A stretch of DNA of 64,000 nt from a virus. A program made the translations under genes and the position numbers. The notes below the pieces were generated by a model. It did not search any database. It was not told the origin of the DNA and saw only the letters and a program-made list of their open reading frames with translations. Of the stretch, positions 1-64,000 are shown one piece after another. The stretch spans positions 62,001 through 126,000 of IMG/VR virus record IMGVR_UViG_3300021963_000023; one strand, given 5' to 3'. The stretch's first letter is position 1. Each line of letters starts with the position of its first letter.

Positions 1-196
1 CTTTACTCAATAATAAGCTAGCATTAACAACAAATTTAATTTCTTTTTTTCTTGTTGTTATTAAATGTTTAAACGAATCAACAACACCACCATAAATTAA
101 TGGTTTGTTTTTATCTAAAAAATCTTCAAAAGAGTTATATTTTCCAGTTACGTGAACATCAAGTGTTTCTGGTTCGTTGGTGTTAGTTGTTCTCAT
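1..196 (-). CDS. Hypothetical protein, truncated at window edge
   Basis: An open frame starts with ATG at 196 on the minus strand and stays open through 65 codons to the left edge, so the C-terminus is missing. The visible N-terminus reads MRTTNTNEPETLDVHVTGKY and continues with a mixed hydrophilic sequence. Its ATG lies inside the end of the RNA ligase gene (14-base overlap), the tight translational coupling seen elsewhere here, which supports it as a real gene. No family is recognised. Confidence 0.6.
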   Translation of the reverse strand, partial: MRTTNTNEPETLDVHVTGKYNSFEDFLDKNKPLIYGGVVDSFKHLITTRKKEIKFVVNASLLLSK

Positions 197-1430
197 TTTT
201 AAATGGTTTTGAGTATGTTGGGTATAATAATTTCCAAATAGTTTGTTTAGGGTTTATCGAATCTAACATGTTAAATAAAATATTAGAGTGCCTATATTGT
301 TTTGCTCTTAAAGCAAAGTCTTTTCTACTTAAATTTCGACCATTTAAATTTTCAAATATTTCTCTATAATCTTTTTCTATGTTTTCAAATCTTACTGTTA
401 AATCACGGGCGGTTTCTTTTACCCAATTATTAAATTCATCCGGCACCTTTTCAAGTAATTCATCGAATGGTTTATTGTCTTTTAGGTATTCCCAAATATC
501 TCTATTCGAGATGTTTGTTAGGATTCTGTGTAGGCGAATGTATTCGTCACCTTTTATTTTCATTCGAAAGCCATTCTTAAATCTGATTACATACCCTTCT
601 TTATCGTTACTAATCTCTTCTTTAAGTAAATCATATCCTTCTCCCCATGTTTTATATAGGGTAACAACATTAATGTTTAAATTTTTTATTAGATTTTTTA
701 ATCTAATATCTTCATTATTATCGTTGTGTATATTAACCTCATCACCAGTTTTGGTGTGGATCATACCAAGTAAAATTAAATCTTCAAAATCATAGTTACA
801 AACTATTCTGTTTTCTGGGTAAATAATTTCAAACAAATATGTGTAATCTTTTGCCAATCGATTGTAGTCATATTTCTCTAATAATTCTCGACCTTTAATT
901 GCTTGTGGCGAAGTAAATGAACCACGTGTTGCTAATATCCATTCACCCTTTGTTTTTGGTGTTGGGTCATAATAAGTGTTATCAAAATCAGGTAAATTGT
1001 TTGGATCAAAGAATCTTTCCATACCCGTTTCATAATTGTTATTAAACCATATGTTATATCTTCTTTCATCAGTTAATTCTTCTTCATAATAAAAAAGAAT
1101 ACCTAATGAACCATCCATTTTTTCATATACCTCAAAATTTTCATTTGGTAAATCCTCAGGTTTATGTTCCTCATAATTGAAGAATTTCTTGAATGGTCTT
1201 GCAACAATTTCACCTTTAGTGTTTGTAACTAGCCCACGACATTGTATGGTAATATCATCCCATAGTCTCTCATATTGAACTCTTGGAGAATAATTCCAAA
1301 TAGTTAAATCAAGAGTCGGGTGAGTTTGTTTATGCAACAAACCATCTTTGTAATATTTTTCTAATGTTGCTAACACAGTTCTTGAAAGGATTTTTTGATG
1401 GAGGATAAAGAGTCTTGGTAAACGATTCAA
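183..1430 (-). CDS. RNA ligase, T4 Rnl1-like
   Basis: Predicted ATP-dependent RNA ligase that would seal broken RNA, for example tRNAs cut by host anticodon nucleases. Nucleotidyltransferase motifs appear in order: motif I KMDGS with the AMP-accepting lysine near residue 104, ATRGSF near 170, a FEIIYPENRIV motif III region, EGYVIRF (motif IV) and MKIKGDEY (motif V). The upstream CRGLV...RPFKKFFNYEE stretch is also typical of the T4 Rnl1 group. It has 415 residues, somewhat longer than T4 Rnl1 (374). The start is uncertain: this frame offers only a TTG at 1430, while an ATG at 1443, directly after the kinase stop, lies in another frame. A single-base indel, perhaps in the T6 run at 1391-1396, would join that ATG to the gene. 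The neighbouring kinase suggests an RNA end-repair pair. Confidence 0.88.
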   Translation of the reverse strand: MNRLPRLFILHQKILSRTVLATLEKYYKDGLLHKQTHPTLDLTIWNYSPRVQYERLWDDITIQCRGLVTNTKGEIVARPFKKFFNYEEHKPEDLPNENFEVYEKMDGSLGILFYYEEELTDERRYNIWFNNNYETGMERFFDPNNLPDFDNTYYDPTPKTKGEWILATRGSFTSPQAIKGRELLEKYDYNRLAKDYTYLFEIIYPENRIVCNYDFEDLILLGMIHTKTGDEVNIHNDNNEDIRLKNLIKNLNINVVTLYKTWGEGYDLLKEEISNDKEGYVIRFKNGFRMKIKGDEYIRLHRILTNISNRDIWEYLKDNKPFDELLEKVPDEFNNWVKETARDLTVRFENIEKDYREIFENLNGRNLSRKDFALRAKQYRHSNILFNMLDSINPKQTIWKLLYPTYSKPFKNENN

Positions 1431-1443
1431 TAAACTTACTCAT

Positions 1444-1866
1444 TTACAATTTGATTTGAAACCTATTTTTCATTTGTTTGAGTTTGTCTTCCGGAACGTT
1501 GTGTATGTTTTTACTATCGTGCCTGTTTTCAACAATTAAAGTGTGAATTCGATATTTGTATCTTTCTGCCATTTCAAAATACGGTTCCATTTCCCACTCT
1601 TCAGTAAAAGTATTGGCAATAACAATTTTTGAAAATTCTAATTTCATTCTATCTGCACATATTTGTTGACAATTAATATGTGCCTCTTTAATTTTACTAG
1701 CATCAAAGTGGTAAACACCCTTATCATCAGTAAAATAATTGTCTGCAGAAATAATATCTGGTTTAGTCCCCTGATTTGAATGAAGTATTACTTCTGCCAA
1801 TGTCGTTTTACCGGCGCCTGGCAGTCCTCTTAGTAATATTACATCACCGACCCATTCTTTTTCCAT
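1444..1866 (-). CDS. P-loop kinase (polynucleotide kinase-like)
   Basis: Small P-loop NTPase of 140 residues. Walker A GLPGAGKTTL lies near residues 14-23, a SADNYF segment near 40-45 matches the conserved acidic position of NEDD4BP2-like and polynucleotide-kinase-like proteins, and NVPED near 125 resembles their lid region. Known members phosphorylate nucleic acid 5' ends or similar substrates. Being directly upstream of the RNA ligase, it probably prepares 5'-phosphate ends for ligation, a split equivalent of the T4 Pnkp/Rnl1 pair. There is no phosphatase domain, so 3'-end healing would need another protein. The substrate is inferred from context. Confidence 0.75.
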   Translation of the reverse strand: MEKEWVGDVILLRGLPGAGKTTLAEVILHSNQGTKPDIISADNYFTDDKGVYHFDASKIKEAHINCQQICADRMKLEFSKIVIANTFTEEWEMEPYFEMAERYKYRIHTLIVENRHDSKNIHNVPEDKLKQMKNRFQIKL

Positions 1867-1867
1867 G

Positions 1868-2020
1868 CTACTTATCTTTATTAATAATTACTTCCAATTT
1901 CTTAATTCTAACGTCTAAAGACTTCATTTCGTCTCTATAATGGTTTACAATTGAGAGGACCATTAATAACATTAAAATGGTAACCACAAATAAAATAAAG
2001 GTATTAATTGTCTTGTTCAT
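1868..2020 (-). CDS. Small single-span membrane protein
   Basis: A 50-residue frame with an ATG at 2020 and TAG at 1868-1870, ending one base before the kinase start codon. Residues 7-26 form one strongly hydrophobic helix (FILFVVTILMLLMVLSIV), followed by a charged, coiled-coil-like tail (DEMKSLDVRIKKLEVII). The topology, a short cytoplasmic N-terminus with one span, fits a small inner-membrane protein. Phages use such proteins as lysis or exclusion factors, but nothing here identifies the role. Tight packing with both neighbours supports it as a gene. Confidence 0.6.
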   Translation of the reverse strand: MNKTINTFILFVVTILMLLMVLSIVNHYRDEMKSLDVRIKKLEVIINKDK

Positions 2021-2068
2021 ATCAATTATTATTAACTAAAGATAGATAAAAAAAACGGAAAAAAAAAA

Positions 2069-2407
2069 TTACTTAGTTTCCCAATAACTTTTTCTAATTT
2101 TTCCACCAAGTTCTGAGTCATTTGGTGTGTTTAAAATTGTAGAAACGGGCACCAGTATTTGTTCCCTATTTGTACCAAGATTATAACATTTTTCACATAA
2201 TTGGCCACATCCTTCAATATATCCATATCTCATGTCAATATGCTCATAAAATTTATAAGGGGTTTCTTCGCCACATAAAACGCACGTTTCAATTTTATCG
2301 GCTTTTTCTGTTTGTAAAACACAAGATAAATGATCGGTACCAACTAGATAATCATAATCAATATTAGAGGTGTCTTTATTACAAATGCTGCATACATATT
2401 TTTCCAT
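2069..2407 (-). CDS. Zinc-knuckle protein of unknown function
   Basis: A 112-residue protein with cysteines arranged in metal-binding pairs: C6/C9 with H26 and C29, C42/C45, and C67, C71, C74. This suggests two zinc ribbons or knuckles. The C-terminus (about residues 80-112) is polar and ends SYWETK. Small phage zinc-ribbon proteins are common and usually bind nucleic acid or host proteins, but no specific family is recognised. It sits in the minus-strand block with the membrane protein and RNA-repair genes. Confidence 0.65.
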   Translation of the reverse strand: MEKYVCSICNKDTSNIDYDYLVGTDHLSCVLQTEKADKIETCVLCGEETPYKFYEHIDMRYGYIEGCGQLCEKCYNLGTNREQILVPVSTILNTPNDSELGGKIRKSYWETK

Positions 2408-2471
2408 ATTAGTAGTTTATAAACTAAAAATAAGTAAAAAATATAAATTAAGGAATATTTTATTGTACTTT

Positions 2472-2499
2472 TAAAAGAAAAGGGCCGAATTAACGGCCC
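2472..2499 (-). terminator. Rho-independent terminator after lipoprotein gene
   Basis: GGGCCG (2482-2487) pairs with CGGCCC (2494-2499) around a six-base loop. Read on the minus strand the hairpin is followed by TTTTCTTTT, a T-rich tract. It lies just 3' of the lipoprotein stop codon. Confidence 0.8.
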
Positions 2500-2504
2500 C
2501 TTTG

Positions 2505-2687
2505 CTATTTTACCTCTGTAGAACTTGTAGTGTCTACCGCTGCTTTCGTAGAATCAACTGCAATTACAGCAGATGTGTCAGCTTGAGTACCGGTTGAATC
2601 TGTTGCTTCATTTGTGGTAGATCTTGAACCACATGCTGTTAGTGTAAGTACTACACCAATCGCAAAAATAATTGTATATTTCTTCAT
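2505..2687 (-). CDS. Small lipoprotein
   Basis: A 60-residue precursor with a signal peptide: MKKY, a hydrophobic core (IIFAIGVVLTL), then a lipobox LTAC with the lipidated cysteine at residue 19 followed by GS. The mature 42 residues are Ser/Thr/Asp/Ala-rich and contain DST twice and DTT once, which match the Bacteroidota O-glycosylation rule D-(S/T)-(A/I/L/V/M/T). It is probably anchored in the host envelope, periplasm-facing or surface-exposed. Phage lipoproteins often act in superinfection exclusion, but that is inference. It has its own terminator, so it may be a separately controlled gene. Confidence 0.7.
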   Translation of the reverse strand: MKKYTIIFAIGVVLTLTACGSRSTTNEATDSTGTQADTSAVIAVDSTKAAVDTTSSTEVK

Positions 2688-2713
2688 ATAGGTTAAATAT
2701 AAGGAAAAAAAAT

Positions 2714-2746
2714 GATAAAAAAAACCCCAACGAGAAGTTGGGGTTT
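2714..2746 (-). terminator. Rho-independent terminator downstream of clpC
   Basis: AAACCCCAAC (2722-2731) and GTTGGGGTTT (2737-2746) form a 10-bp stem with a GAGAA loop. On the minus strand a long T run follows (A run 2714-2721 on the plus strand). It probably ends the clpC transcript after its non-coding 3' stretch. Confidence 0.85.
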
Positions 2747-2871
2747 AAGGTCTTTCGGCGGGTTCAACTCCGCTTACTTTTTGGAAAAAAACGAAAGGTA
2801 ATCGACAAAGAGAACCTATAGACATATAAATATATGTGATTTTGGTAAAAAGCCACATATTTAGTTAAAAA
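2747..2871 (-). other. Structured non-coding stretch, candidate 3' UTR or small RNA
   Basis: This gap between clpC and its terminator has no reading frame but several complementary segments. CTTTCG (2752-2757) can pair with CGAAAG (2792-2797); GGTTC (2761-2765) with GAACC (2812-2816), crossing the first pair like a pseudoknot; GCGG/CCGC enclose 2759-2773; ATATGTG (2832-2838) can pair with CACATAT (2854-2860). It could be a structured 3' UTR or a processed RNA. The strand is taken from the surrounding transcription. Confidence 0.35.
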
Positions 2872-4890
2872 TTATATAATCTTCGTTTTTATCAATAATT
2901 TTTCTTTAAATGTAATTTTTAGGGGTGTGTTTTCTTTAATATTACCCTTTAAAATTTCATCACTAAGAAAATCTTCACAAAGAGATTGAATAATTCTTTT
3001 GATTGGTCTGGCTCCATACTGCTCATCTTTGTTTCTTTTAGCAATTTCACTCATAACACTAGCATCGAAGGTAATAAAATATTTTTTCTCATTTAAACGA
3101 TCTGTTAAACGATCCATTTCAAGTTTTATAATCTTCTTAATTGCTTCTTCACCTAATGGATTAAATAAAACTATATCATCGATTCTATTCAAGAACTCAG
3201 GATTGAATTGTTGCTTAAGCGATTTCTGAATAATTGTTTTTTTAACTTCATATTGTTGATTCTCACTACTACTAGTATTAAACCCAACACCACCACCAAA
3301 TTCTGATACTTTTTTAGCACCAATATTTGATGTCATAATAATCAATGTATTTGTGAAGTTTACTTTCCTACCAAATGCGTCGGTTAAATGACCTTCGTCT
3401 AGTATTTGTAACAATAAATTAAACACATCCTTGTGCGCCTTTTCTATCTCATCAAATAAAATCACAGAAAACGGATTATTCTTAATTTTTTCTGTTAATT
3501 GACCACCCTCTTCATAACCAACATAACCTGGAGGTGACCCAATCAATCTAGATACCGTATGCTTTTCCATGTACTCACTCATATCAACACGAATAACATT
3601 ATCTTCTGATCCAAAAATCAATTTAGATAATGTTTTTGCTAGATATGTTTTACCAACACCGGTAGAACCAAGAAATATAAAAGAACCAATTGGTTTTTTG
3701 CTATCTTTAATTCCAACCCTATTTCTTCTAATTGATTTAGATATTGTAGTAATCGCTTCGTCTTGGCCAATAACCCTTTCTGATAATTTAACTTCTAAAT
3801 TTATTAAATTAGAAACCTCATTACTATCCATTTTAGAAATTGGGATACCAACCATACTCGATACCATATCATAAACATCATCAACACTAACTGGTATTAA
3901 CGAATCGTTTTGTTTAGCTAACCATTTAGCCTTTTCATCATCTAATTTTTTGATGACCTTTTTTTCTTCGTCTCTTAGTTTTGCGGCTTCTTCATAAACT
4001 TGTTTTTTAACAACTTCATGTTTCTTTTCTTTAATTGTTTCAATTTCTTTTTTTAATTTCTCAATTATTTCAGGGACCTTTGTTACAACACGCTTTTCTG
4101 AACCTAATTCATCTAAAACATCAATAGCTTTATCTGGAAATTGTTTATCTGTCATAAATCTTCCTGATAATCTTACTATTGTTTCAACAACCTCATCACC
4201 ATATGATACTTTATGAAATCCCTCATATGATTTTTTTAAATTTTTTAAAATCTCAACCGTTTCGTCTTCAGTTGGTTCTTTTAAAATAATTTTTTGAAAT
4301 CTTCTTACTAGGGCACCGTCTTTTTCAATATGTTTTTTGAATTCATCAAATGTTGTTGCACCAATACATTGCATTTCACCTCTTGCTAATGCAGGTTTTA
4401 AAATATTAGCCGCATCCATTGAACCAGAAGCATTTCCAGCGCCAACCATCGTATGTATTTCATCAATAAAAACAATAACATCGGGATTTTCCTGTAATTC
4501 ATGTAAAATGGCTTTAATTCTCTCTTCAAATTGACCTCGATATTTTGTACCTGCGACTAACGAAGTTAAGTCAAGTGATACTAATCTTTTATCAATTAGA
4601 TTAGATGGGCAATCTCCCTTAGATATCATTAATGCCAGTTTTTCAACTAATGCAGATTTACCAACACCAGCTTCACCAACAATAATCACATTATTTTTTT
4701 TCTTTCTTGAAAGGATTTGCGCAATTCTTTTAACTTCTTTATCCCTACCAATAACTGGATCAATTTTATCTTCTTCTGCTAACTTAATTAAGTCTCTAGA
4801 AAAATTGTCTAATATTGGTGTGTTTGAATTAACTCTTTTGTTTTTAGGGTTAGTTCTGGGGTTTTCTTCATAACCAAATTCTACTGCCAT
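2872..4890 (-). CDS. clpC: ClpC-like AAA+ unfoldase lacking the N domain
   Basis: Two-ring Hsp100 ATPase of 672 residues. The first AAA+ module has Walker A GEAGVGKS near 72-79 and Walker B VFIDEIH near 139-145. A short ClpC-type middle segment with a UVR-like EEAAKLRDEE follows near 299-308. The second module has Walker A GSTGVGKT near 407-414, Walker B ILFDEIEKAH near 476-485, and sensor-2 GARP near the C-terminus. The usual two Clp_N repeats are absent: residues 1-25 are a short polar stretch. A VGF tripeptide near 534-536 sits where ClpC and ClpA carry the ClpP-docking loop, so partnership with host ClpP is plausible. It is divergent from Hsp20 and preceded by a canonical Bacteroidota promoter, suggesting early expression by host polymerase. 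Confidence 0.92.
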   Translation of the reverse strand: MAVEFGYEENPRTNPKNKRVNSNTPILDNFSRDLIKLAEEDKIDPVIGRDKEVKRIAQILSRKKKNNVIIVGEAGVGKSALVEKLALMISKGDCPSNLIDKRLVSLDLTSLVAGTKYRGQFEERIKAILHELQENPDVIVFIDEIHTMVGAGNASGSMDAANILKPALARGEMQCIGATTFDEFKKHIEKDGALVRRFQKIILKEPTEDETVEILKNLKKSYEGFHKVSYGDEVVETIVRLSGRFMTDKQFPDKAIDVLDELGSEKRVVTKVPEIIEKLKKEIETIKEKKHEVVKKQVYEEAAKLRDEEKKVIKKLDDEKAKWLAKQNDSLIPVSVDDVYDMVSSMVGIPISKMDSNEVSNLINLEVKLSERVIGQDEAITTISKSIRRNRVGIKDSKKPIGSFIFLGSTGVGKTYLAKTLSKLIFGSEDNVIRVDMSEYMEKHTVSRLIGSPPGYVGYEEGGQLTEKIKNNPFSVILFDEIEKAHKDVFNLLLQILDEGHLTDAFGRKVNFTNTLIIMTSNIGAKKVSEFGGGVGFNTSSSENQQYEVKKTIIQKSLKQQFNPEFLNRIDDIVLFNPLGEEAIKKIIKLEMDRLTDRLNEKKYFITFDASVMSEIAKRNKDEQYGARPIKRIIQSLCEDFLSDEILKGNIKENTPLKITFKEKLLIKTKII

Positions 4891-4912
4891 ATACTATCTT
4901 TTAAGTTTAACA

Positions 4913-4943
4913 CAAACATACGTAAAAAAAGTTAAAAAACAAA
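4913..4943 (-). promoter_or_regulatory. Bacteroidota vegetative promoter for clpC
   Basis: On the minus strand, TTTG (4940-4943) and TATGTTTG (4913-4920) are separated by 19 bp. This fits the Bacteroidota primary sigma consensus TTTG-N(19-21)-TAnnTTTG. The clpC start codon lies about 22 nt beyond the -7 box. Confidence 0.75.
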
Positions 4944-5053
4944 GATATGCTTCAGACAAGATGGCATTGTGTTTAAAGCATTCTTGACATTATGTCATAA
5001 AAAATTAAATGGAATAAAAATTGTTTAATACTCAACAAATAAAATAAAACTAT

Positions 5054-5422
5054 ATGATTACATTATTTAAAGATCCATTCTTCGATGCGTTTGATAAAGT
5101 ATTAGATGCATCTCGCTACAATGTTAGCCCACAAACTAATATTCACAAAACAGAAAGTGAATATAAAATCTCAATGTCAATACCTGGTTTAACCAAGGAT
5201 GACTTAAAGATTACCATAAAAGATGGTGTTTTAAGAATCTCTTTTGAAAAGGATGAGAAAAACGAAAGAACACATTTCATTGGTAATTTTATAAAATCTT
5301 ATACAATACCTGATGATGTTAAAGAAAAAGATGTTATGGGTAATGTTGAGAATGGTGTATTGACATTGACACTACCAATCGATAAAAAGAAATCGATTGA
5401 GAGGCTCATTTCTCTTAATTAA
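5054..5422 (+). CDS. Small heat-shock protein (Hsp20/alpha-crystallin)
   Basis: A 122-residue ATP-independent holdase. A short N-terminal arm (residues 1-28) leads into an alpha-crystallin domain from about 30 to 118. Signature elements are YKISMSIPGLTKDDLKITIK, which matches the conserved opening strands, and the closing GVLTLTLP. The C-terminal IXI-type tail is short. Hsp20 genes are known in T4-like cyanophages, where they are thought to protect folding or assembly of virion proteins. The gene is divergent from clpC, making a two-gene proteostasis module, and ends in a strong terminator. Confidence 0.92.
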   Translation: MITLFKDPFFDAFDKVLDASRYNVSPQTNIHKTESEYKISMSIPGLTKDDLKITIKDGVLRISFEKDEKNERTHFIGNFIKSYTIPDDVKEKDVMGNVENGVLTLTLPIDKKKSIERLISLN

Positions 5423-5428
5423 ACGTGA

Positions 5429-5449
5429 CCCCGATAATATCGGGGTTTT
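5429..5449 (+). terminator. Rho-independent terminator after hsp20
   Basis: CCCCGAT (5429-5435) and ATCGGGG (5439-5445) form a 7-bp stem with a three-base loop, followed by TTTTC. Confidence 0.88.
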
Positions 5450-5455
5450 CTTTAC

Positions 5456-5463
5456 TATTTATA
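5456..5463 (+). promoter_or_regulatory. TATTTATA late-promoter candidate
   Basis: An exact octamer lying 13 nt before the ATG at 5477 and directly after the hsp20 terminator, so it is probably the start of a new transcription unit. Confidence 0.6.
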
Positions 5464-5476
5464 ATAAATAGAAATC

Positions 5477-5662
5477 ATGAATAAATTAGAAATGAAACGT
5501 AAGCACATTGAAGAAGCTAACATTTTACTGGACAAAAGGTCTAAAGAAGTTAACAATAAGGTGACTGCAGTTAGAGACACAACAAAAAAAGACCAGTTAA
5601 AAGACAAATTAATGAGTCAATTGAAAACCGGTAGTGGAAATTCCTTTGGTTTGGTGAAATAA
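5477..5662 (+). CDS. Small hypothetical protein
   Basis: A 61-residue, Lys-rich and largely helical protein (MNKLEMKRKHIEEANILLDK at the start) ending in a Gly/Ser stretch SGNSFGLVK. No family is recognised. It is a monocistronic unit, with a TATTTATA box just upstream and a perfect-palindrome terminator just downstream, which argues that it is expressed, probably late. The charge pattern would suit a nucleic-acid-binding or packaged internal protein, but that is only a guess. Confidence 0.6.
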   Translation: MNKLEMKRKHIEEANILLDKRSKEVNNKVTAVRDTTKKDQLKDKLMSQLKTGSGNSFGLVK

Positions 5663-5669
5663 ATTAAAA

Positions 5670-5691
5670 CCCTCAATATTGAGGGTTTTTT
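5670..5691 (+). terminator. Rho-independent terminator
   Basis: CCCTCAA (5670-5676) and TTGAGGG (5679-5685) form a near-perfect palindrome followed by T6. It ends the 61-residue gene's transcript. Confidence 0.88.
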
Positions 5692-5698
5692 ATTTGGT

Positions 5699-5706
5699 AT
5701 TTATTA
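5699..5706 (+). promoter_or_regulatory. TATTTATT late-promoter candidate
   Basis: A one-base variant of the octamer, between a terminator and the ATG at 5734 (27 nt upstream of it). Confidence 0.5.
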
Positions 5707-5733
5707 GTTATATTATATTATAACAATAACACT

Positions 5734-5979
5734 ATGGCTATACTATCAGAAAGGATCGAAGGTAAAAATATATTCGTCGATATTAAATCAACTAATATTA
5801 AATCAGCATCATATAATACAGAAAGTAAAATATTGACAGTTGTATTCAATAATGGGACTATTTATGAATATTCAGATGTGTCTTGGGAATTGTTCACCAA
5901 ATTTAGAATGGGTGATTCACAGGGAGCATTTTTAAACGCTAAAATAAAGAATACACACGCGTACAAAAAGGTAAGTTAA
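5734..5979 (+). CDS. KTSC-domain protein
   Basis: An 81-residue protein matching the KTSC pattern: ASYNTESKILTVVFNNGTIY, then YSDVSWELF and a GDSQGAFLNAKI segment near residues 60-71. The KTSC fold resembles the C-terminus of lysyl-tRNA synthetase. It occurs in many small phage and bacterial proteins, with an unclear, possibly nucleic-acid-related role. Its stop codon overlaps the next ATG by one base (TAATG), so it is probably co-translated with the nucleotidyltransferase. Confidence 0.75.
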   Translation: MAILSERIEGKNIFVDIKSTNIKSASYNTESKILTVVFNNGTIYEYSDVSWELFTKFRMGDSQGAFLNAKIKNTHAYKKVS

Positions 5980-6767
5980 TGAAAAATCTAGTAGACGAAC
6001 TTTTAGAATTATCAGATCCAGAAACAGACAGTAAGATTATTAAGTCATTTCAACTTAAAGATACTTTATGTCCAACCATTTTTGATAAGTCAGAAACTGG
6101 TGAATATGTGATAAGTAAAGAGGTTTCGGATAAGTTACTTGAAATAACAGATTCTTTTATTGACTTTTTGGGTGTTAGCTTTTTTATACATGATGTTATC
6201 TTAACGGGCTCATTAGCTAACTATAATTGGTCAGAATACTCAGATGTTGATTTACATATACTAATAGATATGGATGAGATTAATGATGGTAATACGAATT
6301 CGGTTGCTATGCATGACATCGTTAAAGAGTTTTTTGATGCTAAGAAGAACGTGTGGAATGAAAAACATGACATTAAGATAAAAGGATTTGATGTTGAGAT
6401 ATATGTTCAAGACGTTGACGAGGAGCATGTTTCATCTGGTGTTTATTCGGTTTTAAACAACGAATGGGTTGTTGAACCATCACTAAAAAAGGAGAGCATA
6501 GACGCTAATAAGATATTAGAAAAGGGTGAGTTTTTTGCAAAAAGAATTGATCAACTGATTGATTATCACCAGGATGGAAAAGATGTCGATAAGATGGCTA
6601 TAGACCTTAGAGACAAGTTTAAAAAATTTAGAAAAAGTGGATTAGAGACTGGTGGGGAATACTCATATGAGAACTTAACTTTCAAACTATTAAGAAGAAA
6701 TGGGTATATCGAGAAGTTAATGGATCTTAGAAATAGTATTTCAAACAAAAAATTATCCCTATCATAA
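5979..6767 (+). CDS. Nucleotidyltransferase (Pol beta superfamily)
   Basis: A 262-residue protein with the superfamily's core motif: GSLANYNWSEYSDVDLHILID near residues 77-97, where GS and the D-x-D pair (SDVDLH) bind the nucleotide and metal. A third acidic residue is probably in the VEIYVQD strand near 142-148. The C-terminal half is helical and charged. Members add nucleotides to RNA, proteins or small molecules. The substrate here is unknown. Similar genes occur in large T4-like phages. It is translationally coupled to the KTSC gene. Confidence 0.75.
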   Translation: MKNLVDELLELSDPETDSKIIKSFQLKDTLCPTIFDKSETGEYVISKEVSDKLLEITDSFIDFLGVSFFIHDVILTGSLANYNWSEYSDVDLHILIDMDEINDGNTNSVAMHDIVKEFFDAKKNVWNEKHDIKIKGFDVEIYVQDVDEEHVSSGVYSVLNNEWVVEPSLKKESIDANKILEKGEFFAKRIDQLIDYHQDGKDVDKMAIDLRDKFKKFRKSGLETGGEYSYENLTFKLLRRNGYIEKLMDLRNSISNKKLSLS

Positions 6768-6798
6768 TTGTTATCAGTATTTTTTTCCTTTTCCTCTG

Positions 6799-6806
6799 TA
6801 TTTATA
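6799..6806 (+). promoter_or_regulatory. TATTTATA late-promoter candidate
   Basis: An exact octamer 34 nt before the first gene of the head cluster (ATG 6841). Confidence 0.55.
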
Positions 6807-6840
6807 GGATAAGAATAAGCTTATTTTTAATTTAAAAACA

Positions 6841-7869
6841 ATGGGAGATATTAAACCTATCGGTAGTGAGAAATTACAAGGGGATGAGAAATTCAAAAGA
6901 ATCCTCGAATTAACATACTACAATCAAAAATCGTCAAACCAAAAAACATCCAAAGCTGAATTAGTTAAGGAGGGTAAAAATGGTGTTTATGGAATCGTAA
7001 GAGAGAAAGACGGTTACTATGTAAAAAAAGGATTGAACGAATCATCACTAGATTATATTGGTGGTATGTTCATGAAAAATAAAAACAAATTTAGTTCATA
7101 TAGTGAAGCCCTTAAGAGATTAGAACTCATTAAAGGTCAAGAATCTATGAATGAAGATATTACCAAGTATGTCCTAAAGACAAACAAACCAACACAAGAA
7201 ATGCCAAGCCCAGAGCCTGCTGTTGATAGTGCACCAGCACCGTCAATGCCACCATCTGATAGCGAAGCACCTGTTGATTCAATGGACGCGCCTATGCCGG
7301 ATTCTGAAGTTGAACCAGAGGCTATGAGCCCAGAAGAAAGTAAGCGTTCTGATTATATGGCTGAGATTCAAAAGTTTTCAGGTAAATTAGGTCAAGAACT
7401 TAGAGATCAACAACCTAAAATGGAAAGTGATGATATCAAATATGTTTTAAATATGATCATTTCAGCTGTTGATTTAGATAAGCTAGAAGAAGATGATATT
7501 GAGGAGATTTCTAAAAAGTTTGAAAGAGATGAAGAAGAGGGAATGGATTCCGAGGAAATGCCGGCTGATGATGAAGGTCCAGAAGCGGAACCAGAATCTG
7601 ATGAGGTAGTACCTGCACCTGAAGATGATTTAGCTGAAAGAATGTCTAAATTAGAGGAACTTATCAATACCAAGTTTGGTGAAGATGAGAGTCAAGAAGT
7701 TGCTTTAGATGAAATATATTTTGATTTTGAAGATGGCGAAGATGAGGAAACTTATGATAGTCATTTAACAAAAGATGATGAAGAAGAAAATGCAAAATTA
7801 GATATTACACACGAATTATCAGATATCAATGAAGCAATTAATACTACACTAAGTAAATATTTTGAGTAA
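6841..7869 (+). CDS. Acidic virion-associated protein, unknown
   Basis: A 342-residue protein in two parts. The first (about 1-110) has a mixed basic composition, including a KNGVYGIVREKDGYYVKKGL segment. A long Pro/Ser/Glu/Asp-rich low-complexity region follows (about 120-165 and 225-260), with predicted helices between. The strong acidity resembles the scaffold gene at 16,358, hinting at a capsid-interior or assembly role. It starts a run of tightly packed plus-strand genes leading to terminase and is preceded by the octamer. No family is recognised. Confidence 0.6.
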   Translation: MGDIKPIGSEKLQGDEKFKRILELTYYNQKSSNQKTSKAELVKEGKNGVYGIVREKDGYYVKKGLNESSLDYIGGMFMKNKNKFSSYSEALKRLELIKGQESMNEDITKYVLKTNKPTQEMPSPEPAVDSAPAPSMPPSDSEAPVDSMDAPMPDSEVEPEAMSPEESKRSDYMAEIQKFSGKLGQELRDQQPKMESDDIKYVLNMIISAVDLDKLEEDDIEEISKKFERDEEEGMDSEEMPADDEGPEAEPESDEVVPAPEDDLAERMSKLEELINTKFGEDESQEVALDEIYFDFEDGEDEETYDSHLTKDDEEENAKLDITHELSDINEAINTTLSKYFE

Positions 7870-8271
7870 ATGTACCTTCTATATATTAACGAGTTAGGTC
7901 AAGACTATAAAGGCCAAAGACAATATGAATTTATCTTTGGTAATGATCCAGATACGTTAGTTGAAGAATGGTTTATAATTCCATCTGCCGGTAGGGCGAT
8001 ACCACCAGAAGTAGAATCAATTGATTTAGTTGGTTTACTTAAGAATTCTGATTTAAAACTTGAATTAGTACAGAATTCTGATTATTTTGGTGTTATCGAT
8101 GCGGTTGATGGAATTGTTGCATTAGGGTGGGAAGCTTTCGATATTGAAGCAGAAGAAAGACCAATAAGGATTTCATTTCATTTTGCTGAAGAATTAGAAA
8201 GTATAACACAGAAATTAGCAACTAAGGGTCTTAGATTAATTAATGAAGAAATTAAATATAAATTAAAATGA
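7870..8271 (+). CDS. Conserved hypothetical protein
   Basis: A 133-residue protein starting at the base after the previous stop. It has an alternating strand/helix look (MYLLYINELG, EFIFGNDPDTLVEEWF) and an acidic middle, and ends in a basic helix. Nothing diagnostic is seen. Its position within the pre-terminase block suggests a virion or assembly role. The following gene overlaps its stop as ATGA. Confidence 0.55.
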   Translation: MYLLYINELGQDYKGQRQYEFIFGNDPDTLVEEWFIIPSAGRAIPPEVESIDLVGLLKNSDLKLELVQNSDYFGVIDAVDGIVALGWEAFDIEAEERPIRISFHFAEELESITQKLATKGLRLINEEIKYKLK

Positions 8272-9071
8272 AAAGAGCGGAAACAATAGAGAAACTTATT
8301 AAAGAAGGGTTCTCAGAAAAAACATTAGTTAAATTTAATGATAATCAGTTAAAGAAATTTGCTGATAAAATATTAAAGGAGGCTCAAAATGTTACAACAA
8401 CTAAAACCGTATATAACAGTAAAGACCCAAAAGATATTGCAGCACTAAATGCCGCGTTAAAAAATCCGGATGCATTGAAAAATCAACCAGCGGAAGTTAA
8501 AGAAGGTGAGGATGAAAGGTTTGTTGGTTGCTCATCAATTGGAGTAAAGTCTCCAGGTATGTGTGAAAAAGCCACAAAAAAACCTGTTGTTTCATGTGCT
8601 AAAATGGGTATTAAAACCCCTGGTTATTGTTATGTTGATAATAAAAAACCTGTTAGCAAAATGCAACCTACAGCAGATACTAAACCTTCTATAAATTTAA
8701 AAAGTATTAACGAGTTTGTTAATAATGTTGTTGCTAAGAAATATCACACACTTACAACTAAATCTGAGATTATCGAAATGGTTAAGTTGAAAATGAATAA
8801 GGTGGTATCTGAAGATTTAACTGAAAAAAAATTATCAAAATTACCTGAGTTCTTATCATTCGATTCTATCGTGTCTGCGGGTAAGCCAGAAGAGGCGCCA
8901 GTACAACCGGAAGTAATTCCTGATACACCAACAAGAGAAAAACCAACAAGAGAAGATGATCCTAGAAAAAGACCATTTAGAAATCCAAATGAAGAACCAG
9001 CTGCAGATCCAGATCCAAAAGCAAAAATAAGAAAATTAAATAGACCTAAAATGTCTATGGCCGCAGAATAA
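8268..9071 (+). CDS. Hypothetical protein with evenly spaced cysteines
   Basis: A 267-residue protein. Four cysteines at residues 88, 99, 110 and 121 are exactly 11 apart. They delimit two near-repeats, CSSIGVKSPGMC and CAKMGIKTPGYC, that look like a small metal-binding or disulfide module. A helical region (about 140-200) and a Pro/Glu/Arg-rich tail follow. The family is unrecognised; placement suggests a virion-associated protein. It is translationally coupled to the preceding gene (ATGA overlap). Confidence 0.55.
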   Translation: MKRAETIEKLIKEGFSEKTLVKFNDNQLKKFADKILKEAQNVTTTKTVYNSKDPKDIAALNAALKNPDALKNQPAEVKEGEDERFVGCSSIGVKSPGMCEKATKKPVVSCAKMGIKTPGYCYVDNKKPVSKMQPTADTKPSINLKSINEFVNNVVAKKYHTLTTKSEIIEMVKLKMNKVVSEDLTEKKLSKLPEFLSFDSIVSAGKPEEAPVQPEVIPDTPTREKPTREDDPRKRPFRNPNEEPAADPDPKAKIRKLNRPKMSMAAE

Positions 9072-9079
9072 TTTTAACT

Positions 9080-10387
9080 ATGAAATTAACAAAAAAAGCG
9101 TTATTATTGAGATTAAGTGAAAACCTTAACGAAATGCCAATGACATTTGATACACCAGATAGTAGACCTAATCCTGATATTGAAAGGGATTTAGCAAACA
9201 GGGATCATACATTTAAAAAAGTTAACTTCCCTAAGGATGTTGAACAACCAAATTCAAATTTTGAAGAATTATTAGCATCTAAACGTTACAAACAAATTGT
9301 TGACAATGTTAGACAAAATTTAGGTATGTCATTGGGTGTGGGTGATGAAACAACTTCCACATTAAAAAACACAATGGGGCAAGCTCAGTATGAGGTATCA
9401 CGTATTGAATCAAGACATTTAAGAGAGTTAGAAGCATTGGCTATTGAGCTAGTGATGAAAGAATTGGGTGTTGAGGAAGGTGATATTGTTTATGAAGCGA
9501 GGATTGAACTACCATCTAATTCGGGGTTTAAGAACTCACCTACAGGTGAAATGGAACCAGAGGAAGTCGAGTTGGAAAAAGAACTCGCCGATGAATTAGA
9601 TGATTTCACACTAGAACGAGCAAAAAGAAGAATGATAAACGCCATGATGCAAGGTGCGTCAACTAAGGGTCACTTTATGTTTCATTATGCATCAGAAAAA
9701 TTACAACAAATAACCGGACAAGCAAATAGATTAATACCATTGTATGGTGCTTTAATGTCAGCAGCAGATGCTATGTTATGGCAAGAAAGTAACAGAGGTT
9801 TAGGTGTTGGTGGAGGTGGCGGAACACCACAAGTTGGAGGTAAAGAAAAAGCCTATCCAAATGAAAACCCACCAAGAGTTGTTGCAACAGCAATTAACTT
9901 TCCAATATTGGTTCATGAATTAATTAAAGGAACATATGAAGTTATTTCAGCTCTACATGGTCAACCAAAAGATAAGGATTTGGCTAGAAGAGTGATGGAT
10001 AAGGAAGATAGTAAAAACAAAGAAATTTGGGATTTTAGATTGGGCCCCGCAATATGGGATATGATTAAAGATTCATTTCCAGAAGAAACGGTCACAGATG
10101 AAGATAAATCTGGTATTCAGTTACTTATGTTTCAAACAATAATATCTAAACCAGCTAAAGAATTTTTAGTTTTCATGCGAGAAGTTCTTTCTAATACCGA
10201 AACAGGTAAAAGATTAATGAATTCATTATATGATATGATTAACGGTGAAATAAATGACTATGATTATAAAGTAGCCATGAATGCTTTTAATGAAGAATTA
10301 GAAACAACGTCAGAGAATACAGATGATGACGATCTCCTAGATTTAGATTTCCTTAGTGATCTGGGGATAGATAAACCAAGAGATTAA
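9080..10387 (+). CDS. Putative virion protein upstream of terminase
   Basis: A 435-residue, mostly helical protein, acidic at both ends, with a Gly-rich loop (GVGGGGGTPQVGG) near residue 250. It is the last gene of the pre-terminase block and ends just before a strong terminator. A helical body with a flexible Gly loop would suit a structural protein, but no homologous family is recognised. Confidence 0.55.
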   Translation: MKLTKKALLLRLSENLNEMPMTFDTPDSRPNPDIERDLANRDHTFKKVNFPKDVEQPNSNFEELLASKRYKQIVDNVRQNLGMSLGVGDETTSTLKNTMGQAQYEVSRIESRHLRELEALAIELVMKELGVEEGDIVYEARIELPSNSGFKNSPTGEMEPEEVELEKELADELDDFTLERAKRRMINAMMQGASTKGHFMFHYASEKLQQITGQANRLIPLYGALMSAADAMLWQESNRGLGVGGGGGTPQVGGKEKAYPNENPPRVVATAINFPILVHELIKGTYEVISALHGQPKDKDLARRVMDKEDSKNKEIWDFRLGPAIWDMIKDSFPEETVTDEDKSGIQLLMFQTIISKPAKEFLVFMREVLSNTETGKRLMNSLYDMINGEINDYDYKVAMNAFNEELETTSENTDDDDLLDLDFLSDLGIDKPRD

Positions 10388-10390
10388 CTT

Positions 10391-10416
10391 AAAGTGGTCA
10401 ATTTGACCACTTTTTT
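10391..10416 (+). terminator. Rho-independent terminator before terL
   Basis: AAAGTGGTCA (10391-10400) pairs with TGACCACTTT (10404-10413) around ATT, followed by a T run. It separates the pre-terminase block from terL. Confidence 0.88.
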
Positions 10417-10418
10417 CA

Positions 10419-10426
10419 TATTTATA
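10419..10426 (+). promoter_or_regulatory. TATTTATA late-promoter candidate (terL)
   Basis: An exact octamer with only 3 nt to the terL ATG at 10430. If it is a -10 box, the transcript would be leaderless or nearly so. Confidence 0.6.
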
Positions 10427-10429
10427 TAT

Positions 10430-12217
10430 ATGAGTCAAAAAATAGAACAATTAAAAGAGTATGCTCGCATAATAAAAGATACTCCATACGCACTTAAAAC
10501 ATATCTTCAAACCTTTGATAATACACAGAGAAAGTTTGTACCATTAGAGTTGTTTCCGGATCAAATACAATTATTAAAAGATTACGAAACATATAACGAG
10601 AATATCACAAGAAAATATCGTCAAGCTGGTGTTACAACAGTAACGGCCGCATGGTTATCAAAAAAATTACAATTAGCAAAACCAGAAAACCCAGAAAGGG
10701 TTTTGATTATCGCAAACAAGCGTGATACCGCAATTGAGATGGCGAATAAAGTTCGTCACTTTTTAGATCAATGGCCAGAATGGATTAATGTGGGGTTTTC
10801 ACCAGATAAAAATTCAGAAAGTAGATTTAGGTTAAATAACGGATCAGAGGTAAAAGCTGTGGCCACATCTGCGGATGCTCTTCGTGGTTTTACACCAACG
10901 ATATTAGTATTTGATGAGGCCGCGTATATTGAGGCTGGAGATGACTTCTGGGCGGCTTCTATGGCCTCGTTATCAACCGGTGGTAAGATTATATTAATCT
11001 CAACGCCAAATGGCTACGATCCAATTTATTACGGTGTTTATGAACAAGCAATAAGAGGTATTAATGATTTTCATATAACCGATTTAAGATGGTTTAAAGA
11101 TCCTAGATATACTAAAGATTTAGTTTGGATTAAAGTTCCCGATATTGTGCATTACATGTTGAACAGAGAACAATATAATGATGATGAGATTATTTTAAAG
11201 GAATTTGATATAACAAAATACCAAGAATTAATGGATGAGGGTTATCAACCATATTCAAATTGGTTTGAGTCCATGTCCAAAAAATTCAAATATGACAAAA
11301 GAAAAATAGCACAAGAACTTGAATGTGATTTCTTGGGTTCCGGTGATAGCGTTATACCAAATGAAACAATGGAAAAAATCGCTAAAACAATGGTTAAAGT
11401 ACCAAAAGAAAAATATATGCAAGGTTTGCTTTGGCAATGGAATGAACCAGTTCAGGGTCATAGATATATTATGGGAGTTGATGTTAGTAGAGGAGATAGC
11501 GAGGATTTTTCATCAATTAATATTATTGATTTTGATGAAAGGGAGCAAGTTGTTGAATATGTTGGTAAAATGCCACCAGATGATTTAGCATCTGTCGCTT
11601 ATAAATGGGGTGTATTATATGATGCGTTTATTGTAATTGATATAACAGGTGGTATGGGTGTTGCAACATCAAGAAAATTGCAAGAAATGAATTATAAAAA
11701 CTTATTCATTGATGGTATTAATACCAAGAATGTTTGGGAATATAATGCAAAAGCAATGGAAAAAATACCTGGTATTAATTTTAACAATAAAAGAACACAA
11801 ATAGTTTCAGCATTTGAGGAACAATTGAGACATGATTTTATTGTTAGATCACATAGGCTTTTAAATGAACTCAATACCTTTGTTTATATAAATGGTAGAC
11901 CGGATCACATGAAAGGACAACATGACGATTCTATTATGAGTTTAGCAATTGCGTTATATGCTGGAGAGATATCGTTTACACAATTAGTTAGAAATGAACA
12001 GCAAAACAAAGCAATGTTAGATTCTTGGGTTATGTCTGAAAGAACATATCAATCGCCACAAACAGAAACATACTCATATGGTACTAGCTTTGATCAGGTT
12101 GGTATGATGCAGATTGATAGTTCACCATATGCTAAGAGTAATACTAACGGAACGCCAGCAAAAGAACAGTACAATCAATATTCTTGGTTGTTTGGAACAA
12201 ATAAAAAGGCTTTATAA
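10430..12217 (+). CDS. terL: Terminase large subunit (gp17-like)
   Basis: DNA-packaging motor ATPase and headful nuclease, 595 residues from the ATG at 10430. The in-frame ATG at 10394 lies inside the terminator hairpin and is rejected. The ATPase part has RQAGVTT at 64-70 in the Walker A position, which lacks the usual lysine, Walker B ILVFDEA near 158-164 and a coupling-type ISTPNG near 190. The C-terminal nuclease starts with YIMGVDVSRGDSEDFS near 343, whose aspartate begins the RNase H-like site, with further acidic residues in VIDITGG and HDDSI. Length is close to T4 gp17 (610). Portal follows directly, as in T4. Confidence 0.95.
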   Translation: MSQKIEQLKEYARIIKDTPYALKTYLQTFDNTQRKFVPLELFPDQIQLLKDYETYNENITRKYRQAGVTTVTAAWLSKKLQLAKPENPERVLIIANKRDTAIEMANKVRHFLDQWPEWINVGFSPDKNSESRFRLNNGSEVKAVATSADALRGFTPTILVFDEAAYIEAGDDFWAASMASLSTGGKIILISTPNGYDPIYYGVYEQAIRGINDFHITDLRWFKDPRYTKDLVWIKVPDIVHYMLNREQYNDDEIILKEFDITKYQELMDEGYQPYSNWFESMSKKFKYDKRKIAQELECDFLGSGDSVIPNETMEKIAKTMVKVPKEKYMQGLLWQWNEPVQGHRYIMGVDVSRGDSEDFSSINIIDFDEREQVVEYVGKMPPDDLASVAYKWGVLYDAFIVIDITGGMGVATSRKLQEMNYKNLFIDGINTKNVWEYNAKAMEKIPGINFNNKRTQIVSAFEEQLRHDFIVRSHRLLNELNTFVYINGRPDHMKGQHDDSIMSLAIALYAGEISFTQLVRNEQQNKAMLDSWVMSERTYQSPQTETYSYGTSFDQVGMMQIDSSPYAKSNTNGTPAKEQYNQYSWLFGTNKKAL

Positions 12218-12250
12218 TTCAATAAAAATTGATTAGATTAATTACAATAG

Positions 12251-12258
12251 TATTTATA
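12251..12258 (+). promoter_or_regulatory. TATTTATA late-promoter candidate (portal)
   Basis: An exact octamer, continued as TATTTATATAGT, 4 nt before the portal ATG. Confidence 0.6.
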
Positions 12259-12262
12259 TAGT

Positions 12263-14065
12263 ATGGCGAATCAAGATTTGACAGTTTTTCAGAAATTAAC
12301 TAAAATATTCGGCTTTCAGAATAAAGGAGAGCAGAGCCCATCTTTTAACTTTTCGAGAGAAGAGTTACTTAAGACCGATGACCCAGTTGAATTTGAAAAA
12401 GCAAGATTACAAGCACAACAATCCCAGTATCTTTTTGATAAGTGGGCTAAATTGGATAATTCATTATATAACCAATCGGTATATTATGAACCAAACAGAT
12501 TAGCAGCTTATTATGATTATGAGTCTATGGAGTTTACTCCAGAGGTATCTGCCGCGTTAGACATTTACGCAGAAGAATCAACAACAGTTTCAGAAAAGGG
12601 ATATATTTTAAATGTGTACTCTGAATCAAAAAGAGTAAAAAATGTTTTAATAGATTTATTTGAAAATAGATTAGATATTAACACTAACCTACAAATGTGG
12701 GCTAGAAACGTATGTAAGTATGGTGACAACTTTGTTTATCTAAAGAGTGATCCAGAAAGAGGTATTGTTGGTTGCCAACAATTACCAAACATTGAAATTG
12801 AAAGAATTGAGGGTGCACAATCAAAAAATCCAACTGCTGGCGATATAAAATCTCCGATTCGCGAATTGCGATTTCAGTGGAAAAACAAGGATATGGAGTT
12901 TCAATCTTGGGAGCTTGCTCACTTTAGATTATTAGGTGATGATAGAAAGTTACCCTACGGTACTTCTATGTTAGATAAGATTAGAAGAATTTGGAAACAA
13001 CTTTTACTTGCTGAAGATGCTATGTTAATTTATAGAACATCAAGGGCACCTGAAAGACGCGTATTTAAAATATTTGTTGGAAACATGGATGATAAAGATA
13101 TCGAACCATATGTACAACGTGTTGCAAATAAATTTAAAAGAGATCAGGTAGTAGATAGTAGAAACGGTCAGGTGGATATGAGATATAACCAAATGGCTGT
13201 TGATCAGGATTATTTTATTCCTGTTCGTGATCCTGCAGCTCCTAGTCCAATTGAAACATTAGCTGGCGCACAAAACTTAGGTGAAATTGCGGATATCGAA
13301 TATATTCAAAAGAAGCTATTGGCAGCACTTCGTATTCCTAAGGCATTCTTAGGTTTTGAAGAGGTTGTTGGTGATGGTAAGAATCTTGCATTAATGGATA
13401 TTCGTTTTGCAAGAACCATTAATAGAATACAAAAGTCTTTAATACAAGAGTTAAATAAAATAGCATTAATTCATTTATATCTTTTAGGTTTAGAAGATGA
13501 ATTAGAGAATTTCACATTAGGTTTAACAAACCCATCTTCACAAGCAGATTTATTAAAGGTCGAGCAATGGAAAGAAAAAGTTACCTTATACAAAGACGCC
13601 ACTTCAGATCAATCTCAAATTGGTATATTACCAGTATCACATACTTGGGCTAAGAAAAACATTCTTGGTATGAGTGATAATGAAGTATTGTTAGATTTAC
13701 AACAACAACGTCTTGAAAGAGCTATGGGTACCGAATTACAAAACACAGCACAAATTATCAGAAGATCTGGTGTATTTGACGAAGTGGATAATAAATATGG
13801 TATACCTGAAGAGGAAAGAGCTAAGATAGAAGCACAGGCACCAGAAGGTGGTGAAGAGGGTGCATTAGGTGGTATGTCATCACCTACCCCAGCGGCCGCG
13901 CCATCTGGAGAACCATCAGAACCATTAAGTGAAAGAAAGAAATTTAGTAAGATTAGAAGTGTTTTAGGAGAATCTCAAGAAAATGATGATTTGTTTAATC
14001 TTGAAAAGGCACAGAAGAATATTTATGAAATAGAGAATAAATTGAACGACATTTTAAACGATTAA
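12263..14065 (+). CDS. gp20: Portal protein (gp20-like)
   Basis: A 600-residue portal vertex protein, the dodecameric channel through which terminase threads DNA. T4 gp20-type features include YDYESMEFTPEVSAALDIYA near 90-109, ARNVCKYGDNFVYLKSD near 144-160, and the AHFRLLGDDRKLPYGTSMLD region near 215-234. The C-terminus carries a long Glu/Pro/Gly/Ala-rich flexible stretch followed by a charged helix. It is slightly longer than T4 gp20 (524), mostly through this tail. It is flanked by terL and the protease/scaffold/capsid genes. Confidence 0.94.
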   Translation: MANQDLTVFQKLTKIFGFQNKGEQSPSFNFSREELLKTDDPVEFEKARLQAQQSQYLFDKWAKLDNSLYNQSVYYEPNRLAAYYDYESMEFTPEVSAALDIYAEESTTVSEKGYILNVYSESKRVKNVLIDLFENRLDINTNLQMWARNVCKYGDNFVYLKSDPERGIVGCQQLPNIEIERIEGAQSKNPTAGDIKSPIRELRFQWKNKDMEFQSWELAHFRLLGDDRKLPYGTSMLDKIRRIWKQLLLAEDAMLIYRTSRAPERRVFKIFVGNMDDKDIEPYVQRVANKFKRDQVVDSRNGQVDMRYNQMAVDQDYFIPVRDPAAPSPIETLAGAQNLGEIADIEYIQKKLLAALRIPKAFLGFEEVVGDGKNLALMDIRFARTINRIQKSLIQELNKIALIHLYLLGLEDELENFTLGLTNPSSQADLLKVEQWKEKVTLYKDATSDQSQIGILPVSHTWAKKNILGMSDNEVLLDLQQQRLERAMGTELQNTAQIIRRSGVFDEVDNKYGIPEEERAKIEAQAPEGGEEGALGGMSSPTPAAAPSGEPSEPLSERKKFSKIRSVLGESQENDDLFNLEKAQKNIYEIENKLNDILND

Positions 14066-14067
14066 AA

Positions 14068-14817
14068 ATGAACAAATTCGGAACGATTAAAACCAAAATG
14101 TTAACTAAAATAACTGAATCTTATTCTAAACAAAATAAGAATGAAGTAAAAGATATGTTAAACACAATTAAAGAAAACAAAGCATTTAAAGAAATGTATT
14201 TGTTTTATGAAGAAATTGAGAATAAATATTTTGACAATAAAGAGATCGCGATACTATATGTTGAGGGATTAAATACATATTTTGGTCAACCAATGGGTAA
14301 TTGGAATGATTTAAATGTCTTTTGCGAATCACTACATAAAAAATTGGGGGATATTAAAATTGAAACTAACGAACTATATGAATCTTTAGATATATTATCT
14401 GAAAAAGATTCATTATCAAATATTGAAAAAAAGGTTATTGCAAAAAAGAAACTAGTTGAACATTTAACAACAAAAAAGTCAGTAAAAACCATTGTTGAGG
14501 ATAGTACATATACAGCAAATGAAAATTTGTTGCATGCGGTATTAGTAAACAATTTTAACACATTATATGAGAATACATTATCTCAAGAAGATAAAGAAGC
14601 TCTTAAAAACATATTAGTATTAAATGGTGAGGAGTTGGTAACAAAAACATCTGAACTAAAAGAAGCTATCCTTACTAAGGTTCAAAATATACTATCAGAA
14701 TCTAAGGATACTGATTTAGGTGTAAAACTTGAATCAGTTAGAACTGAGGTTACCACAATGGAACCATCAAAATATAACTACTACAGATTAACACAATTAA
14801 AAAATGGTCTTGATTAA
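14068..14817 (+). CDS. Helical protein in the gp67/68 position
   Basis: A 249-residue, Lys/Glu-rich, almost entirely helical protein starting 2 nt after the portal stop. In T4 the small prohead core genes 67 and 68 lie between portal and protease, so a prohead-core role is suggested by position only; no sequence match is claimed. Its stop codon lies in the loop of a bidirectional terminator shared with the convergent bS21 gene. Confidence 0.55.
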   Translation: MNKFGTIKTKMLTKITESYSKQNKNEVKDMLNTIKENKAFKEMYLFYEEIENKYFDNKEIAILYVEGLNTYFGQPMGNWNDLNVFCESLHKKLGDIKIETNELYESLDILSEKDSLSNIEKKVIAKKKLVEHLTTKKSVKTIVEDSTYTANENLLHAVLVNNFNTLYENTLSQEDKEALKNILVLNGEELVTKTSELKEAILTKVQNILSESKDTDLGVKLESVRTEVTTMEPSKYNYYRLTQLKNGLD

Positions 14818-14834
14818 TTCAGACCATTTTTTAA
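14801..14834. terminator. Bidirectional terminator between convergent genes
   Basis: AAAATGGTCT (14801-14810) and AGACCATTTT (14821-14830) form a 10-bp stem. A/T runs on both sides make it work in both directions. The loop holds the overlapping stop codons of the plus-strand helical protein (14815-14817) and the minus-strand bS21 gene (14814-14816). Confidence 0.85.
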
Positions 14835-15005
14835 CTTTTCCACATAAACGGCTTTTAATACTTCGGCTCTTCTTTTAACTGAAGGCTTAACAAACTTTTC
14901 TCTTTCCCTTAGTTTTTGGATTTGTTTAGTTTTTTGTACTTTACTTTTGTAACTTTTAAGAGCAGATTCAATGCTCTTTTCTTTTTTCATGTCAATTATA
15001 ATCAT
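14814..15005 (-). CDS. rpsU: Ribosomal protein bS21, phage-encoded
   Basis: A 63-residue basic protein matching bacterial bS21 along its length. SIESALKSYKSKVQKTKQIQ corresponds to the conserved first helix. LREREKFVKPSVKRRAEVLK matches the R-R-x-x-F-x-K-P-S pattern, and the Bacteroidota version in particular (KPSV-x-x-RAE-x-x-KA-x-Y). bS21 sits near the 16S 3' end on the small subunit and in Bacteroidota helps sequester the anti-Shine-Dalgarno. A phage copy could remodel host ribosomes late in infection. It runs against the surrounding head operon, has its own TATTTATA box 4 nt upstream and shares a bidirectional terminator. No Shine-Dalgarno precedes it. An in-frame ATG at 14990 is an alternative start. 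Confidence 0.85.
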   Translation of the reverse strand: MIIIDMKKEKSIESALKSYKSKVQKTKQIQKLREREKFVKPSVKRRAEVLKAVYVEKLKNGLN

Positions 15006-15009
15006 AATT

Positions 15010-15017
15010 TATAAATA
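15010..15017 (-). promoter_or_regulatory. TATTTATA late-promoter candidate (bS21)
   Basis: On the minus strand the exact octamer lies 4 nt before the bS21 ATG. It gives this lone reversed gene its own late-type signal. Confidence 0.6.
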
Positions 15018-15104
15018 TTTTTATTTAAATTTTTGGAATATTAAGAAATTTTTCTTATTTTTTACTATATCACCATAATATAAGTAAAATTATGAAAAAA
15101 ATTA

Positions 15105-15533
15105 ATGAAAATTGGAAAATTTATTCCATTAGAAGACCACAAGGATGTAAAAGTTGGTTATGGAACAGTAGATTTTAAAAATCTAAAGACCATTTATGTA
15201 AAAATGAATGCCTGGGTAGAACCAGATAATGAAAACGAAAATTTTGATAAAACAATCTCTAAAGCAAGAAAGAAGATAAAAGACTTCATTCGAGACTATA
15301 ATTTAGGTGAAAACTTTAAAAAAGAAAGTATTGTAGATTTAGACATTAGAACAAAGGGAATTAAATTAAATAAAAGGTCATTTATGAATCTAGAGATCAC
15401 TTTATTTGTTGATAAATTTTTTGATGTTAAGAGTATTTTAATTAAGAATTTACTAAAAAAATTCACTAGTGAGTCAATAGATCTGTGTTTAGGGGATAAA
15501 ACATTATTCAATTTTAATAAAACTAAGATTTGA
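15105..15533 (+). CDS. Hypothetical protein between portal and protease
   Basis: A 142-residue alpha/beta-looking, Lys/Phe-rich protein (TIYVKMNAWVEPDN, then several basic helices ending LFNFNKTKI). An ATG at 15092 is in another frame and gives only 28 codons, so 15105 is preferred. No family is recognised. Position between portal and protease makes a head role likely. Confidence 0.5.
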   Translation: MKIGKFIPLEDHKDVKVGYGTVDFKNLKTIYVKMNAWVEPDNENENFDKTISKARKKIKDFIRDYNLGENFKKESIVDLDIRTKGIKLNKRSFMNLEITLFVDKFFDVKSILIKNLLKKFTSESIDLCLGDKTLFNFNKTKI

Positions 15534-15547
15534 TTTAATTATCCTTG

Positions 15548-15555
15548 TATTTATA
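15548..15555 (+). promoter_or_regulatory. TATTTATA late-promoter candidate (protease)
   Basis: An exact octamer, continued as TATTTATATGG, 20 nt before the protease ATG at 15576. Confidence 0.6.
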
Positions 15556-15575
15556 TGGTATATTAATATATCATA

Positions 15576-16265
15576 ATGAAAGTATTAGGGCCTAATGAAT
15601 CTGGAAGAGGACTATTGATTGAGTATGACGCAGGTCACATATCTCCAGAAGAGTTAAAAAACAAAAACATAATAACAGAAATACAGAATAAGGATACTGA
15701 TCAAGATCTTATTCTGTATGCTGTTTTACAAAAATATGATACCCCCAATAAGAACGGAAGGATTTATCCTGAATCGTTACTTAAAAGGGAAAATGACAAG
15801 TATCAACAAATAATCAGTAAAGGTTCGGCACTTAACGAACTTAATCATCCATCATCATCACTTATTGATTTAGATAGAGTTTCCCACACAATTACAGAAA
15901 CGTGGTGGGATGGTAGAACCCTAATGGGTAAAATTAAAATATTAACATCTCCAGGTTGGAAAAAAATGGGGATTGTTAGTTGTAAAGGTGATCAAGCAGC
16001 CATGCTACTTATAAATGGCGTTACATTAGGTATTTCTTCAAGAGGCGTTGGTTCATTAAAACAAATAAAAGGACAGAACATTGTACAAGATGATTTTGAA
16101 TTGGTTTGTTTTGATTTGGTATCATCACCATCAACACCAGGAGCTTACGTCTTTCAAGACATGGCTGATAAAGATAAATTCAACGAAACTATTGAAGAAA
16201 AGCCAACAATGGATAACAGATTAAAAAAATTAATGGGTAACCTAGACACTTTTCTTAAGAGATAA
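15576..16265 (+). CDS. gp21: Prohead core protease (gp21-like, S78)
   Basis: A 229-residue serine protease that matures the prohead by cutting scaffold and capsid proteins. The catalytic histidine is in ELNHPSSS near residue 90 and the nucleophilic serine in LGISSRGVG near 152, in the order and spacing of the S78/herpesvirus-fold protease family. An N-terminal NKNGRIYP segment near 66 is also typical. Length is near T4 gp21 (212). The following gene is the scaffold, its expected substrate. Confidence 0.92.
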   Translation: MKVLGPNESGRGLLIEYDAGHISPEELKNKNIITEIQNKDTDQDLILYAVLQKYDTPNKNGRIYPESLLKRENDKYQQIISKGSALNELNHPSSSLIDLDRVSHTITETWWDGRTLMGKIKILTSPGWKKMGIVSCKGDQAAMLLINGVTLGISSRGVGSLKQIKGQNIVQDDFELVCFDLVSSPSTPGAYVFQDMADKDKFNETIEEKPTMDNRLKKLMGNLDTFLKR

Positions 16266-16329
16266 ACAATAAAACATTAAAAAATCATCTATTTTGATAT
16301 TAAAAAAGAGATTTTTTTAATTACGTACA

Positions 16330-16337
16330 TATTTATA
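16330..16337 (+). promoter_or_regulatory. TATTTATA late-promoter candidate (scaffold)
   Basis: An exact octamer, continued as TATTTATATAG, 20 nt before the scaffold ATG at 16358. Confidence 0.6.
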
Positions 16338-16357
16338 TAGTAAATCAAACAAAAATA

Positions 16358-17554
16358 ATGAGCGAAAAATCGATTTTAGAACAAGCACTACTTCAAGTTA
16401 ATACACTTGAAGAAGCAGTAAAGCAAAATGCAAAAGGTATACTTTCTTCAGTAATGAAGCAAGAACTAAACGAATTGCTTAAAGAATCAGAAGAAGAGGA
16501 AGAAGCAGCAGATGCTGTTGATCCTGAAACAGAGGAAAACGACATGTCAGAGCAGCCAGCAGATGATGAAGATGCAGCTGATGATGAAGATGAAATCCCC
16601 TCGATAAATGATGAACCATCAAAAGATATCGATGGTGAAGACGAAGAAGAAGAAGACGATGAGTTTTCTACTGACGACGAATCACCTGAAATGGAAGACG
16701 ATGAGTTTCCATCTATGGATGATATGGCATCAGATGATGACGATACATTAGACATGACAGGAGCCGCAGATGATGAGGTTCTAAAGGTGTTTAAAGCAAT
16801 GTCAGATGAAGATGGTATTATCGTTAAAAAAGATGGTAACAACATTGAACTTACAGATGCTGATGATGAGTACATTATTAAGTTAGCAGAATCAGAAGAA
16901 GAGGAAGAAGAAGAAATGTCTGAAGACTCTTATCAAGAAGGCGCTAAAGATGATGTTGCAGACGAAGAAACTATCTATGAGATTGAGTTAGACGACGAAG
17001 ACGAAGAAGAAATGTCTGAAGAAGATGTTCCTGCTGAAGAGGAAGTTGGCGAAGCTGCTCATACTAAGTGGAACGTACATGGTGGTAAAAGAGCTGGATT
17101 AACAAGCAAAAAAGTTTTTGCGGCCGGTGCTAAAAATGAAACAAAAAAAGCATCAAAAGCAATTAACGAAGAAGTTGAAAATCTTAGAAAACAAAATGGC
17201 GAATATAAAAAAGCGTTAATTCTGTTTAAAGATAAATTAAACGAAGTTGCTGTATTCAACGCTAACCTTGCTTATGCAACTAGACTATTTACTGAACATT
17301 CAACAACAAAACAGGAGAAATTGAATATTTTGAAGAAATTTGATTCAATCTCTACTATAAACGAATCTAAAAATCTTTACAATTCTATCAAAGCAGAATT
17401 AGACACTAAAAAACCAGTGACTGAGACTGTAGCAGGTAAAATTGCTAATACAGCATCAACATCTTCTTCTCAAGAAGTTTTATCTGAGTCAAAAGCTTAC
17501 GAAGCCCCTCAGTTTAAGAGAATGAGAGATTTGATGAGTAAATTAAATAAATAA
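16358..17554 (+). CDS. gp22: Prohead scaffold core protein (gp22-like)
   Basis: A 398-residue scaffold candidate. An N-terminal helix (1-45) leads into an extremely acidic Asp/Glu/Ser region (about 46-230), then a basic segment KWNVHGGKRAGLTSK near 231, and a predicted coiled coil (about 265-345). Position between the gp21-like protease and the major capsid gene, and helical/acidic character, match the T4 gp22 role. The acidic part is much larger than in T4 gp22 (269 residues). Assignment is by position and composition. Confidence 0.75.
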   Translation: MSEKSILEQALLQVNTLEEAVKQNAKGILSSVMKQELNELLKESEEEEEAADAVDPETEENDMSEQPADDEDAADDEDEIPSINDEPSKDIDGEDEEEEDDEFSTDDESPEMEDDEFPSMDDMASDDDDTLDMTGAADDEVLKVFKAMSDEDGIIVKKDGNNIELTDADDEYIIKLAESEEEEEEEMSEDSYQEGAKDDVADEETIYEIELDDEDEEEMSEEDVPAEEEVGEAAHTKWNVHGGKRAGLTSKKVFAAGAKNETKKASKAINEEVENLRKQNGEYKKALILFKDKLNEVAVFNANLAYATRLFTEHSTTKQEKLNILKKFDSISTINESKNLYNSIKAELDTKKPVTETVAGKIANTASTSSSQEVLSESKAYEAPQFKRMRDLMSKLNK

Positions 17555-17580
17555 AAAAAAACTAAAACCAAATATTAAAA

Positions 17581-19314
17581 ATGGGAGCATTATTAGAATC
17601 AGGTATGGTAGGTAACATCGGTTTAAAACACCTTAGAGTTATCAAAGAAGATACCATCAAAAAATGGGATGACTTAGGATTCCTAGAAGGCCTAGACGGT
17701 CATCAAAAAGATAACATCGCGCAATTGTATGAAAACCAAGCGTCTTACTTAATCAACGAAGCAGCAGTTTCTGACGCTTCTGGTTCTTTCGAGACAGTGG
17801 TATTCCCAATTATCCGCCGTGTATTCTCTAAATTATTAGCAAACGATATCGTTTCTGTACAAGCAATGAACTTACCAATTGGTAAATTGTTCTACTTCGT
17901 ACCTAAAATTCAAGAAAGACAATCAGGCGCACACACTGCACCTTATGGTATGCCAGGTAATTCTGACGCATCTACCTTAGGTTATAGCACTGGTACCAAC
18001 GATCCAAGAAGTTTATATGATCGTTTTTACGAAGCAAATGATGCTGCTGATACTGGTATCTATGATTATTCTAAAGGAGCTTACTCTGCAGTAACTTTAA
18101 CAGGTGCTACAGTTGTAACTTTCGCTAACGGAGCAACTACAGATGTAGCTAACGCTAACGTAACAGGTACTTCAGTTTCTGACTTAATCATTAAATTCAC
18201 AGGATTTGCAAAAGATGGTCAAGGTAAATTAATCGGGCCAAATGGTTCTGTAATGGATACTGAAGATTTCTTAGCTTCTGCTGTAGTTAACTACGCAGGT
18301 GTAGCAAGAAACTTTAACATTGTTACACAAAAATATGGTAAAGGTATTGTTGAATATGGTCAAAAATCAACTTCAGCATCATATCCTTCAGGAAGATACC
18401 AAGATATTTGTGATGAAGAAGGTACAATTTACATAAAAGTAGATTTACAATCTTACAGCGCAACTTCAGGTTTCTCTAACCTTACTGTTCCTTCAGGTTT
18501 CACTTCAGCTGGTGTAACATTAGTTTTCAGAGTTTACGATTCATTAGAATTTGAAGATCAAATTGGTGAAGTATCTTTTGATTTAGCTTCTGTAACAGTT
18601 TCTGTAACTGAAAGAAAATTAAGAGCTAGCTGGTCTCCAGAATTAGCACAAGACGTTTCTGCGTTTCATAACATCGATGCTGAAGCTGAATTAACAGCTT
18701 TATTATCTGAGCAAATCGCTGCTGAGGTTGACCGTGAAATTTTACGTGACCTTAGAAAAGGTGCTGCTTGGACTGCTAAGTGGGATTATAACGAGTGGAA
18801 ATATGGTGCAACTGGAAGCACTCCGTTCATGGGTTATACTCAGAAGGATTGGAACCAAACATTGGTTACTAAAATTAACCAATTATCAGCTCAAATTCAC
18901 AAGACTACATTAAGAGGTGGTGCAAACTGGATCGTTGTTTCTTCAGAAGTTTCTGCAGTATTCGATGATTTAGAGTATTTCCACGTATCTAATGCAGGTC
19001 CAGAGCAAGATCAGTACAACATGGGTATCGAGAAAGTTGGTACACTTGCTGGACGTTATCAAGTATACCGTGATCCATACTTACCAGCAGGTAAGATCCT
19101 TGTAGGTCACAAAGGTAAGTCACTATTAGACGCAGGTTATATCTACGCTCCATATGTGCCGTTACAGTTAACTCCAACAATGTACAATCCATTTAACATG
19201 ACTCCGATCAAAGGTATCATGACACGTTACGCAAAGAAAATGGTGAACAACCGTTACTTCGGTGTAATCAACGTAAGTGGTTTACAAACGTTCGATATGA
19301 ATACTTTAAGATAA
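17581..19314 (+). CDS. gp23: Major capsid protein (gp23-like)
   Basis: A 577-residue HK97-fold capsid protein. The N-terminal delta-like segment (MGALLESGMVGNIGLKHLRV) precedes NEAAVSDASGSFETVVFPII near 58-77, the usual start of the mature domain. SVQAMNLPIGKLFYF near 97-111 is a strong gp23 signature. Residues about 130-300 include a Thr/Ala/Gly-rich region, probably an insertion domain. The C-terminus (YAKKMVNNRYFGVINVSGL) is also typical. Codon choice looks more ordered than in neighbours, as expected of a highly expressed gene. No octamer precedes it: it is probably read from the scaffold promoter and ends in a strong terminator. Confidence 0.94.
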   Translation: MGALLESGMVGNIGLKHLRVIKEDTIKKWDDLGFLEGLDGHQKDNIAQLYENQASYLINEAAVSDASGSFETVVFPIIRRVFSKLLANDIVSVQAMNLPIGKLFYFVPKIQERQSGAHTAPYGMPGNSDASTLGYSTGTNDPRSLYDRFYEANDAADTGIYDYSKGAYSAVTLTGATVVTFANGATTDVANANVTGTSVSDLIIKFTGFAKDGQGKLIGPNGSVMDTEDFLASAVVNYAGVARNFNIVTQKYGKGIVEYGQKSTSASYPSGRYQDICDEEGTIYIKVDLQSYSATSGFSNLTVPSGFTSAGVTLVFRVYDSLEFEDQIGEVSFDLASVTVSVTERKLRASWSPELAQDVSAFHNIDAEAELTALLSEQIAAEVDREILRDLRKGAAWTAKWDYNEWKYGATGSTPFMGYTQKDWNQTLVTKINQLSAQIHKTTLRGGANWIVVSSEVSAVFDDLEYFHVSNAGPEQDQYNMGIEKVGTLAGRYQVYRDPYLPAGKILVGHKGKSLLDAGYIYAPYVPLQLTPTMYNPFNMTPIKGIMTRYAKKMVNNRYFGVINVSGLQTFDMNTLR

Positions 19315-19335
19315 TCTTAAAATTATCATAATAAG

Positions 19336-19364
19336 AACCCTCACAGAAATGTGGGGGTTTTTTA
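19336..19364 (+). terminator. Rho-independent terminator after major capsid gene
   Basis: AACCCTCAC (19336-19344) pairs with GTGGGGGTT (19351-19359, one G-T pair) around a six-base loop, followed by a T run. Confidence 0.88.
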
Positions 19365-19380
19365 TTTTTATAAAATTCCT

Positions 19381-19388
19381 TATATTTG
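19381..19388 (+). promoter_or_regulatory. TAnnTTTG-type -7 element
   Basis: TATATTTG fits the Bacteroidota -7 box and lies 5 nt before the ATG at 19394. No clear TTTG is found about 20 bp upstream, so support is weak. Confidence 0.3.
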
Positions 19389-19393
19389 TGTTT

Positions 19394-19711
19394 ATGGGTG
19401 AAATTGTAGATTATAGTAAACTTAGATTAGATGTCCTTGAAAAAATGATATACCAACGAGGTATTGACTGTAAATTGAAGAAGGATGAAATGATAAGAAT
19501 GCTTAAACTATATGACGAGGGTAAGTATGTGGAGCCAATGTTGGAAACCACCTATGACAAATATGAAAGTGGGTTTACTATAGGCATTGATTTAAAAAAT
19601 CATATACAATTGGTACAAATGGGTAAATTGGTTGAAAAAAAAGAAGCTAAGAGATTAAATCGTTATGCTTCTGGTAGGGTCTATTACTGGGGCCCAAATA
19701 AGCTCATTTAA
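19394..19711 (+). CDS. Small SAP-like domain protein
   Basis: A 105-residue protein starting at ATG 19394. The longer frame from 19349 would begin within the capsid terminator and is rejected. Residues 8-40 (LRLDVLEKMIYQRGIDCKLK then KDEMIRMLKLYDEG) have the helix-loop-helix pattern of SAP DNA-binding domains, including the RGI-C-LKKDEMI core. The C-terminus is basic with an aromatic YYWGPNKL ending. It is a possible DNA-binding regulator. It converges on the minus-strand block by a 4-base overlap. Confidence 0.55.
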   Translation: MGEIVDYSKLRLDVLEKMIYQRGIDCKLKKDEMIRMLKLYDEGKYVEPMLETTYDKYESGFTIGIDLKNHIQLVQMGKLVEKKEAKRLNRYASGRVYYWGPNKLI

Positions 19712-20238
19712 GAGACTTTCTTTTGATTCTTGACCTCTTCATGGCTTGGCTCAAGATAAGCCTCAATTAGGTCATGAAACTCCCTATAAACATCTGCTTT
19801 GTTTTCTGGTGTAATCTTTAAAACATATTTATTGGTTCTGGTTATATCTAACATCTCATTTACGTCTGTAGTAACCACATCAGCATCCTTTATTGAATCT
19901 TCAGCATAAAAAGAGACACCATCTTCAAATAATTGGGTATCATCATCAAATTCTCTGTATGATTCTTCCCAAGAATCTTCATCTTCAAAATCCGGATCAT
20001 CATCATTTACCCAATGGTAATCCCCTTGATAATACTCATGTGGAACATCCTCAATATCAATAATATACGTTTCTTTAGTTTCTTTTTTTCTTACTAATGC
20101 TAATCCCATACCATAATCACTATATGTGATTAAAACATCATATATTGGCGTTCTATCATCATATGCATCATCAACAAATCCGAAACCATCACTATATGAC
20201 TCAAGTAAATTTTTTGCTATATTAACTAAACTAATCAT
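19708..20238 (-). CDS. Hypothetical acidic protein
   Basis: A 176-residue protein starting at ATG 20238, which overlaps the upstream stop as TAATG; a TTG two codons earlier is less likely. The middle (about 70-110) is very rich in Asp, Glu, Tyr and Trp (HEYYQGDYHWVNDDDPDFED), and the C-terminal part is helical. No family is recognised. It is the last gene of a minus-strand run of virion-type proteins. Confidence 0.55.
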   Translation of the reverse strand: MISLVNIAKNLLESYSDGFGFVDDAYDDRTPIYDVLITYSDYGMGLALVRKKETKETYIIDIEDVPHEYYQGDYHWVNDDDPDFEDEDSWEESYREFDDDTQLFEDGVSFYAEDSIKDADVVTTDVNEMLDITRTNKYVLKITPENKADVYREFHDLIEAYLEPSHEEVKNQKKVS

Positions 20239-20987
20239 TACCAAGTTTTACATGCCCAATAACGAGGCTTCCAACGTGGGCCAGGATTAGCGCAATTGTG
20301 TCTCGCTCTAAAAGACTTACGTCTTGCAGGGTTATTTTTTTTAATTACCATTCTTTTACCTTTAGCAGATTTACCACCAAAACCAAAGTTTACTTTTACA
20401 ACCTTACCCTTATCATTTTTAACATAAACCTTAAACTTTTTAACATCACCTTGCATGATTTTACCTAACTGAACTTTACGTCCTTGGTATTCTGCTTCAT
20501 TTAATATATTATTAAAGACAAAATTGGTATTCTGTACAGAACCATCTTGATCTTCATATATTAATACGGGGGTTTCTTCATTGTATTCAAACAACCTATT
20601 AAATTGATCTTCAGATATTTGAATAATTTTTCTTCTTTTAATGCTTTCATCAAATTTTACCATGGTTGGTTTGTTTCCTTTCCCAACTTTGGGATCTTTC
20701 TTTTCTGCTCTTCTTTTTTGTGATGTCATTGCTTTCTTTTCTTTTTTATCATAAGATGAAGCAACTTTTGGGGTTTCTTTAGATACTTTTTTAGAAGGTC
20801 TACATTTTGGATAAGATTTTCCGTCAGCATCTTTTCTACCACAAGGTGGGTGTTTACCATCTACCTTTTTACTAACGTCTACCCATTTTTCTTTAAACCA
20901 TCTCCTAAGGTCTTCTTGTAAGACTTCTCCAGATCTTAATGACTCTTCGATATATTTTTTATCTTCCTTTGAAACGATGATTTTCAT
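20238..20987 (-). CDS. Basic virion-type protein with conserved Cys/Trp end
   Basis: A 249-residue protein. I place the start at ATG 20987 because the longer frame overlaps the upstream gene by about 50 codons and 20987 lies 1 nt after that gene's stop. Two parts resemble segments common in phage structural proteins: CGRKDADGKSYPKCRPSKK near 49-67, and a C-terminal FRARHNCANPGPRWKPRYWA module ending CKTW. The middle is Lys-rich. It is probably virion-associated, with cysteines that could bind metal. The function is unknown. It is coupled with both neighbours. Confidence 0.6.
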   Translation of the reverse strand: MKIIVSKEDKKYIEESLRSGEVLQEDLRRWFKEKWVDVSKKVDGKHPPCGRKDADGKSYPKCRPSKKVSKETPKVASSYDKKEKKAMTSQKRRAEKKDPKVGKGNKPTMVKFDESIKRRKIIQISEDQFNRLFEYNEETPVLIYEDQDGSVQNTNFVFNNILNEAEYQGRKVQLGKIMQGDVKKFKVYVKNDKGKVVKVNFGFGGKSAKGKRMVIKKNNPARRKSFRARHNCANPGPRWKPRYWACKTW

Positions 20988-20988
20988 G

Positions 20989-21519
20989 TTATTTACATTT
21001 TTTCCATCCACCACCCTTAGCTTTATAATTCTTAGCTGCCCAACCATTTGCGTAGGCACTAGGATACACATCAAACTTAGCTTTAGCTGCCGCTTTAGAT
21101 GCCGACCATTTTGCTGGGTCAGTAGGGCAATTTTTACTTTCGTCAATTTCTTCTTCCGATTCTTTCTTTGGTTTAATACCTTTTTTCTTCATATTAACAG
21201 CAATTGCGGCCTGTTTAGCTGAGCTAGAAGCCTCATTAACATTACTTTGATTTTCACCTTCTATTTGAAGTTTAACAAAATTAGCAACCTCTTCAATATC
21301 ATCTTTAGATGTTGTGATATGGTCACCAGCCCATGCGTGTTCACCAGTAACTAATTTGGGGAACATACTATGATGCTTGTATTTTAAGATGATTTGTATA
21401 TCATCCATTATTTGTTGAAGGTTCTGTAAAACCATATAAGTACCTTTTTCGGTAATATGTTCTTCTCCTTCTTGTATGATTTGTGTAAGGTGTTTTCTCA
21501 CAATTTTATTGATTTCCAT
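20989..21519 (-). CDS. Virion-type protein with conserved C-terminal module
   Basis: A 176-residue protein starting at ATG 21519 with the octamer 3 nt upstream; the longer frame to 21555 runs through the promoter. The N-terminus is helical (MEINKIVRKHLTQIIQEGEE). The C-terminus (about 130-176) reads CPTDPAKWSASKAAAKAKFD then PSAYANGWAAKNY and GGGWKKCK, a module widely seen in phage proteins of unknown function. It has the same flavour as the Cys/Trp C-terminus of the next gene. The two may act together in the particle. Confidence 0.6.
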   Translation of the reverse strand: MEINKIVRKHLTQIIQEGEEHITEKGTYMVLQNLQQIMDDIQIILKYKHHSMFPKLVTGEHAWAGDHITTSKDDIEEVANFVKLQIEGENQSNVNEASSSAKQAAIAVNMKKKGIKPKKESEEEIDESKNCPTDPAKWSASKAAAKAKFDVYPSAYANGWAAKNYKAKGGGWKKCK

Positions 21520-21522
21520 GTT

Positions 21523-21530
21523 TATAAATA
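21523..21530 (-). promoter_or_regulatory. TATTTATA late-promoter candidate
   Basis: An exact octamer on the minus strand, 3 nt before the ATG at 21519; it overlaps the sequence between two minus-strand genes. Confidence 0.6.
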
Positions 21531-21532
21531 TT

Positions 21533-22906
21533 TTACTTTTCTGAGACAATCTCAAATTTTATTACATCATTATAATATATGTATTCGTTATGCTTCTTAC
21601 CCTTAATTTCCAGATAGTATTCTCTTGGTATTAAATAAGATGTGTCTAACATAAATGAATTTTCATTTGTTTTATCAAGTACTGTCCAATCGAAGACATT
21701 TACATTTGTTTTACCCTCTCTAATGTATATTCTATAGAAAACCTCATCAAATAGAACATTTTGAGGTGTATCAATTGACCTGAATGTGGTAACAATTTTT
21801 CTTATTTCACCACTTTTAATCTTTTCATTTAGTTTTATTCCAAAAAATTGAACAGAATACCTTTCTAGTTCTTTAATGTTTTCACCAACACTAAAATTAA
21901 AAGTATATGGTTTAGGTACAAATTTTTGTACAACGGGATTGATACCAACACCGTCTAGAATTAACCCCTTCCATTTATCATAGTAAAACCTCTTACCATC
22001 ACATAAAACACCCGTTAAACCAAATGTAACCTTGTATACCCCTTTTCTTATTTTAGTTGTTGTTAGGTTTCCTAACCCAGAAAGAACAGCGCCATTGCTG
22101 TCAGTTATATCTACAGTTGGTAATGTTGCTAGGTTATAAAAATTATTACCTTTTGTAACATATAAGTATAAATTTTGATTTACCTTTTCTATAAAGTTTT
22201 GTCTATTATCGTCTATTGAGTCTTTAAAATCAGTTTCAACAAATGGTTCAAAAAATGTTTGTGTATATTTTGTGAAAAAAGCAACAGATTGGTCAACTTC
22301 AGATTCAATGTCTTGATATAAAACGGAGAATGCCAACCCTAATCCGTGATCAGTATTACCTGAAACAATTATTCCATTTACATAATTAGTGATATCTGCT
22401 GAGATATCCTCATTACCATTATCAAAATGAATTGTTTTAATTATAACTGGGGCGTTAATATACACCCCTTGGCTGGTCCATGAATCAAGGGTTGTTCTGT
22501 TAAACCAGTTTGAGGGCCTTTCGTCAAAAGTGTTGTTACCATCGGCGAAGTCATAAACTTGAGCTTCATAATCAAAACCGATACCCTCATCCCAATATTC
22601 TGGGACTTTAAATATGATTAAATCAAATGAGGCCGTTCTATCCCTACCTCTACCATTTTTTTGTCTAAGTAATGTCTCATCCCCAAAAATAGTGTTTGTT
22701 AAATGTAATTTATGTGTTGTGCCACTAGTAATGACAAATTCACCAGAACTTACTTTATTTTTCAATTCTGTAAAATCAACTTTAAAAATAAATTTAGAAA
22801 AAGTTGAACCATATATAAGTTCAGTATTAGGGTTCTTTGAGGTATTAACCTGAGAATCCTTTAAAATGGTGTTGTTTTTCTCGAAGTAAGAGCGAAAATA
22901 TGACAT
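21533..22906 (-). CDS. Putative tail or baseplate structural protein
   Basis: A 457-residue, beta-rich protein with many aromatic and Asn residues (FDLIIFKVPEYWDEGIGFDY; TWVLDKT-like strands near the end), typical of virion proteins. A middle portion (VVQKFVPKPYTFNFSVGENI, about 330-350) and an Ig-like C-terminal strand pattern (SYLIPREYYLEIKGKKHNEY) suggest stacked beta domains. It lies beside the gp5-like gene under its own late-type box. The family is not recognised. Confidence 0.6.
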   Translation of the reverse strand: MSYFRSYFEKNNTILKDSQVNTSKNPNTELIYGSTFSKFIFKVDFTELKNKVSSGEFVITSGTTHKLHLTNTIFGDETLLRQKNGRGRDRTASFDLIIFKVPEYWDEGIGFDYEAQVYDFADGNNTFDERPSNWFNRTTLDSWTSQGVYINAPVIIKTIHFDNGNEDISADITNYVNGIIVSGNTDHGLGLAFSVLYQDIESEVDQSVAFFTKYTQTFFEPFVETDFKDSIDDNRQNFIEKVNQNLYLYVTKGNNFYNLATLPTVDITDSNGAVLSGLGNLTTTKIRKGVYKVTFGLTGVLCDGKRFYYDKWKGLILDGVGINPVVQKFVPKPYTFNFSVGENIKELERYSVQFFGIKLNEKIKSGEIRKIVTTFRSIDTPQNVLFDEVFYRIYIREGKTNVNVFDWTVLDKTNENSFMLDTSYLIPREYYLEIKGKKHNEYIYYNDVIKFEIVSEK

Positions 22907-22916
22907 CTTTTTATTT

Positions 22917-22924
22917 AATAAATA
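22917..22924 (-). promoter_or_regulatory. TATTTATT late-promoter candidate
   Basis: A one-base variant of the octamer on the minus strand, 10 nt before the ATG at 22906. Confidence 0.5.
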
Positions 22925-22929
22925 TCAAA

Positions 22930-24414
22930 TTAATTTATTCTTATCGAAGAATTAATCATATCTATCTTGGAACGCTCTATTAAGCGCTTTAAGCTGTCTG
23001 TGGTGGCTTTAAAATACTTTGGTGGTGTTATGATACCATGCGTGTGATTGAGTAAAATAAGGGTAATTAATTCAAGGATTTCAATTAATTTCTCACCCCT
23101 AACGGTTGAAAAGGTATTTGGTAGTATTCTCATTAAATAATCTTCCTGAGTATACTCATATTTGTCTAATGACCCAAAATCTATGCTTTTACCATCAACC
23201 CCACTATTGACCGTTGACATATGGATAATTTGATCTGCAGTTATTGCTGCAAATGTTTGATCAACATCACTTACTCTCTTAAGGTATGGGACTTCCTTTT
23301 TTTGACTAATAATCGGTACTTCGATTGATGTTCTACTATAAATTAAGCCATATCCACCGGTTTTGCTAAGATAAAATACATTCGATAGAAATTCAGCAGA
23401 TCCAAGTTGTCCTCTTAAATCGTTTTTTGGTCTAAAGTAAAATGGATGTGCTGGGATGTCTTGAAGTGTTGGTTCAATAATTTTTAAATTTTCCCTGTCA
23501 ACTCTAGATATAAAATCTCTAATAAGAATATATGCTTCTTGTTGTTTGCTTGTTGACTCTAATGTTTGAGTATCCTCGTATATTAACTCCGCAGTATTTA
23601 CTAAGTCAATTTCCGTGTTTAACCCAAAAACGTCTGTTTTATATTTTTCTCCAAAAGTTTTATTTATTCTGTAAATATAAAATGTTAATTCAGTAGGTGA
23701 TAAAACATTATCCATTTTGTATTCTATAACATGTTTAATATCTGTTCTACTTACAACACTATCAACAATTATTTGTTTATCTAGTTGTAATGTTTGCGGG
23801 AATTTCTTTATACTTAATTTAGCTTGTTTTTTAGAATATATTGGATATTTTGAAAGCTCATTTTTGAACTTTGGGTTAGTTGCAAATTTATCAACTAATT
23901 TACCAGCCCTAAGTTGTACACCGTGTTCTGTTAATATAACATCCGACCCATAGTTACCAACAAGACCAATATCATTTAACTTTGGTAATGTTCCAACAGA
24001 TTCAGCTCTAATGAAACCATCATCAAATGATTTTTTTTCACCAGTAAATGATTTAATAGCTGGTGATTTCTCTGACCTTTTAGAATATGTTGTTTCCGTT
24101 AACTGTGATAATTCATTTTGGTATGTATAGTCAAATGTTGTTGTAAATGGACCTGGGATATATTCCTGATTTTGTAAAGATTTCTCATTATCATATCTGA
24201 TAATTTTTACGGCTTGTTCCTTTTGTGGTATAATGTTGATATGTGTTGGTAGAAATGGAGAATAAACAAATGGATCGTCTTTACTCCATTGCTCCCAAAC
24301 TGGTATAGATTTAGATCTATCACTCTCTGTTTCAGAAATATCTCTTATTCTAATTCTACCAATACCTCTTGGATCTTTGTTGTCAACACAAATACCAATA
24401 TCAATTATTTTCAT
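22930..24414 (-). CDS. Baseplate hub protein with gp5/VgrG-like OB fold
   Basis: A 494-residue protein. The N-terminus (MKIIDIGICVDNKDPRGIGR then IRIRDI, with DPFVYSPFLPTHINIIPQKE near 48-67) matches the OB-fold of gp5-type and gpV-type baseplate spike proteins, where DPF...P-LP-x-x-IP is conserved. A later ITLILLNHTHGI near the C-terminus is also common in this group. No lysozyme domain is visible, unlike T4 gp5 (575 residues). It probably forms part of the central hub or spike. Its start overlaps the coiled-coil gene by 4 bases. Confidence 0.65.
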   Translation of the reverse strand: MKIIDIGICVDNKDPRGIGRIRIRDISETESDRSKSIPVWEQWSKDDPFVYSPFLPTHINIIPQKEQAVKIIRYDNEKSLQNQEYIPGPFTTTFDYTYQNELSQLTETTYSKRSEKSPAIKSFTGEKKSFDDGFIRAESVGTLPKLNDIGLVGNYGSDVILTEHGVQLRAGKLVDKFATNPKFKNELSKYPIYSKKQAKLSIKKFPQTLQLDKQIIVDSVVSRTDIKHVIEYKMDNVLSPTELTFYIYRINKTFGEKYKTDVFGLNTEIDLVNTAELIYEDTQTLESTSKQQEAYILIRDFISRVDRENLKIIEPTLQDIPAHPFYFRPKNDLRGQLGSAEFLSNVFYLSKTGGYGLIYSRTSIEVPIISQKKEVPYLKRVSDVDQTFAAITADQIIHMSTVNSGVDGKSIDFGSLDKYEYTQEDYLMRILPNTFSTVRGEKLIEILELITLILLNHTHGIITPPKYFKATTDSLKRLIERSKIDMINSSIRIN

Positions 24415-24608
24415 TTATATCTTTTATTTAATTCACCATTAATGTTATTATATAATACCTCGATTGATTCTAATTGTCTTGTTAATTCAATAATTATTTC
24501 TTTTGTTTTATCAAATTCAGAAATTAAAAAATCTCTGGCATCAACAAGATCTTTGTTACCTATGTTTATAACATCATTCCCAATTTCTATAACCTTATTT
24601 AATTCCAT
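24411..24608 (-). CDS. Small coiled-coil protein
   Basis: A 65-residue, wholly helical protein with heptad-like hydrophobic spacing (KEIIIELTRQLESIEVLYNN). No family is recognised. It is wedged between two baseplate-type genes, with a 4-base overlap downstream and a 1-base gap upstream, so a small structural or assembly-partner role is likely. Confidence 0.6.
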   Translation of the reverse strand: MELNKVIEIGNDVINIGNKDLVDARDFLISEFDKTKEIIIELTRQLESIEVLYNNINGELNKRYK

Positions 24609-24609
24609 A

Positions 24610-26493
24610 TTATGTTAATTTACCGTGTGCTTTTAATAAACCTGGAGGTATGATCGCAACCCCACCTAATGGTGCCACAGGTATTTGTGCGTAATCTAAA
24701 CTTACCTGAACAAAAGAGTTTTGATCCATTTCTTTTTGGTGACCTTTAATTATAGATGAAAAAAACGCCACAACATTGTTGTCTTGGCCATATAAGTCAC
24801 CTGTAGGTATTCCATTAGCTTCCAACAATTCCCCAACATTCATAATTGCTCTATCTTCACTATATCCTGGAAGCATTTTTGATACCTGTAACAATAATCC
24901 AGGTATTTTTTGCGTTATCCCAACTTTTAATAAATTTAATAATTGTAAAATAGCATTATAAAAATCCTCACATGAGGCAATACCAATAAAAGGAACTAGG
25001 GCAGATAAAATATCAATTAACGCGGTTAATATTACAAGGTATCTTTTTTTAGAATTTTTTAATATTTTTTTAGCTAAATCTTTTAAAATTAATGCTAATT
25101 GAGGTTTAACTTTTGTCCAAAAAACGGTTAAAAATTTATTAAAAATATCTTTAATAATATTATAAACCATTTTAGTTAAATTCTTAATAATTGTTTGTAT
25201 TGATGAAATAGCATTGATTGCACCAGATTTTATTATTTTCCAAAGAACAACAATGGGAAAAAACATTTTTGCTGAAAATATAGACGATATTAACGCCTTG
25301 GGTAAATTCTTTAAAGCATTAAAATCTAGGTTAGCAGCAAATTGTGGATACGGTATTGATAAATTTTTACTTGCAGCGTCCTTTGCTACCTTTGATAATG
25401 CACTATTGTATAAATCGGTAATATCGGTTTTAGTTGTGGAAAAAAACGCAAACTCTTCAACAATACCCTGGTTAACTGGAATTGTAAAATTATTACAATC
25501 GGTGAATCTTAATACTTTTTGATACCTTAAGTTTTCATCATCAATGTCAATACCTTCAACATCATCAAAGTTAAAAAATGCACCAAAATCTATATCACCC
25601 TCATTAAACTGATTAACAGCATTCTGTTTTAATCCACTATTTTCTGATTTAGCACAAACAGCGCATATTTTATCAATAACTCTGGTTAACTTATTCATGT
25701 TAACATCATAGCTACTATTTGTCACATTAATACCGCCGACGGGAATTAACATTGAAAAACTATTCTTCAACACATCCGAAATTTTTGGAAACTCAATAGA
25801 TTCATAATATTTTGTAATAAACTGATCGATAGTCGTTCCAGCTCCTTGAAGCCCATCTATTTTATATTTTTGAATTGCACTGTCCCACTCTAAAGAAAAT
25901 AACTGAGTTTCATCTATTGATTTAAATATATGAACACCGCCACTAAACTTTTCATAAAATATTTTATTCATTTTTACTTTATCACCATTGGCTTGTGTAC
26001 CTTCATATATTATTTTACCTAACCCTGTTTGAGGATCTGTTTGTAACATATCTAAAAGATCAAACTCTTTTGGTGAAATTGTTAATCCACTAACCGGCAT
26101 CGCGGTTGTTGTTCCACAGTTCATATCACTGTCACTGGCAAAAAATAGTTTTCTAACATTATCTAAAAAAATAGGCTTAACAGCTTCGGTTGTTTCTTTA
26201 ACAGATTCTCTGGTAATTCTTCTTAACATACTTTCCCCGTCTTTTTGTTTTACGGGGAGGATCTTCTGTAGATCAGATGTGATTTTTTCAAATATATTTT
26301 CAACATTTGGTAATTTCTGTTTTGCCTTATCTGCATAACTTTCTAATGTACCACCAATCTGTCCTTGTAAATTTTCTAAGGTATCGTCATATTTCTTCAA
26401 TAGATCATCAACACCCTTTTTTGTATCATTGGCTTGTTGAATAATTTTAAACTTGGATTTAATCTCCCTTTGTTTACTTTTTAAATCTATCAT
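24610..26493 (-). CDS. Large putative tail/baseplate protein
   Basis: A 627-residue protein. The first 100 residues look like a coiled coil. A beta-rich middle follows, with cysteines at DMNCGTT near 124 and ICAVCAKS near 275. A long hydrophobic and amphipathic helical region (about 395-520) includes the apolar stretch ILTALIDILSALVPFIGI. That region could interact with membrane or form a buried helical core. Its ATG overlaps the upstream stop (TAATG). It is grouped with hub-type genes, so probably a tail component. No family is recognised. Confidence 0.55.
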   Translation of the reverse strand: MIDLKSKQREIKSKFKIIQQANDTKKGVDDLLKKYDDTLENLQGQIGGTLESYADKAKQKLPNVENIFEKITSDLQKILPVKQKDGESMLRRITRESVKETTEAVKPIFLDNVRKLFFASDSDMNCGTTTAMPVSGLTISPKEFDLLDMLQTDPQTGLGKIIYEGTQANGDKVKMNKIFYEKFSGGVHIFKSIDETQLFSLEWDSAIQKYKIDGLQGAGTTIDQFITKYYESIEFPKISDVLKNSFSMLIPVGGINVTNSSYDVNMNKLTRVIDKICAVCAKSENSGLKQNAVNQFNEGDIDFGAFFNFDDVEGIDIDDENLRYQKVLRFTDCNNFTIPVNQGIVEEFAFFSTTKTDITDLYNSALSKVAKDAASKNLSIPYPQFAANLDFNALKNLPKALISSIFSAKMFFPIVVLWKIIKSGAINAISSIQTIIKNLTKMVYNIIKDIFNKFLTVFWTKVKPQLALILKDLAKKILKNSKKRYLVILTALIDILSALVPFIGIASCEDFYNAILQLLNLLKVGITQKIPGLLLQVSKMLPGYSEDRAIMNVGELLEANGIPTGDLYGQDNNVVAFFSSIIKGHQKEMDQNSFVQVSLDYAQIPVAPLGGVAIIPPGLLKAHGKLT

Positions 26494-26867
26494 TATAACT
26501 CATATTTTTGACCTTTGTCGTTATCGTTGTCCCCAACTAACTTCTCAAGTAATTCTCGATCTTCATCGGTAAGTGTCATTTTACCTGGTGAGAATTTCTC
26601 TGACGATCCGCCACCCTTTTGTATAAGCGCGTTTTGAATTTTAACTAAAGAGATTTTCTTTTCAGTGCACTCATTTAGTATTTTTTGTTGTTCTTTAATT
26701 ACTGGCCCAATAACAGACATATCTTCAGATTCTTTCATAAAAGAAAGCATCTTTTTCATTATCAGTGTGGCCGTGTTTTTTTGCTCTACAATGTCATGGT
26801 AGATCTCTTGCATCAATGATAGCGCAGATTCTGTATCTATCGCTAAGTTTTTCTTAGGTGGTCTCAT
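26493..26867 (-). CDS. Coiled-coil protein
   Basis: A 124-residue helical protein (ALSLMQEIYHDIVEQKNTAT; QKILNECTEKKISLVKIQNA) with a Gly/Ser linker near residue 92. It is preceded by a TATTTATT box 3 nt before the ATG. The tail genes downstream are coupled to it by 1-base overlaps, so it probably begins the late baseplate transcript. Function unknown. Confidence 0.55.
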   Translation of the reverse strand: MRPPKKNLAIDTESALSLMQEIYHDIVEQKNTATLIMKKMLSFMKESEDMSVIGPVIKEQQKILNECTEKKISLVKIQNALIQKGGGSSEKFSPGKMTLTDEDRELLEKLVGDNDNDKGQKYEL

Positions 26868-26870
26868 ATC

Positions 26871-26878
26871 AATAAATA
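26871..26878 (-). promoter_or_regulatory. TATTTATT late-promoter candidate
   Basis: A one-base variant of the octamer on the minus strand, 3 nt before the ATG at 26867. It separates the sigma factor gene from the downstream structural genes. Confidence 0.5.
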
Positions 26879-26881
26879 GGT

Positions 26882-27580
26882 TTATTCTAAAAATCCACCT
26901 AAAACACCGTCATATAAAAGTTTATATCTTTTAAGGGATATTCTAATTTCTTTTGTTGATAATGATGTCATCTCTCTTAGAGACAGGAGGATTAAATTCT
27001 TATTGAACTTATTGCCATCACCTATTTGAAATATTTGGTCAAAATTGCTAAATATTTCTAAGAGGGCATAGCCTAGTTTTTTCTCATTATCCGTTAGATC
27101 TTCTTTTTCAATAAAATCTTCCAATTTGTTGGTTAGATTGATTATAACATTGGTATAATCTATATGATACTCATCAATTGTATATGAAAACTCAACCCTG
27201 CTTTCAATATCTTCAGATATGTCCTCATATGAAATACTCCTATTTTGCTCCTTGGTATCTTTTTGGATTGCCCCCATTAAGTAGTTCTTACAAATGGTTC
27301 CAAAATAGGAATAGGCTTTGTGGTTTTTTGTGTGATCAAACTTGTTGATCTTAGTTATTAAAAAAGACATGGTATCAGTATGAATCTCTTCAAATTCCAT
27401 GTCTTTTCTGTATAGTTTATAACGTCGAATAATTGATTCGACCATTATAATTAGGGGTTCACGTAAATATTCGTTGAATATCTTATTCCTTTCCGCATCG
27501 TCAGTACTTTCTAAGTATTTAACTACTGCCTTTTCTTGATCCTCCCCAAAATAAACTTTTTGGGTTCTTTTTCTTGGCAT
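26882..27580 (-). CDS. gp55: Late sigma factor, gp55-like
   Basis: A 232-residue sigma70-family protein. EEIHTDTMSFLITKINKFDH near 63-82, with YSYFGTICKNYLMGAIQKD near 89-107, corresponds to sigma region 2, the core-binding and -10-recognition part. Region 4 is not clear, as in T4 gp55, which lacks -35 recognition. In T4, gp55 directs host RNA polymerase to TATAAATA late promoters with the sliding clamp as activator. Here it would be the natural reader of the TATTTATA boxes. It lies between a glycosyltransferase gene (1-base overlap) and the coiled-coil gene. Confidence 0.78.
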   Translation of the reverse strand: MPRKRTQKVYFGEDQEKAVVKYLESTDDAERNKIFNEYLREPLIIMVESIIRRYKLYRKDMEFEEIHTDTMSFLITKINKFDHTKNHKAYSYFGTICKNYLMGAIQKDTKEQNRSISYEDISEDIESRVEFSYTIDEYHIDYTNVIINLTNKLEDFIEKEDLTDNEKKLGYALLEIFSNFDQIFQIGDGNKFNKNLILLSLREMTSLSTKEIRISLKRYKLLYDGVLGGFLE

Positions 27581-28365
27581 TAAATTGCATTATAATTGAC
27601 TTCTCGTTTATTGGTAAAGAAAAATTCTTTTTTAGCTGTTTCTACCCAAAATTTAGCTTCGTTTTCTACAAGTTTAGTTTTCTCATCATTTTTATATGAC
27701 CAGAATAAAGAATCTTCTCTTAGATTAACGTGTCTGTATCCTATTCTAGGTACAACCATAACCTTGGCACCATTATGTGTAAGTCTTAATAAAAATTCAT
27801 AACCAAAGGTTAATTTGATATTTTCTTTAAGACCACCATTTTCTTTAACTACTTTTGTTTTGTATAACCCGCCACTAATTTGATAGCTTTGATATTCAAT
27901 TAAAACTTCATTATCAATAAATCCTTGTTTTTCTGAAAAACCATATGCCCAAACAGATTCATTTGTGAAGTTTGTAAAATTACCCTCTTCGTCGATATCC
28001 TTAACAATTGGTAAAAAAACATCAACACCTGGATTTTCGTTAACATATTGATTAACTGACTTTAACCATATTTTTTGATATTCATCATCAATCTCTAAAA
28101 TTGAGAACCACTCAGTATCGCAACTATTAATACCTTCATTTACTTGCGTGCAGAAGTCAGTATTATTATTGTGAAGTTTATATTCAATTTCTAATTTTTT
28201 ACCTAAATCAACAGCATCTAATTTGGTTTTCAAACTTGCTGGTGCAACAATCATTAGTTTAACATCGTTGTAAAATTCTTTAGCAGATTCTACAGCTTTT
28301 TGTAACATTAAATTATAATCGTCGTTTAATTTATGTACCGGTAATATTATTGTTATATTTTTCAT
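27580..28365 (-). CDS. Family 2-type glycosyltransferase
   Basis: A 261-residue GT-A-fold enzyme. ITIILPVHKLNDDYNLMLQK near the N-terminus is the typical nucleotide-sugar-binding start, and LEIDDEYQ near 94-101 holds the metal-binding acidic cluster. SGGLYKTKVVKENGG near 168 fits the acceptor region. It would transfer a sugar to an unknown acceptor: phage DNA, a virion protein or a host glycan. It overlaps a second glycosyltransferase by 4 bases. Confidence 0.78.
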   Translation of the reverse strand: MKNITIILPVHKLNDDYNLMLQKAVESAKEFYNDVKLMIVAPASLKTKLDAVDLGKKLEIEYKLHNNNTDFCTQVNEGINSCDTEWFSILEIDDEYQKIWLKSVNQYVNENPGVDVFLPIVKDIDEEGNFTNFTNESVWAYGFSEKQGFIDNEVLIEYQSYQISGGLYKTKVVKENGGLKENIKLTFGYEFLLRLTHNGAKVMVVPRIGYRHVNLREDSLFWSYKNDEKTKLVENEAKFWVETAKKEFFFTNKREVNYNAI

Positions 28366-29432
28366 ATAGCTTCTTCTTCTTTTTTTAATTTTTCTAATCC
28401 TTTTAAAATCGTATCTTTTCTTTTAGAATTGAATGATTCAAAAATGTTAATGGTGTTATTTTTAGTGATATCTTTATTATATGGTAATAATGTATCTTGC
28501 ATTTTTTGTTTTACCTCTTCATTAATTTCAACACCCTCTAACCAAGCTAAAGAGTATGTTCCTAATAATTCAATAAGTTTACTTTCATCATATGTCCACA
28601 TACCATTCTCAGATAACCAATCAGGTTCACTCATTGGTATTTTACCAATAATTGGTACACCAGACTTCATTGACTCTAACGGGAAGGTTCCAAATGTACT
28701 ATCGTCATCTAACCATAATGAAACAAAACATTCTTTTAATCCTTCAGCAAATTCCACATTTGACATTTGAACCATGTCTCTAAATGTGATCCATCTTAAT
28801 TGTGGATACTTTAAATAAAATTCAGAAATTAACTTTCTATGTTTAACCCTATCTCTACAGCTAATGGCAATAAATGGTTTTGCTGGCGATGTTGGAACAT
28901 TAAAGTGATCTTCAATAACCGGTGGAATGATAAAAACTAAAGATTCTGGAAAATATTCTAGAATGTATTTTTTAGCCGATTCAGTTGTTGTAATGACTTT
29001 ATCAAAACCAAAATCGCTAAATCTGCTACCAATTGATAATGTATCGAACATGTATTCTTTTTGTTGAATTAACATAATTTTAGTACATCTAACATTTGCT
29101 AATTGTTGTAACACATTCGCGTAGCTCTCTGGAACAACAAGAATATCGTCAATACTCATTTCTACTTTATCTTCTTTAATTGATACCACTGGTATTTCAT
29201 TATAAGAATCTCCTAGCCATGCTGAAACCCCACTATACTTAGAATCCTCAACAAGTATCTTTGAATTCATACCCGCTTGTTTTAAGTATAATGCCATATC
29301 ATAGATATGTTTAACTGATGCTCTTGGATTACCTTTAGTGTCATAACACAAAAAATAAATCGCATTTTCTTTAGATTCAATTCTGGTTAGAGCGTCTTCT
29401 AATTTTTCGATGTTTTTTAATTTTTCACTCAT
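28362..29432 (-). CDS. GT-B-type glycosyltransferase
   Basis: A 356-residue protein with two Rossmann-like halves. The N-terminal part opens with AIYFLCYDTKGNPRASVKHI; the C-terminal half carries CRDRVKHRKLI near 193 and the donor-binding FGTFPLESMKSGVPIIG near 250-266, with the E-x(3)-G-x-P spacing of GT4-type enzymes. It is probably a retaining glycosyltransferase. It is coupled to the GT2 gene, so the two may build one glycan. The acceptor is unknown. Confidence 0.75.
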   Translation of the reverse strand: MSEKLKNIEKLEDALTRIESKENAIYFLCYDTKGNPRASVKHIYDMALYLKQAGMNSKILVEDSKYSGVSAWLGDSYNEIPVVSIKEDKVEMSIDDILVVPESYANVLQQLANVRCTKIMLIQQKEYMFDTLSIGSRFSDFGFDKVITTTESAKKYILEYFPESLVFIIPPVIEDHFNVPTSPAKPFIAISCRDRVKHRKLISEFYLKYPQLRWITFRDMVQMSNVEFAEGLKECFVSLWLDDDSTFGTFPLESMKSGVPIIGKIPMSEPDWLSENGMWTYDESKLIELLGTYSLAWLEGVEINEEVKQKMQDTLLPYNKDITKNNTINIFESFNSKRKDTILKGLEKLKKEEEAI

Positions 29433-29436
29433 TTTT

Positions 29437-29721
29437 TTATATTTCTTCGTTTATTATTCCGTTATGTATTAGGGTGTTAAAAGCCAAATTAAATGATAAC
29501 GAACCAGCACTATCTTTTAAAGAAGATAACATATCATCTTCTCCCTCGTCATCAAATTCATTTAGAACTCTATCTAACATCATCTTTATTAATTCATACT
29601 TAAAAACGTTTATTTCAATAACGTCTTTACCATCTTCGTCACTTATTGTGCCACCAGTTCTACATTTTTCGACAATACCGTCGATATCAATGTAATAATC
29701 TTTTCCGTAAAATTTATGCAT
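29437..29721 (-). CDS. Hypothetical protein
   Basis: A 94-residue acidic protein (MHKFYGKDYYIDIDGIVEKC start, then EVIEINVFKYELIKMML-type helix and an Asp/Glu-rich turn). No family is recognised, although small proteins with a YYIDID start occur in other large phages. Its start overlaps the end of the HAD-like gene by 8 bases. Confidence 0.55.
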   Translation of the reverse strand: MHKFYGKDYYIDIDGIVEKCRTGGTISDEDGKDVIEINVFKYELIKMMLDRVLNEFDDEGEDDMLSSLKDSAGSLSFNLAFNTLIHNGIINEEI

Positions 29722-30346
29722 TTAATAATTTTTGTTCATCGTTATTGAATATTATATTATTTTGATTATCAATAATAATATCACTTAATTTATTGATTTT
29801 TTTCTCATAAGTAAAGAAATTGTTATAAGTTGTTTCAAATAAAATAAACTCTTTATTTTCTGGTTTTAAATCCAAAATTCTTTTAGAGTCTGAAATCCAC
29901 ACATCCGCTTTATTCCATGCTTCGCTAATTTCTTCACTTAAAATAAATTTAATATTATTGGGCATGAAACCACTTCTAGCTAAAAAGAAAAATGTTGCTG
30001 GTTTTGCTTTAGCGAACTCATCTAAACCAATTAAATAAACGTCATGATCTTTGTAGTCAAAAACAAATTTATTAAACTCGTTATAAACATTAACATAGCT
30101 AACTGGTGAATGCCCATATAATTCCATTGGGTATTCTATATACTGGAAGTGATTGCTCTGATCTTTTGATTGAAATGCAAAATGATCTGTAAGATTTAAA
30201 TTCGTTATTGGTTCGGTAACTTTATACTCAAAAGTATCTGTTGACGCTTCTTCTTCATCAACATTTATGTAAGCATTTTCATAGTGATAATGAAACCTGT
30301 TTACAAAATTACGTAAAACCCCATCGATTGAAATATAGATATTCAT
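29714..30346 (-). CDS. HAD-like protein with altered nucleophile
   Basis: A 210-residue protein with HAD-type features. The N-terminal MNIYISIDGVLRNF matches motif I (DxDGT/V), except that the first Asp, the nucleophile, is Ser. VWISDSKRILDLKP near 150-163 fits the C-terminal motif, and YLIGLDEFAKAKPATFFFL lies near 102-120. Related phage proteins usually keep DxD, so this copy may be catalytically dead or act through binding. It is placed just downstream of phoH. Confidence 0.55.
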   Translation of the reverse strand: MNIYISIDGVLRNFVNRFHYHYENAYINVDEEEASTDTFEYKVTEPITNLNLTDHFAFQSKDQSNHFQYIEYPMELYGHSPVSYVNVYNEFNKFVFDYKDHDVYLIGLDEFAKAKPATFFFLARSGFMPNNIKFILSEEISEAWNKADVWISDSKRILDLKPENKEFILFETTYNNFFTYEKKINKLSDIIIDNQNNIIFNNDEQKLLNA

Positions 30347-30389
30347 ATTTCAAAAGATAGGGCTTAATTTAGATAAAGTAAATGAGTTA

Positions 30390-31118
30390 TTACTCGTATC
30401 TGTTTAATATTTCACCAATGATTGGATTTCTAACAATATCCTGATGTCCAAATTCAAAAATTCCTATTCCTTTAACGCCATCTAATCTTTTCTTGGCATC
30501 ATATAATCCGGATTTGGTTTTATCTTTATATTTGTCAGATTGTTCTAAATCACCAGATAGGAAAAACTTGGAGTTGAATCCAATTCTGGTTAATAATAAT
30601 TTAATTTGAGATGGTGTTGCATTTTGTGCTTCTTCAAAAACTAATATTGTATTATCAACATTCCATCCTCTCATGTATGCTAATGCTGCAACCTCAATAT
30701 ACCCCTCATCTTTTAATTGTTCTCTAGCTTCTTTACCTATAATTTTATTTAATAAGTAATATGAAGGATAAATGTACGGATCTAATTTTTCTTCTAATCC
30801 ACCAGGTAAAGAACCAAGTTTTTCTTCAGCCTCAACAGCTGGCCTAACTATGATTATTTTTTCAAATTTATTATCATCATCATGCAATAAATCTACCGCT
30901 CTTTTCATAGCTATGTATGATTTACCAACCCCTGCGGGGCCAAAACATAGTGTTATTTGGTTTTCACCTAATATATCCCAGTATATTTCTTGATTTTTTG
31001 TTAGAAATTTTTCCTTTGGTTTTTTGATAATCTCTCTAATTCTCTGCTTATGTGGTATTTTCTTTTCCTCTACCGCAACTAGTGGGTAGTTTCTTCCTGT
31101 TTTAGGTTTTAATGCCAA
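30390..31118 (-). CDS. phoH: PhoH-like ATPase
   Basis: A 242-residue single-domain P-loop ATPase. Walker A GPAGVGKS is near 59-66, and IIIVRPAVEAEEKLGSLPGG near 88-107 is the family signature. Walker B ILVFEEAQNATP is near 158-169, and a sensor-type FLSGDLEQSD lies near 187. PhoH is very common in marine and T4-like phages; it is thought to act in RNA or phosphate-stress metabolism, but its phage role is unsettled. A late-type octamer lies 31 nt upstream, overlapping the end of dut. Confidence 0.92.
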   Translation of the reverse strand: MALKPKTGRNYPLVAVEEKKIPHKQRIREIIKKPKEKFLTKNQEIYWDILGENQITLCFGPAGVGKSYIAMKRAVDLLHDDDNKFEKIIIVRPAVEAEEKLGSLPGGLEEKLDPYIYPSYYLLNKIIGKEAREQLKDEGYIEVAALAYMRGWNVDNTILVFEEAQNATPSQIKLLLTRIGFNSKFFLSGDLEQSDKYKDKTKSGLYDAKKRLDGVKGIGIFEFGHQDIVRNPIIGEILNRYE

Positions 31119-31149
31119 AGTATGTAGTTTTTAATAATTCTTTATTACC

Positions 31150-31157
31150 TATAAATA
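31150..31157 (-). promoter_or_regulatory. TATTTATA late-promoter candidate (phoH)
   Basis: An exact octamer on the minus strand, directly after the dut stop codon and 31 nt before the phoH ATG. Confidence 0.55.
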
Positions 31158-31775
31158 TCACTTAATTCCACTAGAATTAAAACCACCTTCCCCTCTTAAA
31201 GTTTCATTAATCTCTTCTGTTTTTGCTAAAATAACCTTACCCTCACCAAATACAGGCATAATTACCGCTTGAGCGATCCTATCTCCCTTTTGTATGGTAA
31301 ATGGTTCTTCCCCAAGATTAATTAACGGAACCTTAATTTCACCCCTATAATGGCTATCGACAGTTCCTGGGCTATTTAAAACAGTAATACCATTTTTAAT
31401 GGCTAAACCACTTCTTGGTCTAACCTGTATTTCGGTACCTTTTTCTAATTGAAAATAGAGACCAGTTGGGATTAAAACTCGTTTTAATGGATTTAATGTG
31501 ATTGTTTCAGAAATGTCCGCTCTAAGATCAAATCCACTATCCCCTTCGTATGCGAACTTTGGATCATCATTAGTTGATTTGTTTATATACTTAACTGAAA
31601 GTTTTGAATATTCTTCTTTTTGTGCATTATAAACCTCATTATTCAACTCATCTAATGTTAAATTAATTTGTTGTGCTAATGTTTCATCAATTGTATCATC
31701 ATCTTCATCTGTAGATAACAATTTTTCATACTCCTTTAATTTTTCTAGGATTTCCTGAAAATTACCTTGTTCCAT
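31158..31775 (-). CDS. dut: dUTPase with N-terminal extension
   Basis: Trimeric dUTP pyrophosphatase of 205 residues: it converts dUTP to dUMP, keeping uracil out of phage DNA and feeding thymidylate synthesis. The five motifs are GDSGFDLRA, RPRSGLA, the uracil-pocket GTVDSHYRGEIKV, DRIAQAVI, and the C-terminal RGEGGFNSSG that closes over the site. The usual length is about 140-150. Here about 55 extra residues form an acidic helical N-terminal extension (KLLSTDEDDDTIDETLAQ region) of unknown purpose. A small gene lies upstream in the same direction. Confidence 0.93.
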   Translation of the reverse strand: MEQGNFQEILEKLKEYEKLLSTDEDDDTIDETLAQQINLTLDELNNEVYNAQKEEYSKLSVKYINKSTNDDPKFAYEGDSGFDLRADISETITLNPLKRVLIPTGLYFQLEKGTEIQVRPRSGLAIKNGITVLNSPGTVDSHYRGEIKVPLINLGEEPFTIQKGDRIAQAVIMPVFGEGKVILAKTEEINETLRGEGGFNSSGIK

Positions 31776-31789
31776 AGAGATAATATTTT

Positions 31790-32020
31790 TTACTTGTAAT
31801 ATTCTGGAGTGTTATTTTCGTCTATAACACACTCAATTTGCATCTTAGAGACACTTAGGCTTTCGCTACCTCGGATATCACCTGAGCGATATTTTGCGGC
31901 AACAATTGTTGCTTCTTCGACCGAGTTGGCTTGCAACACATACTTAACTTTTTTAATTCTTGGGTTACCTTCTCTGTCCATTTGTTCAGTTTCGTAACCA
32001 ATTGTAATTAGATAATACAT
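31790..32020 (-). CDS. Small protein, DUF4494-like
   Basis: A 76-residue protein with the look of the Bacteroidota DUF4494 family: an opening strand MYYLITIGYETEQ, KVKYVLQANSVEEATIVAA near 24-42 (target-strand plus 'A-x-S-x-x-E-A' helix), and a closing strand. The match is by eye and moderate. The family has no known function. It is the first gene of the dut/phoH run. Confidence 0.5.
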   Translation of the reverse strand: MYYLITIGYETEQMDREGNPRIKKVKYVLQANSVEEATIVAAKYRSGDIRGSESLSVSKMQIECVIDENNTPEYYK

Positions 32021-32046
32021 AATTTTTTATATTTTAATGTTCACTA

Positions 32047-32078
32047 CTAATATATGTGATTTTATTTTATAAAACAAA
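32047..32078 (-). promoter_or_regulatory. Candidate host-type promoter
   Basis: On the minus strand TTTG (32075-32078) and TATATTAG (32047-32054) are 20 bp apart. This is one mismatch from TTTG-N20-TAnnTTTG. It would drive the DUF4494-like and dut genes. Confidence 0.35.
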
Positions 32079-32092
32079 AAAAAGGGAATAAA

Positions 32093-33322
32093 TTATTTAT
32101 TAACAATAGACTTGAAAAACTCAACCCTATCTTCACACACCTTTTTTAAAGAATATTTAACCTTAACCGTTTCATACAACCTATTTCCTAGGTCTTCAAC
32201 TAAAGCGGGGTTATCTACTAATCTTTTCATATGTTTAGCCCAATCTTTATGGTTTTTTCTTGGCGAAACTAATAGGGCATTGCCTTTGTCATTAAACACG
32301 CCACTATCAACAGCCGATACTAAATCTATGGTATATGGATTAGTTTCACTAGCAATAATGGCCTTTTTATGGAACCCAGCTTCAATGACTTTTAATTGAG
32401 ATTTACATGAGTTGAAAAATGATTCAACAAGAGGTGCTAATGACACATCAAAATAATTATAGTTCATAGCATATTTGCTAACCTCTTGTGTCCATCTTCT
32501 AACATATGGTACGTCCATTGATGAATAATCGGTTTCTTTAAATGACGTTAAATGATTTTTATACTCATCATTTAAAACTTTATAAGATTTTGTAAAAATG
32601 CTTTCGTATTTACACCACACAGTTTCATGTGGCATAATTGGCCTTTGTCTTTGCTGACCAGTAGATTTATCGATTTCTGTAACAGTACCTCTTAGATCAA
32701 AACCACACAAAACAAATTGTGTTTTATCTAAATATAAATTTTGTATACTTTCAATTCCTGATTGTAATAATTCAATATCATGTAAATGAGATGATCCACC
32801 CAACCAACCAAATCTTAATCTATCTGATTTAATTGGGTTTGATTTAAACTGTGGTTCATTTTCATCAACCGCATTAGGAAAAATAAATACGTTCTTTGTT
32901 AGCCCTAATCTTTTTTTAATTTCATCAGCAAAAAATGGCGTTGTGCATGTTACATAGTCCACTAGTTTTAATAGTTCTATCTTTTTTTCACCTACTTTTG
33001 CAACTCTAATTTGTTCATATAGTGGGTGTCTTTGATCTACAGTCCAGAAATCATCAATATCCATTATTGTTTTTATTCCTTTGGCTTTCAACCACTTAAC
33101 TCTTTCTACATTTCTTTCGTGATTAACTTGGTGAATGAAGCTATGAAAAACAACAATATCATAGTTGTTAAAAACCTCATCACGATCCTCTAAATTCATG
33201 GTGATATCCACATGAATTTCATCATTGAAATTATTACCAATATACTTAAATGGATCTAATACTCTGTATTTACCAACCCCATGAGCATCTGAAGGAATAG
33301 CTAAAATTCTTAATTTTGACAT
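32093..33322 (-). CDS. GT-B-type glycosyltransferase
   Basis: A 409-residue protein with GT4-type architecture. The N-terminal domain opens with LRILAIPSDAHGVGKYRVLD and has IKTIMDIDDFW near 84-94. The C-terminal domain begins with FPNAVDENEPQF, followed by FGWLGGSSHLHD near 171-182, and ends with the donor-binding KVIEAGFHKKAIIASETNPY. It is the third glycosyltransferase within 6 kb, though not contiguous with the other two. The acceptor is unknown. Confidence 0.78.
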   Translation of the reverse strand: MSKLRILAIPSDAHGVGKYRVLDPFKYIGNNFNDEIHVDITMNLEDRDEVFNNYDIVVFHSFIHQVNHERNVERVKWLKAKGIKTIMDIDDFWTVDQRHPLYEQIRVAKVGEKKIELLKLVDYVTCTTPFFADEIKKRLGLTKNVFIFPNAVDENEPQFKSNPIKSDRLRFGWLGGSSHLHDIELLQSGIESIQNLYLDKTQFVLCGFDLRGTVTEIDKSTGQQRQRPIMPHETVWCKYESIFTKSYKVLNDEYKNHLTSFKETDYSSMDVPYVRRWTQEVSKYAMNYNYFDVSLAPLVESFFNSCKSQLKVIEAGFHKKAIIASETNPYTIDLVSAVDSGVFNDKGNALLVSPRKNHKDWAKHMKRLVDNPALVEDLGNRLYETVKVKYSLKKVCEDRVEFFKSIVNK

Positions 33323-33370
33323 ATCTTAATATTATATGTCTAGTATAAGGGAATAAAAAATAAAAGTAAA

Positions 33371-33958
33371 TTATTTAGATTTATTAACCCCAGTAATTTT
33401 ACCTTTAAAAATTGAATCTCCAACCTTTAGTACAAGGTTTTCATTAATTGATTGTGTTTGTTGCGCGGATAACAGTTGATTTAATTTTTCATCCATAACT
33501 TTACGAACAGTATTTTCAATAATAGTTGCAATTGAATTCATGTCAATATTTGAAGGTTGAGACGTTGGTTTTGATACCGTTTGTTTACTTTTCGATGTGC
33601 CCTCTTGTTCCATTAATCTTTTAGCCCCTTTTATAAAATTCATATCCAAAGTTTCATTTAATGAAATTTGTGACACTTGTTCAATAGGATTTTCAATCAT
33701 TGCTTTTTTAATATTATCAGGTAGTCTAGAATTTTGAATTTTACTGATACTGGCTGGTGCAGATACGTTTCTTGTTTCAGATAATGGCGGCATATTATTT
33801 GTATGAATATATTCTTCTGGATCACTTCTTAATACTTCCTCATTAACGTGGCCTCTTTCGAAATTACCCGTGTCTACTTTATTCATTATCTTTTTTGCTT
33901 GTGCCAATTTTTGCATCAAATCATTTGAACTAATTGGGCCGGTATTTAATTGTGTCAT
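33371..33958 (-). CDS. Hypothetical virion-type protein
   Basis: A 195-residue protein with a polar, Ser/Asn/Gln-rich composition: a disordered N-terminal half, a helical region (about 145-170) and a small beta C-terminus (LVLKVGDSIFKGKITGVNKS). No family is recognised. It lies downstream of four unknown virion-type genes on the same strand and probably belongs with them. Confidence 0.5.
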   Translation of the reverse strand: MTQLNTGPISSNDLMQKLAQAKKIMNKVDTGNFERGHVNEEVLRSDPEEYIHTNNMPPLSETRNVSAPASISKIQNSRLPDNIKKAMIENPIEQVSQISLNETLDMNFIKGAKRLMEQEGTSKSKQTVSKPTSQPSNIDMNSIATIIENTVRKVMDEKLNQLLSAQQTQSINENLVLKVGDSIFKGKITGVNKSK

Positions 33959-33995
33959 ATTAATAAGTATATTCTAATTATATCCAAAAATAAAG

Positions 33996-35003
33996 TTAAA
34001 AATACGAAATAAGTTTTTTAACTCTATGAACAAACGATTCACTTAAATCATATCGATTTTCATCTTCTGGACTTTTATCTGGTTTTTCTGTCTTTTTAGG
34101 TTCAGGTAGTTTATTTTTTTCTATAGCCGTATTTGGCTCATTTGGTTTTTTAGTGGGTTTTTTGCTTGGTTCTGGTATATTAATTTCTGGTTCTGTTTTA
34201 ATGGCTCTATTAGCACTTAAAAATTTCTGAACATTAACATTCTTCATGTCGACACCAGACTGTGCAATTTGATTAACTAAATCATCGATCTTAATTACCA
34301 GTTCTTTTTTCTTTGCTGTTAAATCTTTTAATGTGTTTAGAAGAGGTTCAGCTTCTGGTGTATCTTTAACTTGTTTGTATTTTTCGTTTGTTGATTTTAA
34401 ATCTGAAACAACTTTTGCCAAATCATTTTGTACGGTTGTCATTTCCTTATCAAAATTTCTGGTTGTTTTAGTTACCCCAGGTTTTTTTGTTGGTTTAGTT
34501 GGTTCAGCTTTTGGTGCTGTGGATTTTGGTTCTTCTTTTGTTTTTGGCTCTTTTTGTTTAGGTGAGAAATCAGTACTAACATATGTAACACTCATTGATT
34601 TATCATCGCCACCACCATTAAACTTTTCTCTTGGAACATCAAATGTTTCATTTTTTAATACATCAATGGCACTCATTCTGGATACTAAAAATGTTCTCCA
34701 TCCATAATTTGCTTTTTCATTACCAACATTAGAAGGTGTTCCTCTTTTTGATTTTGATGGATTATCTATCCACGCTCTAATAACTAAATTACCTTTTTTG
34801 TTTGACCCCAATGCAACCGCTTCAGCTTTAACTCTATAGCCAGCCTTAACATTAGTTTTTTTGGGTTTTCTTGGGCCAGTATAATAGAAAGTAATTGGAT
34901 GTCTATTTGTAATAGCATCCGCTAATGGCTTGTTTTTAGTTGTTTTTAAAACAAGATCATTTTGTTCTTCTAATATATCTGTAAAAAATTCGTTTAGTGT
35001 CAT
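33996..35003 (-). CDS. WYL-like domain protein with Lys/Pro-rich linker
   Basis: A 335-residue protein starting at ATG 35003, 1 nt after the upstream stop; the longer frame overlaps that gene. Residues about 33-115 resemble a WYL domain: PITFYYTGPRKPK, then YRVKAEAVALGSNKKGNLVI, RAWIDNP, and WRTFLVSRMSAIDVL. WYL domains bind ligands or nucleic acid and are often regulatory. Versions occur in phage virion proteins. The rest is Lys/Pro/Thr-rich linker with a coiled coil near 185-245. The match is by eye. Confidence 0.5.
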   Translation of the reverse strand: MTLNEFFTDILEEQNDLVLKTTKNKPLADAITNRHPITFYYTGPRKPKKTNVKAGYRVKAEAVALGSNKKGNLVIRAWIDNPSKSKRGTPSNVGNEKANYGWRTFLVSRMSAIDVLKNETFDVPREKFNGGGDDKSMSVTYVSTDFSPKQKEPKTKEEPKSTAPKAEPTKPTKKPGVTKTTRNFDKEMTTVQNDLAKVVSDLKSTNEKYKQVKDTPEAEPLLNTLKDLTAKKKELVIKIDDLVNQIAQSGVDMKNVNVQKFLSANRAIKTEPEINIPEPSKKPTKKPNEPNTAIEKNKLPEPKKTEKPDKSPEDENRYDLSESFVHRVKKLISYF

Positions 35004-35004
35004 A

Positions 35005-35658
35005 TTAAAAATCTGGGTATTTTTTTGTTTCGCCAAATTTATTTCTAGCGACACTATCTTTTCTTGAATTAACGTCTGTTAATGATCCAACAGATCCGTT
35101 GTTTTCTCCTTTACCCTTTTCATCACCATCAGATAATGCATTGGGATTTTTAGAATTATAAGCGTTTTGATTATTATATGAATTTCTAGATAAACTTTCC
35201 GTCCTAACTTTGATATCTGTTAATGAACCAATTTTACCACTATTTTCACCCTTTCCCTTTTCATCATCATCAGATAATGCATTAGGACTAGTTACACCAT
35301 ATGCTTTGTTTTGTAAATATGTATTTTTAGACATTAACTCATTTCTTGTTAATATGTCTACAGATGAGCCAATAGTTCCATTTTCACCTTTACCTTTTTC
35401 ATCACCATCAGATAATGCGTTAACATTTTTTGAATTATATTGATTATTTGATGAATATGGATTTCTAAGAAGGTTTTCAACTCTGGCTTGAATATCTACA
35501 GATGATCCAATTGTACCAGCTTCTCCTTTACCTTTTTCATCACCATTTGATAGTGCATTTTCATGTGTTACACCGTAGCCATTTTTTTCAACGTATGAAT
35601 TTCTTGTTAAATGTGCCTGTCTTTCTTTTTCAGCAATGATTTCTAATTGTGTTGCCAT
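35005..35658 (-). CDS. Tandem-repeat protein (46-residue repeats)
   Basis: A 217-residue protein built from four repeats starting near residues 34, 80, 126 and 173. Each carries NALS(D/N)-x-DEKGKGE followed by G(T/K/S)(I/V)GS-x-(V/T)D(I/V), then a variable R-x-x-x-L-x-(R/K)N-x-(Y/F) stretch. The charge pattern DEKGKGE and regular spacing suggest an extended fibre-like or decoration protein. Function unknown. The reading frame is intact and it sits in a packed minus-strand run. Confidence 0.6.
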   Translation of the reverse strand: MATQLEIIAEKERQAHLTRNSYVEKNGYGVTHENALSNGDEKGKGEAGTIGSSVDIQARVENLLRNPYSSNNQYNSKNVNALSDGDEKGKGENGTIGSSVDILTRNELMSKNTYLQNKAYGVTSPNALSDDDEKGKGENSGKIGSLTDIKVRTESLSRNSYNNQNAYNSKNPNALSDGDEKGKGENNGSVGSLTDVNSRKDSVARNKFGETKKYPDF

Positions 35659-35661
35659 ATC

Positions 35662-36153
35662 TTACATTAATTTTTTAATTCTTTTGATTTGTTCAAATAA
35701 ACCATTTTGTTTTATTGAGGAAACAGAGTTTTCTTCTGAATTTGATTTCAATAGATCAACAGACATTTTATTGCTGTGTTTTCTTTCACCCTCTTTTCTG
35801 AATGGGTTTTTTCTTAAACCATTCATTCCGGTATTATTATTTATTTTGTGTGATGACGTTTTTTTATCTTTAACCAGCTGTCTTTCACCATCTAAAAAAG
35901 TGTTGGCCCATTTTTCCATCAATTCGCCCCCATATAAATTGTATCTAGCCTGTTCGGTATTTTTATCAAGAGTTTTAATATCGTGGATAATTCTCTTTAA
36001 CTGACCGTATGTTACTTTTTTTTCTGAACAAAGTGTTTTTGCTCGTTTAATACCATGAAGATCATTACCGGCCGCGCTAGCTAATGTTTGATTAATTTTT
36101 TCTATTACATCATTTGGTATGTCATATACCCTATCTTTTAAATCACTATTCAC
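35662..36153 (-). CDS. Hypothetical helical protein
   Basis: A 163-residue basic protein. The first 105 residues are helical (VIEKINQTLASAAGNDLHGI; TYGQLKRIIHDIKTLDKNTE); the C-terminal part is Ser/Asn/Lys-rich and probably flexible. No family is recognised. It overlaps the next gene upstream by 8 bases. Confidence 0.5.
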   Translation of the reverse strand: MNSDLKDRVYDIPNDVIEKINQTLASAAGNDLHGIKRAKTLCSEKKVTYGQLKRIIHDIKTLDKNTEQARYNLYGGELMEKWANTFLDGERQLVKDKKTSSHKINNNTGMNGLRKNPFRKEGERKHSNKMSVDLLKSNSEENSVSSIKQNGLFEQIKRIKKLM

Positions 36154-36904
36154 CTTTTAAATGTTTTATAATTTTTTCTACTGGTATGTTATTTTTATTT
36201 AGTGATTTTTTAAGGGACTCAATTTGCTTTAATATTAGTGGATTTACAGTTTCATTACTTTCTTTTTCCAAAACATCAGAATCTTGAGATTTCTTAACTA
36301 AAACGCTTTCAATATAATCTTGCATAAATCTTTTAGGATTTTCAACCAATCTAACTAATTCTTTTTCTCCCTCAATATACCCCATTGCTGCTAATCTCTC
36401 CTTAGCCTCATCTTCTGGAAGACCTAAGTCTTTAATAAAATAATTATAAGCTTCGTCATATGTTTTATCGTTACCCATAGTATTTTCATACCCTAATATG
36501 TCATCCATTGCAATTTCTCTCACCTCTTGACCTTCACCCCAAGCTCTTGATCTGATGTTAGTACTATTAATTCCGTAATTTCCCATTGCTCCAGTACCAG
36601 TTTTTACAACTTTATCCGTTCTTCTTTTGGCCCCAATTAAAGATTTTTTAATTTGAGTGGGGATATCACCTCTCATAATGTTACCTTTTTCATCAACAAT
36701 TTCTTCAATATCCTCCTCATTATCTTCAACTTTATCTGGTATTTTTTTGAAATTAGTATCGCTAGAGAACTCGCTAGCCCACTTTTTCCACTTTTTCTTT
36801 TCTTTTTTAGGTGCACCCTTTTCATTGGCTTTAGCATAGAAATACCTTTGCTGTGACTTCGATGCAAACTTCTCTTCTATTACTTGTTTTATAAAATCGT
36901 TCAT
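36146..36904 (-). CDS. Virion-type protein, DUF3008-like N-terminus
   Basis: A 252-residue protein. The N-terminal FASKSQQRYFYAKANE with KKKWKKWASEFSS near 13-47 resembles the short basic DUF3008-type motif (KS-x-x-QQR-F) common at the ends of phage structural proteins. The middle contains a Gly/Asn-rich region and the C-terminus is helical. A late-type octamer lies 13 nt upstream, making this the first gene of a minus-strand run of unknown virion-type proteins. Confidence 0.55.
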   Translation of the reverse strand: MNDFIKQVIEEKFASKSQQRYFYAKANEKGAPKKEKKKWKKWASEFSSDTNFKKIPDKVEDNEEDIEEIVDEKGNIMRGDIPTQIKKSLIGAKRRTDKVVKTGTGAMGNYGINSTNIRSRAWGEGQEVREIAMDDILGYENTMGNDKTYDEAYNYFIKDLGLPEDEAKERLAAMGYIEGEKELVRLVENPKRFMQDYIESVLVKKSQDSDVLEKESNETVNPLILKQIESLKKSLNKNNIPVEKIIKHLKGE

Positions 36905-36917
36905 GGAATCTTTTTTA

Positions 36918-36925
36918 TATAAATA
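36918..36925. promoter_or_regulatory. Divergent late-promoter candidate
   Basis: TATAAATA on the plus strand, TATTTATA on the minus. It lies 13 nt from the minus-strand ATG at 36904 and 9 nt from the plus-strand ATG at 36935. The flanks (TATATAAATATC) are nearly symmetric, so it might serve both genes. Confidence 0.5.
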
Positions 36926-36934
36926 TCAAACGCT

Positions 36935-38407
36935 ATGAAAGATATTTATCTAAATATGAATAGCCAGAATATTTTAAAGTTTTATGGTACAAGATTGGAT
37001 GCCAAACTAGATTCGTCAGAATTTTATGATTATGAAATCACAAAAGTCGATACTGACTATAATACTGACGTTTTAGACTTATATACACCAATTGTATATC
37101 AAAGTTTAAAAATTGATCAAAGTTTAACAAACTTACAATGTGTAAAATCATTGATTAACCTATCTGAGGACAACATTTCAGACTTGGTTAATGGATATAC
37201 CTATTCTGGCTTACAGATGACTCTTAACTATGATGATTTTACTAATTACATTGGATCAAACTATAAAAACGTATTATTAGACTCAAATAGATTTAAATTT
37301 ACATTAATTAGTGGTAGAACACATTATTTTAAAATAAATTCATATAATTTAGCTACTCCAGATTCTAACGCTTTAACTGGTTATACTAAATCTCAATTAA
37401 TATCTGGATTTACAACAGATGTATATAAATCAAGAAAAAATATTATTACCCCTAATGCGTGTTCACCTTTGGCACCAATTCAAGTTGTTAAGCCATGGGC
37501 ATATGATTTTAGACAAGGTCAAGGAACAGACAATTGTACACCAACATTAGCAAGAAGAACCGAAAAGGGTTGGACATTAGATTTTATTTTTAATAGAAAT
37601 AACTTAAGCTGGGCTTCTGGAGGGATATTTTACTATTGGGGTGTTAGAGGCACTAATGTTGTTTCTGAATATGCAGATAATAATCTTTCGTTTGGGTTTA
37701 CCTCCGATGGAAGAATAAAATGGTCTGCATATCGTTATTCTGGCGCATGTGTTAATGGCGCATATTCTGAATCATATTATCTATCTAGTGGTCAAACACC
37801 AACATTGTGTACAATAAACCCAATAAAAGATTTTAATGTAACAATAACGTTTGACAGATACAAGCATTATGATAATTGTGATATTGAAAACGATGGTGGT
37901 TTTAATGATATGATTGGGTTTAAAACTTCCCCATATCAAAACACAGTAGTTACCGCAGTTACATCAACACAACTAACGGTTTGGAATGCTTCTGAATCAT
38001 TGAGAGAAGAGTGGTCAGAGGAAAGACAAAGAAGATTGGGTACACTTAAAATATATCTAAACGGAAGACCCATCTATAAGTTAGAAAATTGGGAGGAAGT
38101 TATTCCATCAACAAGAGGAACTCAACCATTTATACAATCTTGGGGAGCCGGAACTGGTTTAATGAACAATATCCACAGTGGTGCTTGTTGTTTTAAAATG
38201 AAAAAAATAAAATATTATGAGGAGCCATTAGATTTTGTTCATGTTAGACATGATTTTTTAAATATTTTAAACAACTATGATTTTGAGATATGTGGTATTG
38301 GTTGTATTGATGATTTAAGTGGGTTACCTTTGCCTACCGCAACTCCATCCCCAACACCTACACCAAGTGCCACACCATCACCAACACCAACAGTTACACC
38401 ACAATAA
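36935..38407 (+). CDS. Putative lectin-like adhesin or fibre protein
   Basis: A 490-residue, beta-rich protein, high in Tyr, Asn and Trp. Residues about 185-405 look like a concanavalin/LamG-type jelly roll: RTEKGWTLDFIFNRNN opening strands, SFGFTSDGRIKWSAYRYSG, then LGTLKIYLNGRPIYKLENWE, the typical 'NG-x-x-I/V-Y' strand. The last 25 residues are a Pro/Thr/Ser repeat (PTATPSPTPTPSATPSP). It is probably a surface-exposed receptor-binding or decoration protein; the exact location is unknown. Confidence 0.55.
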   Translation: MKDIYLNMNSQNILKFYGTRLDAKLDSSEFYDYEITKVDTDYNTDVLDLYTPIVYQSLKIDQSLTNLQCVKSLINLSEDNISDLVNGYTYSGLQMTLNYDDFTNYIGSNYKNVLLDSNRFKFTLISGRTHYFKINSYNLATPDSNALTGYTKSQLISGFTTDVYKSRKNIITPNACSPLAPIQVVKPWAYDFRQGQGTDNCTPTLARRTEKGWTLDFIFNRNNLSWASGGIFYYWGVRGTNVVSEYADNNLSFGFTSDGRIKWSAYRYSGACVNGAYSESYYLSSGQTPTLCTINPIKDFNVTITFDRYKHYDNCDIENDGGFNDMIGFKTSPYQNTVVTAVTSTQLTVWNASESLREEWSEERQRRLGTLKIYLNGRPIYKLENWEEVIPSTRGTQPFIQSWGAGTGLMNNIHSGACCFKMKKIKYYEEPLDFVHVRHDFLNILNNYDFEICGIGCIDDLSGLPLPTATPSPTPTPSATPSPTPTVTPQ

Positions 38408-38418
38408 AATAAACAAAC

Positions 38419-38426
38419 TATTTATA
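38419..38426 (+). promoter_or_regulatory. TATTTATA late-promoter candidate
   Basis: An exact octamer in AACTATTTATAAC, 4 nt before the ATG at 38431. Confidence 0.6.
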
Positions 38427-38430
38427 ACAT

Positions 38431-38799
38431 ATGGAATTTTTTATAAGACAGGGCGCAAGTGACCCAATATTAAAAATGAGACTAATTGATGATGGTAAAA
38501 ACGATAAATCTTCATTTAACGATTTATTGGAAAATACAGACATTACATTTGAAATGTATGACCATAAAACTGGCGAGCCATCTGTTTTAAATGCCCAGTG
38601 TTTTTTAACAACCAGAAACAAAAAATACAATCAGACAACATTGGAATATTATATAACATACAGATTTACAGAGCTTCAGACCGCAAAACCAGGTAAGTTT
38701 GAAGGTAAAATTAATATTCAATTTCTAGACACAAACTCAACAAAAACAACAAAACTTATCCTACCAGTACGAGAAAAATTATATATTAATATCATATAG
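38431..38799 (+). CDS. Small beta-rich structural protein
   Basis: A 122-residue protein. FIRQGASDPILKMRLIDDGK then ITFEMYDHKTGEPSVLNAQC resembles the Ig-like N-terminal domain of BppU-type baseplate proteins, which also start with a polar D-x-x-P-x-L-x-M strand. It would be a single beta-sandwich, perhaps a fibre adaptor. It follows the adhesin candidate and has its own late-type box. The match is by eye. Confidence 0.5.
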   Translation: MEFFIRQGASDPILKMRLIDDGKNDKSSFNDLLENTDITFEMYDHKTGEPSVLNAQCFLTTRNKKYNQTTLEYYITYRFTELQTAKPGKFEGKINIQFLDTNSTKTTKLILPVREKLYINII

Positions 38800-38801
38800 T
38801 T

Positions 38802-38833
38802 TTTGTTTTTTTCGGAAATTTTACTTATTTTTA
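38802..38833 (+). promoter_or_regulatory. Candidate host-type promoter for DNA polymerase
   Basis: TTTG (38802-38805) and TATTTTTA (38826-38833) are 20 bp apart, one mismatch from the Bacteroidota consensus. The resulting leader would be about 58 nt and would contain the hairpin at 38846-38869. Confidence 0.4.
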
Positions 38834-38845
38834 TGGTTAATTAAG

Positions 38846-38869
38846 GCTAACTACGGGAATCCCGTAAGC
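38846..38869 (+). promoter_or_regulatory. Hairpin upstream of DNA polymerase gene
   Basis: TACGGG (38852-38857) and CCCGTA (38861-38866) form a 6-bp stem with loop AAT, extended by GCT/AGC after a bulge. It lies 27 nt before the polymerase ATG. There is no T tract, so it is not a terminator. In T4, gp43 represses its own mRNA by binding a leader hairpin; a similar operator is possible here. Confidence 0.5.
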
Positions 38870-38896
38870 TAATGTGTCATCCATAAATTATAAATC

Positions 38897-41803
38897 ATGC
38901 AAGAGATTATTTCTCAAGAGGTTATCGAAACCTTCTTGAACGGGTCTGACCCCGAAAGATTCATTGTCGGTATCGAATATGACTACCGAAAGAATAAAAT
39001 TTACAAAATCATACAACACCCAGAAAGAGGTAAAATTGTTCTTGAGGACACGTTTACTCCGTTTCTTTGGGCCGGTGACTTATCTGGATTTAACTTCTAT
39101 AATGGAAGTAAAGAAAAGCAGAAAAAGAAAATGGCGGAATATGGTATATTAAGCACCAAACTTGAAACCATGGGTAACGATAGGCTAGAAGATGGGTTAA
39201 AATACCTAGTTAAGAGCACTAATGGTTATCAATCTCTATTGGCTTTTTTTAAGGACGGTGGAATCGATCCTTGGGGTGAAGACTTTAAATCTCAATTTCA
39301 GATATTATCACCAGCCGAACAGTATTTGGTTCAGAAGAAAAAAAGATTGTTTAAGGGTATTGAAGACTATTCCGAAGTTCACCGACTTGTATTTGATATT
39401 GAGACAACTGGTTTAGACCCAGAGACAAGCAATATCATTCTAATTGGAGTTAAAGATAATAGAGGGTATAGTAAATTATTAAACGCATATGGAGATGATG
39501 GTGAAAAAAGATGTATTGAAGAATTTTTTAAAATCATAAAAGAATTAAAGCCATCAATTATTGGTGGGTATAATTCAGCCGCGTTTGACTTACCATTCAT
39601 ATTTAAAAGAGCACAAATTTGTGGGCTGAATATTAGTAAGTTAACTAAGATTTTAAATGATAACCCGCTTAGAATAAAAGAGGGTAAATTAAAATTAGCA
39701 AATGAAGTGGAACCATATACACAGTATGTGTTATGGGGATTTAATATTGTAGATATTGCCCATGCGGTTAGAAGGGCACAAGCAATTAATTCTGAAATTA
39801 AAAGCTGGGGATTGAAATATATTACCACATATCTAGAAAAAGAAAAAGCAAATCGTGTGTATGTTGATGGTGCCTTTATTTCTAAAATATATCTTGAAAA
39901 TCAGAGTTATTATGTTAATCCTAAAACAGGAAAATATAAGAAAATTGGTGATCCAGGTACTGATGACTTGTTAGAAAAATATCCAGGTAAATTTGAAATA
40001 TGGCCTGGCCAAAGAATTGTTGAACAGTATCTTGATGATGACTTATATGAAACTATGGTTGTTGATGAATCATTTAGTCAATCAACATTTTTATTATCTA
40101 AGGTTATCCCAACAACATATGAAAGAATATCGACAATGGGTACAGCAACTCTTTGGAAAATATTAATGCTTGCCTGGTCATATGATAATAATTTAGCAAT
40201 ACCAGCAAAAGATGAAAAACGTCCATTTACTGGAGGGTTATCTCGTTTATTAAATGTGGGTTATGCAAAGAACATTGTTAAGTTTGACTATGCGTCACTT
40301 TATCCATCTATTCAATTGGTCTATGATATATTTCCAGCGTGTGATGTAATGGGAGTTCAAAAATCAATGTTAAAATATTTCCGAGATATTCGTATTAAAT
40401 ATAAACATCTTGCCAGTTCATTAGCAAAAACAAGCCCTGTTGAAGCTGAAATGTATGATAGAAAACAATTACCAATCAAGATTTTTATCAACGCATATTT
40501 TGGTAGTTTATCCGCACCACACGTATTCCCTTGGGGAGAAATGGATTCAGGTGAAACTATTACCTGTATTGGTCGTCAGTGTTTAAGAATGATGATTATG
40601 TTCTATATGAATAAAGGATATAAACCACTTGTAATGGATACTGATGGTGTGAATTTTGAAACACCAGAAGGAATTGCAGAAACAAGATATATTGGTAAAG
40701 GATTAAATGAATTATCTATTGAAGGTAAGGAGTATCATGGAATTGAAGCAGACACCGCAGAATTTAATGATATATTCATGAGGGGTGAAATGGGGTTAGA
40801 TATTGATTATGTTGCTCCGGCATGTATTAATGTGTCTCGTAAGAACTACATTATTAAAATAATTAAAAAGGGAAAGGAGAAGATAAAATTAACCGGTAAT
40901 ACCATTAAATCTAAACGACTTCAGCAATTCGTTGTTGAATTTTTAGATGAGGGGTTTACACATTTACTTAATGGTGACGGTCAATCTTTTTTAAATTTGT
41001 ATTATTCAACAATAAGAAAAATATATAATAAAGAAATACCGTTAGCTAAGATCGCTAGTAAAGCTCGTGTTAAACAAAGTGCTAATGACTATAAAAACCA
41101 TTGTAAGAAAACAACCAAGTCTGGTTCAACAATGTCTCGTCAAGCTCATATGGAATTAATATTAGAAAACGATTATCATGCAACATTGGGTGAAACAATT
41201 TATTATATAAACAACGGTGCAAAAAAAGGAGATGGTGATGTTAAGAAAATAACAAAGCCAACAAAAAAAGAGAAAGAAGATTATTTGCTTAAGCATGGTT
41301 GTGAAATACCAAAAGACTTTATTCAAGTTAATTGCTATATGATTCCTGAAAAAGAATTAGCTAACAATCCTAATATGACTGGTGAATATAATGTTGCTAG
41401 AAATGTTACAACTTTTAATAAAAGAATTGAACCTCTTTTAGTTGTGTTTAAACCAGAGATTAGGGATAACATTTTAATTGAAGACCCAAATGATGAACAA
41501 CAGTTTACGAAAAAACAATCTGAGTTGATTTCAGGGTACCCTCTTAAAGAAGGTGGTCAGGATAGTTTAGATGAAGTTATGACATTATCAGATGGTGAGG
41601 TTTTATTCTGGAACAAAGTGAATAAAGATCCATTCTTTATGTATGTTGAAGATAGTTTAAACAGCGTAGATCAAAAATGGGTTGATTACAATAGAAAGGT
41701 TGTTTCATTCCAAGCAGAAAGTGTTAAAGATATTCAAGATAATGAAATCATTGAGAATAACGGACACGACTATGCATATCACGCGTCAGTATATGTTGAT
41801 TAA
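38897..41803 (+). CDS. gp43: Family B DNA polymerase (gp43-like)
   Basis: A 968-residue replicative DNA polymerase with proofreading. Exonuclease motif I is VFDIETTGLDP near 165-175; motif II NSAAFDLPFIF is near 227-237. Polymerase motif A KFDYASLYPSIQ is near 461-472, motif B KIFINAYFGSLSA near 528-540, and motif C MDTDGVNF near 580-587, whose DTD carries the catalytic aspartates (usually DTDS; here DTDG). Length is close to T4 gp43 (898). A leader hairpin and a host-type promoter candidate lie upstream. The 3' end overlaps a convergent gene by 4 bases. Confidence 0.95.
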   Translation: MQEIISQEVIETFLNGSDPERFIVGIEYDYRKNKIYKIIQHPERGKIVLEDTFTPFLWAGDLSGFNFYNGSKEKQKKKMAEYGILSTKLETMGNDRLEDGLKYLVKSTNGYQSLLAFFKDGGIDPWGEDFKSQFQILSPAEQYLVQKKKRLFKGIEDYSEVHRLVFDIETTGLDPETSNIILIGVKDNRGYSKLLNAYGDDGEKRCIEEFFKIIKELKPSIIGGYNSAAFDLPFIFKRAQICGLNISKLTKILNDNPLRIKEGKLKLANEVEPYTQYVLWGFNIVDIAHAVRRAQAINSEIKSWGLKYITTYLEKEKANRVYVDGAFISKIYLENQSYYVNPKTGKYKKIGDPGTDDLLEKYPGKFEIWPGQRIVEQYLDDDLYETMVVDESFSQSTFLLSKVIPTTYERISTMGTATLWKILMLAWSYDNNLAIPAKDEKRPFTGGLSRLLNVGYAKNIVKFDYASLYPSIQLVYDIFPACDVMGVQKSMLKYFRDIRIKYKHLASSLAKTSPVEAEMYDRKQLPIKIFINAYFGSLSAPHVFPWGEMDSGETITCIGRQCLRMMIMFYMNKGYKPLVMDTDGVNFETPEGIAETRYIGKGLNELSIEGKEYHGIEADTAEFNDIFMRGEMGLDIDYVAPACINVSRKNYIIKIIKKGKEKIKLTGNTIKSKRLQQFVVEFLDEGFTHLLNGDGQSFLNLYYSTIRKIYNKEIPLAKIASKARVKQSANDYKNHCKKTTKSGSTMSRQAHMELILENDYHATLGETIYYINNGAKKGDGDVKKITKPTKKEKEDYLLKHGCEIPKDFIQVNCYMIPEKELANNPNMTGEYNVARNVTTFNKRIEPLLVVFKPEIRDNILIEDPNDEQQFTKKQSELISGYPLKEGGQDSLDEVMTLSDGEVLFWNKVNKDPFFMYVEDSLNSVDQKWVDYNRKVVSFQAESVKDIQDNEIIENNGHDYAYHASVYVD

Positions 41804-42915
41804 ATAATATTAAATGGACTTGGCATGGCTCTGAATTTCAGGGCCTTGTTTAAGTTCTCTGCTTCATTACCTTTTCTTTCAAGCATTTTATCAGGACGAA
41901 GTCTTTCTAATCTTAATGATAATTCTTCATTAAGCTTCATTCTTTCATCTTTTGCTTCTGTAAGTAATGTTGAGTAATCTAATTTTACATCACTATCTGG
42001 AACTTTAAGATCTCCAGAAAATTTACCATAGATTCTACCAAGTGATTCTTTGCAATATGTTGTAAGATACTTTCTAACCCAGTTTTGGGCTGGTCTGTTT
42101 AATTCGTCCCAAGCTAGTTGTTGTGTCATAACATCTGATGGTAATTTAATAACATCTTTGTTTTCAGCTAAACAGTTATCTCTATCCATGGTATCATAAT
42201 ACCAATACCATACTTTACTATTATATTTCGTTGTGTTATTAAAATCAAATCTTCCGCCAGGAACGTTCGATAAGTGAATGTATTTTATACCGTTTGGACC
42301 GGCTGTAATTCTATATGTCAAATCTCCACCAATTAATCTATTTTTAATGTTTCTATCTTGCATTCTAAGTAGTAAGTCAAACGCAGGTAACATGAAATAA
42401 GACCCCGAACCACCTACTTGAGCAAATCCACCCATACCACCGAAACCACCGCCTCCTATGCCACCAAAACCACCAAGAAATGGATCTACAATAGAGTCGG
42501 TTAATTCAGCTCTACTAAACCATAATAATTCGTTTATTTCTCTACCTGCTGGTATCTCATATATTTGTTGACCACTAACTAAATCAACATAATCCTTTTT
42601 TAATATCCATGGCCCATCGGCTTGTAAACCAACAATTTTAGAATAAGAATATGTGTATTGATTTTCAAAATTCATATCCCTGGTTGTAAACGCTCTAGTT
42701 AATGATTGATTATCAACGTCTAATCCAACTAGTGAAGACCATTGTGATTCTATTAACCAATCACTTACATATTGTTCATATTCATTTACAGACATTTCTA
42801 AAAAAGAGTCCATTTGCTCTTCAGTTAGTTCTACGCCTCTAACAGGCATACCTAATAAATGTAGAATTTGGCTATAAAGTTTTTCCTTTTCAGAAACGCT
42901 AATTACTGTACTCAT
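41800..42915 (-). CDS. Putative neck/connector protein
   Basis: A 371-residue protein. The N-terminus is helical (TEEQMDSFLEMSVNEYEQYV), a beta region follows, a Gly-rich loop (GGFGGIGGGGFGGMGG) sits near 148-163, and the C-terminal half is helical with ELNRPAQNWVRKYLTTYCKE near 275-294. This layout resembles gp13-type head completion proteins of T4-like marine phages, and a neck role is the best guess. Assignment rests on overall look, not a diagnostic motif. It has its own octamer 16 nt upstream. Confidence 0.45.
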   Translation of the reverse strand: MSTVISVSEKEKLYSQILHLLGMPVRGVELTEEQMDSFLEMSVNEYEQYVSDWLIESQWSSLVGLDVDNQSLTRAFTTRDMNFENQYTYSYSKIVGLQADGPWILKKDYVDLVSGQQIYEIPAGREINELLWFSRAELTDSIVDPFLGGFGGIGGGGFGGMGGFAQVGGSGSYFMLPAFDLLLRMQDRNIKNRLIGGDLTYRITAGPNGIKYIHLSNVPGGRFDFNNTTKYNSKVWYWYYDTMDRDNCLAENKDVIKLPSDVMTQQLAWDELNRPAQNWVRKYLTTYCKESLGRIYGKFSGDLKVPDSDVKLDYSTLLTEAKDERMKLNEELSLRLERLRPDKMLERKGNEAENLNKALKFRAMPSPFNII

Positions 42916-42931
42916 TGAGTCGTGCTTTTCT

Positions 42932-42939
42932 TATAAATA
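42932..42939 (-). promoter_or_regulatory. TATTTATA late-promoter candidate
   Basis: An exact octamer on the minus strand, 16 nt before the ATG at 42915. Confidence 0.55.
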
Positions 42940-42956
42940 CCGGATTTATTATAAAA

Positions 42957-44708
42957 CTATAATAAATTCTTAAGCAATTCACTTGCAAAAGTATCACTAT
43001 ATTCCCCATCACCCATAACTTGGTCAATAATACCCTTTTTCTTTTGTAAAATATTATAAACCTGTATTTCGATTGTATTTTCAAAAACAGGGTAATATAC
43101 CAGTACGGTGTTTTTTTGACCATATCTATATGCTCTATCCTCGGCTTGAGAGTGATCGGCAGGAACAAATGATAAGTCATTCATAATGACAGTTTCGGCC
43201 GCAGTCAATGTTATACCAACACCGCCGGCTTTAATATTTGAAATAAATATTTTAATTTTGTCATTGTTTTGAAACTTATCTACACTCTCCTGTCTTTTTT
43301 CTTTACTCATTCTACCATCTAAAACAACAGAGTTTTTCTTATATTTTTCATGTATCATATCTAATGATGCGGTGAAATTTGTAAAGACAATAACTTTTTT
43401 ATCTTGTTCAATAAATTTATCAATAAATTCACATGTATATGGTACCTTTTCAATTGCAATTAATTGTCTAAGTTTCATTAATCTATTTAAAGTAACTGAA
43501 ACGCTTTCGCTGTTTCTTTTCTCTTTGGTAATCCTAATAAAATCTTCTAGTTCGTGATCATAGAATCTACTTTGAAGCTCTAAATAAACAGGAGTAATGA
43601 TTTTTTCTGGTAAATCCAATATGTCAGTCTTCATTCTTCTTAAAACAAGATTTTTAGTCTTTTCCCTTAATTCATCTAGATTGGATGCTCCTGATGTGTT
43701 CCACACTTTTCTATTACCAACTCTAAATTGATAACCAGCGCAATATCTAAAAACAAAACTTTGCCAATTCAATGCTAACGGTGATTCAACAATCTTAAGT
43801 AAGTTGTAATAATTTATTGGTCTAGACGTCATAGGTGTGCCTGTTAACAACCAAACCTTAGGAATCTTACTAAGAATATCATTTAATAATTTAGTTCTTT
43901 GTGCTGTTGAATTTGAAATATAGTGAGCCTCATCCACAATAGCTAAATCAAACCCAGCCTTTGTAATCAATTGATAAGCTTCACTATCCTCACTTTTATC
44001 TGTTGTGTGAAAGTTTTTTAATATATCATAATTGATAATATAATAATCAAAAGTTGATCCCCATTTCTTACCTTCAATTAATAATATTCGTCTATCTGTA
44101 TAATTTTTAATTTCTCTTTCCCAGTTAATCTTTAAAGAAGCCGGACAAACAATTAAAATTTTCTTAGCACCGCTTTCTAGTGAACCAATAACCGCGGCTG
44201 TTGTTTTACCAAGACCCATATCATCAGCAAGGATAAACTTATCATTAGCTAAAAGTTTTTCAATTGCTGTTTTCTGATGTTCCATTGGTGGTCTTACATC
44301 ATATGGGGTATAATCAATTTCTCTATCTAACTTTTTCTCTTCTTGTATTATACCCGTTTTAGGTACCCAAAAAGAATGCATTTTATCTGACTCTAATATT
44401 TTACCCCAGATATGATATGCTTTATCTGATTCACACAATAACTTCTCAACCCAAATCTCTTCTGGTGGTTTTGGCAATAGTCTATCCAGCATTATTTTAT
44501 CTGCAAAAGATGAAAATAATTTAACTTTTTTTCTGGCTACTTTTGGAATTGTTTTTTCATTCTTGATTATATAATCGGCTTGAGTTCTACTCAAAGAAAA
44601 ATGTTTACTTTCTAAAAGCCTTTTTTTAAGTTCCAATAGGTGGTTGTTCGAACCAGCATATGCTAGTAATATTTCTCTACCTACTATTTCCGGTATTTTA
44701 GTTTCCAT
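42957..44708 (-). CDS. SNF2-family helicase/translocase
   Basis: A 583-residue superfamily 2 ATPase of the SNF2 (SMARCAL1/HepA-like) group. An N-terminal region of about 150 residues precedes MEHQKTAIEKLL (Q-like motif), Walker A DDMGLGKTTA near 166-175, the DEAH box VDEAHYI near 253-259, LLTGTPM, and the C-terminal RecA lobe with VIVFTNF, GGVGITLTAAETVIMND and QAEDRAYRYGQ (motif VI arginines). SNF2 translocases remodel protein-DNA complexes or stalled forks; this could serve replication or recombination, as UvsW does in T4, but it belongs to a different group. Confidence 0.9.
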   Translation of the reverse strand: METKIPEIVGREILLAYAGSNNHLLELKKRLLESKHFSLSRTQADYIIKNEKTIPKVARKKVKLFSSFADKIMLDRLLPKPPEEIWVEKLLCESDKAYHIWGKILESDKMHSFWVPKTGIIQEEKKLDREIDYTPYDVRPPMEHQKTAIEKLLANDKFILADDMGLGKTTAAVIGSLESGAKKILIVCPASLKINWEREIKNYTDRRILLIEGKKWGSTFDYYIINYDILKNFHTTDKSEDSEAYQLITKAGFDLAIVDEAHYISNSTAQRTKLLNDILSKIPKVWLLTGTPMTSRPINYYNLLKIVESPLALNWQSFVFRYCAGYQFRVGNRKVWNTSGASNLDELREKTKNLVLRRMKTDILDLPEKIITPVYLELQSRFYDHELEDFIRITKEKRNSESVSVTLNRLMKLRQLIAIEKVPYTCEFIDKFIEQDKKVIVFTNFTASLDMIHEKYKKNSVVLDGRMSKEKRQESVDKFQNNDKIKIFISNIKAGGVGITLTAAETVIMNDLSFVPADHSQAEDRAYRYGQKNTVLVYYPVFENTIEIQVYNILQKKKGIIDQVMGDGEYSDTFASELLKNLL

Positions 44709-44747
44709 ACATTATGAAATATAAGTAATTACAAACACTTTCTAAAC

Positions 44748-44755
44748 TATTTATA
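44748..44755 (+). promoter_or_regulatory. TATTTATA late-promoter candidate
   Basis: An exact octamer in AACTATTTATAGA, 6 nt before the ATG at 44762, in the gap divergent from the helicase. Confidence 0.6.
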
Positions 44756-44761
44756 GATATT

Positions 44762-45274
44762 ATGGACAACAAATTACCAATAACAAGAATGAGTAAATTC
44801 TTTTCTGAAGAGGATTTCAGCCTACAAATACAAATAGGTCAAGAGTATTTGCATGGAGATTTAAACATGAAATTGGTGCTTTATAGGGTTGATAGACAAA
44901 AAACAGAAAAAGACGATGTTTATGGTGAAGTTGGTAAAGATGAAATAAAGTACTTCCCTCCGATTGAATTTAATGCACTAGTTAAAGTAGAAGAGGCTAA
45001 AAATAGCTCATATAAGGGTGGAATGCTTCGTTATTTAGAACCAGGTAATTTAACGTTATCTGTTTATATAAAGCATTTAGAAGAACTTGGTGTTGATATA
45101 AAATACGGGGATTATATTGGGTACCCAGAGTCTGAGGAAAAAGTTAGATTTTATACTGTCACAAATGACGGTAGGGTAACCTCAGATAATAAACATCATC
45201 TATTTGGTTTTAAACCATACTATAGAACGATTACTTGTGCAATAGCGCAGGAACAAGAATTTAGAGGAGTATAA
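44762..45274 (+). CDS. Putative neck or tail-completion protein
   Basis: A 170-residue protein with a beta-rich centre (YLHGDLNMKLVLYRVDRQKT; LRYLEPGNLTLSVYIKHLEE) and a C-terminal RTITCAIAQEQEFRG. It opens the tail module, directly before the gene in the sheath-terminator position, so a head-to-tail connector role (gp14/gp15 region of T4) is likely by location. No diagnostic motif is seen. Confidence 0.5.
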   Translation: MDNKLPITRMSKFFSEEDFSLQIQIGQEYLHGDLNMKLVLYRVDRQKTEKDDVYGEVGKDEIKYFPPIEFNALVKVEEAKNSSYKGGMLRYLEPGNLTLSVYIKHLEELGVDIKYGDYIGYPESEEKVRFYTVTNDGRVTSDNKHHLFGFKPYYRTITCAIAQEQEFRGV

Positions 45275-45275
45275 A

Positions 45276-46511
45276 ATGGCCATACCTAAAAGAAAAACAG
45301 ATATTCAAATATACAAGGGTAAACAACTTACCGAAAGAAGACAAGAACTATTGGAAAAAATAACCAAGTCAGATTCGTATCTTCCTGATTCTGTTTTACA
45401 TGACGATTTAGATTCTGGAATGTTAGAGTTTATTAAGAAAAACTTTGTTGTTGTTTCTGATGGTAGTCAAATACCGGTAATCCCAAAAATATTAACAATT
45501 CAAAGATGGGCCCAAATTATGAATACTTGGGAGTTTTCTGATGATGACGGTAATCTAAAGGTTCCATTTGTTGGTGTTATAAGAAGACCAGATGTTCAAC
45601 CAGGAACTAACCCATCAGTTATCAGAACAATACCAGATAGATTACAATTTCATTATGCTTCAGTTGCAACTTGGAATGGAACACAAATGGGCGCTGATGT
45701 ATATAAGATACCTCAACCGGTGGCCGTAGACATAACATTTGAAGTAACCATTGTTTGTACGAAACTTAGAGAATTAAATAGATTTAATAAAATTGTTCTA
45801 CAGAAATTTGCCTCAAGACAAGCTTACACCATTGTAAAAGGTCATTATATTCCAATTATAATGGATAAGGTTGAAGATAATTCTCCTGTTGATCAAATAG
45901 ATGGGCGTAGATTTTATATGCAAACATATCAATTTACCATGTTAGGGTTTCTTATCGACCAAGATGAATTTGAGGTTAAACCAGCGGTTAGTAGATTTTT
46001 CTTAATGAATGAGTTCGCAAAAAATTCTAATTTTCAGAAAAAATATATTAATAAAACAATTGATATAACGGTTGCTACGTTTTTGGCGGATGGCTTACAG
46101 ACCGCATTTAGTGTTGGTGAAAGTATTGGTATTTTATTTAATGTGACAATTAATGGTATAATACAAGAAAGAGACGTTAACTACTTCCATGTTGCTGGAA
46201 CTTCTAAAATTACCTTCCCAGAAGCACCTTATGAAGGAAGTAATGTTACAGTAACTTATTATAAAGGTAGAAATAGTGTTTTTATTGATAATTACGGAAA
46301 ACCAATTCAGGTAGAAACAGAACATTTTATATATAATGGGTCAACTTTGGTGTTTACGGTTATGAACGCAATTAATAGTGTTGTTGGTGTAGATATTAAC
46401 GGTCTTGCTGATGAAGAGGGTGTTGGTTTCAATATCACTAGTGAAACTCAAATTACCTTAACTTCAGCGCCTGTACTTGGATCAAGAATTGGTGTTAATT
46501 ATTTATATTAA
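45276..46511 (+). CDS. Putative tail completion protein with fibre-like repeats
   Basis: A 411-residue protein. The first 265 residues include KILTIQRWAQIMNTWEFSDD and QFHYASVATWNGTQMGADVY; position before the sheath gene suggests a tail-sheath terminator/stabiliser (T4 gp15 role). The C-terminus carries two copies of a beta domain (about 278-345 and 348-411): F-x-x-(D/N)G-x-x-T/L-x-F-x-V, V-x-ING, I-T-(F/L)-x-x-AP, G-x-x-(V/I)-x-V-x-Y. Such domains occur in phage fibres. The start is preceded by AGAGGAG, a rare Shine-Dalgarno-like run in this genome, but it also encodes the preceding C-terminus. Confidence 0.5.
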   Translation: MAIPKRKTDIQIYKGKQLTERRQELLEKITKSDSYLPDSVLHDDLDSGMLEFIKKNFVVVSDGSQIPVIPKILTIQRWAQIMNTWEFSDDDGNLKVPFVGVIRRPDVQPGTNPSVIRTIPDRLQFHYASVATWNGTQMGADVYKIPQPVAVDITFEVTIVCTKLRELNRFNKIVLQKFASRQAYTIVKGHYIPIIMDKVEDNSPVDQIDGRRFYMQTYQFTMLGFLIDQDEFEVKPAVSRFFLMNEFAKNSNFQKKYINKTIDITVATFLADGLQTAFSVGESIGILFNVTINGIIQERDVNYFHVAGTSKITFPEAPYEGSNVTVTYYKGRNSVFIDNYGKPIQVETEHFIYNGSTLVFTVMNAINSVVGVDINGLADEEGVGFNITSETQITLTSAPVLGSRIGVNYLY

Positions 46512-46666
46512 TCCTCATCATATAGGTCAGTTTTTTTAGGCTTACAAGTGTCTTCTATTAATTTTTCTAAAATTTTATAAATTTTAAGCCCTTTCTTATC
46601 ACAGTATGATTTTAGCATCTCGTGGTGTTTTTCACTGATTTTCACATTTTTAGTTTTGTTTTCCAT
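46508..46666 (-). CDS. Ribbon-helix-helix-like DNA-binding protein
   Basis: A 52-residue frame, ATG at 46666, TAA at 46508-46510, overlapping the plus-strand gene end by 4 bases. VKISEKHHEMLKSYCDKKGL then KIYKILEKLIEDTC matches the ribbon-helix-helix pattern: one strand, helix A, a turn with Gly, and helix B. Such small dimeric repressors bind tandem operators. Immediately upstream are three GATAAA boxes at 10-bp spacing, likely its own operator. It is transcribed divergently from the sheath gene, which it could also control. Confidence 0.65.
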   Translation of the reverse strand: MENKTKNVKISEKHHEMLKSYCDKKGLKIYKILEKLIEDTCKPKKTDLYDED

Positions 46667-46673
46667 ATATAAA

Positions 46674-46701
46674 GATAAATAATGATAAAAAAGGATAAAT
46701 A
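46674..46701 (-). promoter_or_regulatory. Three GATAAA boxes at 10-bp spacing, candidate operator
   Basis: GATAAATA at 46674, GATAAAAA at 46684 and GATAAATA at 46694, each exactly one helical turn apart, lie 8 nt upstream of the ribbon-helix-helix gene. On the minus strand two boxes read TATTTATC, close to the late octamer, so operator and promoter may overlap. Confidence 0.55.
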
Positions 46702-46748
46702 ACTATCTAAATACAGAAAATTTGAGAAATCTTTGCTTAAAACAAAGA

Positions 46749-46756
46749 TATTTATT
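46749..46756 (+). promoter_or_regulatory. TATTTATT late-promoter candidate (sheath)
   Basis: A one-base variant of the octamer, 36 nt before the tail sheath ATG at 46793. Confidence 0.5.
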
Positions 46757-46792
46757 TGGAAAGAATAAAATTATTTAACCAAACATTTATCA

Positions 46793-49630
46793 ATGGCAAA
46801 TTCAAACAGAGTATTCGTGTCTCCGGGTGTGTACACATCAGAGAAGGATCTAACATTCGTAGCGCAGAGCGTTGGAGTTACAACATTGGGTCTAGTGGGT
46901 GAGACTTTAAAAGGTCCGGCATTTGAACCAATTTTGATTTCTAATTTCGACGAATTTAAAGTATATTTTGGTACTACCAGTCCAGCAAAGTACGGAGATG
47001 GTAACCCAAAATATGAGCTTCCATATGTAGCTAAATCATATTTACAAGAATCAAATCAATTATTTGTAACTAGAGTTTTAGGATTAACTGGCTACAAACC
47101 AGGAAAGACCTATGGAATTAAAACATTAGGAGGTATTACTGTTGATCTAACAAGTACCCCAACAACAAGCGGTAGTACATTAACACCTACATCTTTAACA
47201 ACAATAACAGGTGCAACATTTTATGCTGAACTTTCAGGTAAAACATCAACAGAAGGTACATCAATTACTGATTACTTAATTGCTGGTTCAAATTCTAATG
47301 GGGCATATGCTCTTAACGAATGGTTTACAATTGGTACGGTGCCAGCATCTGCAACAAGTGGATTAACTGGAACACAGTTAGTATCACCTATTGGAAATGC
47401 TAACAAGAACTGGTATAACAATTACTTTGTAAAAAGTGGTTCTACCGATTCAACAATTCATGGTGTATATTCATACCTTTTTGTTTTAACAGGTGCATCA
47501 TCATTTAGTGTTACAAGATACAAGTATTCAGCGTCATTAAATGCTGACTATGCTGGTAGAACTGTATGTTTATTAAGATCTAGGGGTTCATACGTATCAA
47601 ACGCACTTGTACACAGAGTAACTGGTGCAACTGCCGTTCAAATTACGGGGGCAACTATTGATACTAATCCATTGGGTGAATTTAATTTAGCTATTACCGA
47701 TGTTGCTTCGATTGTAAACAACTTTACGTGTTCTTTCGACACATCTTCTTCAAAATATATCACCAAAATACTTGGTACTGATGTTTTTGATAAAGAAAAG
47801 GTTGAATATCCAATTTATGTTCACGAAGTATATCCAAATTTAATAAACAACTTGTTTGAACAAGGTTTAATTAGAGGTTTAAGTACAGATGAACAAGTTT
47901 TAACAGAGGTGGATAATTTTGTTACACAATGGGATATGGCAGGGTCATCAACAGTAGTTTCTGAAGTTAGAGGCGGGAAGGTTTTTGATTTATTCAGTTT
48001 CTTAACTGTATCAGATGGTGATACTTCTAACTATGAAGTTAAAATAACAATTTCAAATATTGACATTGACACAGCAGAATTTGATATTCTTGTTCGTGAT
48101 TTTAATGATACCGATACTAATCAAGTTGTTTTGGAGAAATTCACAAGATGTACAATGAATCCAGATTTACCAGGATATGTTGGTAGAAAGGTTGGTACAT
48201 CAGATGGAGAGTATGAATTAAGATCTAAGTATATTATGCTTGTTTTAGCTGAGGAGCATCCAACAGACGCATTCCCAGCTGGGTTCAAGGGAGTAACAAC
48301 AAGATCTGAAATAGGTGAAATTCTTTATAAAACAAAATACTATGATGCAGGTGATGTATTATACTATGACGCTAGCGGAAATCCAGTTACCACAAATGGT
48401 GATAAAGTTAAAAAAGTAACTTTAGGATTTTCAACAGATGGTAATTTTATATATGATAGAGACATGTTAAAGTTTAAGGGTAAGGTAGCAGCCGGATCAA
48501 CATTTGGTTTCCACTTATCAACAAATGCGTCATCAATCACTGGAACAACTGGTAGTAAATTATTTAAAACAACAGCATATGATTTAGAAGGAATTAACAA
48601 AGGTAAATTAGCAACTACATCATATAGAAAATTCACTCTACCATTATTTGGTGGTTTTGATGGTTGGGACATTTATAGAAATACAAGAACAAATGGTGAC
48701 GGGTATGTATTTGGTAAAACAACGTATATAAGTGGTCACACTGGAAACGGTGGTGTATTCAGCAGTACAGTTGGAAACTCAGATTACTATGCATACTTAC
48801 AAGCTATTGAAACATATGCAAATCCTGAAGCAGTAGATATTAACATATTTGCAACACCAGGTATTGATTGGAATAATCATAGTTCATTAGTTAATCAAGG
48901 AATTGATATTATTGAAAATGATAGAGCGGATTCATTATACATTATCAACTCACCTAACTATACAACTGCTGATGAAACAATTTCATCTTTAGATGATTTA
49001 GGTCTTGATAGTAACTATTCTGCAACATATTGGCCTTGGATTCAAGTAAGAGATACAGATAATGCAACACAGCTTTTTATACCGCCAACAGGTGAAGTAT
49101 TAAAGAACATAGCATTGACTGATAACGTTTCTTATCCTTGGTTTGCTGTGGCGGGTTACTCAAGAGGTCTTGTTAACGCAATAAAAGCACAAAAGAAATT
49201 AACTCTTGATGAAAGAGATAATCTTTATAAAGCCAGAATTAACCCAATCGCAACTTTCTCTGATACAGGTACTATTATCTGGGGTAACAAAACGTTACAA
49301 GTTAGAGAATCAGCATTAGATAGAATCAACGTAAGAAGATTGTTATTGAGAGCTAGAAAGTTAATCTCTGCAGTAGCTGTAAGATTGTTATTTGAACAAA
49401 ATGACGAACAAGTTAGACAAGAGTTCTTAAGATTGGTAAATCCAATTCTTGAGTCAATTAAGAAAGAAAGAGGTTTATATGACTTCCGTGTAAGTGTATC
49501 TAACGATCCAGAGGATATTGATGCAAACACATTAAGAGGTAAAATATACATAAAACCAACAAGAGCATTGGAATTCATTGATGTTGAATTCATTATTACT
49601 CCAACGGGTGCTTCTTTTGAAAATATCTAA
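46793..49630 (+). CDS. gp18: Tail sheath protein (gp18-like)
   Basis: A 945-residue contractile sheath protein. The N-terminus SNRVFVSPGVYTSEKDLTFV and the following TLGLVGETLKGPAFEPILIS are classical sheath sequence. The conserved C-terminal domain has LVNAIKAQKKLTLDERDNLY, VRRLLLRARKLI, VNPILESIKKERGLYDFRVS and the closing FIDVEFIITPTGASFE. It is far longer than T4 gp18 (659); extra residues about 110-480 are Thr/Ser/Gly-rich and probably form outward-facing insertion domains. It ends in a terminator, with the tube gene next. Confidence 0.95.
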   Translation: MANSNRVFVSPGVYTSEKDLTFVAQSVGVTTLGLVGETLKGPAFEPILISNFDEFKVYFGTTSPAKYGDGNPKYELPYVAKSYLQESNQLFVTRVLGLTGYKPGKTYGIKTLGGITVDLTSTPTTSGSTLTPTSLTTITGATFYAELSGKTSTEGTSITDYLIAGSNSNGAYALNEWFTIGTVPASATSGLTGTQLVSPIGNANKNWYNNYFVKSGSTDSTIHGVYSYLFVLTGASSFSVTRYKYSASLNADYAGRTVCLLRSRGSYVSNALVHRVTGATAVQITGATIDTNPLGEFNLAITDVASIVNNFTCSFDTSSSKYITKILGTDVFDKEKVEYPIYVHEVYPNLINNLFEQGLIRGLSTDEQVLTEVDNFVTQWDMAGSSTVVSEVRGGKVFDLFSFLTVSDGDTSNYEVKITISNIDIDTAEFDILVRDFNDTDTNQVVLEKFTRCTMNPDLPGYVGRKVGTSDGEYELRSKYIMLVLAEEHPTDAFPAGFKGVTTRSEIGEILYKTKYYDAGDVLYYDASGNPVTTNGDKVKKVTLGFSTDGNFIYDRDMLKFKGKVAAGSTFGFHLSTNASSITGTTGSKLFKTTAYDLEGINKGKLATTSYRKFTLPLFGGFDGWDIYRNTRTNGDGYVFGKTTYISGHTGNGGVFSSTVGNSDYYAYLQAIETYANPEAVDINIFATPGIDWNNHSSLVNQGIDIIENDRADSLYIINSPNYTTADETISSLDDLGLDSNYSATYWPWIQVRDTDNATQLFIPPTGEVLKNIALTDNVSYPWFAVAGYSRGLVNAIKAQKKLTLDERDNLYKARINPIATFSDTGTIIWGNKTLQVRESALDRINVRRLLLRARKLISAVAVRLLFEQNDEQVRQEFLRLVNPILESIKKERGLYDFRVSVSNDPEDIDANTLRGKIYIKPTRALEFIDVEFIITPTGASFENI

Positions 49631-49647
49631 TATTACAATAAAATAAG

Positions 49648-49678
49648 AATGGGGATGGCTAAAAACCTCCCCATTTTT
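49648..49678 (+). terminator. Rho-independent terminator after sheath gene
   Basis: AATGGGG (49648-49654) pairs with CCCCATT (49669-49675), an interrupted stem with a T run after it. Confidence 0.82.
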
Positions 49679-49693
49679 GTATAGTATATTGAA

Positions 49694-49806
49694 TATCAGT
49701 AAATTAGTTAATTAGAATAAAAGAATATAAGTAAATCAGAATATCAGAAATATTAGTATATTAGTACATTAGAATATTAGTATTTTAGAATTTTAGTAAG
49801 TTAGTA
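49694..49806. repeat. Array of 14 degenerate 8-bp repeats
   Basis: Between the sheath terminator and the tube promoter, 113 bp resolve into fourteen 8-mers with one extra base after the seventh. The consensus is (T/A)ATTAG(T/A)A; units include TATCAGTA, AATTAGAA, TATAAGTA, TATTAGTA (three times), CATTAGAA and TTTTAGTA. There is no reading frame. It could be a protein-binding array, an AT-rich bent or unwinding element, or a simple microsatellite. Confidence 0.75.
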
Positions 49807-49877
49807 GCAAAAAGCTAAGGAAAAAAAACGAGAAAAACAACTATTTTACAAAATAAATTTTATTTCACATATTGATA

Positions 49878-49885
49878 TATTTATA
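49878..49885 (+). promoter_or_regulatory. TATTTATA late-promoter candidate (tube)
   Basis: An exact octamer, 36 nt before the tail tube ATG. The spacing equals that of the sheath gene. Confidence 0.6.
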
Positions 49886-49921
49886 GGAAAGAAATAAACA
49901 CAAAATTATAATACAAAAACA

Positions 49922-50410
49922 ATGGCAGATTTATTAATGAAAATGCCGGTTCCATATGAACCGAAACGCAAAAATAGGTTTATCTTAAGATTTCCATCAT
50001 CTTTAGGTATTAACGAATGGTATGTAACATCTACTGCTCGTCCTAGTGCTAAAATTAACTCAACAGAAATTCCATTTTTAAATACTTCAACATACGTAGC
50101 AGGTAGATTTACATGGGACCCAATCAAAGTTACTTTTAAAGACCCAATTGGTCCTTCAGCATCTCAGGCTCTTATGGAATGGTTTCGCTTACACGCAGAA
50201 TCGGTTACAGGTAGAATGGGCTACGCCGCAGGTTACAAGAAAAACGTAGAATTAGAAATGTTAGACCCAACAGGAGTTGTAGTTGAGAAATGGATAATGG
50301 AAGGTTGTTTCTTAACTAGTTTAAACTTTGGTGATTTGAACTACTCTCAAGATGAATTAGCAACAATTGATGCTGAATTGAGAATGGATAGATGTATCCA
50401 AGTATACTAA
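49922..50410 (+). CDS. gp19: Tail tube protein (gp19-like)
   Basis: A 162-residue tail tube monomer that stacks as hexamers inside the sheath. KRKNRFILRFPSSLGINEWY near 16-35, followed by VTSTARPSAKI, is the gp19 signature, and DLNYSQDELATIDAELRMDR near the C-terminus is the conserved closing strand. Length equals T4 gp19 (163) almost exactly. It lies between sheath and gp26-type genes. Confidence 0.95.
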   Translation: MADLLMKMPVPYEPKRKNRFILRFPSSLGINEWYVTSTARPSAKINSTEIPFLNTSTYVAGRFTWDPIKVTFKDPIGPSASQALMEWFRLHAESVTGRMGYAAGYKKNVELEMLDPTGVVVEKWIMEGCFLTSLNFGDLNYSQDELATIDAELRMDRCIQVY

Positions 50411-50435
50411 TATTACTTTTAAAATAGATTTATTT

Positions 50436-50489
50436 AAATCCATCATCCTTTTAGGTTGGTGGATTTTTCGTTCCATGTGGAACCTTTTT
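50436..50489 (+). terminator. Two tandem terminators after tube gene
   Basis: AAATCCA...TGGATTT (50436-50442 with 50460-50466, then T5) is followed at once by GTTCCA-TG-TGGAAC (50470-50483) with CTTTTTC. Together they form a double stop between tube and gp26-type genes. Confidence 0.8.
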
Positions 50490-50549
50490 CATTACCAATT
50501 GATTTTCTAATAAATTATACTTATATTAAAAGAAACAAATTAATTTAAT

Positions 50550-51290
50550 ATGGATAATATAAACCCAATGGTTGCATATGATGTGGTATCCTTACCATCT
50601 CAAGGTGTACACTATTCCAACGGAAAGAAAACATTAAGAGTAGCTTATCTAACGGCTGCAGATGAAAATATTCTAATGTCCCCCAATTTAATACAATCCG
50701 AAACGGTTGTTGATGAATTATTAAAAAGAAAAATATTGGATAAAGACCTTAGTTATGAGGATCTTGTTGAGGAAGATAAACAAGCTATTTTAATATTTTT
50801 AAGAAATACAGCATTTGGTACAGAATATACATTAACATTAACCGATCCAGCAACTAAGAAATCTTTTGAGGGAATACTAGATTTATCTGTATTAAAGGTT
50901 AAAGATTTTAAATTAGTTGCTGATTCAAATGGCGAATATTCATACATATTACCAATGTCTAAGAAAAATATAACATTTAACTTCTTAACAAACACACAAG
51001 AAAAAGAATTACAGAACATTAAAGAATCAAGTGGATCATCGGTTTCTCCAGTTAATACTAAAAAACTTGAGATGATGATTAAATCTATTGATGGTCAACG
51101 AGATCAAATGGCAATATATCAATTTATTCAAAATCTACCAATCAAAGATTCACAAGATTTTAAAAAATTCGTATCAGAAAATAAACCAGGTTTAGACCTA
51201 ATAGTTGATGTAATCGCCCCGTCAGGAGAAAAAGTCCCAGTTTTGGTTGACTTTGGGGTGGAGTTTTTTCGTCCCTTCTACGGAATATAA
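50550..51290 (+). CDS. gp26: gp26-type tail chaperone/baseplate protein (zero-frame)
   Basis: A 246-residue product of the T4-baseplate family (gp26 type). Features are VSLPSQGVHYSNGKKTLRVA near 13-32, DENILMSPNLIQSETVVDEL near 38-57, and DFGVEFFRPFYGI at the C-terminus. Proteins of this family in many phages sit between tube and tape measure, where tail assembly chaperones belong. No octamer is found upstream. Ribosomes probably shift +1 at CCC (51273-51275), giving a 287-residue long form; this entry is the unshifted product ending at TAA 51288-51290. Confidence 0.8.
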   Translation: MDNINPMVAYDVVSLPSQGVHYSNGKKTLRVAYLTAADENILMSPNLIQSETVVDELLKRKILDKDLSYEDLVEEDKQAILIFLRNTAFGTEYTLTLTDPATKKSFEGILDLSVLKVKDFKLVADSNGEYSYILPMSKKNITFNFLTNTQEKELQNIKESSGSSVSPVNTKKLEMMIKSIDGQRDQMAIYQFIQNLPIKDSQDFKKFVSENKPGLDLIVDVIAPSGEKVPVLVDFGVEFFRPFYGI

Positions 51291-51414
51291 GAAAAACCAA
51301 ATACAGATTATTTTATTTCTTTTAACAAAGGGATTTACTTATCAAGACATATTAATATTACCAATACACGAAAGAAGTAATATCATTGGCGCTTTATTAG
51401 AAAATAACGGATAA
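51277..51414 (+). CDS. +1 frameshift extension of the gp26-type gene
   Basis: Forty-five codons in the +1 frame continue past the zero-frame stop and end at TAA 51412-51414, 15 nt before the tape measure ATG. The peptide, STEYKKNQIQIILFLLTKGF then TYQDILILPIHERSNIIGAL, resembles the short chaperone partner proteins found after gp26-type genes in T4-like phages ('F-x-Y-x-(D/E)-(I/V)-(L/M)-x-(L/M)P-(I/V)-x-x-R'). The frame has no ATG. It can be reached by slippage of the P-site tRNA from CCC to CCT at 51273-51276, a known +1 site in tail chaperone genes. The fused protein would have 242 + 45 residues. Confidence 0.65.
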   Translation, partial: STEYKKNQIQIILFLLTKGFTYQDILILPIHERSNIIGALLENNG

Positions 51415-51417
51415 AAC

Positions 51418-51425
51418 TATTTATA
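51418..51425 (+). promoter_or_regulatory. TATTTATA late-promoter candidate (tape measure)
   Basis: An exact octamer in AACTATTTATATAATATGG, 4 nt before the tape measure ATG at 51430. Confidence 0.6.
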
Positions 51426-51429
51426 TAAT

Positions 51430-53376
51430 ATGGCAGATAATAGAGAAGATTTTTTAAAATTTTTAAAAAGCTTAGGTATTGATGATTCAGATGCAAAAGC
51501 TGGTGCGGATAGGTATCAAAAATCTATCGACGAATTAGCATCAAAAGCATCTAGAGCATCAAGAACATCAACCACTAGTGGTACAGGTAGTGTTATTAAC
51601 GCACTAGGCGCTGGATTTATCGATCAACAGGTAAACACTTTAGGTAGAATTAGTACAAGTACAGGTAAAGCAATACTTGAAGGTATTAATAAAAGTGCCT
51701 CATTTAATCCAGTAACAATTATAAAGGGTGTATTAGATGGTGCATTAAAGGGTGGTGAAGCCATACTTGGGGATTTAGCTGAATTAGACAAAGAATTACT
51801 AGAACGAGTTAGAGGTGCAGGAGGATATGTAGGGGATGCTGCAACAGACATGATGAGATCAGTTAGGGTTGCTATGATTGCAGCGCAAGAAGCTGGTGCA
51901 TCTACAGATGATACATTAGGTGCTGTAAAAAGCCTAATGGAAAACTCTGAAAGAATGTCTATCTATGCAGAAAAAACAATTTCAGATGGAATGCTAGCTT
52001 CCGTTGCTTTTACCAAAAATGCTAGAACAATATTAGAAAATGCTGAAAACTTTAGAAACGTTGGTATAGGTTTAGATGATGCATCTAAATCAATTACCGC
52101 CATAGGTATGGATTCGGTAAAGTTAGGTTTAAATGCTAAAGCAACTTCTGAAACATTAATTAAAAATTTAGGTAGCTTAAATGCATATGGATTCCAAAAC
52201 GGAATTAAAGGTTTAGGTAAAATGGTCCAAGAGGCACAATCACTTAAAATCAATATGGATGATGTGCTAAAGGTTGCTGATAAATTATATGATCCAGAAA
52301 GTGCAATTAACCTTGCTGCAAATCTACAAGTTGTTGGAGGTGCGTTTGGTGATTTAAACGATCCAATTAAATTAATGTATGATGCAACAAATAATGTTGA
52401 ATCATTACAAACAAGTATTATTGGCGCTGCTAGAAGTTTAGCAACATATAATGTTGAACAAGGTAGGTTTGAAGTAACAGGAGTCAATTTAAGACGTGCT
52501 AAAGCTATGTCTGATGCTTTAGGTATATCAATGGGTGAATTAACTAATATGGCTGTTAAAGGGGCTGCTAAGTTCGAAGCGATGAGCCAATTAGACATAT
52601 TCCCATCTTTAAATGATGAACAAAAAGAGTTTGTTTCAAATTTAGCAACAATGAAAGATGGTAAAGTTGGTTTTGATATTCCTAAAAGTATGGTCGAAAG
52701 ACTTGGTTTAGATAATGTTAAAGATGGTTTCGTTGGATTAAGTGATTTATCAGATAAACAAATTGTGCAACTACAAGCGATGCAAAAAAGTGCAGCAGAT
52801 GAAAAACCAATAGACATCGCAAGAAATCAATTTAATGAAACAACAAAAATATTAAATGTTGCAACAGCAATTTACTTAAGGATGATGGATGATGGAAGAA
52901 AGGGACCAATAGGTCAAACAGCATCAAAAGGTATGGAAGCGGCAGCTAATTTTATGCAAAAAACATTTAACCCATCTGAAGATAGTACTGGAGAAACAGT
53001 TAAAAAATTAGCTGGCGCAGCTATAGATGCTGGTGGTGAGGCAATGTCTGCAGTTGCTGATTATATGAAAAATTTAAGTCCAGAGATGATGGAAACACTT
53101 GGTTTACTTAAGAAAAAACTTAGTGAAGCAACAAAAGATATAAATGTTGAAGATATTAAAAATAAAGCAGGAGAAATGCTTGAAAAAGGCGGCGAGAAAG
53201 CAAAAGAAGCATATGATGAAATTAAAAAATTCTTTGGGGAACTTACTGTAAAGGTTGATATTAATAGTAATAGCCCAGAATTAGCCGGTATTGTTGTTAA
53301 TGAAATATCTAGAAATCCACAATTAAGAGCTGATCTCGCATCGAACATAGTTAAGAACACTAAAAACTACACATAA
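51430..53376 (+). CDS. Tape measure-like protein
   Basis: A 648-residue, mostly helical, Ala/Gly/Lys-rich protein. A hydrophobic region near 90-120 (FNPVTIIKGVLDGALKGGEA) and a long central helical domain (about 150-430) are seen. An amphipathic C-terminal section (KKKLSEATKDINVEDIKNKA) precedes a final TVKVDINSNSPELAG strand. Position after the tube and chaperone genes and size close to T4 gp29 (590) support a tape measure that sets tail length. T4 gp29 similarity itself is not visible by eye. Confidence 0.7.
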   Translation: MADNREDFLKFLKSLGIDDSDAKAGADRYQKSIDELASKASRASRTSTTSGTGSVINALGAGFIDQQVNTLGRISTSTGKAILEGINKSASFNPVTIIKGVLDGALKGGEAILGDLAELDKELLERVRGAGGYVGDAATDMMRSVRVAMIAAQEAGASTDDTLGAVKSLMENSERMSIYAEKTISDGMLASVAFTKNARTILENAENFRNVGIGLDDASKSITAIGMDSVKLGLNAKATSETLIKNLGSLNAYGFQNGIKGLGKMVQEAQSLKINMDDVLKVADKLYDPESAINLAANLQVVGGAFGDLNDPIKLMYDATNNVESLQTSIIGAARSLATYNVEQGRFEVTGVNLRRAKAMSDALGISMGELTNMAVKGAAKFEAMSQLDIFPSLNDEQKEFVSNLATMKDGKVGFDIPKSMVERLGLDNVKDGFVGLSDLSDKQIVQLQAMQKSAADEKPIDIARNQFNETTKILNVATAIYLRMMDDGRKGPIGQTASKGMEAAANFMQKTFNPSEDSTGETVKKLAGAAIDAGGEAMSAVADYMKNLSPEMMETLGLLKKKLSEATKDINVEDIKNKAGEMLEKGGEKAKEAYDEIKKFFGELTVKVDINSNSPELAGIVVNEISRNPQLRADLASNIVKNTKNYT

Positions 53377-53393
53377 TAAAACAATTAATTATC

Positions 53394-53401
53394 TATTTAT
53401 T
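53394..53401 (+). promoter_or_regulatory. TATTTATT late-promoter candidate
   Basis: A one-base variant of the octamer, 14 nt before the ATG at 53416. Confidence 0.5.
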
Positions 53402-53415
53402 AGATAAAAGAATAG

Positions 53416-56400
53416 ATGCCAAGTTACTTAGATTTTGATGCTACAAAAAGGTTTAGAGATGAGTTATTATCAAAGACCTTAAATGCTCCTAATGGTCCTC
53501 AGACTTTTAGTAGTAGTAACTATCCTATTCAAAAAACAAACAGTTTTCCAAACAAAGATCAGGGTGATGTAATATTAAACCAACAAACATCTAGAGACGC
53601 ACAAATAATATCTACTGGAACAAGTAATAGATTTGCACCAGAAAATGGTGATTATGTTGTTGTTGAGGATGTAAGAAATATTACATCAATAGACAATGTT
53701 GGTATATATCCATATTTTCCAATTAATAGTGGTATTTTAGGTAGAGGGTTAATAGGGGCATTAGATTCTAAAAACTATGAGTTTGAATCTAAATTAGCAA
53801 AGTTTGCTAACTATCATATATCTGAAAGTCCAGATGGGCCTGTTCAAGCAAGAATTAGACAAAATTTACAAACAGCAACACTTGGTAGAGTTAGAGCACT
53901 TGATGCTTTAAATGGTAATTTATCTACAGCTATTAATTTAGTTACAGGTAAAGAAAAGTTAATTGAAAGAAATTATAAAATAACTGTAGCCAAAACACTA
54001 CCCGGAAAACTTATTGATTTTGTTCAAACAGTTGCAGGTGTCGAGTTTCCATTTTCAGAAATTCCTGGTGACTACTTAACCAACCCAGCTAATCCTGTTA
54101 TTAATAGACCAGTTCCACAAAGTGAGTTTGGTAAAATATTTCAAGATGCAACAGGTGTTCTAGGTTCTTTATTAGGAATTCAAAGAAGACCAAAAGCTAG
54201 TAGAAAACCATCAGACTTAATGCTTGAATATTTAAGTGATGGTCAAAAGGGTGTGTTATATGATAATTTATCCTTTTCAACATACGCGCCAAATTATACA
54301 ACAACAGCTAGATCACAAAATTCTAGTAAATTATTTAATTTTGTAGATAAGATTGCTGCTGGTATTAATAAAGTTATAGGTAGAGAAGCGCCAGCAGGTA
54401 AAGCTTATATTGGTGATGATAGAGGTAATGATGTAAAAAATGTTATCGCTGATTTTAACGATAATAAAACAAGAAGTCCATATTATCTATCATTAATGTT
54501 TGACGAGACAGCAACAAAACTGTTTCATAGCGAAAGGAATATTTCAGAGAGAGGCCCAATACCTGGTAAATTAACATGGTATAGCCCAAATAGTAAAAAT
54601 AAATTAGGTGTTCACAATTTAGAATATCAAAGTGAGAGTTCTGTATTTGAAGAAACCTTATCAACAAAATATGCATTTAGAGATGATTCTATTTTAGGTA
54701 AAACACAAGAGTTATTAAATTCATTACCTAAAGATGGTGGTCTATCAAGATCACACGTTGCTAATGTTATTGATCAAACAAGTAGAATATTCAGAGAGGG
54801 TGATACATTATTATCTAGAGGCTCTGCAATTAAATATATTGATAAAGCAACGGGTAAACAAGACGGTACAGAATATTGTAGAGTATGGACAAAAGATAGA
54901 TCATACATGAACTATTCTGATACTATGAAAAGAACTGGGTTGATTAGAAAAGTTGAAGATAGTGTTTTATCAACACCGTGGAACTTGAATATTGCACCAA
55001 TGTCAAATGGTAATGGTTCATTTGATAAAAGTTCAACCAACATTGATGCTGTTGCTGGTAAAGTAAAAAAATATATGTTTTCACTTGAAAATTTATCATG
55101 GAAAACATCAAACAAATTTGGTTACACATATAATGATCTACCATATTGTGAAAGAGGTCCGAATGGTGGACGTGTTATGTGGTTCCCACCATATGACTTA
55201 AAAGTAAATGAAACAAATAGTGCTAGCTGGGATAAGAATAATTTCTTAGGAAGACCAGAACCAATTTATACATATCAAAATACAGAAAGAAGCGGAACCG
55301 TTTCATTTAAAGTTATTGTTGATCACCCAAGTATTTTAAATTTATTAATAAAAGAAATAAGTGACGAACAAGCAGAAGAATATTTAAATTCAGTTTTTGC
55401 TGGTTGTCAAGATATTGATTTTTATACATTAGTTAGAAAATATACAACATTAGATAGATCTGATTTAGAATTAATACAAGCATATCTTGAATATTATAGG
55501 GATGGTAAAACTGTTGATATATCAGATTCACTTGAATTTATAAATATTGCTGGCGAATCAACGGTAACCCCTGAAACAACAACAGGCGGATCTGAAGCAA
55601 GCAGCGTGCTTGGTACAGCAACAAATTATACTGGGTTTCTATTTTTTCCAAACGATTATCCAAAACCACAAAACGATATATATTCCAACCAAGATTATGG
55701 CCAAATTTATTCTGGTTACACAACAGCAGATAAAAAAGCATTATTCAACACAACCCTTAATACTGAACTAACTAAAATATTAACTGTTAACACACCAAAT
55801 AATAAATCGGATGTAAAAACAATATATGGTAGTGAAACACCAACAGAAACAACATCCGCTTTAGTTACAAGAACTCAAGGTCAAATAACATCTGCGTTTC
55901 AAAAGTTAGAAGGTAATTATACTTCTTTAACAGACACATTAAATGCAATAAAAGCCGAGTTAGTAAAAAATAGTTTAAAAAGTATTGAAATTGATTTAGA
56001 ATCATCTACATCATTTGTTGCGGATGAAAAATACAACATTAAATTATCATATAGAAGATCTGATAGTATTGTAAAACACATTATAAAAACATTATCAAAA
56101 AATAATGATATACCATCAACCCTTTCCAAATATTGGAAAAAAACTATAAGTGAATTAGACTCAAATCCGGGAGAAGTTAAAGATAGTAAAACATTAAACC
56201 TAAAAGATTTAGGTTATGGTGATGATGTAAATGGTGATATCATTATTAATTTTACAAACAAAGGAGAAAATGCAACTAGATCTGGTCCAGAAGGATATGA
56301 TTGTCATAAACAAGAAATAAAAAATACTGGCGGTTTAAAAGAATACGCACCGGTAACATTTTATTGTAGATCAGTTGAAGTCAAAATAAATGCTTACCCT

Positions 56401-58191
56401 AAAGAAACACAAATACCAGCTAAACCTGGTACCGTTATTCCAGGTAAAACAGAATATGGTTCAGGAAAAACTGAGATTAAAAAAACCGAAATTAAAACAA
56501 ACAGAAAACCACCATTGGATGTTGTTAAGAAATTAATAATGAAGACATTGTCTGAGTGTTTTTATTTTAAAAAATTAGAAGAAACTGACCCAGTTGTTTT
56601 CAATTCACTTAAACAGAAATTTAGATATTTTCACCCAGCGTTTCACTCAATGACACCAGAAGGATTAAATGCTAGATTAACATTCTTACAGCAATGTATA
56701 AGACCTGGTGATACAATACCAATTAAAGGATTAAGTGTTGATAGTGATTCAAATATTGTTGATGCCAGAAATACAACATTTGGACCTCCACCTGTTTGTG
56801 TTTTAAGAATCGGCGATTTTTATCATTCAAAAATAGTAATTACAAATCTTAATATAACATTTGAAAATTCAACTTGGGATTTAAACCCTGAAGGTATTGG
56901 TGTACAACCAATGATTGCTGATGTTACATTACAAATAAATTTTATTGGTGGTCAAGGTATTAAAGAACCAGTTGCAAAATTACAAAATGCATTAAGTTCT
57001 AACTTCTATGCAAATACAGAAATTTATGACTATAGAGCGGATTCAACCGTAAATAAAGATGATTTAAAAAACTTTAATATTGATTTCTTAGAAAAATTAG
57101 TAGGTAAAGTTAAAACACCAGATATAGCCGGTATTGATACATCACAAAATCCTAAGAAAGAGGGAAAATATATTGGTACCTTAACAACAACACAAATGAG
57201 TTACCAGCAAAATAGAGATGATTTATTAGCTGCAACAAATGAGTATTTTGATAAATTTAAAGACACATATAATAAATTATTAAAAACTTATGGTAATGAA
57301 ATTCTACCGTTATTTATATCACCAACATATAGAACAACAAATCAATTAGATGTTCAGAATACTATTAGTACAACAACTCAGATAACATTATTAGGTAACT
57401 ATAAGAAGACAAGAGATTTTACAAATCTATATGGTAGATTAGAAACAAAACTTTTAGAAAAAGTTTCAGCATCTGACCATAATATTGTATTAGACTTTGA
57501 TATGGATTTGGGTTCAACAAAATACGAGAGATCTAGAGCTATTATTGATCCTTATATTAAAAACACAGTAACCGAATTTTTAAACAGTATCAAGGATGAA
57601 CAAATGATAAAAGAACTTGAGACTAATAGAAATAAATTTATTGAGTTTATTGATGGGTTTAATTTTATCATGGAAACTAATGGTAAAGACGCTAGAATAG
57701 ATAAAGAAACAACAACGGTTGTTAGCTTAACGGATTTTAACGTTCAAAAATTATATGAGCAATATGATGAAGTGGTAAACCTTGTAAAAGACAAGCATTC
57801 AATGTTTACTGCTGAGTTAAATACATCAATTGACTTTGCTGATCCATCATTTACAGACGATCTTTACAAACAACTATTGGCGTTTATAATTAAAAATAAC
57901 GTTGATAAAATTTTAAAAGAATACGAGAATTCACCAGATAATAAATTATTTGATAAAAATGCTATTAACAAAATAGAAAGAAGATTAAATAAGTTTATTA
58001 AAAAAGCATTAGACATTGACGAGAAGAAATTTAAATATAAAAAGGTACAGAATAAAAAAGAATTTAAACCATACGCGGTTACAATTACTGGATCAATAAC
58101 AGGCCCACAACAAGAAAAATTGAACAACGTACATGGTTTAAAAGATAATTCAACAGAATCAAAGTTAAACTTTTCTAAAGTTATTAAATAA
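53416..58191 (+). CDS. Giant baseplate/tail protein with OmpA-like module
   Basis: A 1,591-residue protein. The N-terminus is disordered and beta-rich; a conserved-looking block near 555-700 includes YMFSLENLSWKTSNKFGYTY and GRVMWFPPYDLKVNE, typical of large phage baseplate proteins. Near 853-900, KSIEIDLESSTSFVADEKYN followed by IKLSYRRSDSIVKHII matches the peptidoglycan-binding OmpA C-terminal pattern ('N-x-x-LS-x-x-R-x-x-x-V'). The last 450 residues are helical and Lys-rich. It follows the tape measure and precedes gp53-like, so it is probably a hub or wedge protein with envelope-binding capacity. Confidence 0.6.
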   Translation: MPSYLDFDATKRFRDELLSKTLNAPNGPQTFSSSNYPIQKTNSFPNKDQGDVILNQQTSRDAQIISTGTSNRFAPENGDYVVVEDVRNITSIDNVGIYPYFPINSGILGRGLIGALDSKNYEFESKLAKFANYHISESPDGPVQARIRQNLQTATLGRVRALDALNGNLSTAINLVTGKEKLIERNYKITVAKTLPGKLIDFVQTVAGVEFPFSEIPGDYLTNPANPVINRPVPQSEFGKIFQDATGVLGSLLGIQRRPKASRKPSDLMLEYLSDGQKGVLYDNLSFSTYAPNYTTTARSQNSSKLFNFVDKIAAGINKVIGREAPAGKAYIGDDRGNDVKNVIADFNDNKTRSPYYLSLMFDETATKLFHSERNISERGPIPGKLTWYSPNSKNKLGVHNLEYQSESSVFEETLSTKYAFRDDSILGKTQELLNSLPKDGGLSRSHVANVIDQTSRIFREGDTLLSRGSAIKYIDKATGKQDGTEYCRVWTKDRSYMNYSDTMKRTGLIRKVEDSVLSTPWNLNIAPMSNGNGSFDKSSTNIDAVAGKVKKYMFSLENLSWKTSNKFGYTYNDLPYCERGPNGGRVMWFPPYDLKVNETNSASWDKNNFLGRPEPIYTYQNTERSGTVSFKVIVDHPSILNLLIKEISDEQAEEYLNSVFAGCQDIDFYTLVRKYTTLDRSDLELIQAYLEYYRDGKTVDISDSLEFINIAGESTVTPETTTGGSEASSVLGTATNYTGFLFFPNDYPKPQNDIYSNQDYGQIYSGYTTADKKALFNTTLNTELTKILTVNTPNNKSDVKTIYGSETPTETTSALVTRTQGQITSAFQKLEGNYTSLTDTLNAIKAELVKNSLKSIEIDLESSTSFVADEKYNIKLSYRRSDSIVKHIIKTLSKNNDIPSTLSKYWKKTISELDSNPGEVKDSKTLNLKDLGYGDDVNGDIIINFTNKGENATRSGPEGYDCHKQEIKNTGGLKEYAPVTFYCRSVEVKINAYPKETQIPAKPGTVIPGKTEYGSGKTEIKKTEIKTNRKPPLDVVKKLIMKTLSECFYFKKLEETDPVVFNSLKQKFRYFHPAFHSMTPEGLNARLTFLQQCIRPGDTIPIKGLSVDSDSNIVDARNTTFGPPPVCVLRIGDFYHSKIVITNLNITFENSTWDLNPEGIGVQPMIADVTLQINFIGGQGIKEPVAKLQNALSSNFYANTEIYDYRADSTVNKDDLKNFNIDFLEKLVGKVKTPDIAGIDTSQNPKKEGKYIGTLTTTQMSYQQNRDDLLAATNEYFDKFKDTYNKLLKTYGNEILPLFISPTYRTTNQLDVQNTISTTTQITLLGNYKKTRDFTNLYGRLETKLLEKVSASDHNIVLDFDMDLGSTKYERSRAIIDPYIKNTVTEFLNSIKDEQMIKELETNRNKFIEFIDGFNFIMETNGKDARIDKETTTVVSLTDFNVQKLYEQYDEVVNLVKDKHSMFTAELNTSIDFADPSFTDDLYKQLLAFIIKNNVDKILKEYENSPDNKLFDKNAINKIERRLNKFIKKALDIDEKKFKYKKVQNKKEFKPYAVTITGSITGPQQEKLNNVHGLKDNSTESKLNFSKVIK

Positions 58192-58511
58192 TGAATCAAT
58201 ATTTTAACAGATATGAGTATTTCCTAGAGGATGGTGAATTTAAAATTGTACCAGGAATTGAAATACCACCTAAATCAACTGACAAGTACGTAAAGTATAT
58301 AAAGGGTAAAGATAGGTTGGATAAGATGTCTCAAGAGTATTATAGCACCCCACTTTTTGGTTGGTTAATTCTACTATCCAACCCTAAGGTAGGTTCAATT
58401 GAGTTTGAAATACCTGATAATTCAATTATTAGAATACCATTTCCACTTATTAATTCTTTACAAGAATACAAAAAGAACGTAGAATTGTATAAACTATATT
58501 ATGGGGAATAA
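58191..58511 (+). CDS. gp53: Baseplate wedge protein (gp53-like, LysM-type)
   Basis: A 106-residue protein with a LysM-like core: KGKDRLDKMSQEYYSTPLFG near 37-56, then WLILLSNPKVGSIEFEIPDN and IIRIPFPL. This is the 'D-x-LD-x-(I/M)-(A/S)-x-x-YY-x-x-P-x-x-(W/G)W-x-I' pattern of gp53-type wedge proteins. The length is shorter than T4 gp53 (196), so it is a minimal form. Its ATG follows the giant gene's TAA with overlap (TAATG) and its end overlaps the next gene by 11 bases. Confidence 0.7.
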   Translation: MNQYFNRYEYFLEDGEFKIVPGIEIPPKSTDKYVKYIKGKDRLDKMSQEYYSTPLFGWLILLSNPKVGSIEFEIPDNSIIRIPFPLINSLQEYKKNVELYKLYYGE

Positions 58512-61500
58512 CAAATTAAATCAAAATGAAAACATACTAGTAGTAGTCGATCAGCAAAACATTGTACATATCGATCCTAATACTGTTATAGATCAAGATG
58601 GTCAACTACAAAGTAGATTGGTTGATCATGAGAATCTAGTAATGTATGTTAACCTAGAAGCTGATTTGGTACCCAGAAGTGTTTTTTACTCGGATTCAGA
58701 AAAAAGCACATTAACATCATTAGCATCAGGTAGATTTAACATGATGCGAAATCAAGGAGATAAGAATGAGTTTGAAAATAACTTTGATACCAATTGGACA
58801 GAGACATTTGTACCAGAAGCAATACTAAGTACTAATGTTAATGAACCAAAAACTTATGACCCTACAGCACAAACATTTGGTATAGAAAGTATTAATATAG
58901 TTGTTAAAGGAGCAAATAGCATACCACAAGTATCAATTAATTTTATTGATGTTAGAGGTAAAACATTATTTGATTCACCTAAAAACTCACCATATAAAGC
59001 GTTTTTTCATCAACCCTGGCCAATATTTTATCTAACTGTTAAAGGGTATTATGGTAAAGCCATTAGATATAGAATCCAACTCGTAGATTTTAAAACCAAA
59101 TTTAATGGTAATACTGGTAACTTTGAGATATCAACAAAATTTGTTGGGTCAACGTATGCTTTTTTAAATGATATTTTACTTCAAAATATTGTTAATGCAC
59201 CATACATGTATATGGTAGAATCTAGCGAACCATATAAAACTAATCCAAAGACTGGATTCATCGAAAAGAAAATATCAAAAACAACAAAGGGATTTTCAAT
59301 TTTAAAATCAGTTTATTCTGATTATAAAGCTAAGGGATATATTCCTAAAGACTTTCCGGTAAAAACGCTTAGAGAACTTTTAATGACCGCAACGGGATTA
59401 GAAAGTATTATTGAAAACGCACTTTTTAGTGAAACTGTTAGTCCTAATGTTTTAAGTGATGTTTCAGAATTTGATAAGATTCTAGGGAATCTAGAGAAAA
59501 CAGTTATTTCATGGAGCAATAGATTTTTAAATTCTACCGATATTGTTAAAGAAGATGGGGACGTAATTTATTACGCTTTAAATAAAGCCACAAATGATAG
59601 AACACAAACATCAAGTGGACCTATTAGCGGCGATATAATAAGTGGTACAACCAACAACTTATCACTTAAAAGTAGAATAGACAAATATATTATTGATTTA
59701 GAAAACAATTCTGCGTTTGGTAAAAAAATAGAAAACAAACAGAAAATTAAAACTAAAACAATATCATTAGATTCAATAAGAAATATTGGTGATTTTTTTG
59801 TTTTTAATAATGGTAAGTACGGCGTTGCAAACGAAAAACTAGTTGAAAGAATTAAAAAAATTCAAAACGAATTTATTACCAGTAGAGATTCAGTTGAAAC
59901 AGATGTTGAAAAAGCAATAAATGAAGTTGTTAAAGATAATAAAAAAGGTGGTTTTGGATTTGAACCAACCATTAGGAATATATTTGCTGTTATTTTAGCA
60001 AATGCTGACACATATGTTCGTTTAATGAAAGATGTTCATAGAAAAGCGATACAAAGATCTGATTTTAGAAAAAAAGAAATTGTGGGGATTAGTGATAATA
60101 AAGATGAAGTGATATATCCTTGGCCCGAAGTTAGAAAGAAAGGGAATAAAGAGCAATATGCATTTTATTATCCAGCAGATAGTCAAGTTGTTGAATCAAC
60201 AAAAGGTAAAAACTTTTCACTATGGCCTGAGGTTGAATTTGTAGAAACATATAATAGTGTTGCAACAAAAAGAGTGGATAGTGAAAGTGGTAAAGAAATT
60301 TTTCCATCTGACCTTATGTTTGTTTTTGATGGTAAAGATGAGTTAAGAGAAATTAAAAATGTAAGTACATTCTTTAAAACAGAAGATAAATACCCATATA
60401 CAGACAAATCAATAGCTTCAATTTTATATGAAATTTCTGAAAGGGCACAATATATAACATCATATAATAATTTTTCAGCAGAAAATGGATTAAATGAAAT
60501 TTGTGCAAATGAATTTGAAACGCTAAGTAGCGCGATAGATGGTGATATTGATATTAGGGAGGTTTTAAATCAACTAATTACAAGTCAACAGACACTAATC
60601 GACTATATGTCAAAATATTCAAAAAACGAAAGGTATCCATATTTTCAAGATAGACTACCAACAGTTGATTACATAAAAGAACTTGTAGATAGGGATTTTA
60701 ATATTATTGAATATAATGATGTTAAAACAACGGATGTTACAGATAAAGAATTACCAAGATTGCAGGCTTATATCGACAACTATGTTATTGATCCATACCG
60801 ATTAAAAGAATTTCCATTTAATTCTGATCTATATCAATCATATATTGGCAATAAGGTATTAGCAGAAAACGATTATAAATATTATAACATTTTTAAGGTA
60901 AATCAGGATGATAATTTTATCAGTTCACCAATTAATTCAAAATCTTGGGTTCTAAGTGCATACACTGAAAATATTTTTAATCAAAAAATAACACTTAGTG
61001 GACAAACAAGAAATTTACTTAACACACCATATTTTCATAAACAACTTTATAACGATTTTTTCAAAGGCGGCGTTTCAGAAAGATATGTTGGTTCGGCTTA
61101 TCTATTATTAAATTCATTACCATATAAAGATTTAGATGATATTATTGAATTTAATGAAAGTAAAATATTAATGTCATCTTTATTTAAAGAGGTTGCGGCC
61201 GCTCACTACGTTCCATATTATTTAATGTTAAAATGGGGATCAATTTATCATAGATATAAAAAGTATCTTAAAGAAAACGTTGACATATTAAGTGGTGTTA
61301 CTGTTTCTATAAATGGTTCTACCTTTTTTGATAACGGAACAAACGTATCTTTCAATCTTAGTGGGTTAACACCATCAATGAGTGCTGTAACGTATTCATC
61401 CAATTCATATGTTGGAGTTTACCCATACTATCATGGTATATTTCATCAAGTAGTTAATGGCTATAGTTTTTATAATCCATCTGGGTTTACAAAAACAAGT

Positions 61501-64000
61501 GCAACCGCCGTTAATGCTAGTGCGTTATACAATAATGCGATTACAAGTGGAATCACAAAATATATTTTAGAAAAACCAACCACAAAAAGTGGGTTCACAT
61601 TAACATCACTAGTTGATAACTCTAAATTTGAGACGACAGATGTTAGATATACAATTTTACCGTCTAATGGGGCATCTAAAATTGATAATATTGTTGATGA
61701 TTTCTCAAATTTATTACAAGATTCATTTAGAATAATATTAGATGATAGTGACCTAACTAAACATCCATTTTATAACGTTTTAAGTTTTCCGGCTTACAAT
61801 CAAATTATTAAAACAACTAATAATGAATTTTCATTAACTGGAGATAAGAAAAAAGTTATGGATCTTATTGCCACGTTTAGCCCTAAGATGTTAGATGAGT
61901 TTGAATCTATGTTTTTAGAATTTTCATCATTAGATTTAGATATTGATGCACCAAGGAAAAGTTCACACGACTATACTTCTTTCCAAGAAATATTGAAAGA
62001 AATATGTAGCATTGACAAAACAGGTATTGATTTCACAGTAGATGGAAATAGAGAAAAAATAATTAAAGCTCAAAATACTAAATTGGAGGCTTTAACTAAA
62101 AATATGTTAGATAATAAAAATCTAAGAAAATTAGTTATTGGTAACCCAAAACAAATTGATGATTATATCATAAATGGATTTGTTGGTAAATCTAAATCAT
62201 ATTTACCAAATCCATATAACGCGGGACAATTAACAACAGGTGTAACAGGAACAAATAAATTTATTGATTTATACATTGGACAACCTATTGAATTTTCAAC
62301 ATATACCGGTGTAACAGCAAACAGATACAATAACATATATGCTGACTTTTTTAGAGTTAATAATATTGAAATAACGGAAGAGAATATCTACTCACATAGA
62401 GAGCTTGCTAGAATATATGCTGGTTGGGTTAAAGATAATAAAGCAACCAATAATACTTTTATACCTACCAACGCATTATTTAAAACATATATAAAAACTG
62501 AAATATTTGATCCACAGGATTCTAGAATTTCATTTTTTTTACAAAACCTTATAAAAAAGTTTAAAGATTTAGGTAAGGAAAAAAATAAAGAGAAAATAAC
62601 ATTATACCATGGATATAACGAAGCTAAAACAACGAAATTAGATTTATATCAATATTTTAAATCGTTTAACGATAAGTGGATTGCTGGTAATGCGATTGGA
62701 CAAAGACATTTAATGGATGAGTTTTTATTCTTAGATAGGGCTAATAGAGATATTGGTGATAAAGCATATGTAAGTTTAGAAAGAATTATTTCTCTAGGTA
62801 GTGAGAAAAATGCAAAAATAGATTTATACAGTGCAATATCAACTTTGATACAGGGCACAAATTTTGATATGAGACCATTACCGGCTTACATTAATTTTTA
62901 TGGTACCAATACTAGTAATAAAAAAAGAATTATACCATCTAAAAACTTAGCTAGAAATTTATTCGGAACATTTTTAGATGTTGACTATCAGGACTCATCA
63001 CCTAAAATCATATTACAATATATTAATAAGACATCTCAATACTTGGATATGTCTATAGTTAATAAGGACTATAAATTTAAGAGTGACAGTTTTGATATTA
63101 AGGATACAAATAATAATCCATTAATTGTTGAACCAAGAATATTCATGGAAACAGATACTGCTAATTCAAATAGGGTTGTATCTTTTGAAGTTAATTTTGG
63201 TGATCAAGCTCAGGGTGTTTTTAAAAGTATATCATTAGATCAAAGCACATATAAAAACACAACAGAAAGTGCCCTTGCTCAAGAAAGATTGGCAAGATCA
63301 CAAGGTGGTGGTGGATCACATTCCGTGGACATAGGATTATTTGACATTTATAAAACAGCATCATATCAATGTAGTGTTACTTGTATGGGTAATGTAATGT
63401 TACAACCAACAATGTATTTCTATTTAGCAAATGTTCCAATGTTTAATGGGACCTATTTAATATTTGATGTTAGTCACTCAATAAAAGCTGGACAATTTGA
63501 AACATCATTTACTGGTGTTAGAATTTCAAACAGCACGTTACCATCTCTTGATAGTACGTTTATGTCTAGTTATAGACCATTATTTAGTAGACTACTATCA
63601 TCTGCGGTTAAGAAGAAACAACAAAGTATTCAAAATCCCACAACAGAAAAAACAATTACAACCAAGGATAAACAAACTATTAGTATTGATCCAGGTTTCC
63701 CAGTTGGTGGCGAAGATCTAAATAAAATAATTATAAACCAATCTGGGTTGTTATATGATATTATACCATATAATGGTGCAAAAGTCGGTGGTGCAAATGA
63801 AAAGTATATTCAATACATTGAGCCTAAAAAGGGTGAATTCTGGCTTAGAACAAGGGTGGCATTATTTGGTGGTTCAAAATATGACCCAACAGGTGAATTA
63901 CAATTAATTAGTGGATGGAATGCTTATCCAAATGTTCTTAAAACATATAATGATATTAAAGACACCCTTTTTGATTATTATTCAGTAAGATTACAAATCA
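58501..64000 (+). CDS. Giant baseplate protein, truncated at window edge
   Basis: A reading frame from ATG 58501 stays open to the right edge: at least 1,833 codons, C-terminus missing. The early part has FGIESINIVVKGANSIPQVS, then FHQPWPIFYLTVKGYYGKAI near 168-187, and GNTGNFEISTKFVGSTYAFL near 202-221, a pattern of large T4-like baseplate proteins. Late in the visible part, VTCMGNVMLQPTMYFYLANV then NGTYLIFDVSHSIKAGQFET (near 1,627-1,660) is like the hub domain shared by gp27/gpD-type proteins. It probably combines hub and wedge functions. It starts inside the gp53-like gene. Confidence 0.65.
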   Translation, partial: MGNNKLNQNENILVVVDQQNIVHIDPNTVIDQDGQLQSRLVDHENLVMYVNLEADLVPRSVFYSDSEKSTLTSLASGRFNMMRNQGDKNEFENNFDTNWTETFVPEAILSTNVNEPKTYDPTAQTFGIESINIVVKGANSIPQVSINFIDVRGKTLFDSPKNSPYKAFFHQPWPIFYLTVKGYYGKAIRYRIQLVDFKTKFNGNTGNFEISTKFVGSTYAFLNDILLQNIVNAPYMYMVESSEPYKTNPKTGFIEKKISKTTKGFSILKSVYSDYKAKGYIPKDFPVKTLRELLMTATGLESIIENALFSETVSPNVLSDVSEFDKILGNLEKTVISWSNRFLNSTDIVKEDGDVIYYALNKATNDRTQTSSGPISGDIISGTTNNLSLKSRIDKYIIDLENNSAFGKKIENKQKIKTKTISLDSIRNIGDFFVFNNGKYGVANEKLVERIKKIQNEFITSRDSVETDVEKAINEVVKDNKKGGFGFEPTIRNIFAVILANADTYVRLMKDVHRKAIQRSDFRKKEIVGISDNKDEVIYPWPEVRKKGNKEQYAFYYPADSQVVESTKGKNFSLWPEVEFVETYNSVATKRVDSESGKEIFPSDLMFVFDGKDELREIKNVSTFFKTEDKYPYTDKSIASILYEISERAQYITSYNNFSAENGLNEICANEFETLSSAIDGDIDIREVLNQLITSQQTLIDYMSKYSKNERYPYFQDRLPTVDYIKELVDRDFNIIEYNDVKTTDVTDKELPRLQAYIDNYVIDPYRLKEFPFNSDLYQSYIGNKVLAENDYKYYNIFKVNQDDNFISSPINSKSWVLSAYTENIFNQKITLSGQTRNLLNTPYFHKQLYNDFFKGGVSERYVGSAYLLLNSLPYKDLDDIIEFNESKILMSSLFKEVAAAHYVPYYLMLKWGSIYHRYKKYLKENVDILSGVTVSINGSTFFDNGTNVSFNLSGLTPSMSAVTYSSNSYVGVYPYYHGIFHQVVNGYSFYNPSGFTKTSATAVNASALYNNAITSGITKYILEKPTTKSGFTLTSLVDNSKFETTDVRYTILPSNGASKIDNIVDDFSNLLQDSFRIILDDSDLTKHPFYNVLSFPAYNQIIKTTNNEFSLTGDKKKVMDLIATFSPKMLDEFESMFLEFSSLDLDIDAPRKSSHDYTSFQEILKEICSIDKTGIDFTVDGNREKIIKAQNTKLEALTKNMLDNKNLRKLVIGNPKQIDDYIINGFVGKSKSYLPNPYNAGQLTTGVTGTNKFIDLYIGQPIEFSTYTGVTANRYNNIYADFFRVNNIEITEENIYSHRELARIYAGWVKDNKATNNTFIPTNALFKTYIKTEIFDPQDSRISFFLQNLIKKFKDLGKEKNKEKITLYHGYNEAKTTKLDLYQYFKSFNDKWIAGNAIGQRHLMDEFLFLDRANRDIGDKAYVSLERIISLGSEKNAKIDLYSAISTLIQGTNFDMRPLPAYINFYGTNTSNKKRIIPSKNLARNLFGTFLDVDYQDSSPKIILQYINKTSQYLDMSIVNKDYKFKSDSFDIKDTNNNPLIVEPRIFMETDTANSNRVVSFEVNFGDQAQGVFKSISLDQSTYKNTTESALAQERLARSQGGGGSHSVDIGLFDIYKTASYQCSVTCMGNVMLQPTMYFYLANVPMFNGTYLIFDVSHSIKAGQFETSFTGVRISNSTLPSLDSTFMSSYRPLFSRLLSSAVKKKQQSIQNPTTEKTITTKDKQTISIDPGFPVGGEDLNKIIINQSGLLYDIIPYNGAKVGGANEKYIQYIEPKKGEFWLRTRVALFGGSKYDPTGELQLISGWNAYPNVLKTYNDIKDTLFDYYSVRLQI

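Follow-up and report, generated by a model that had tools for sequence, protein, structure and literature searches.

A phage-encoded bS21 gene with a late-type promoter box, no extended Shine-Dalgarno sequence and a terminator in its coding end

bS21 has been described as the commonest ribosomal protein carried by phages (PMC9976891). The closest described systems are five clades of Bacteroidetes phages, for which the account by Chen et al. 2022 (PMC9723584) gives a bS21 gene on the reverse strand at exactly the position considered here, bS21 transcripts that are high together with those of late genes, and an aromatic residue 54; according to the hypothesis put forward there, late in infection the phage copy takes the place of host bS21. 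In Bacteroidota, bS21 also controls the anti-Shine-Dalgarno (anti-SD) and its own synthesis: when it is mutated or depleted in F. johnsoniae, the anti-SD becomes accessible and rpsU is translated more strongly via an extended Shine-Dalgarno (SD) sequence (McNutt et al. 2023, PMC9976891). Initiation on SD-less, A-rich leaders together with bS21 is the normal state in the Bacteroidota host (PMC6847099, PMC9976891). In another group, the bS21 of a pelagiphage has been shown to be incorporated into 70S ribosomes of E. coli (Mizuno et al. 2019, PMC6375957).

Here we describe a bS21 gene in a 64,000-nt stretch of a viral metagenomic record (the window). As far as the account by Chen et al. goes, the phage group, the gene position, late expression and the takeover idea are known (PMC9723584). 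The core claim of the original prediction, a phage bS21 that is expressed late, and the ribosome swap are therefore not new, although late expression, reported for this very phage group, supports the claim. In the available part of that account of the bS21 phages we found no promoter, no missing SD and no coding terminator. New, to this extent, are the TATTTATA promoter with its bimodal spacing, the absence of an extended SD and the terminator in the coding end.

The bS21 gene and its neighbourhood

The gene encodes a bS21 of 63 aa, MIIIDMKKEKSIESALKSYKSKVQKTKQIQKLREREKFVKPSVKRRAEVLKAVYVEKLKNGLN (Table 1). Its product matches PF01165 (Ribosomal_S21) at model positions 2-52 of 55 with 43.8 bits (cut-off 27) and the F. 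johnsoniae bS21 (7jil) end to end, over residues 1-62. The proposed identity along the whole length thus passed the profile comparison suggested for it. The expected KPSV-xx-RAE-xx-KA-x-Y section is also present, its Y54 is aligned with Y54 of F. johnsoniae, and by alignment the protein has the Bacteroidota-type core. Y54 presumably stacks on A1534, a contact taken from structure 7jil and transferred to the window protein by alignment. Among the 77 phage proteins of the tree set, residue 54 is Y in 73, H in one and F in one, while two were unread by the pattern. A pN/pS of about 0.21, determined over 50 relatives, shows purifying selection on the protein.

Relatives were collected as 80 loci fetched by the bS21 protein and 80 by the portal. 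In the comparison aimed at cultured phages, only six metagenomic records match, all at less than 50% identity. In the bS21 tree the window protein groups with the phage sequences and is separated from the host proteins sampled (support of the phage/host split 100/97), but this tree is coarse because the alignment is short, nearly all host proteins in it are from Flavobacterium and two long-branched phage proteins lie beside the host group.

As predicted, bS21 runs singly against the head operon: it is antisense to the genes for TerL, portal, protease, the scaffold-position protein and MCP and lies between TerL/portal and protease/MCP, an order common to most bS21-bearing relatives. Its 3' end overlaps by 4 bases with that of the convergent 249-aa gene. 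The PF01165 search revealed no second bS21 in the 251,149-base linear record, of which the window and six 20-kb stretches were used. Judged by profile, alignment and gene order, this is a real, conserved phage bS21 of the published phage group. Its placement in the head module could also fit a role outside the ribosome, either packaging into the virion with the head proteins, raised as a possibility in the account by Chen et al. (PMC9723584), or RNA binding. We consider such a role extremely improbable, as all ribosome-contact features examined are kept and no sequence feature points to another role.

Two related loci, L099 and L163, contain the portal, 249-aa, 142-aa and protease genes with no bS21 between them, and none was found elsewhere in these 12-kb and 38-kb records, which are genome fragments, so that a copy may lie elsewhere in the two genomes. 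The bS21 gene may be dispensable. Moreover, the presence of the 142-aa gene in both loci shows that its link with bS21 is not a strict one, as the two outgroups in the account by Chen et al. had suggested.

The 142-aa neighbour has a confident alpha/beta AlphaFold model (pLDDT 83.6), for which the structure search returned no named fold, no PDB match below 0.001 and a single viral match below 0.001, which is uncharacterised. By its position, it could presumably correspond to T4 gp68. It is a neighbour of the bS21_CN type on the opposite strand, its family was aligned, and from position, not from sequence, we infer that it is fam498 of Chen et al. The 398-aa gene has no family match and is gp22-like by position alone. 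A ClpA/B-like AAA+ ATPase (2872-4890, minus strand) and an Hsp20-like chaperone (5054-5422, plus strand) are encoded near the head module; a protease directed at host bS21 is among the things that McNutt et al. (PMC9976891) imagined such phages to encode. At 183-1866 on the minus strand, a T4-type RNA ligase (PF09511) and an ATPase resembling polynucleotide kinase are encoded side by side, an arrangement found in RNA repair pairs.

Table 1. Features of the bS21 locus and the candidate late sigma factor (window coordinates)
Feature	Position	Strand	Evidence or upstream box
bS21, 63 aa, Y54 kept	14814..15005	-	PF01165 2.1e-11; F. johnsoniae bS21 5e-13; pN/pS ~0.21
TATTTATA late-type box, 4 nt before bS21 ATG, leaderless geometry (predicted)	15010..15017	-	
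Bidirectional terminator hairpin; arms encode C-terminal NGL of both convergent genes	14795..14836	both	
Convergent head-region gene, 249 aa, no assigned function, ends KNGLD	14068..14817	+	
Divergent neighbour, 142 aa; position matches 'bS21_CN' in the account by Chen et al.	15105..15533	+	
Large terminase (TerL)	10430..12217	+	TATTTATA at 10419-10426, gap 3
Portal (gp20-like, T4-type)	12263..14065	+	TATTTATA at 12251-12258, gap 4
Prohead protease (gp21-like)	15576..16265	+	TATTTATA at 15548-15555, gap 20, leadered
398-aa scaffold-position gene	16358..17554	+	TATTTATA at 16330-16337, gap 20, leadered
Major capsid protein (gp23-like)	17581..19314	+	without own box
Late sigma factor of gp55 type, which may recognise TATTTATA	26882..27580	-	

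The late-type box and its distance to the start codon

Late transcription in phage T4 depends on the sigma factor gp55 and the box TATAAATA. Upstream of the window bS21, and in its sense, the element TATTTATA is found. Within 60 nt upstream, sense TATTTATA precedes 13 of the 56 called window genes, as compared to 1.4 +/- 1.2 (maximum 5) in dinucleotide shuffles and 2 in the reverse orientation, which bears out the late-type box predicted for bS21. In 401 distinct upstreams from the window and the bS21 loci, TATTTATA occurs 136 times against 9.8 expected, the expectation coming from simple shuffles and the related phages not being independent. In the same 401 upstreams, TATAAATA is rarer than chance (7 vs 16.6 expected). 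This enrichment identifies TATTTATA as a genuine, orientation-dependent promoter box of the late type. The T4 late consensus was rejected as the element, being below chance upstream, where it is TATTTATA, read in the direction of the gene, that is enriched; the possibility of a box facing the wrong way, TATAAATA on the plus strand, was dropped on the same grounds. A generic sigma-70 scan gave matches at chance (35 vs 34.9), and no clear -35 element is seen in the box logo. In a minority of the bS21 relatives the gap is 18 nt or no box is recognisable.

A candidate for the factor that reads this box is encoded in the window. The match of its product to the PHROG late sigma family is weak singly (0.0027), but 12 of 12 relatives match this family (best 3.4e-5) and all 12 also match Sigma70_r2 (Sigma-70 region 2; best 3.8e-5). 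The profile search against the PDB retrieved T4 gp55 (E=0.0014). This consistency over the relatives argues for a gp55-like late sigma factor, and we infer that it reads TATTTATA.

The distance between box and ATG is bimodal: in 919 distinct upstreams, 139 genes have a gap of 3-6 nt, 5 of 7-12 nt, 102 of 13-27 nt and 26 a longer one. It depends on the gene family, with 3 nt for TerL, 3-4 nt for portal, 4 nt for bS21, mostly 15-22 nt for the protease and 18-26 nt for the scaffold-position gene; the capsid gene and the 142-aa neighbour have no box. In the leadered genes, A is commonest 5-6 nt after the box. The -7 element of F. johnsoniae is 4-5 nt away from the transcription start (PMC6847099), and that of F. 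psychrophilum is located at -12 to -5 (PMC9723704). With this Flavobacterium spacing, a gap of 4 nt would place the transcription start on the A of the ATG, which agrees with the preference for A after the box in leadered genes. Thus, leaderless mRNAs are predicted for bS21, portal and TerL from their gaps of 3-4 nt.

These gaps of bS21, TerL and portal, the bimodal distribution and the rarity of leaderless mRNAs in the sampled host group (5.5%; PMC9723704) are in line with the further proposal of the original prediction that the phage bS21 shifts ribosomes toward leaderless or A-rich-leader late mRNAs. However, the close portal box is kept in the two loci which lack bS21 (gap 4 in L099, gap 3 in L163) and is therefore independent of bS21 at the locus. 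Furthermore, the leadered geometry is found for the protease unit and for the scaffold-MCP unit, the source of the most abundant product, the conservation of Y54 points to a normal bS21 role, and A-rich, SD-less leaders are the norm in the host. The proposal is weakened by these observations, and we regard it as improbable.

Three further observations concern the sequences around the start codons. In several relatives, namely L019 and related loci, the bS21 start codon is preceded not only by TACTTATA but also, at a distance of about 20 nt, by a host-type TATATTTG (TAnnTTTG), which suggests that a host-type and a late promoter stand in tandem there. In the spacer between bS21 and the 142-aa gene, a CCAAAA stretch (TTTTGG on the other strand) is conserved at 15020-15045 and in relatives and could be part of the promoter of the divergent gene. 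Finally, the called TerL start in L139 is directly preceded by AGAAAGGGGG, a strong SD-like sequence unusual in these phages, and this start may be miscalled.

A terminator inside the coding end

The terminator predicted to be common to the two convergent genes was found as a hairpin with -17.8 kcal/mol and z=-5.0 (Table 1), which spans the C-terminal codons of both bS21 and the 249-aa gene. Since the arms of the hairpin are reverse complements, both proteins end with KNGL. Among 80 distinct phage 3' ends, NGL is encoded in 63, each of which has a hairpin of -10 kcal/mol or lower; 14 ends have neither NGL nor hairpin, and 3 have a hairpin with DGL, DGP or DSL. In 60 of the 63 NGL ends the two 8-base arms pair without a mismatch, and 16 of the 19 NGL ends whose 5' arm differs from the commonest one show the corresponding change in the opposite arm. 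In a set of 50 sequences, the glycine codon of NGL is solely GGT or GGA and its leucine codon solely CTN, whereas the other leucines in the bS21 gene are mostly encoded by TTA or TTG. As to the loci without bS21, the 249-aa homologue in L163 does not end with NGL and has its own terminator past the stop codon; in L099 the end is still of the NGL type and has a separate hairpin.

In the account by Chen et al. 2022 (PMC9723584), the C-terminal conservation is read as a sign of ribosome function. The NGL residues are encoded by a terminator arm and synonymous changes are mirrored in the other arm, thus their conservation need not reflect ribosome binding. The terminator would be a sufficient alternative explanation for the last residues, not for Y54. 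Caution is warranted, as the conservation of the phage bS21 C-terminus may largely be a constraint at the DNA level.

The missing Shine-Dalgarno and the possible action of phage bS21

In 32 distinct Flavobacterium rpsU upstreams, the predicted duplex with the anti-SD in the 16S tail has a mean of -19.7 kcal/mol (range -18.4 to -22.8); in 38 distinct phage bS21 upstreams the mean is -1.5 kcal/mol (range -6.5 to 1.8; shuffled -0.6). SD matches in these 38 upstreams are never longer than 5, and none longer than 5 was found for a further 35 phage bS21 proteins. Upstream of the window gene, the longest match is 3 and the duplex has +1.6 kcal/mol, so an extended SD is missing. Thus, the extended SD is present in every Flavobacterium rpsU sampled and in no phage bS21, in a host comparison which is almost all Flavobacterium and may not include the host of this phage. 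Host rpsU comes under feedback through this element; the phage gene, which is devoid of it, probably escapes such control.

Based on these observations, the most likely action, with a probability of roughly 0.5, is that the phage protein replaces or supplements host bS21 late, outside the host feedback. The phage bS21 would be transcribed late from TATTTATA, probably by the host RNA polymerase with the gp55-like sigma factor, as a probably leaderless mRNA, and the protein would occupy the bS21 site in 30S subunits of the host. As Y54 is retained, the anti-SD would still be buried and SD-independent initiation maintained, which the phage mRNAs would need, since they show no SD signal above chance. 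Lacking the extended SD, the phage gene would supply bS21 outside the host feedback. The phage bS21 would fill bS21-free ribosomes and thereby keep host rpsU translation off, which would favour replacement. It is tempting to speculate that this takeover is self-reinforcing, with host autoregulation shutting off rpsU and the pool drifting to phage bS21 without an exchange factor or protease, but we hold this only tentatively; McNutt et al. (PMC9976891) propose the reverse, namely that host autoregulation would replenish host bS21.

Alternatively, phage bS21 in place of the host protein could create specialised ribosomes, which would prefer phage mRNAs owing to changes in the N-terminal helix (residues 21-28) that lies over the path of the mRNA, as proposed by Chen et al. 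2022. The alignment shows consistent divergence at these residues between the phage segment KxKVQKTKQIQ and the host segment KRKFDKTGTVR, the phage sequences are separate from the sampled host sequences in the tree, and late co-expression is given in the account by Chen et al. (PMC9723584). However, phage genes overall are at chance for SD, with no excess over shuffles, and in the host, too, A-rich leaders without an SD are the rule (PMC6847099). We therefore saw no signal that distinguishes phage mRNAs, and such specialisation is possible at well below even odds. A plain top-up, in which extra bS21 completes ribosomes during heavy late synthesis without selectivity or an effect on rpsU, would agree with the retained Y54 and overall fold residues, the purifying selection and the lack of a host feedback element, but would leave the divergence of residues 21-28 unexplained; we consider it rather unlikely. 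The replacement or top-up outside host feedback thus remains our preferred reading.

Compared with known systems, late transcription resembles that of T4 in the gp55-like sigma factor, the AT-rich box of -10 type that stands singly before late genes and the lack of a clear -35 element; it differs in the box, which is TATAAATA in T4 and TATTTATA in this phage, where TATAAATA is depleted. With Pelagibacter phage HTVC008M (PMC6375957) this phage shares a phage-encoded bS21, but phage and host belong to other groups; entry into E. coli 70S ribosomes was demonstrated for the HTVC008M protein, while ribosome entry is predicted for the window protein. The phages in the account by Chen et al. (PMC9723584) have in common with it the reverse-strand bS21 between TerL/portal and protease/MCP with two flanking hypothetical genes, the Bacteroidota-type protein in which residue 54 is aromatic, a low GC content, the head genes of a myovirus and no other bS21 in the record; their complete genomes comprise 293-331 kb, as compared to a linear record of 251 kb here. 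The F. johnsoniae bS21 (7jil; PMC9976891) matches over the length of the fold and shares the KPSV core and Y54, but it has about 47% identity to the window protein and another C-terminus. Moreover, its gene rpsU has the extended SD for autoregulation while the phage gene is devoid of it, and it is this clean contrast between host and phage genes that bears on autoregulation.
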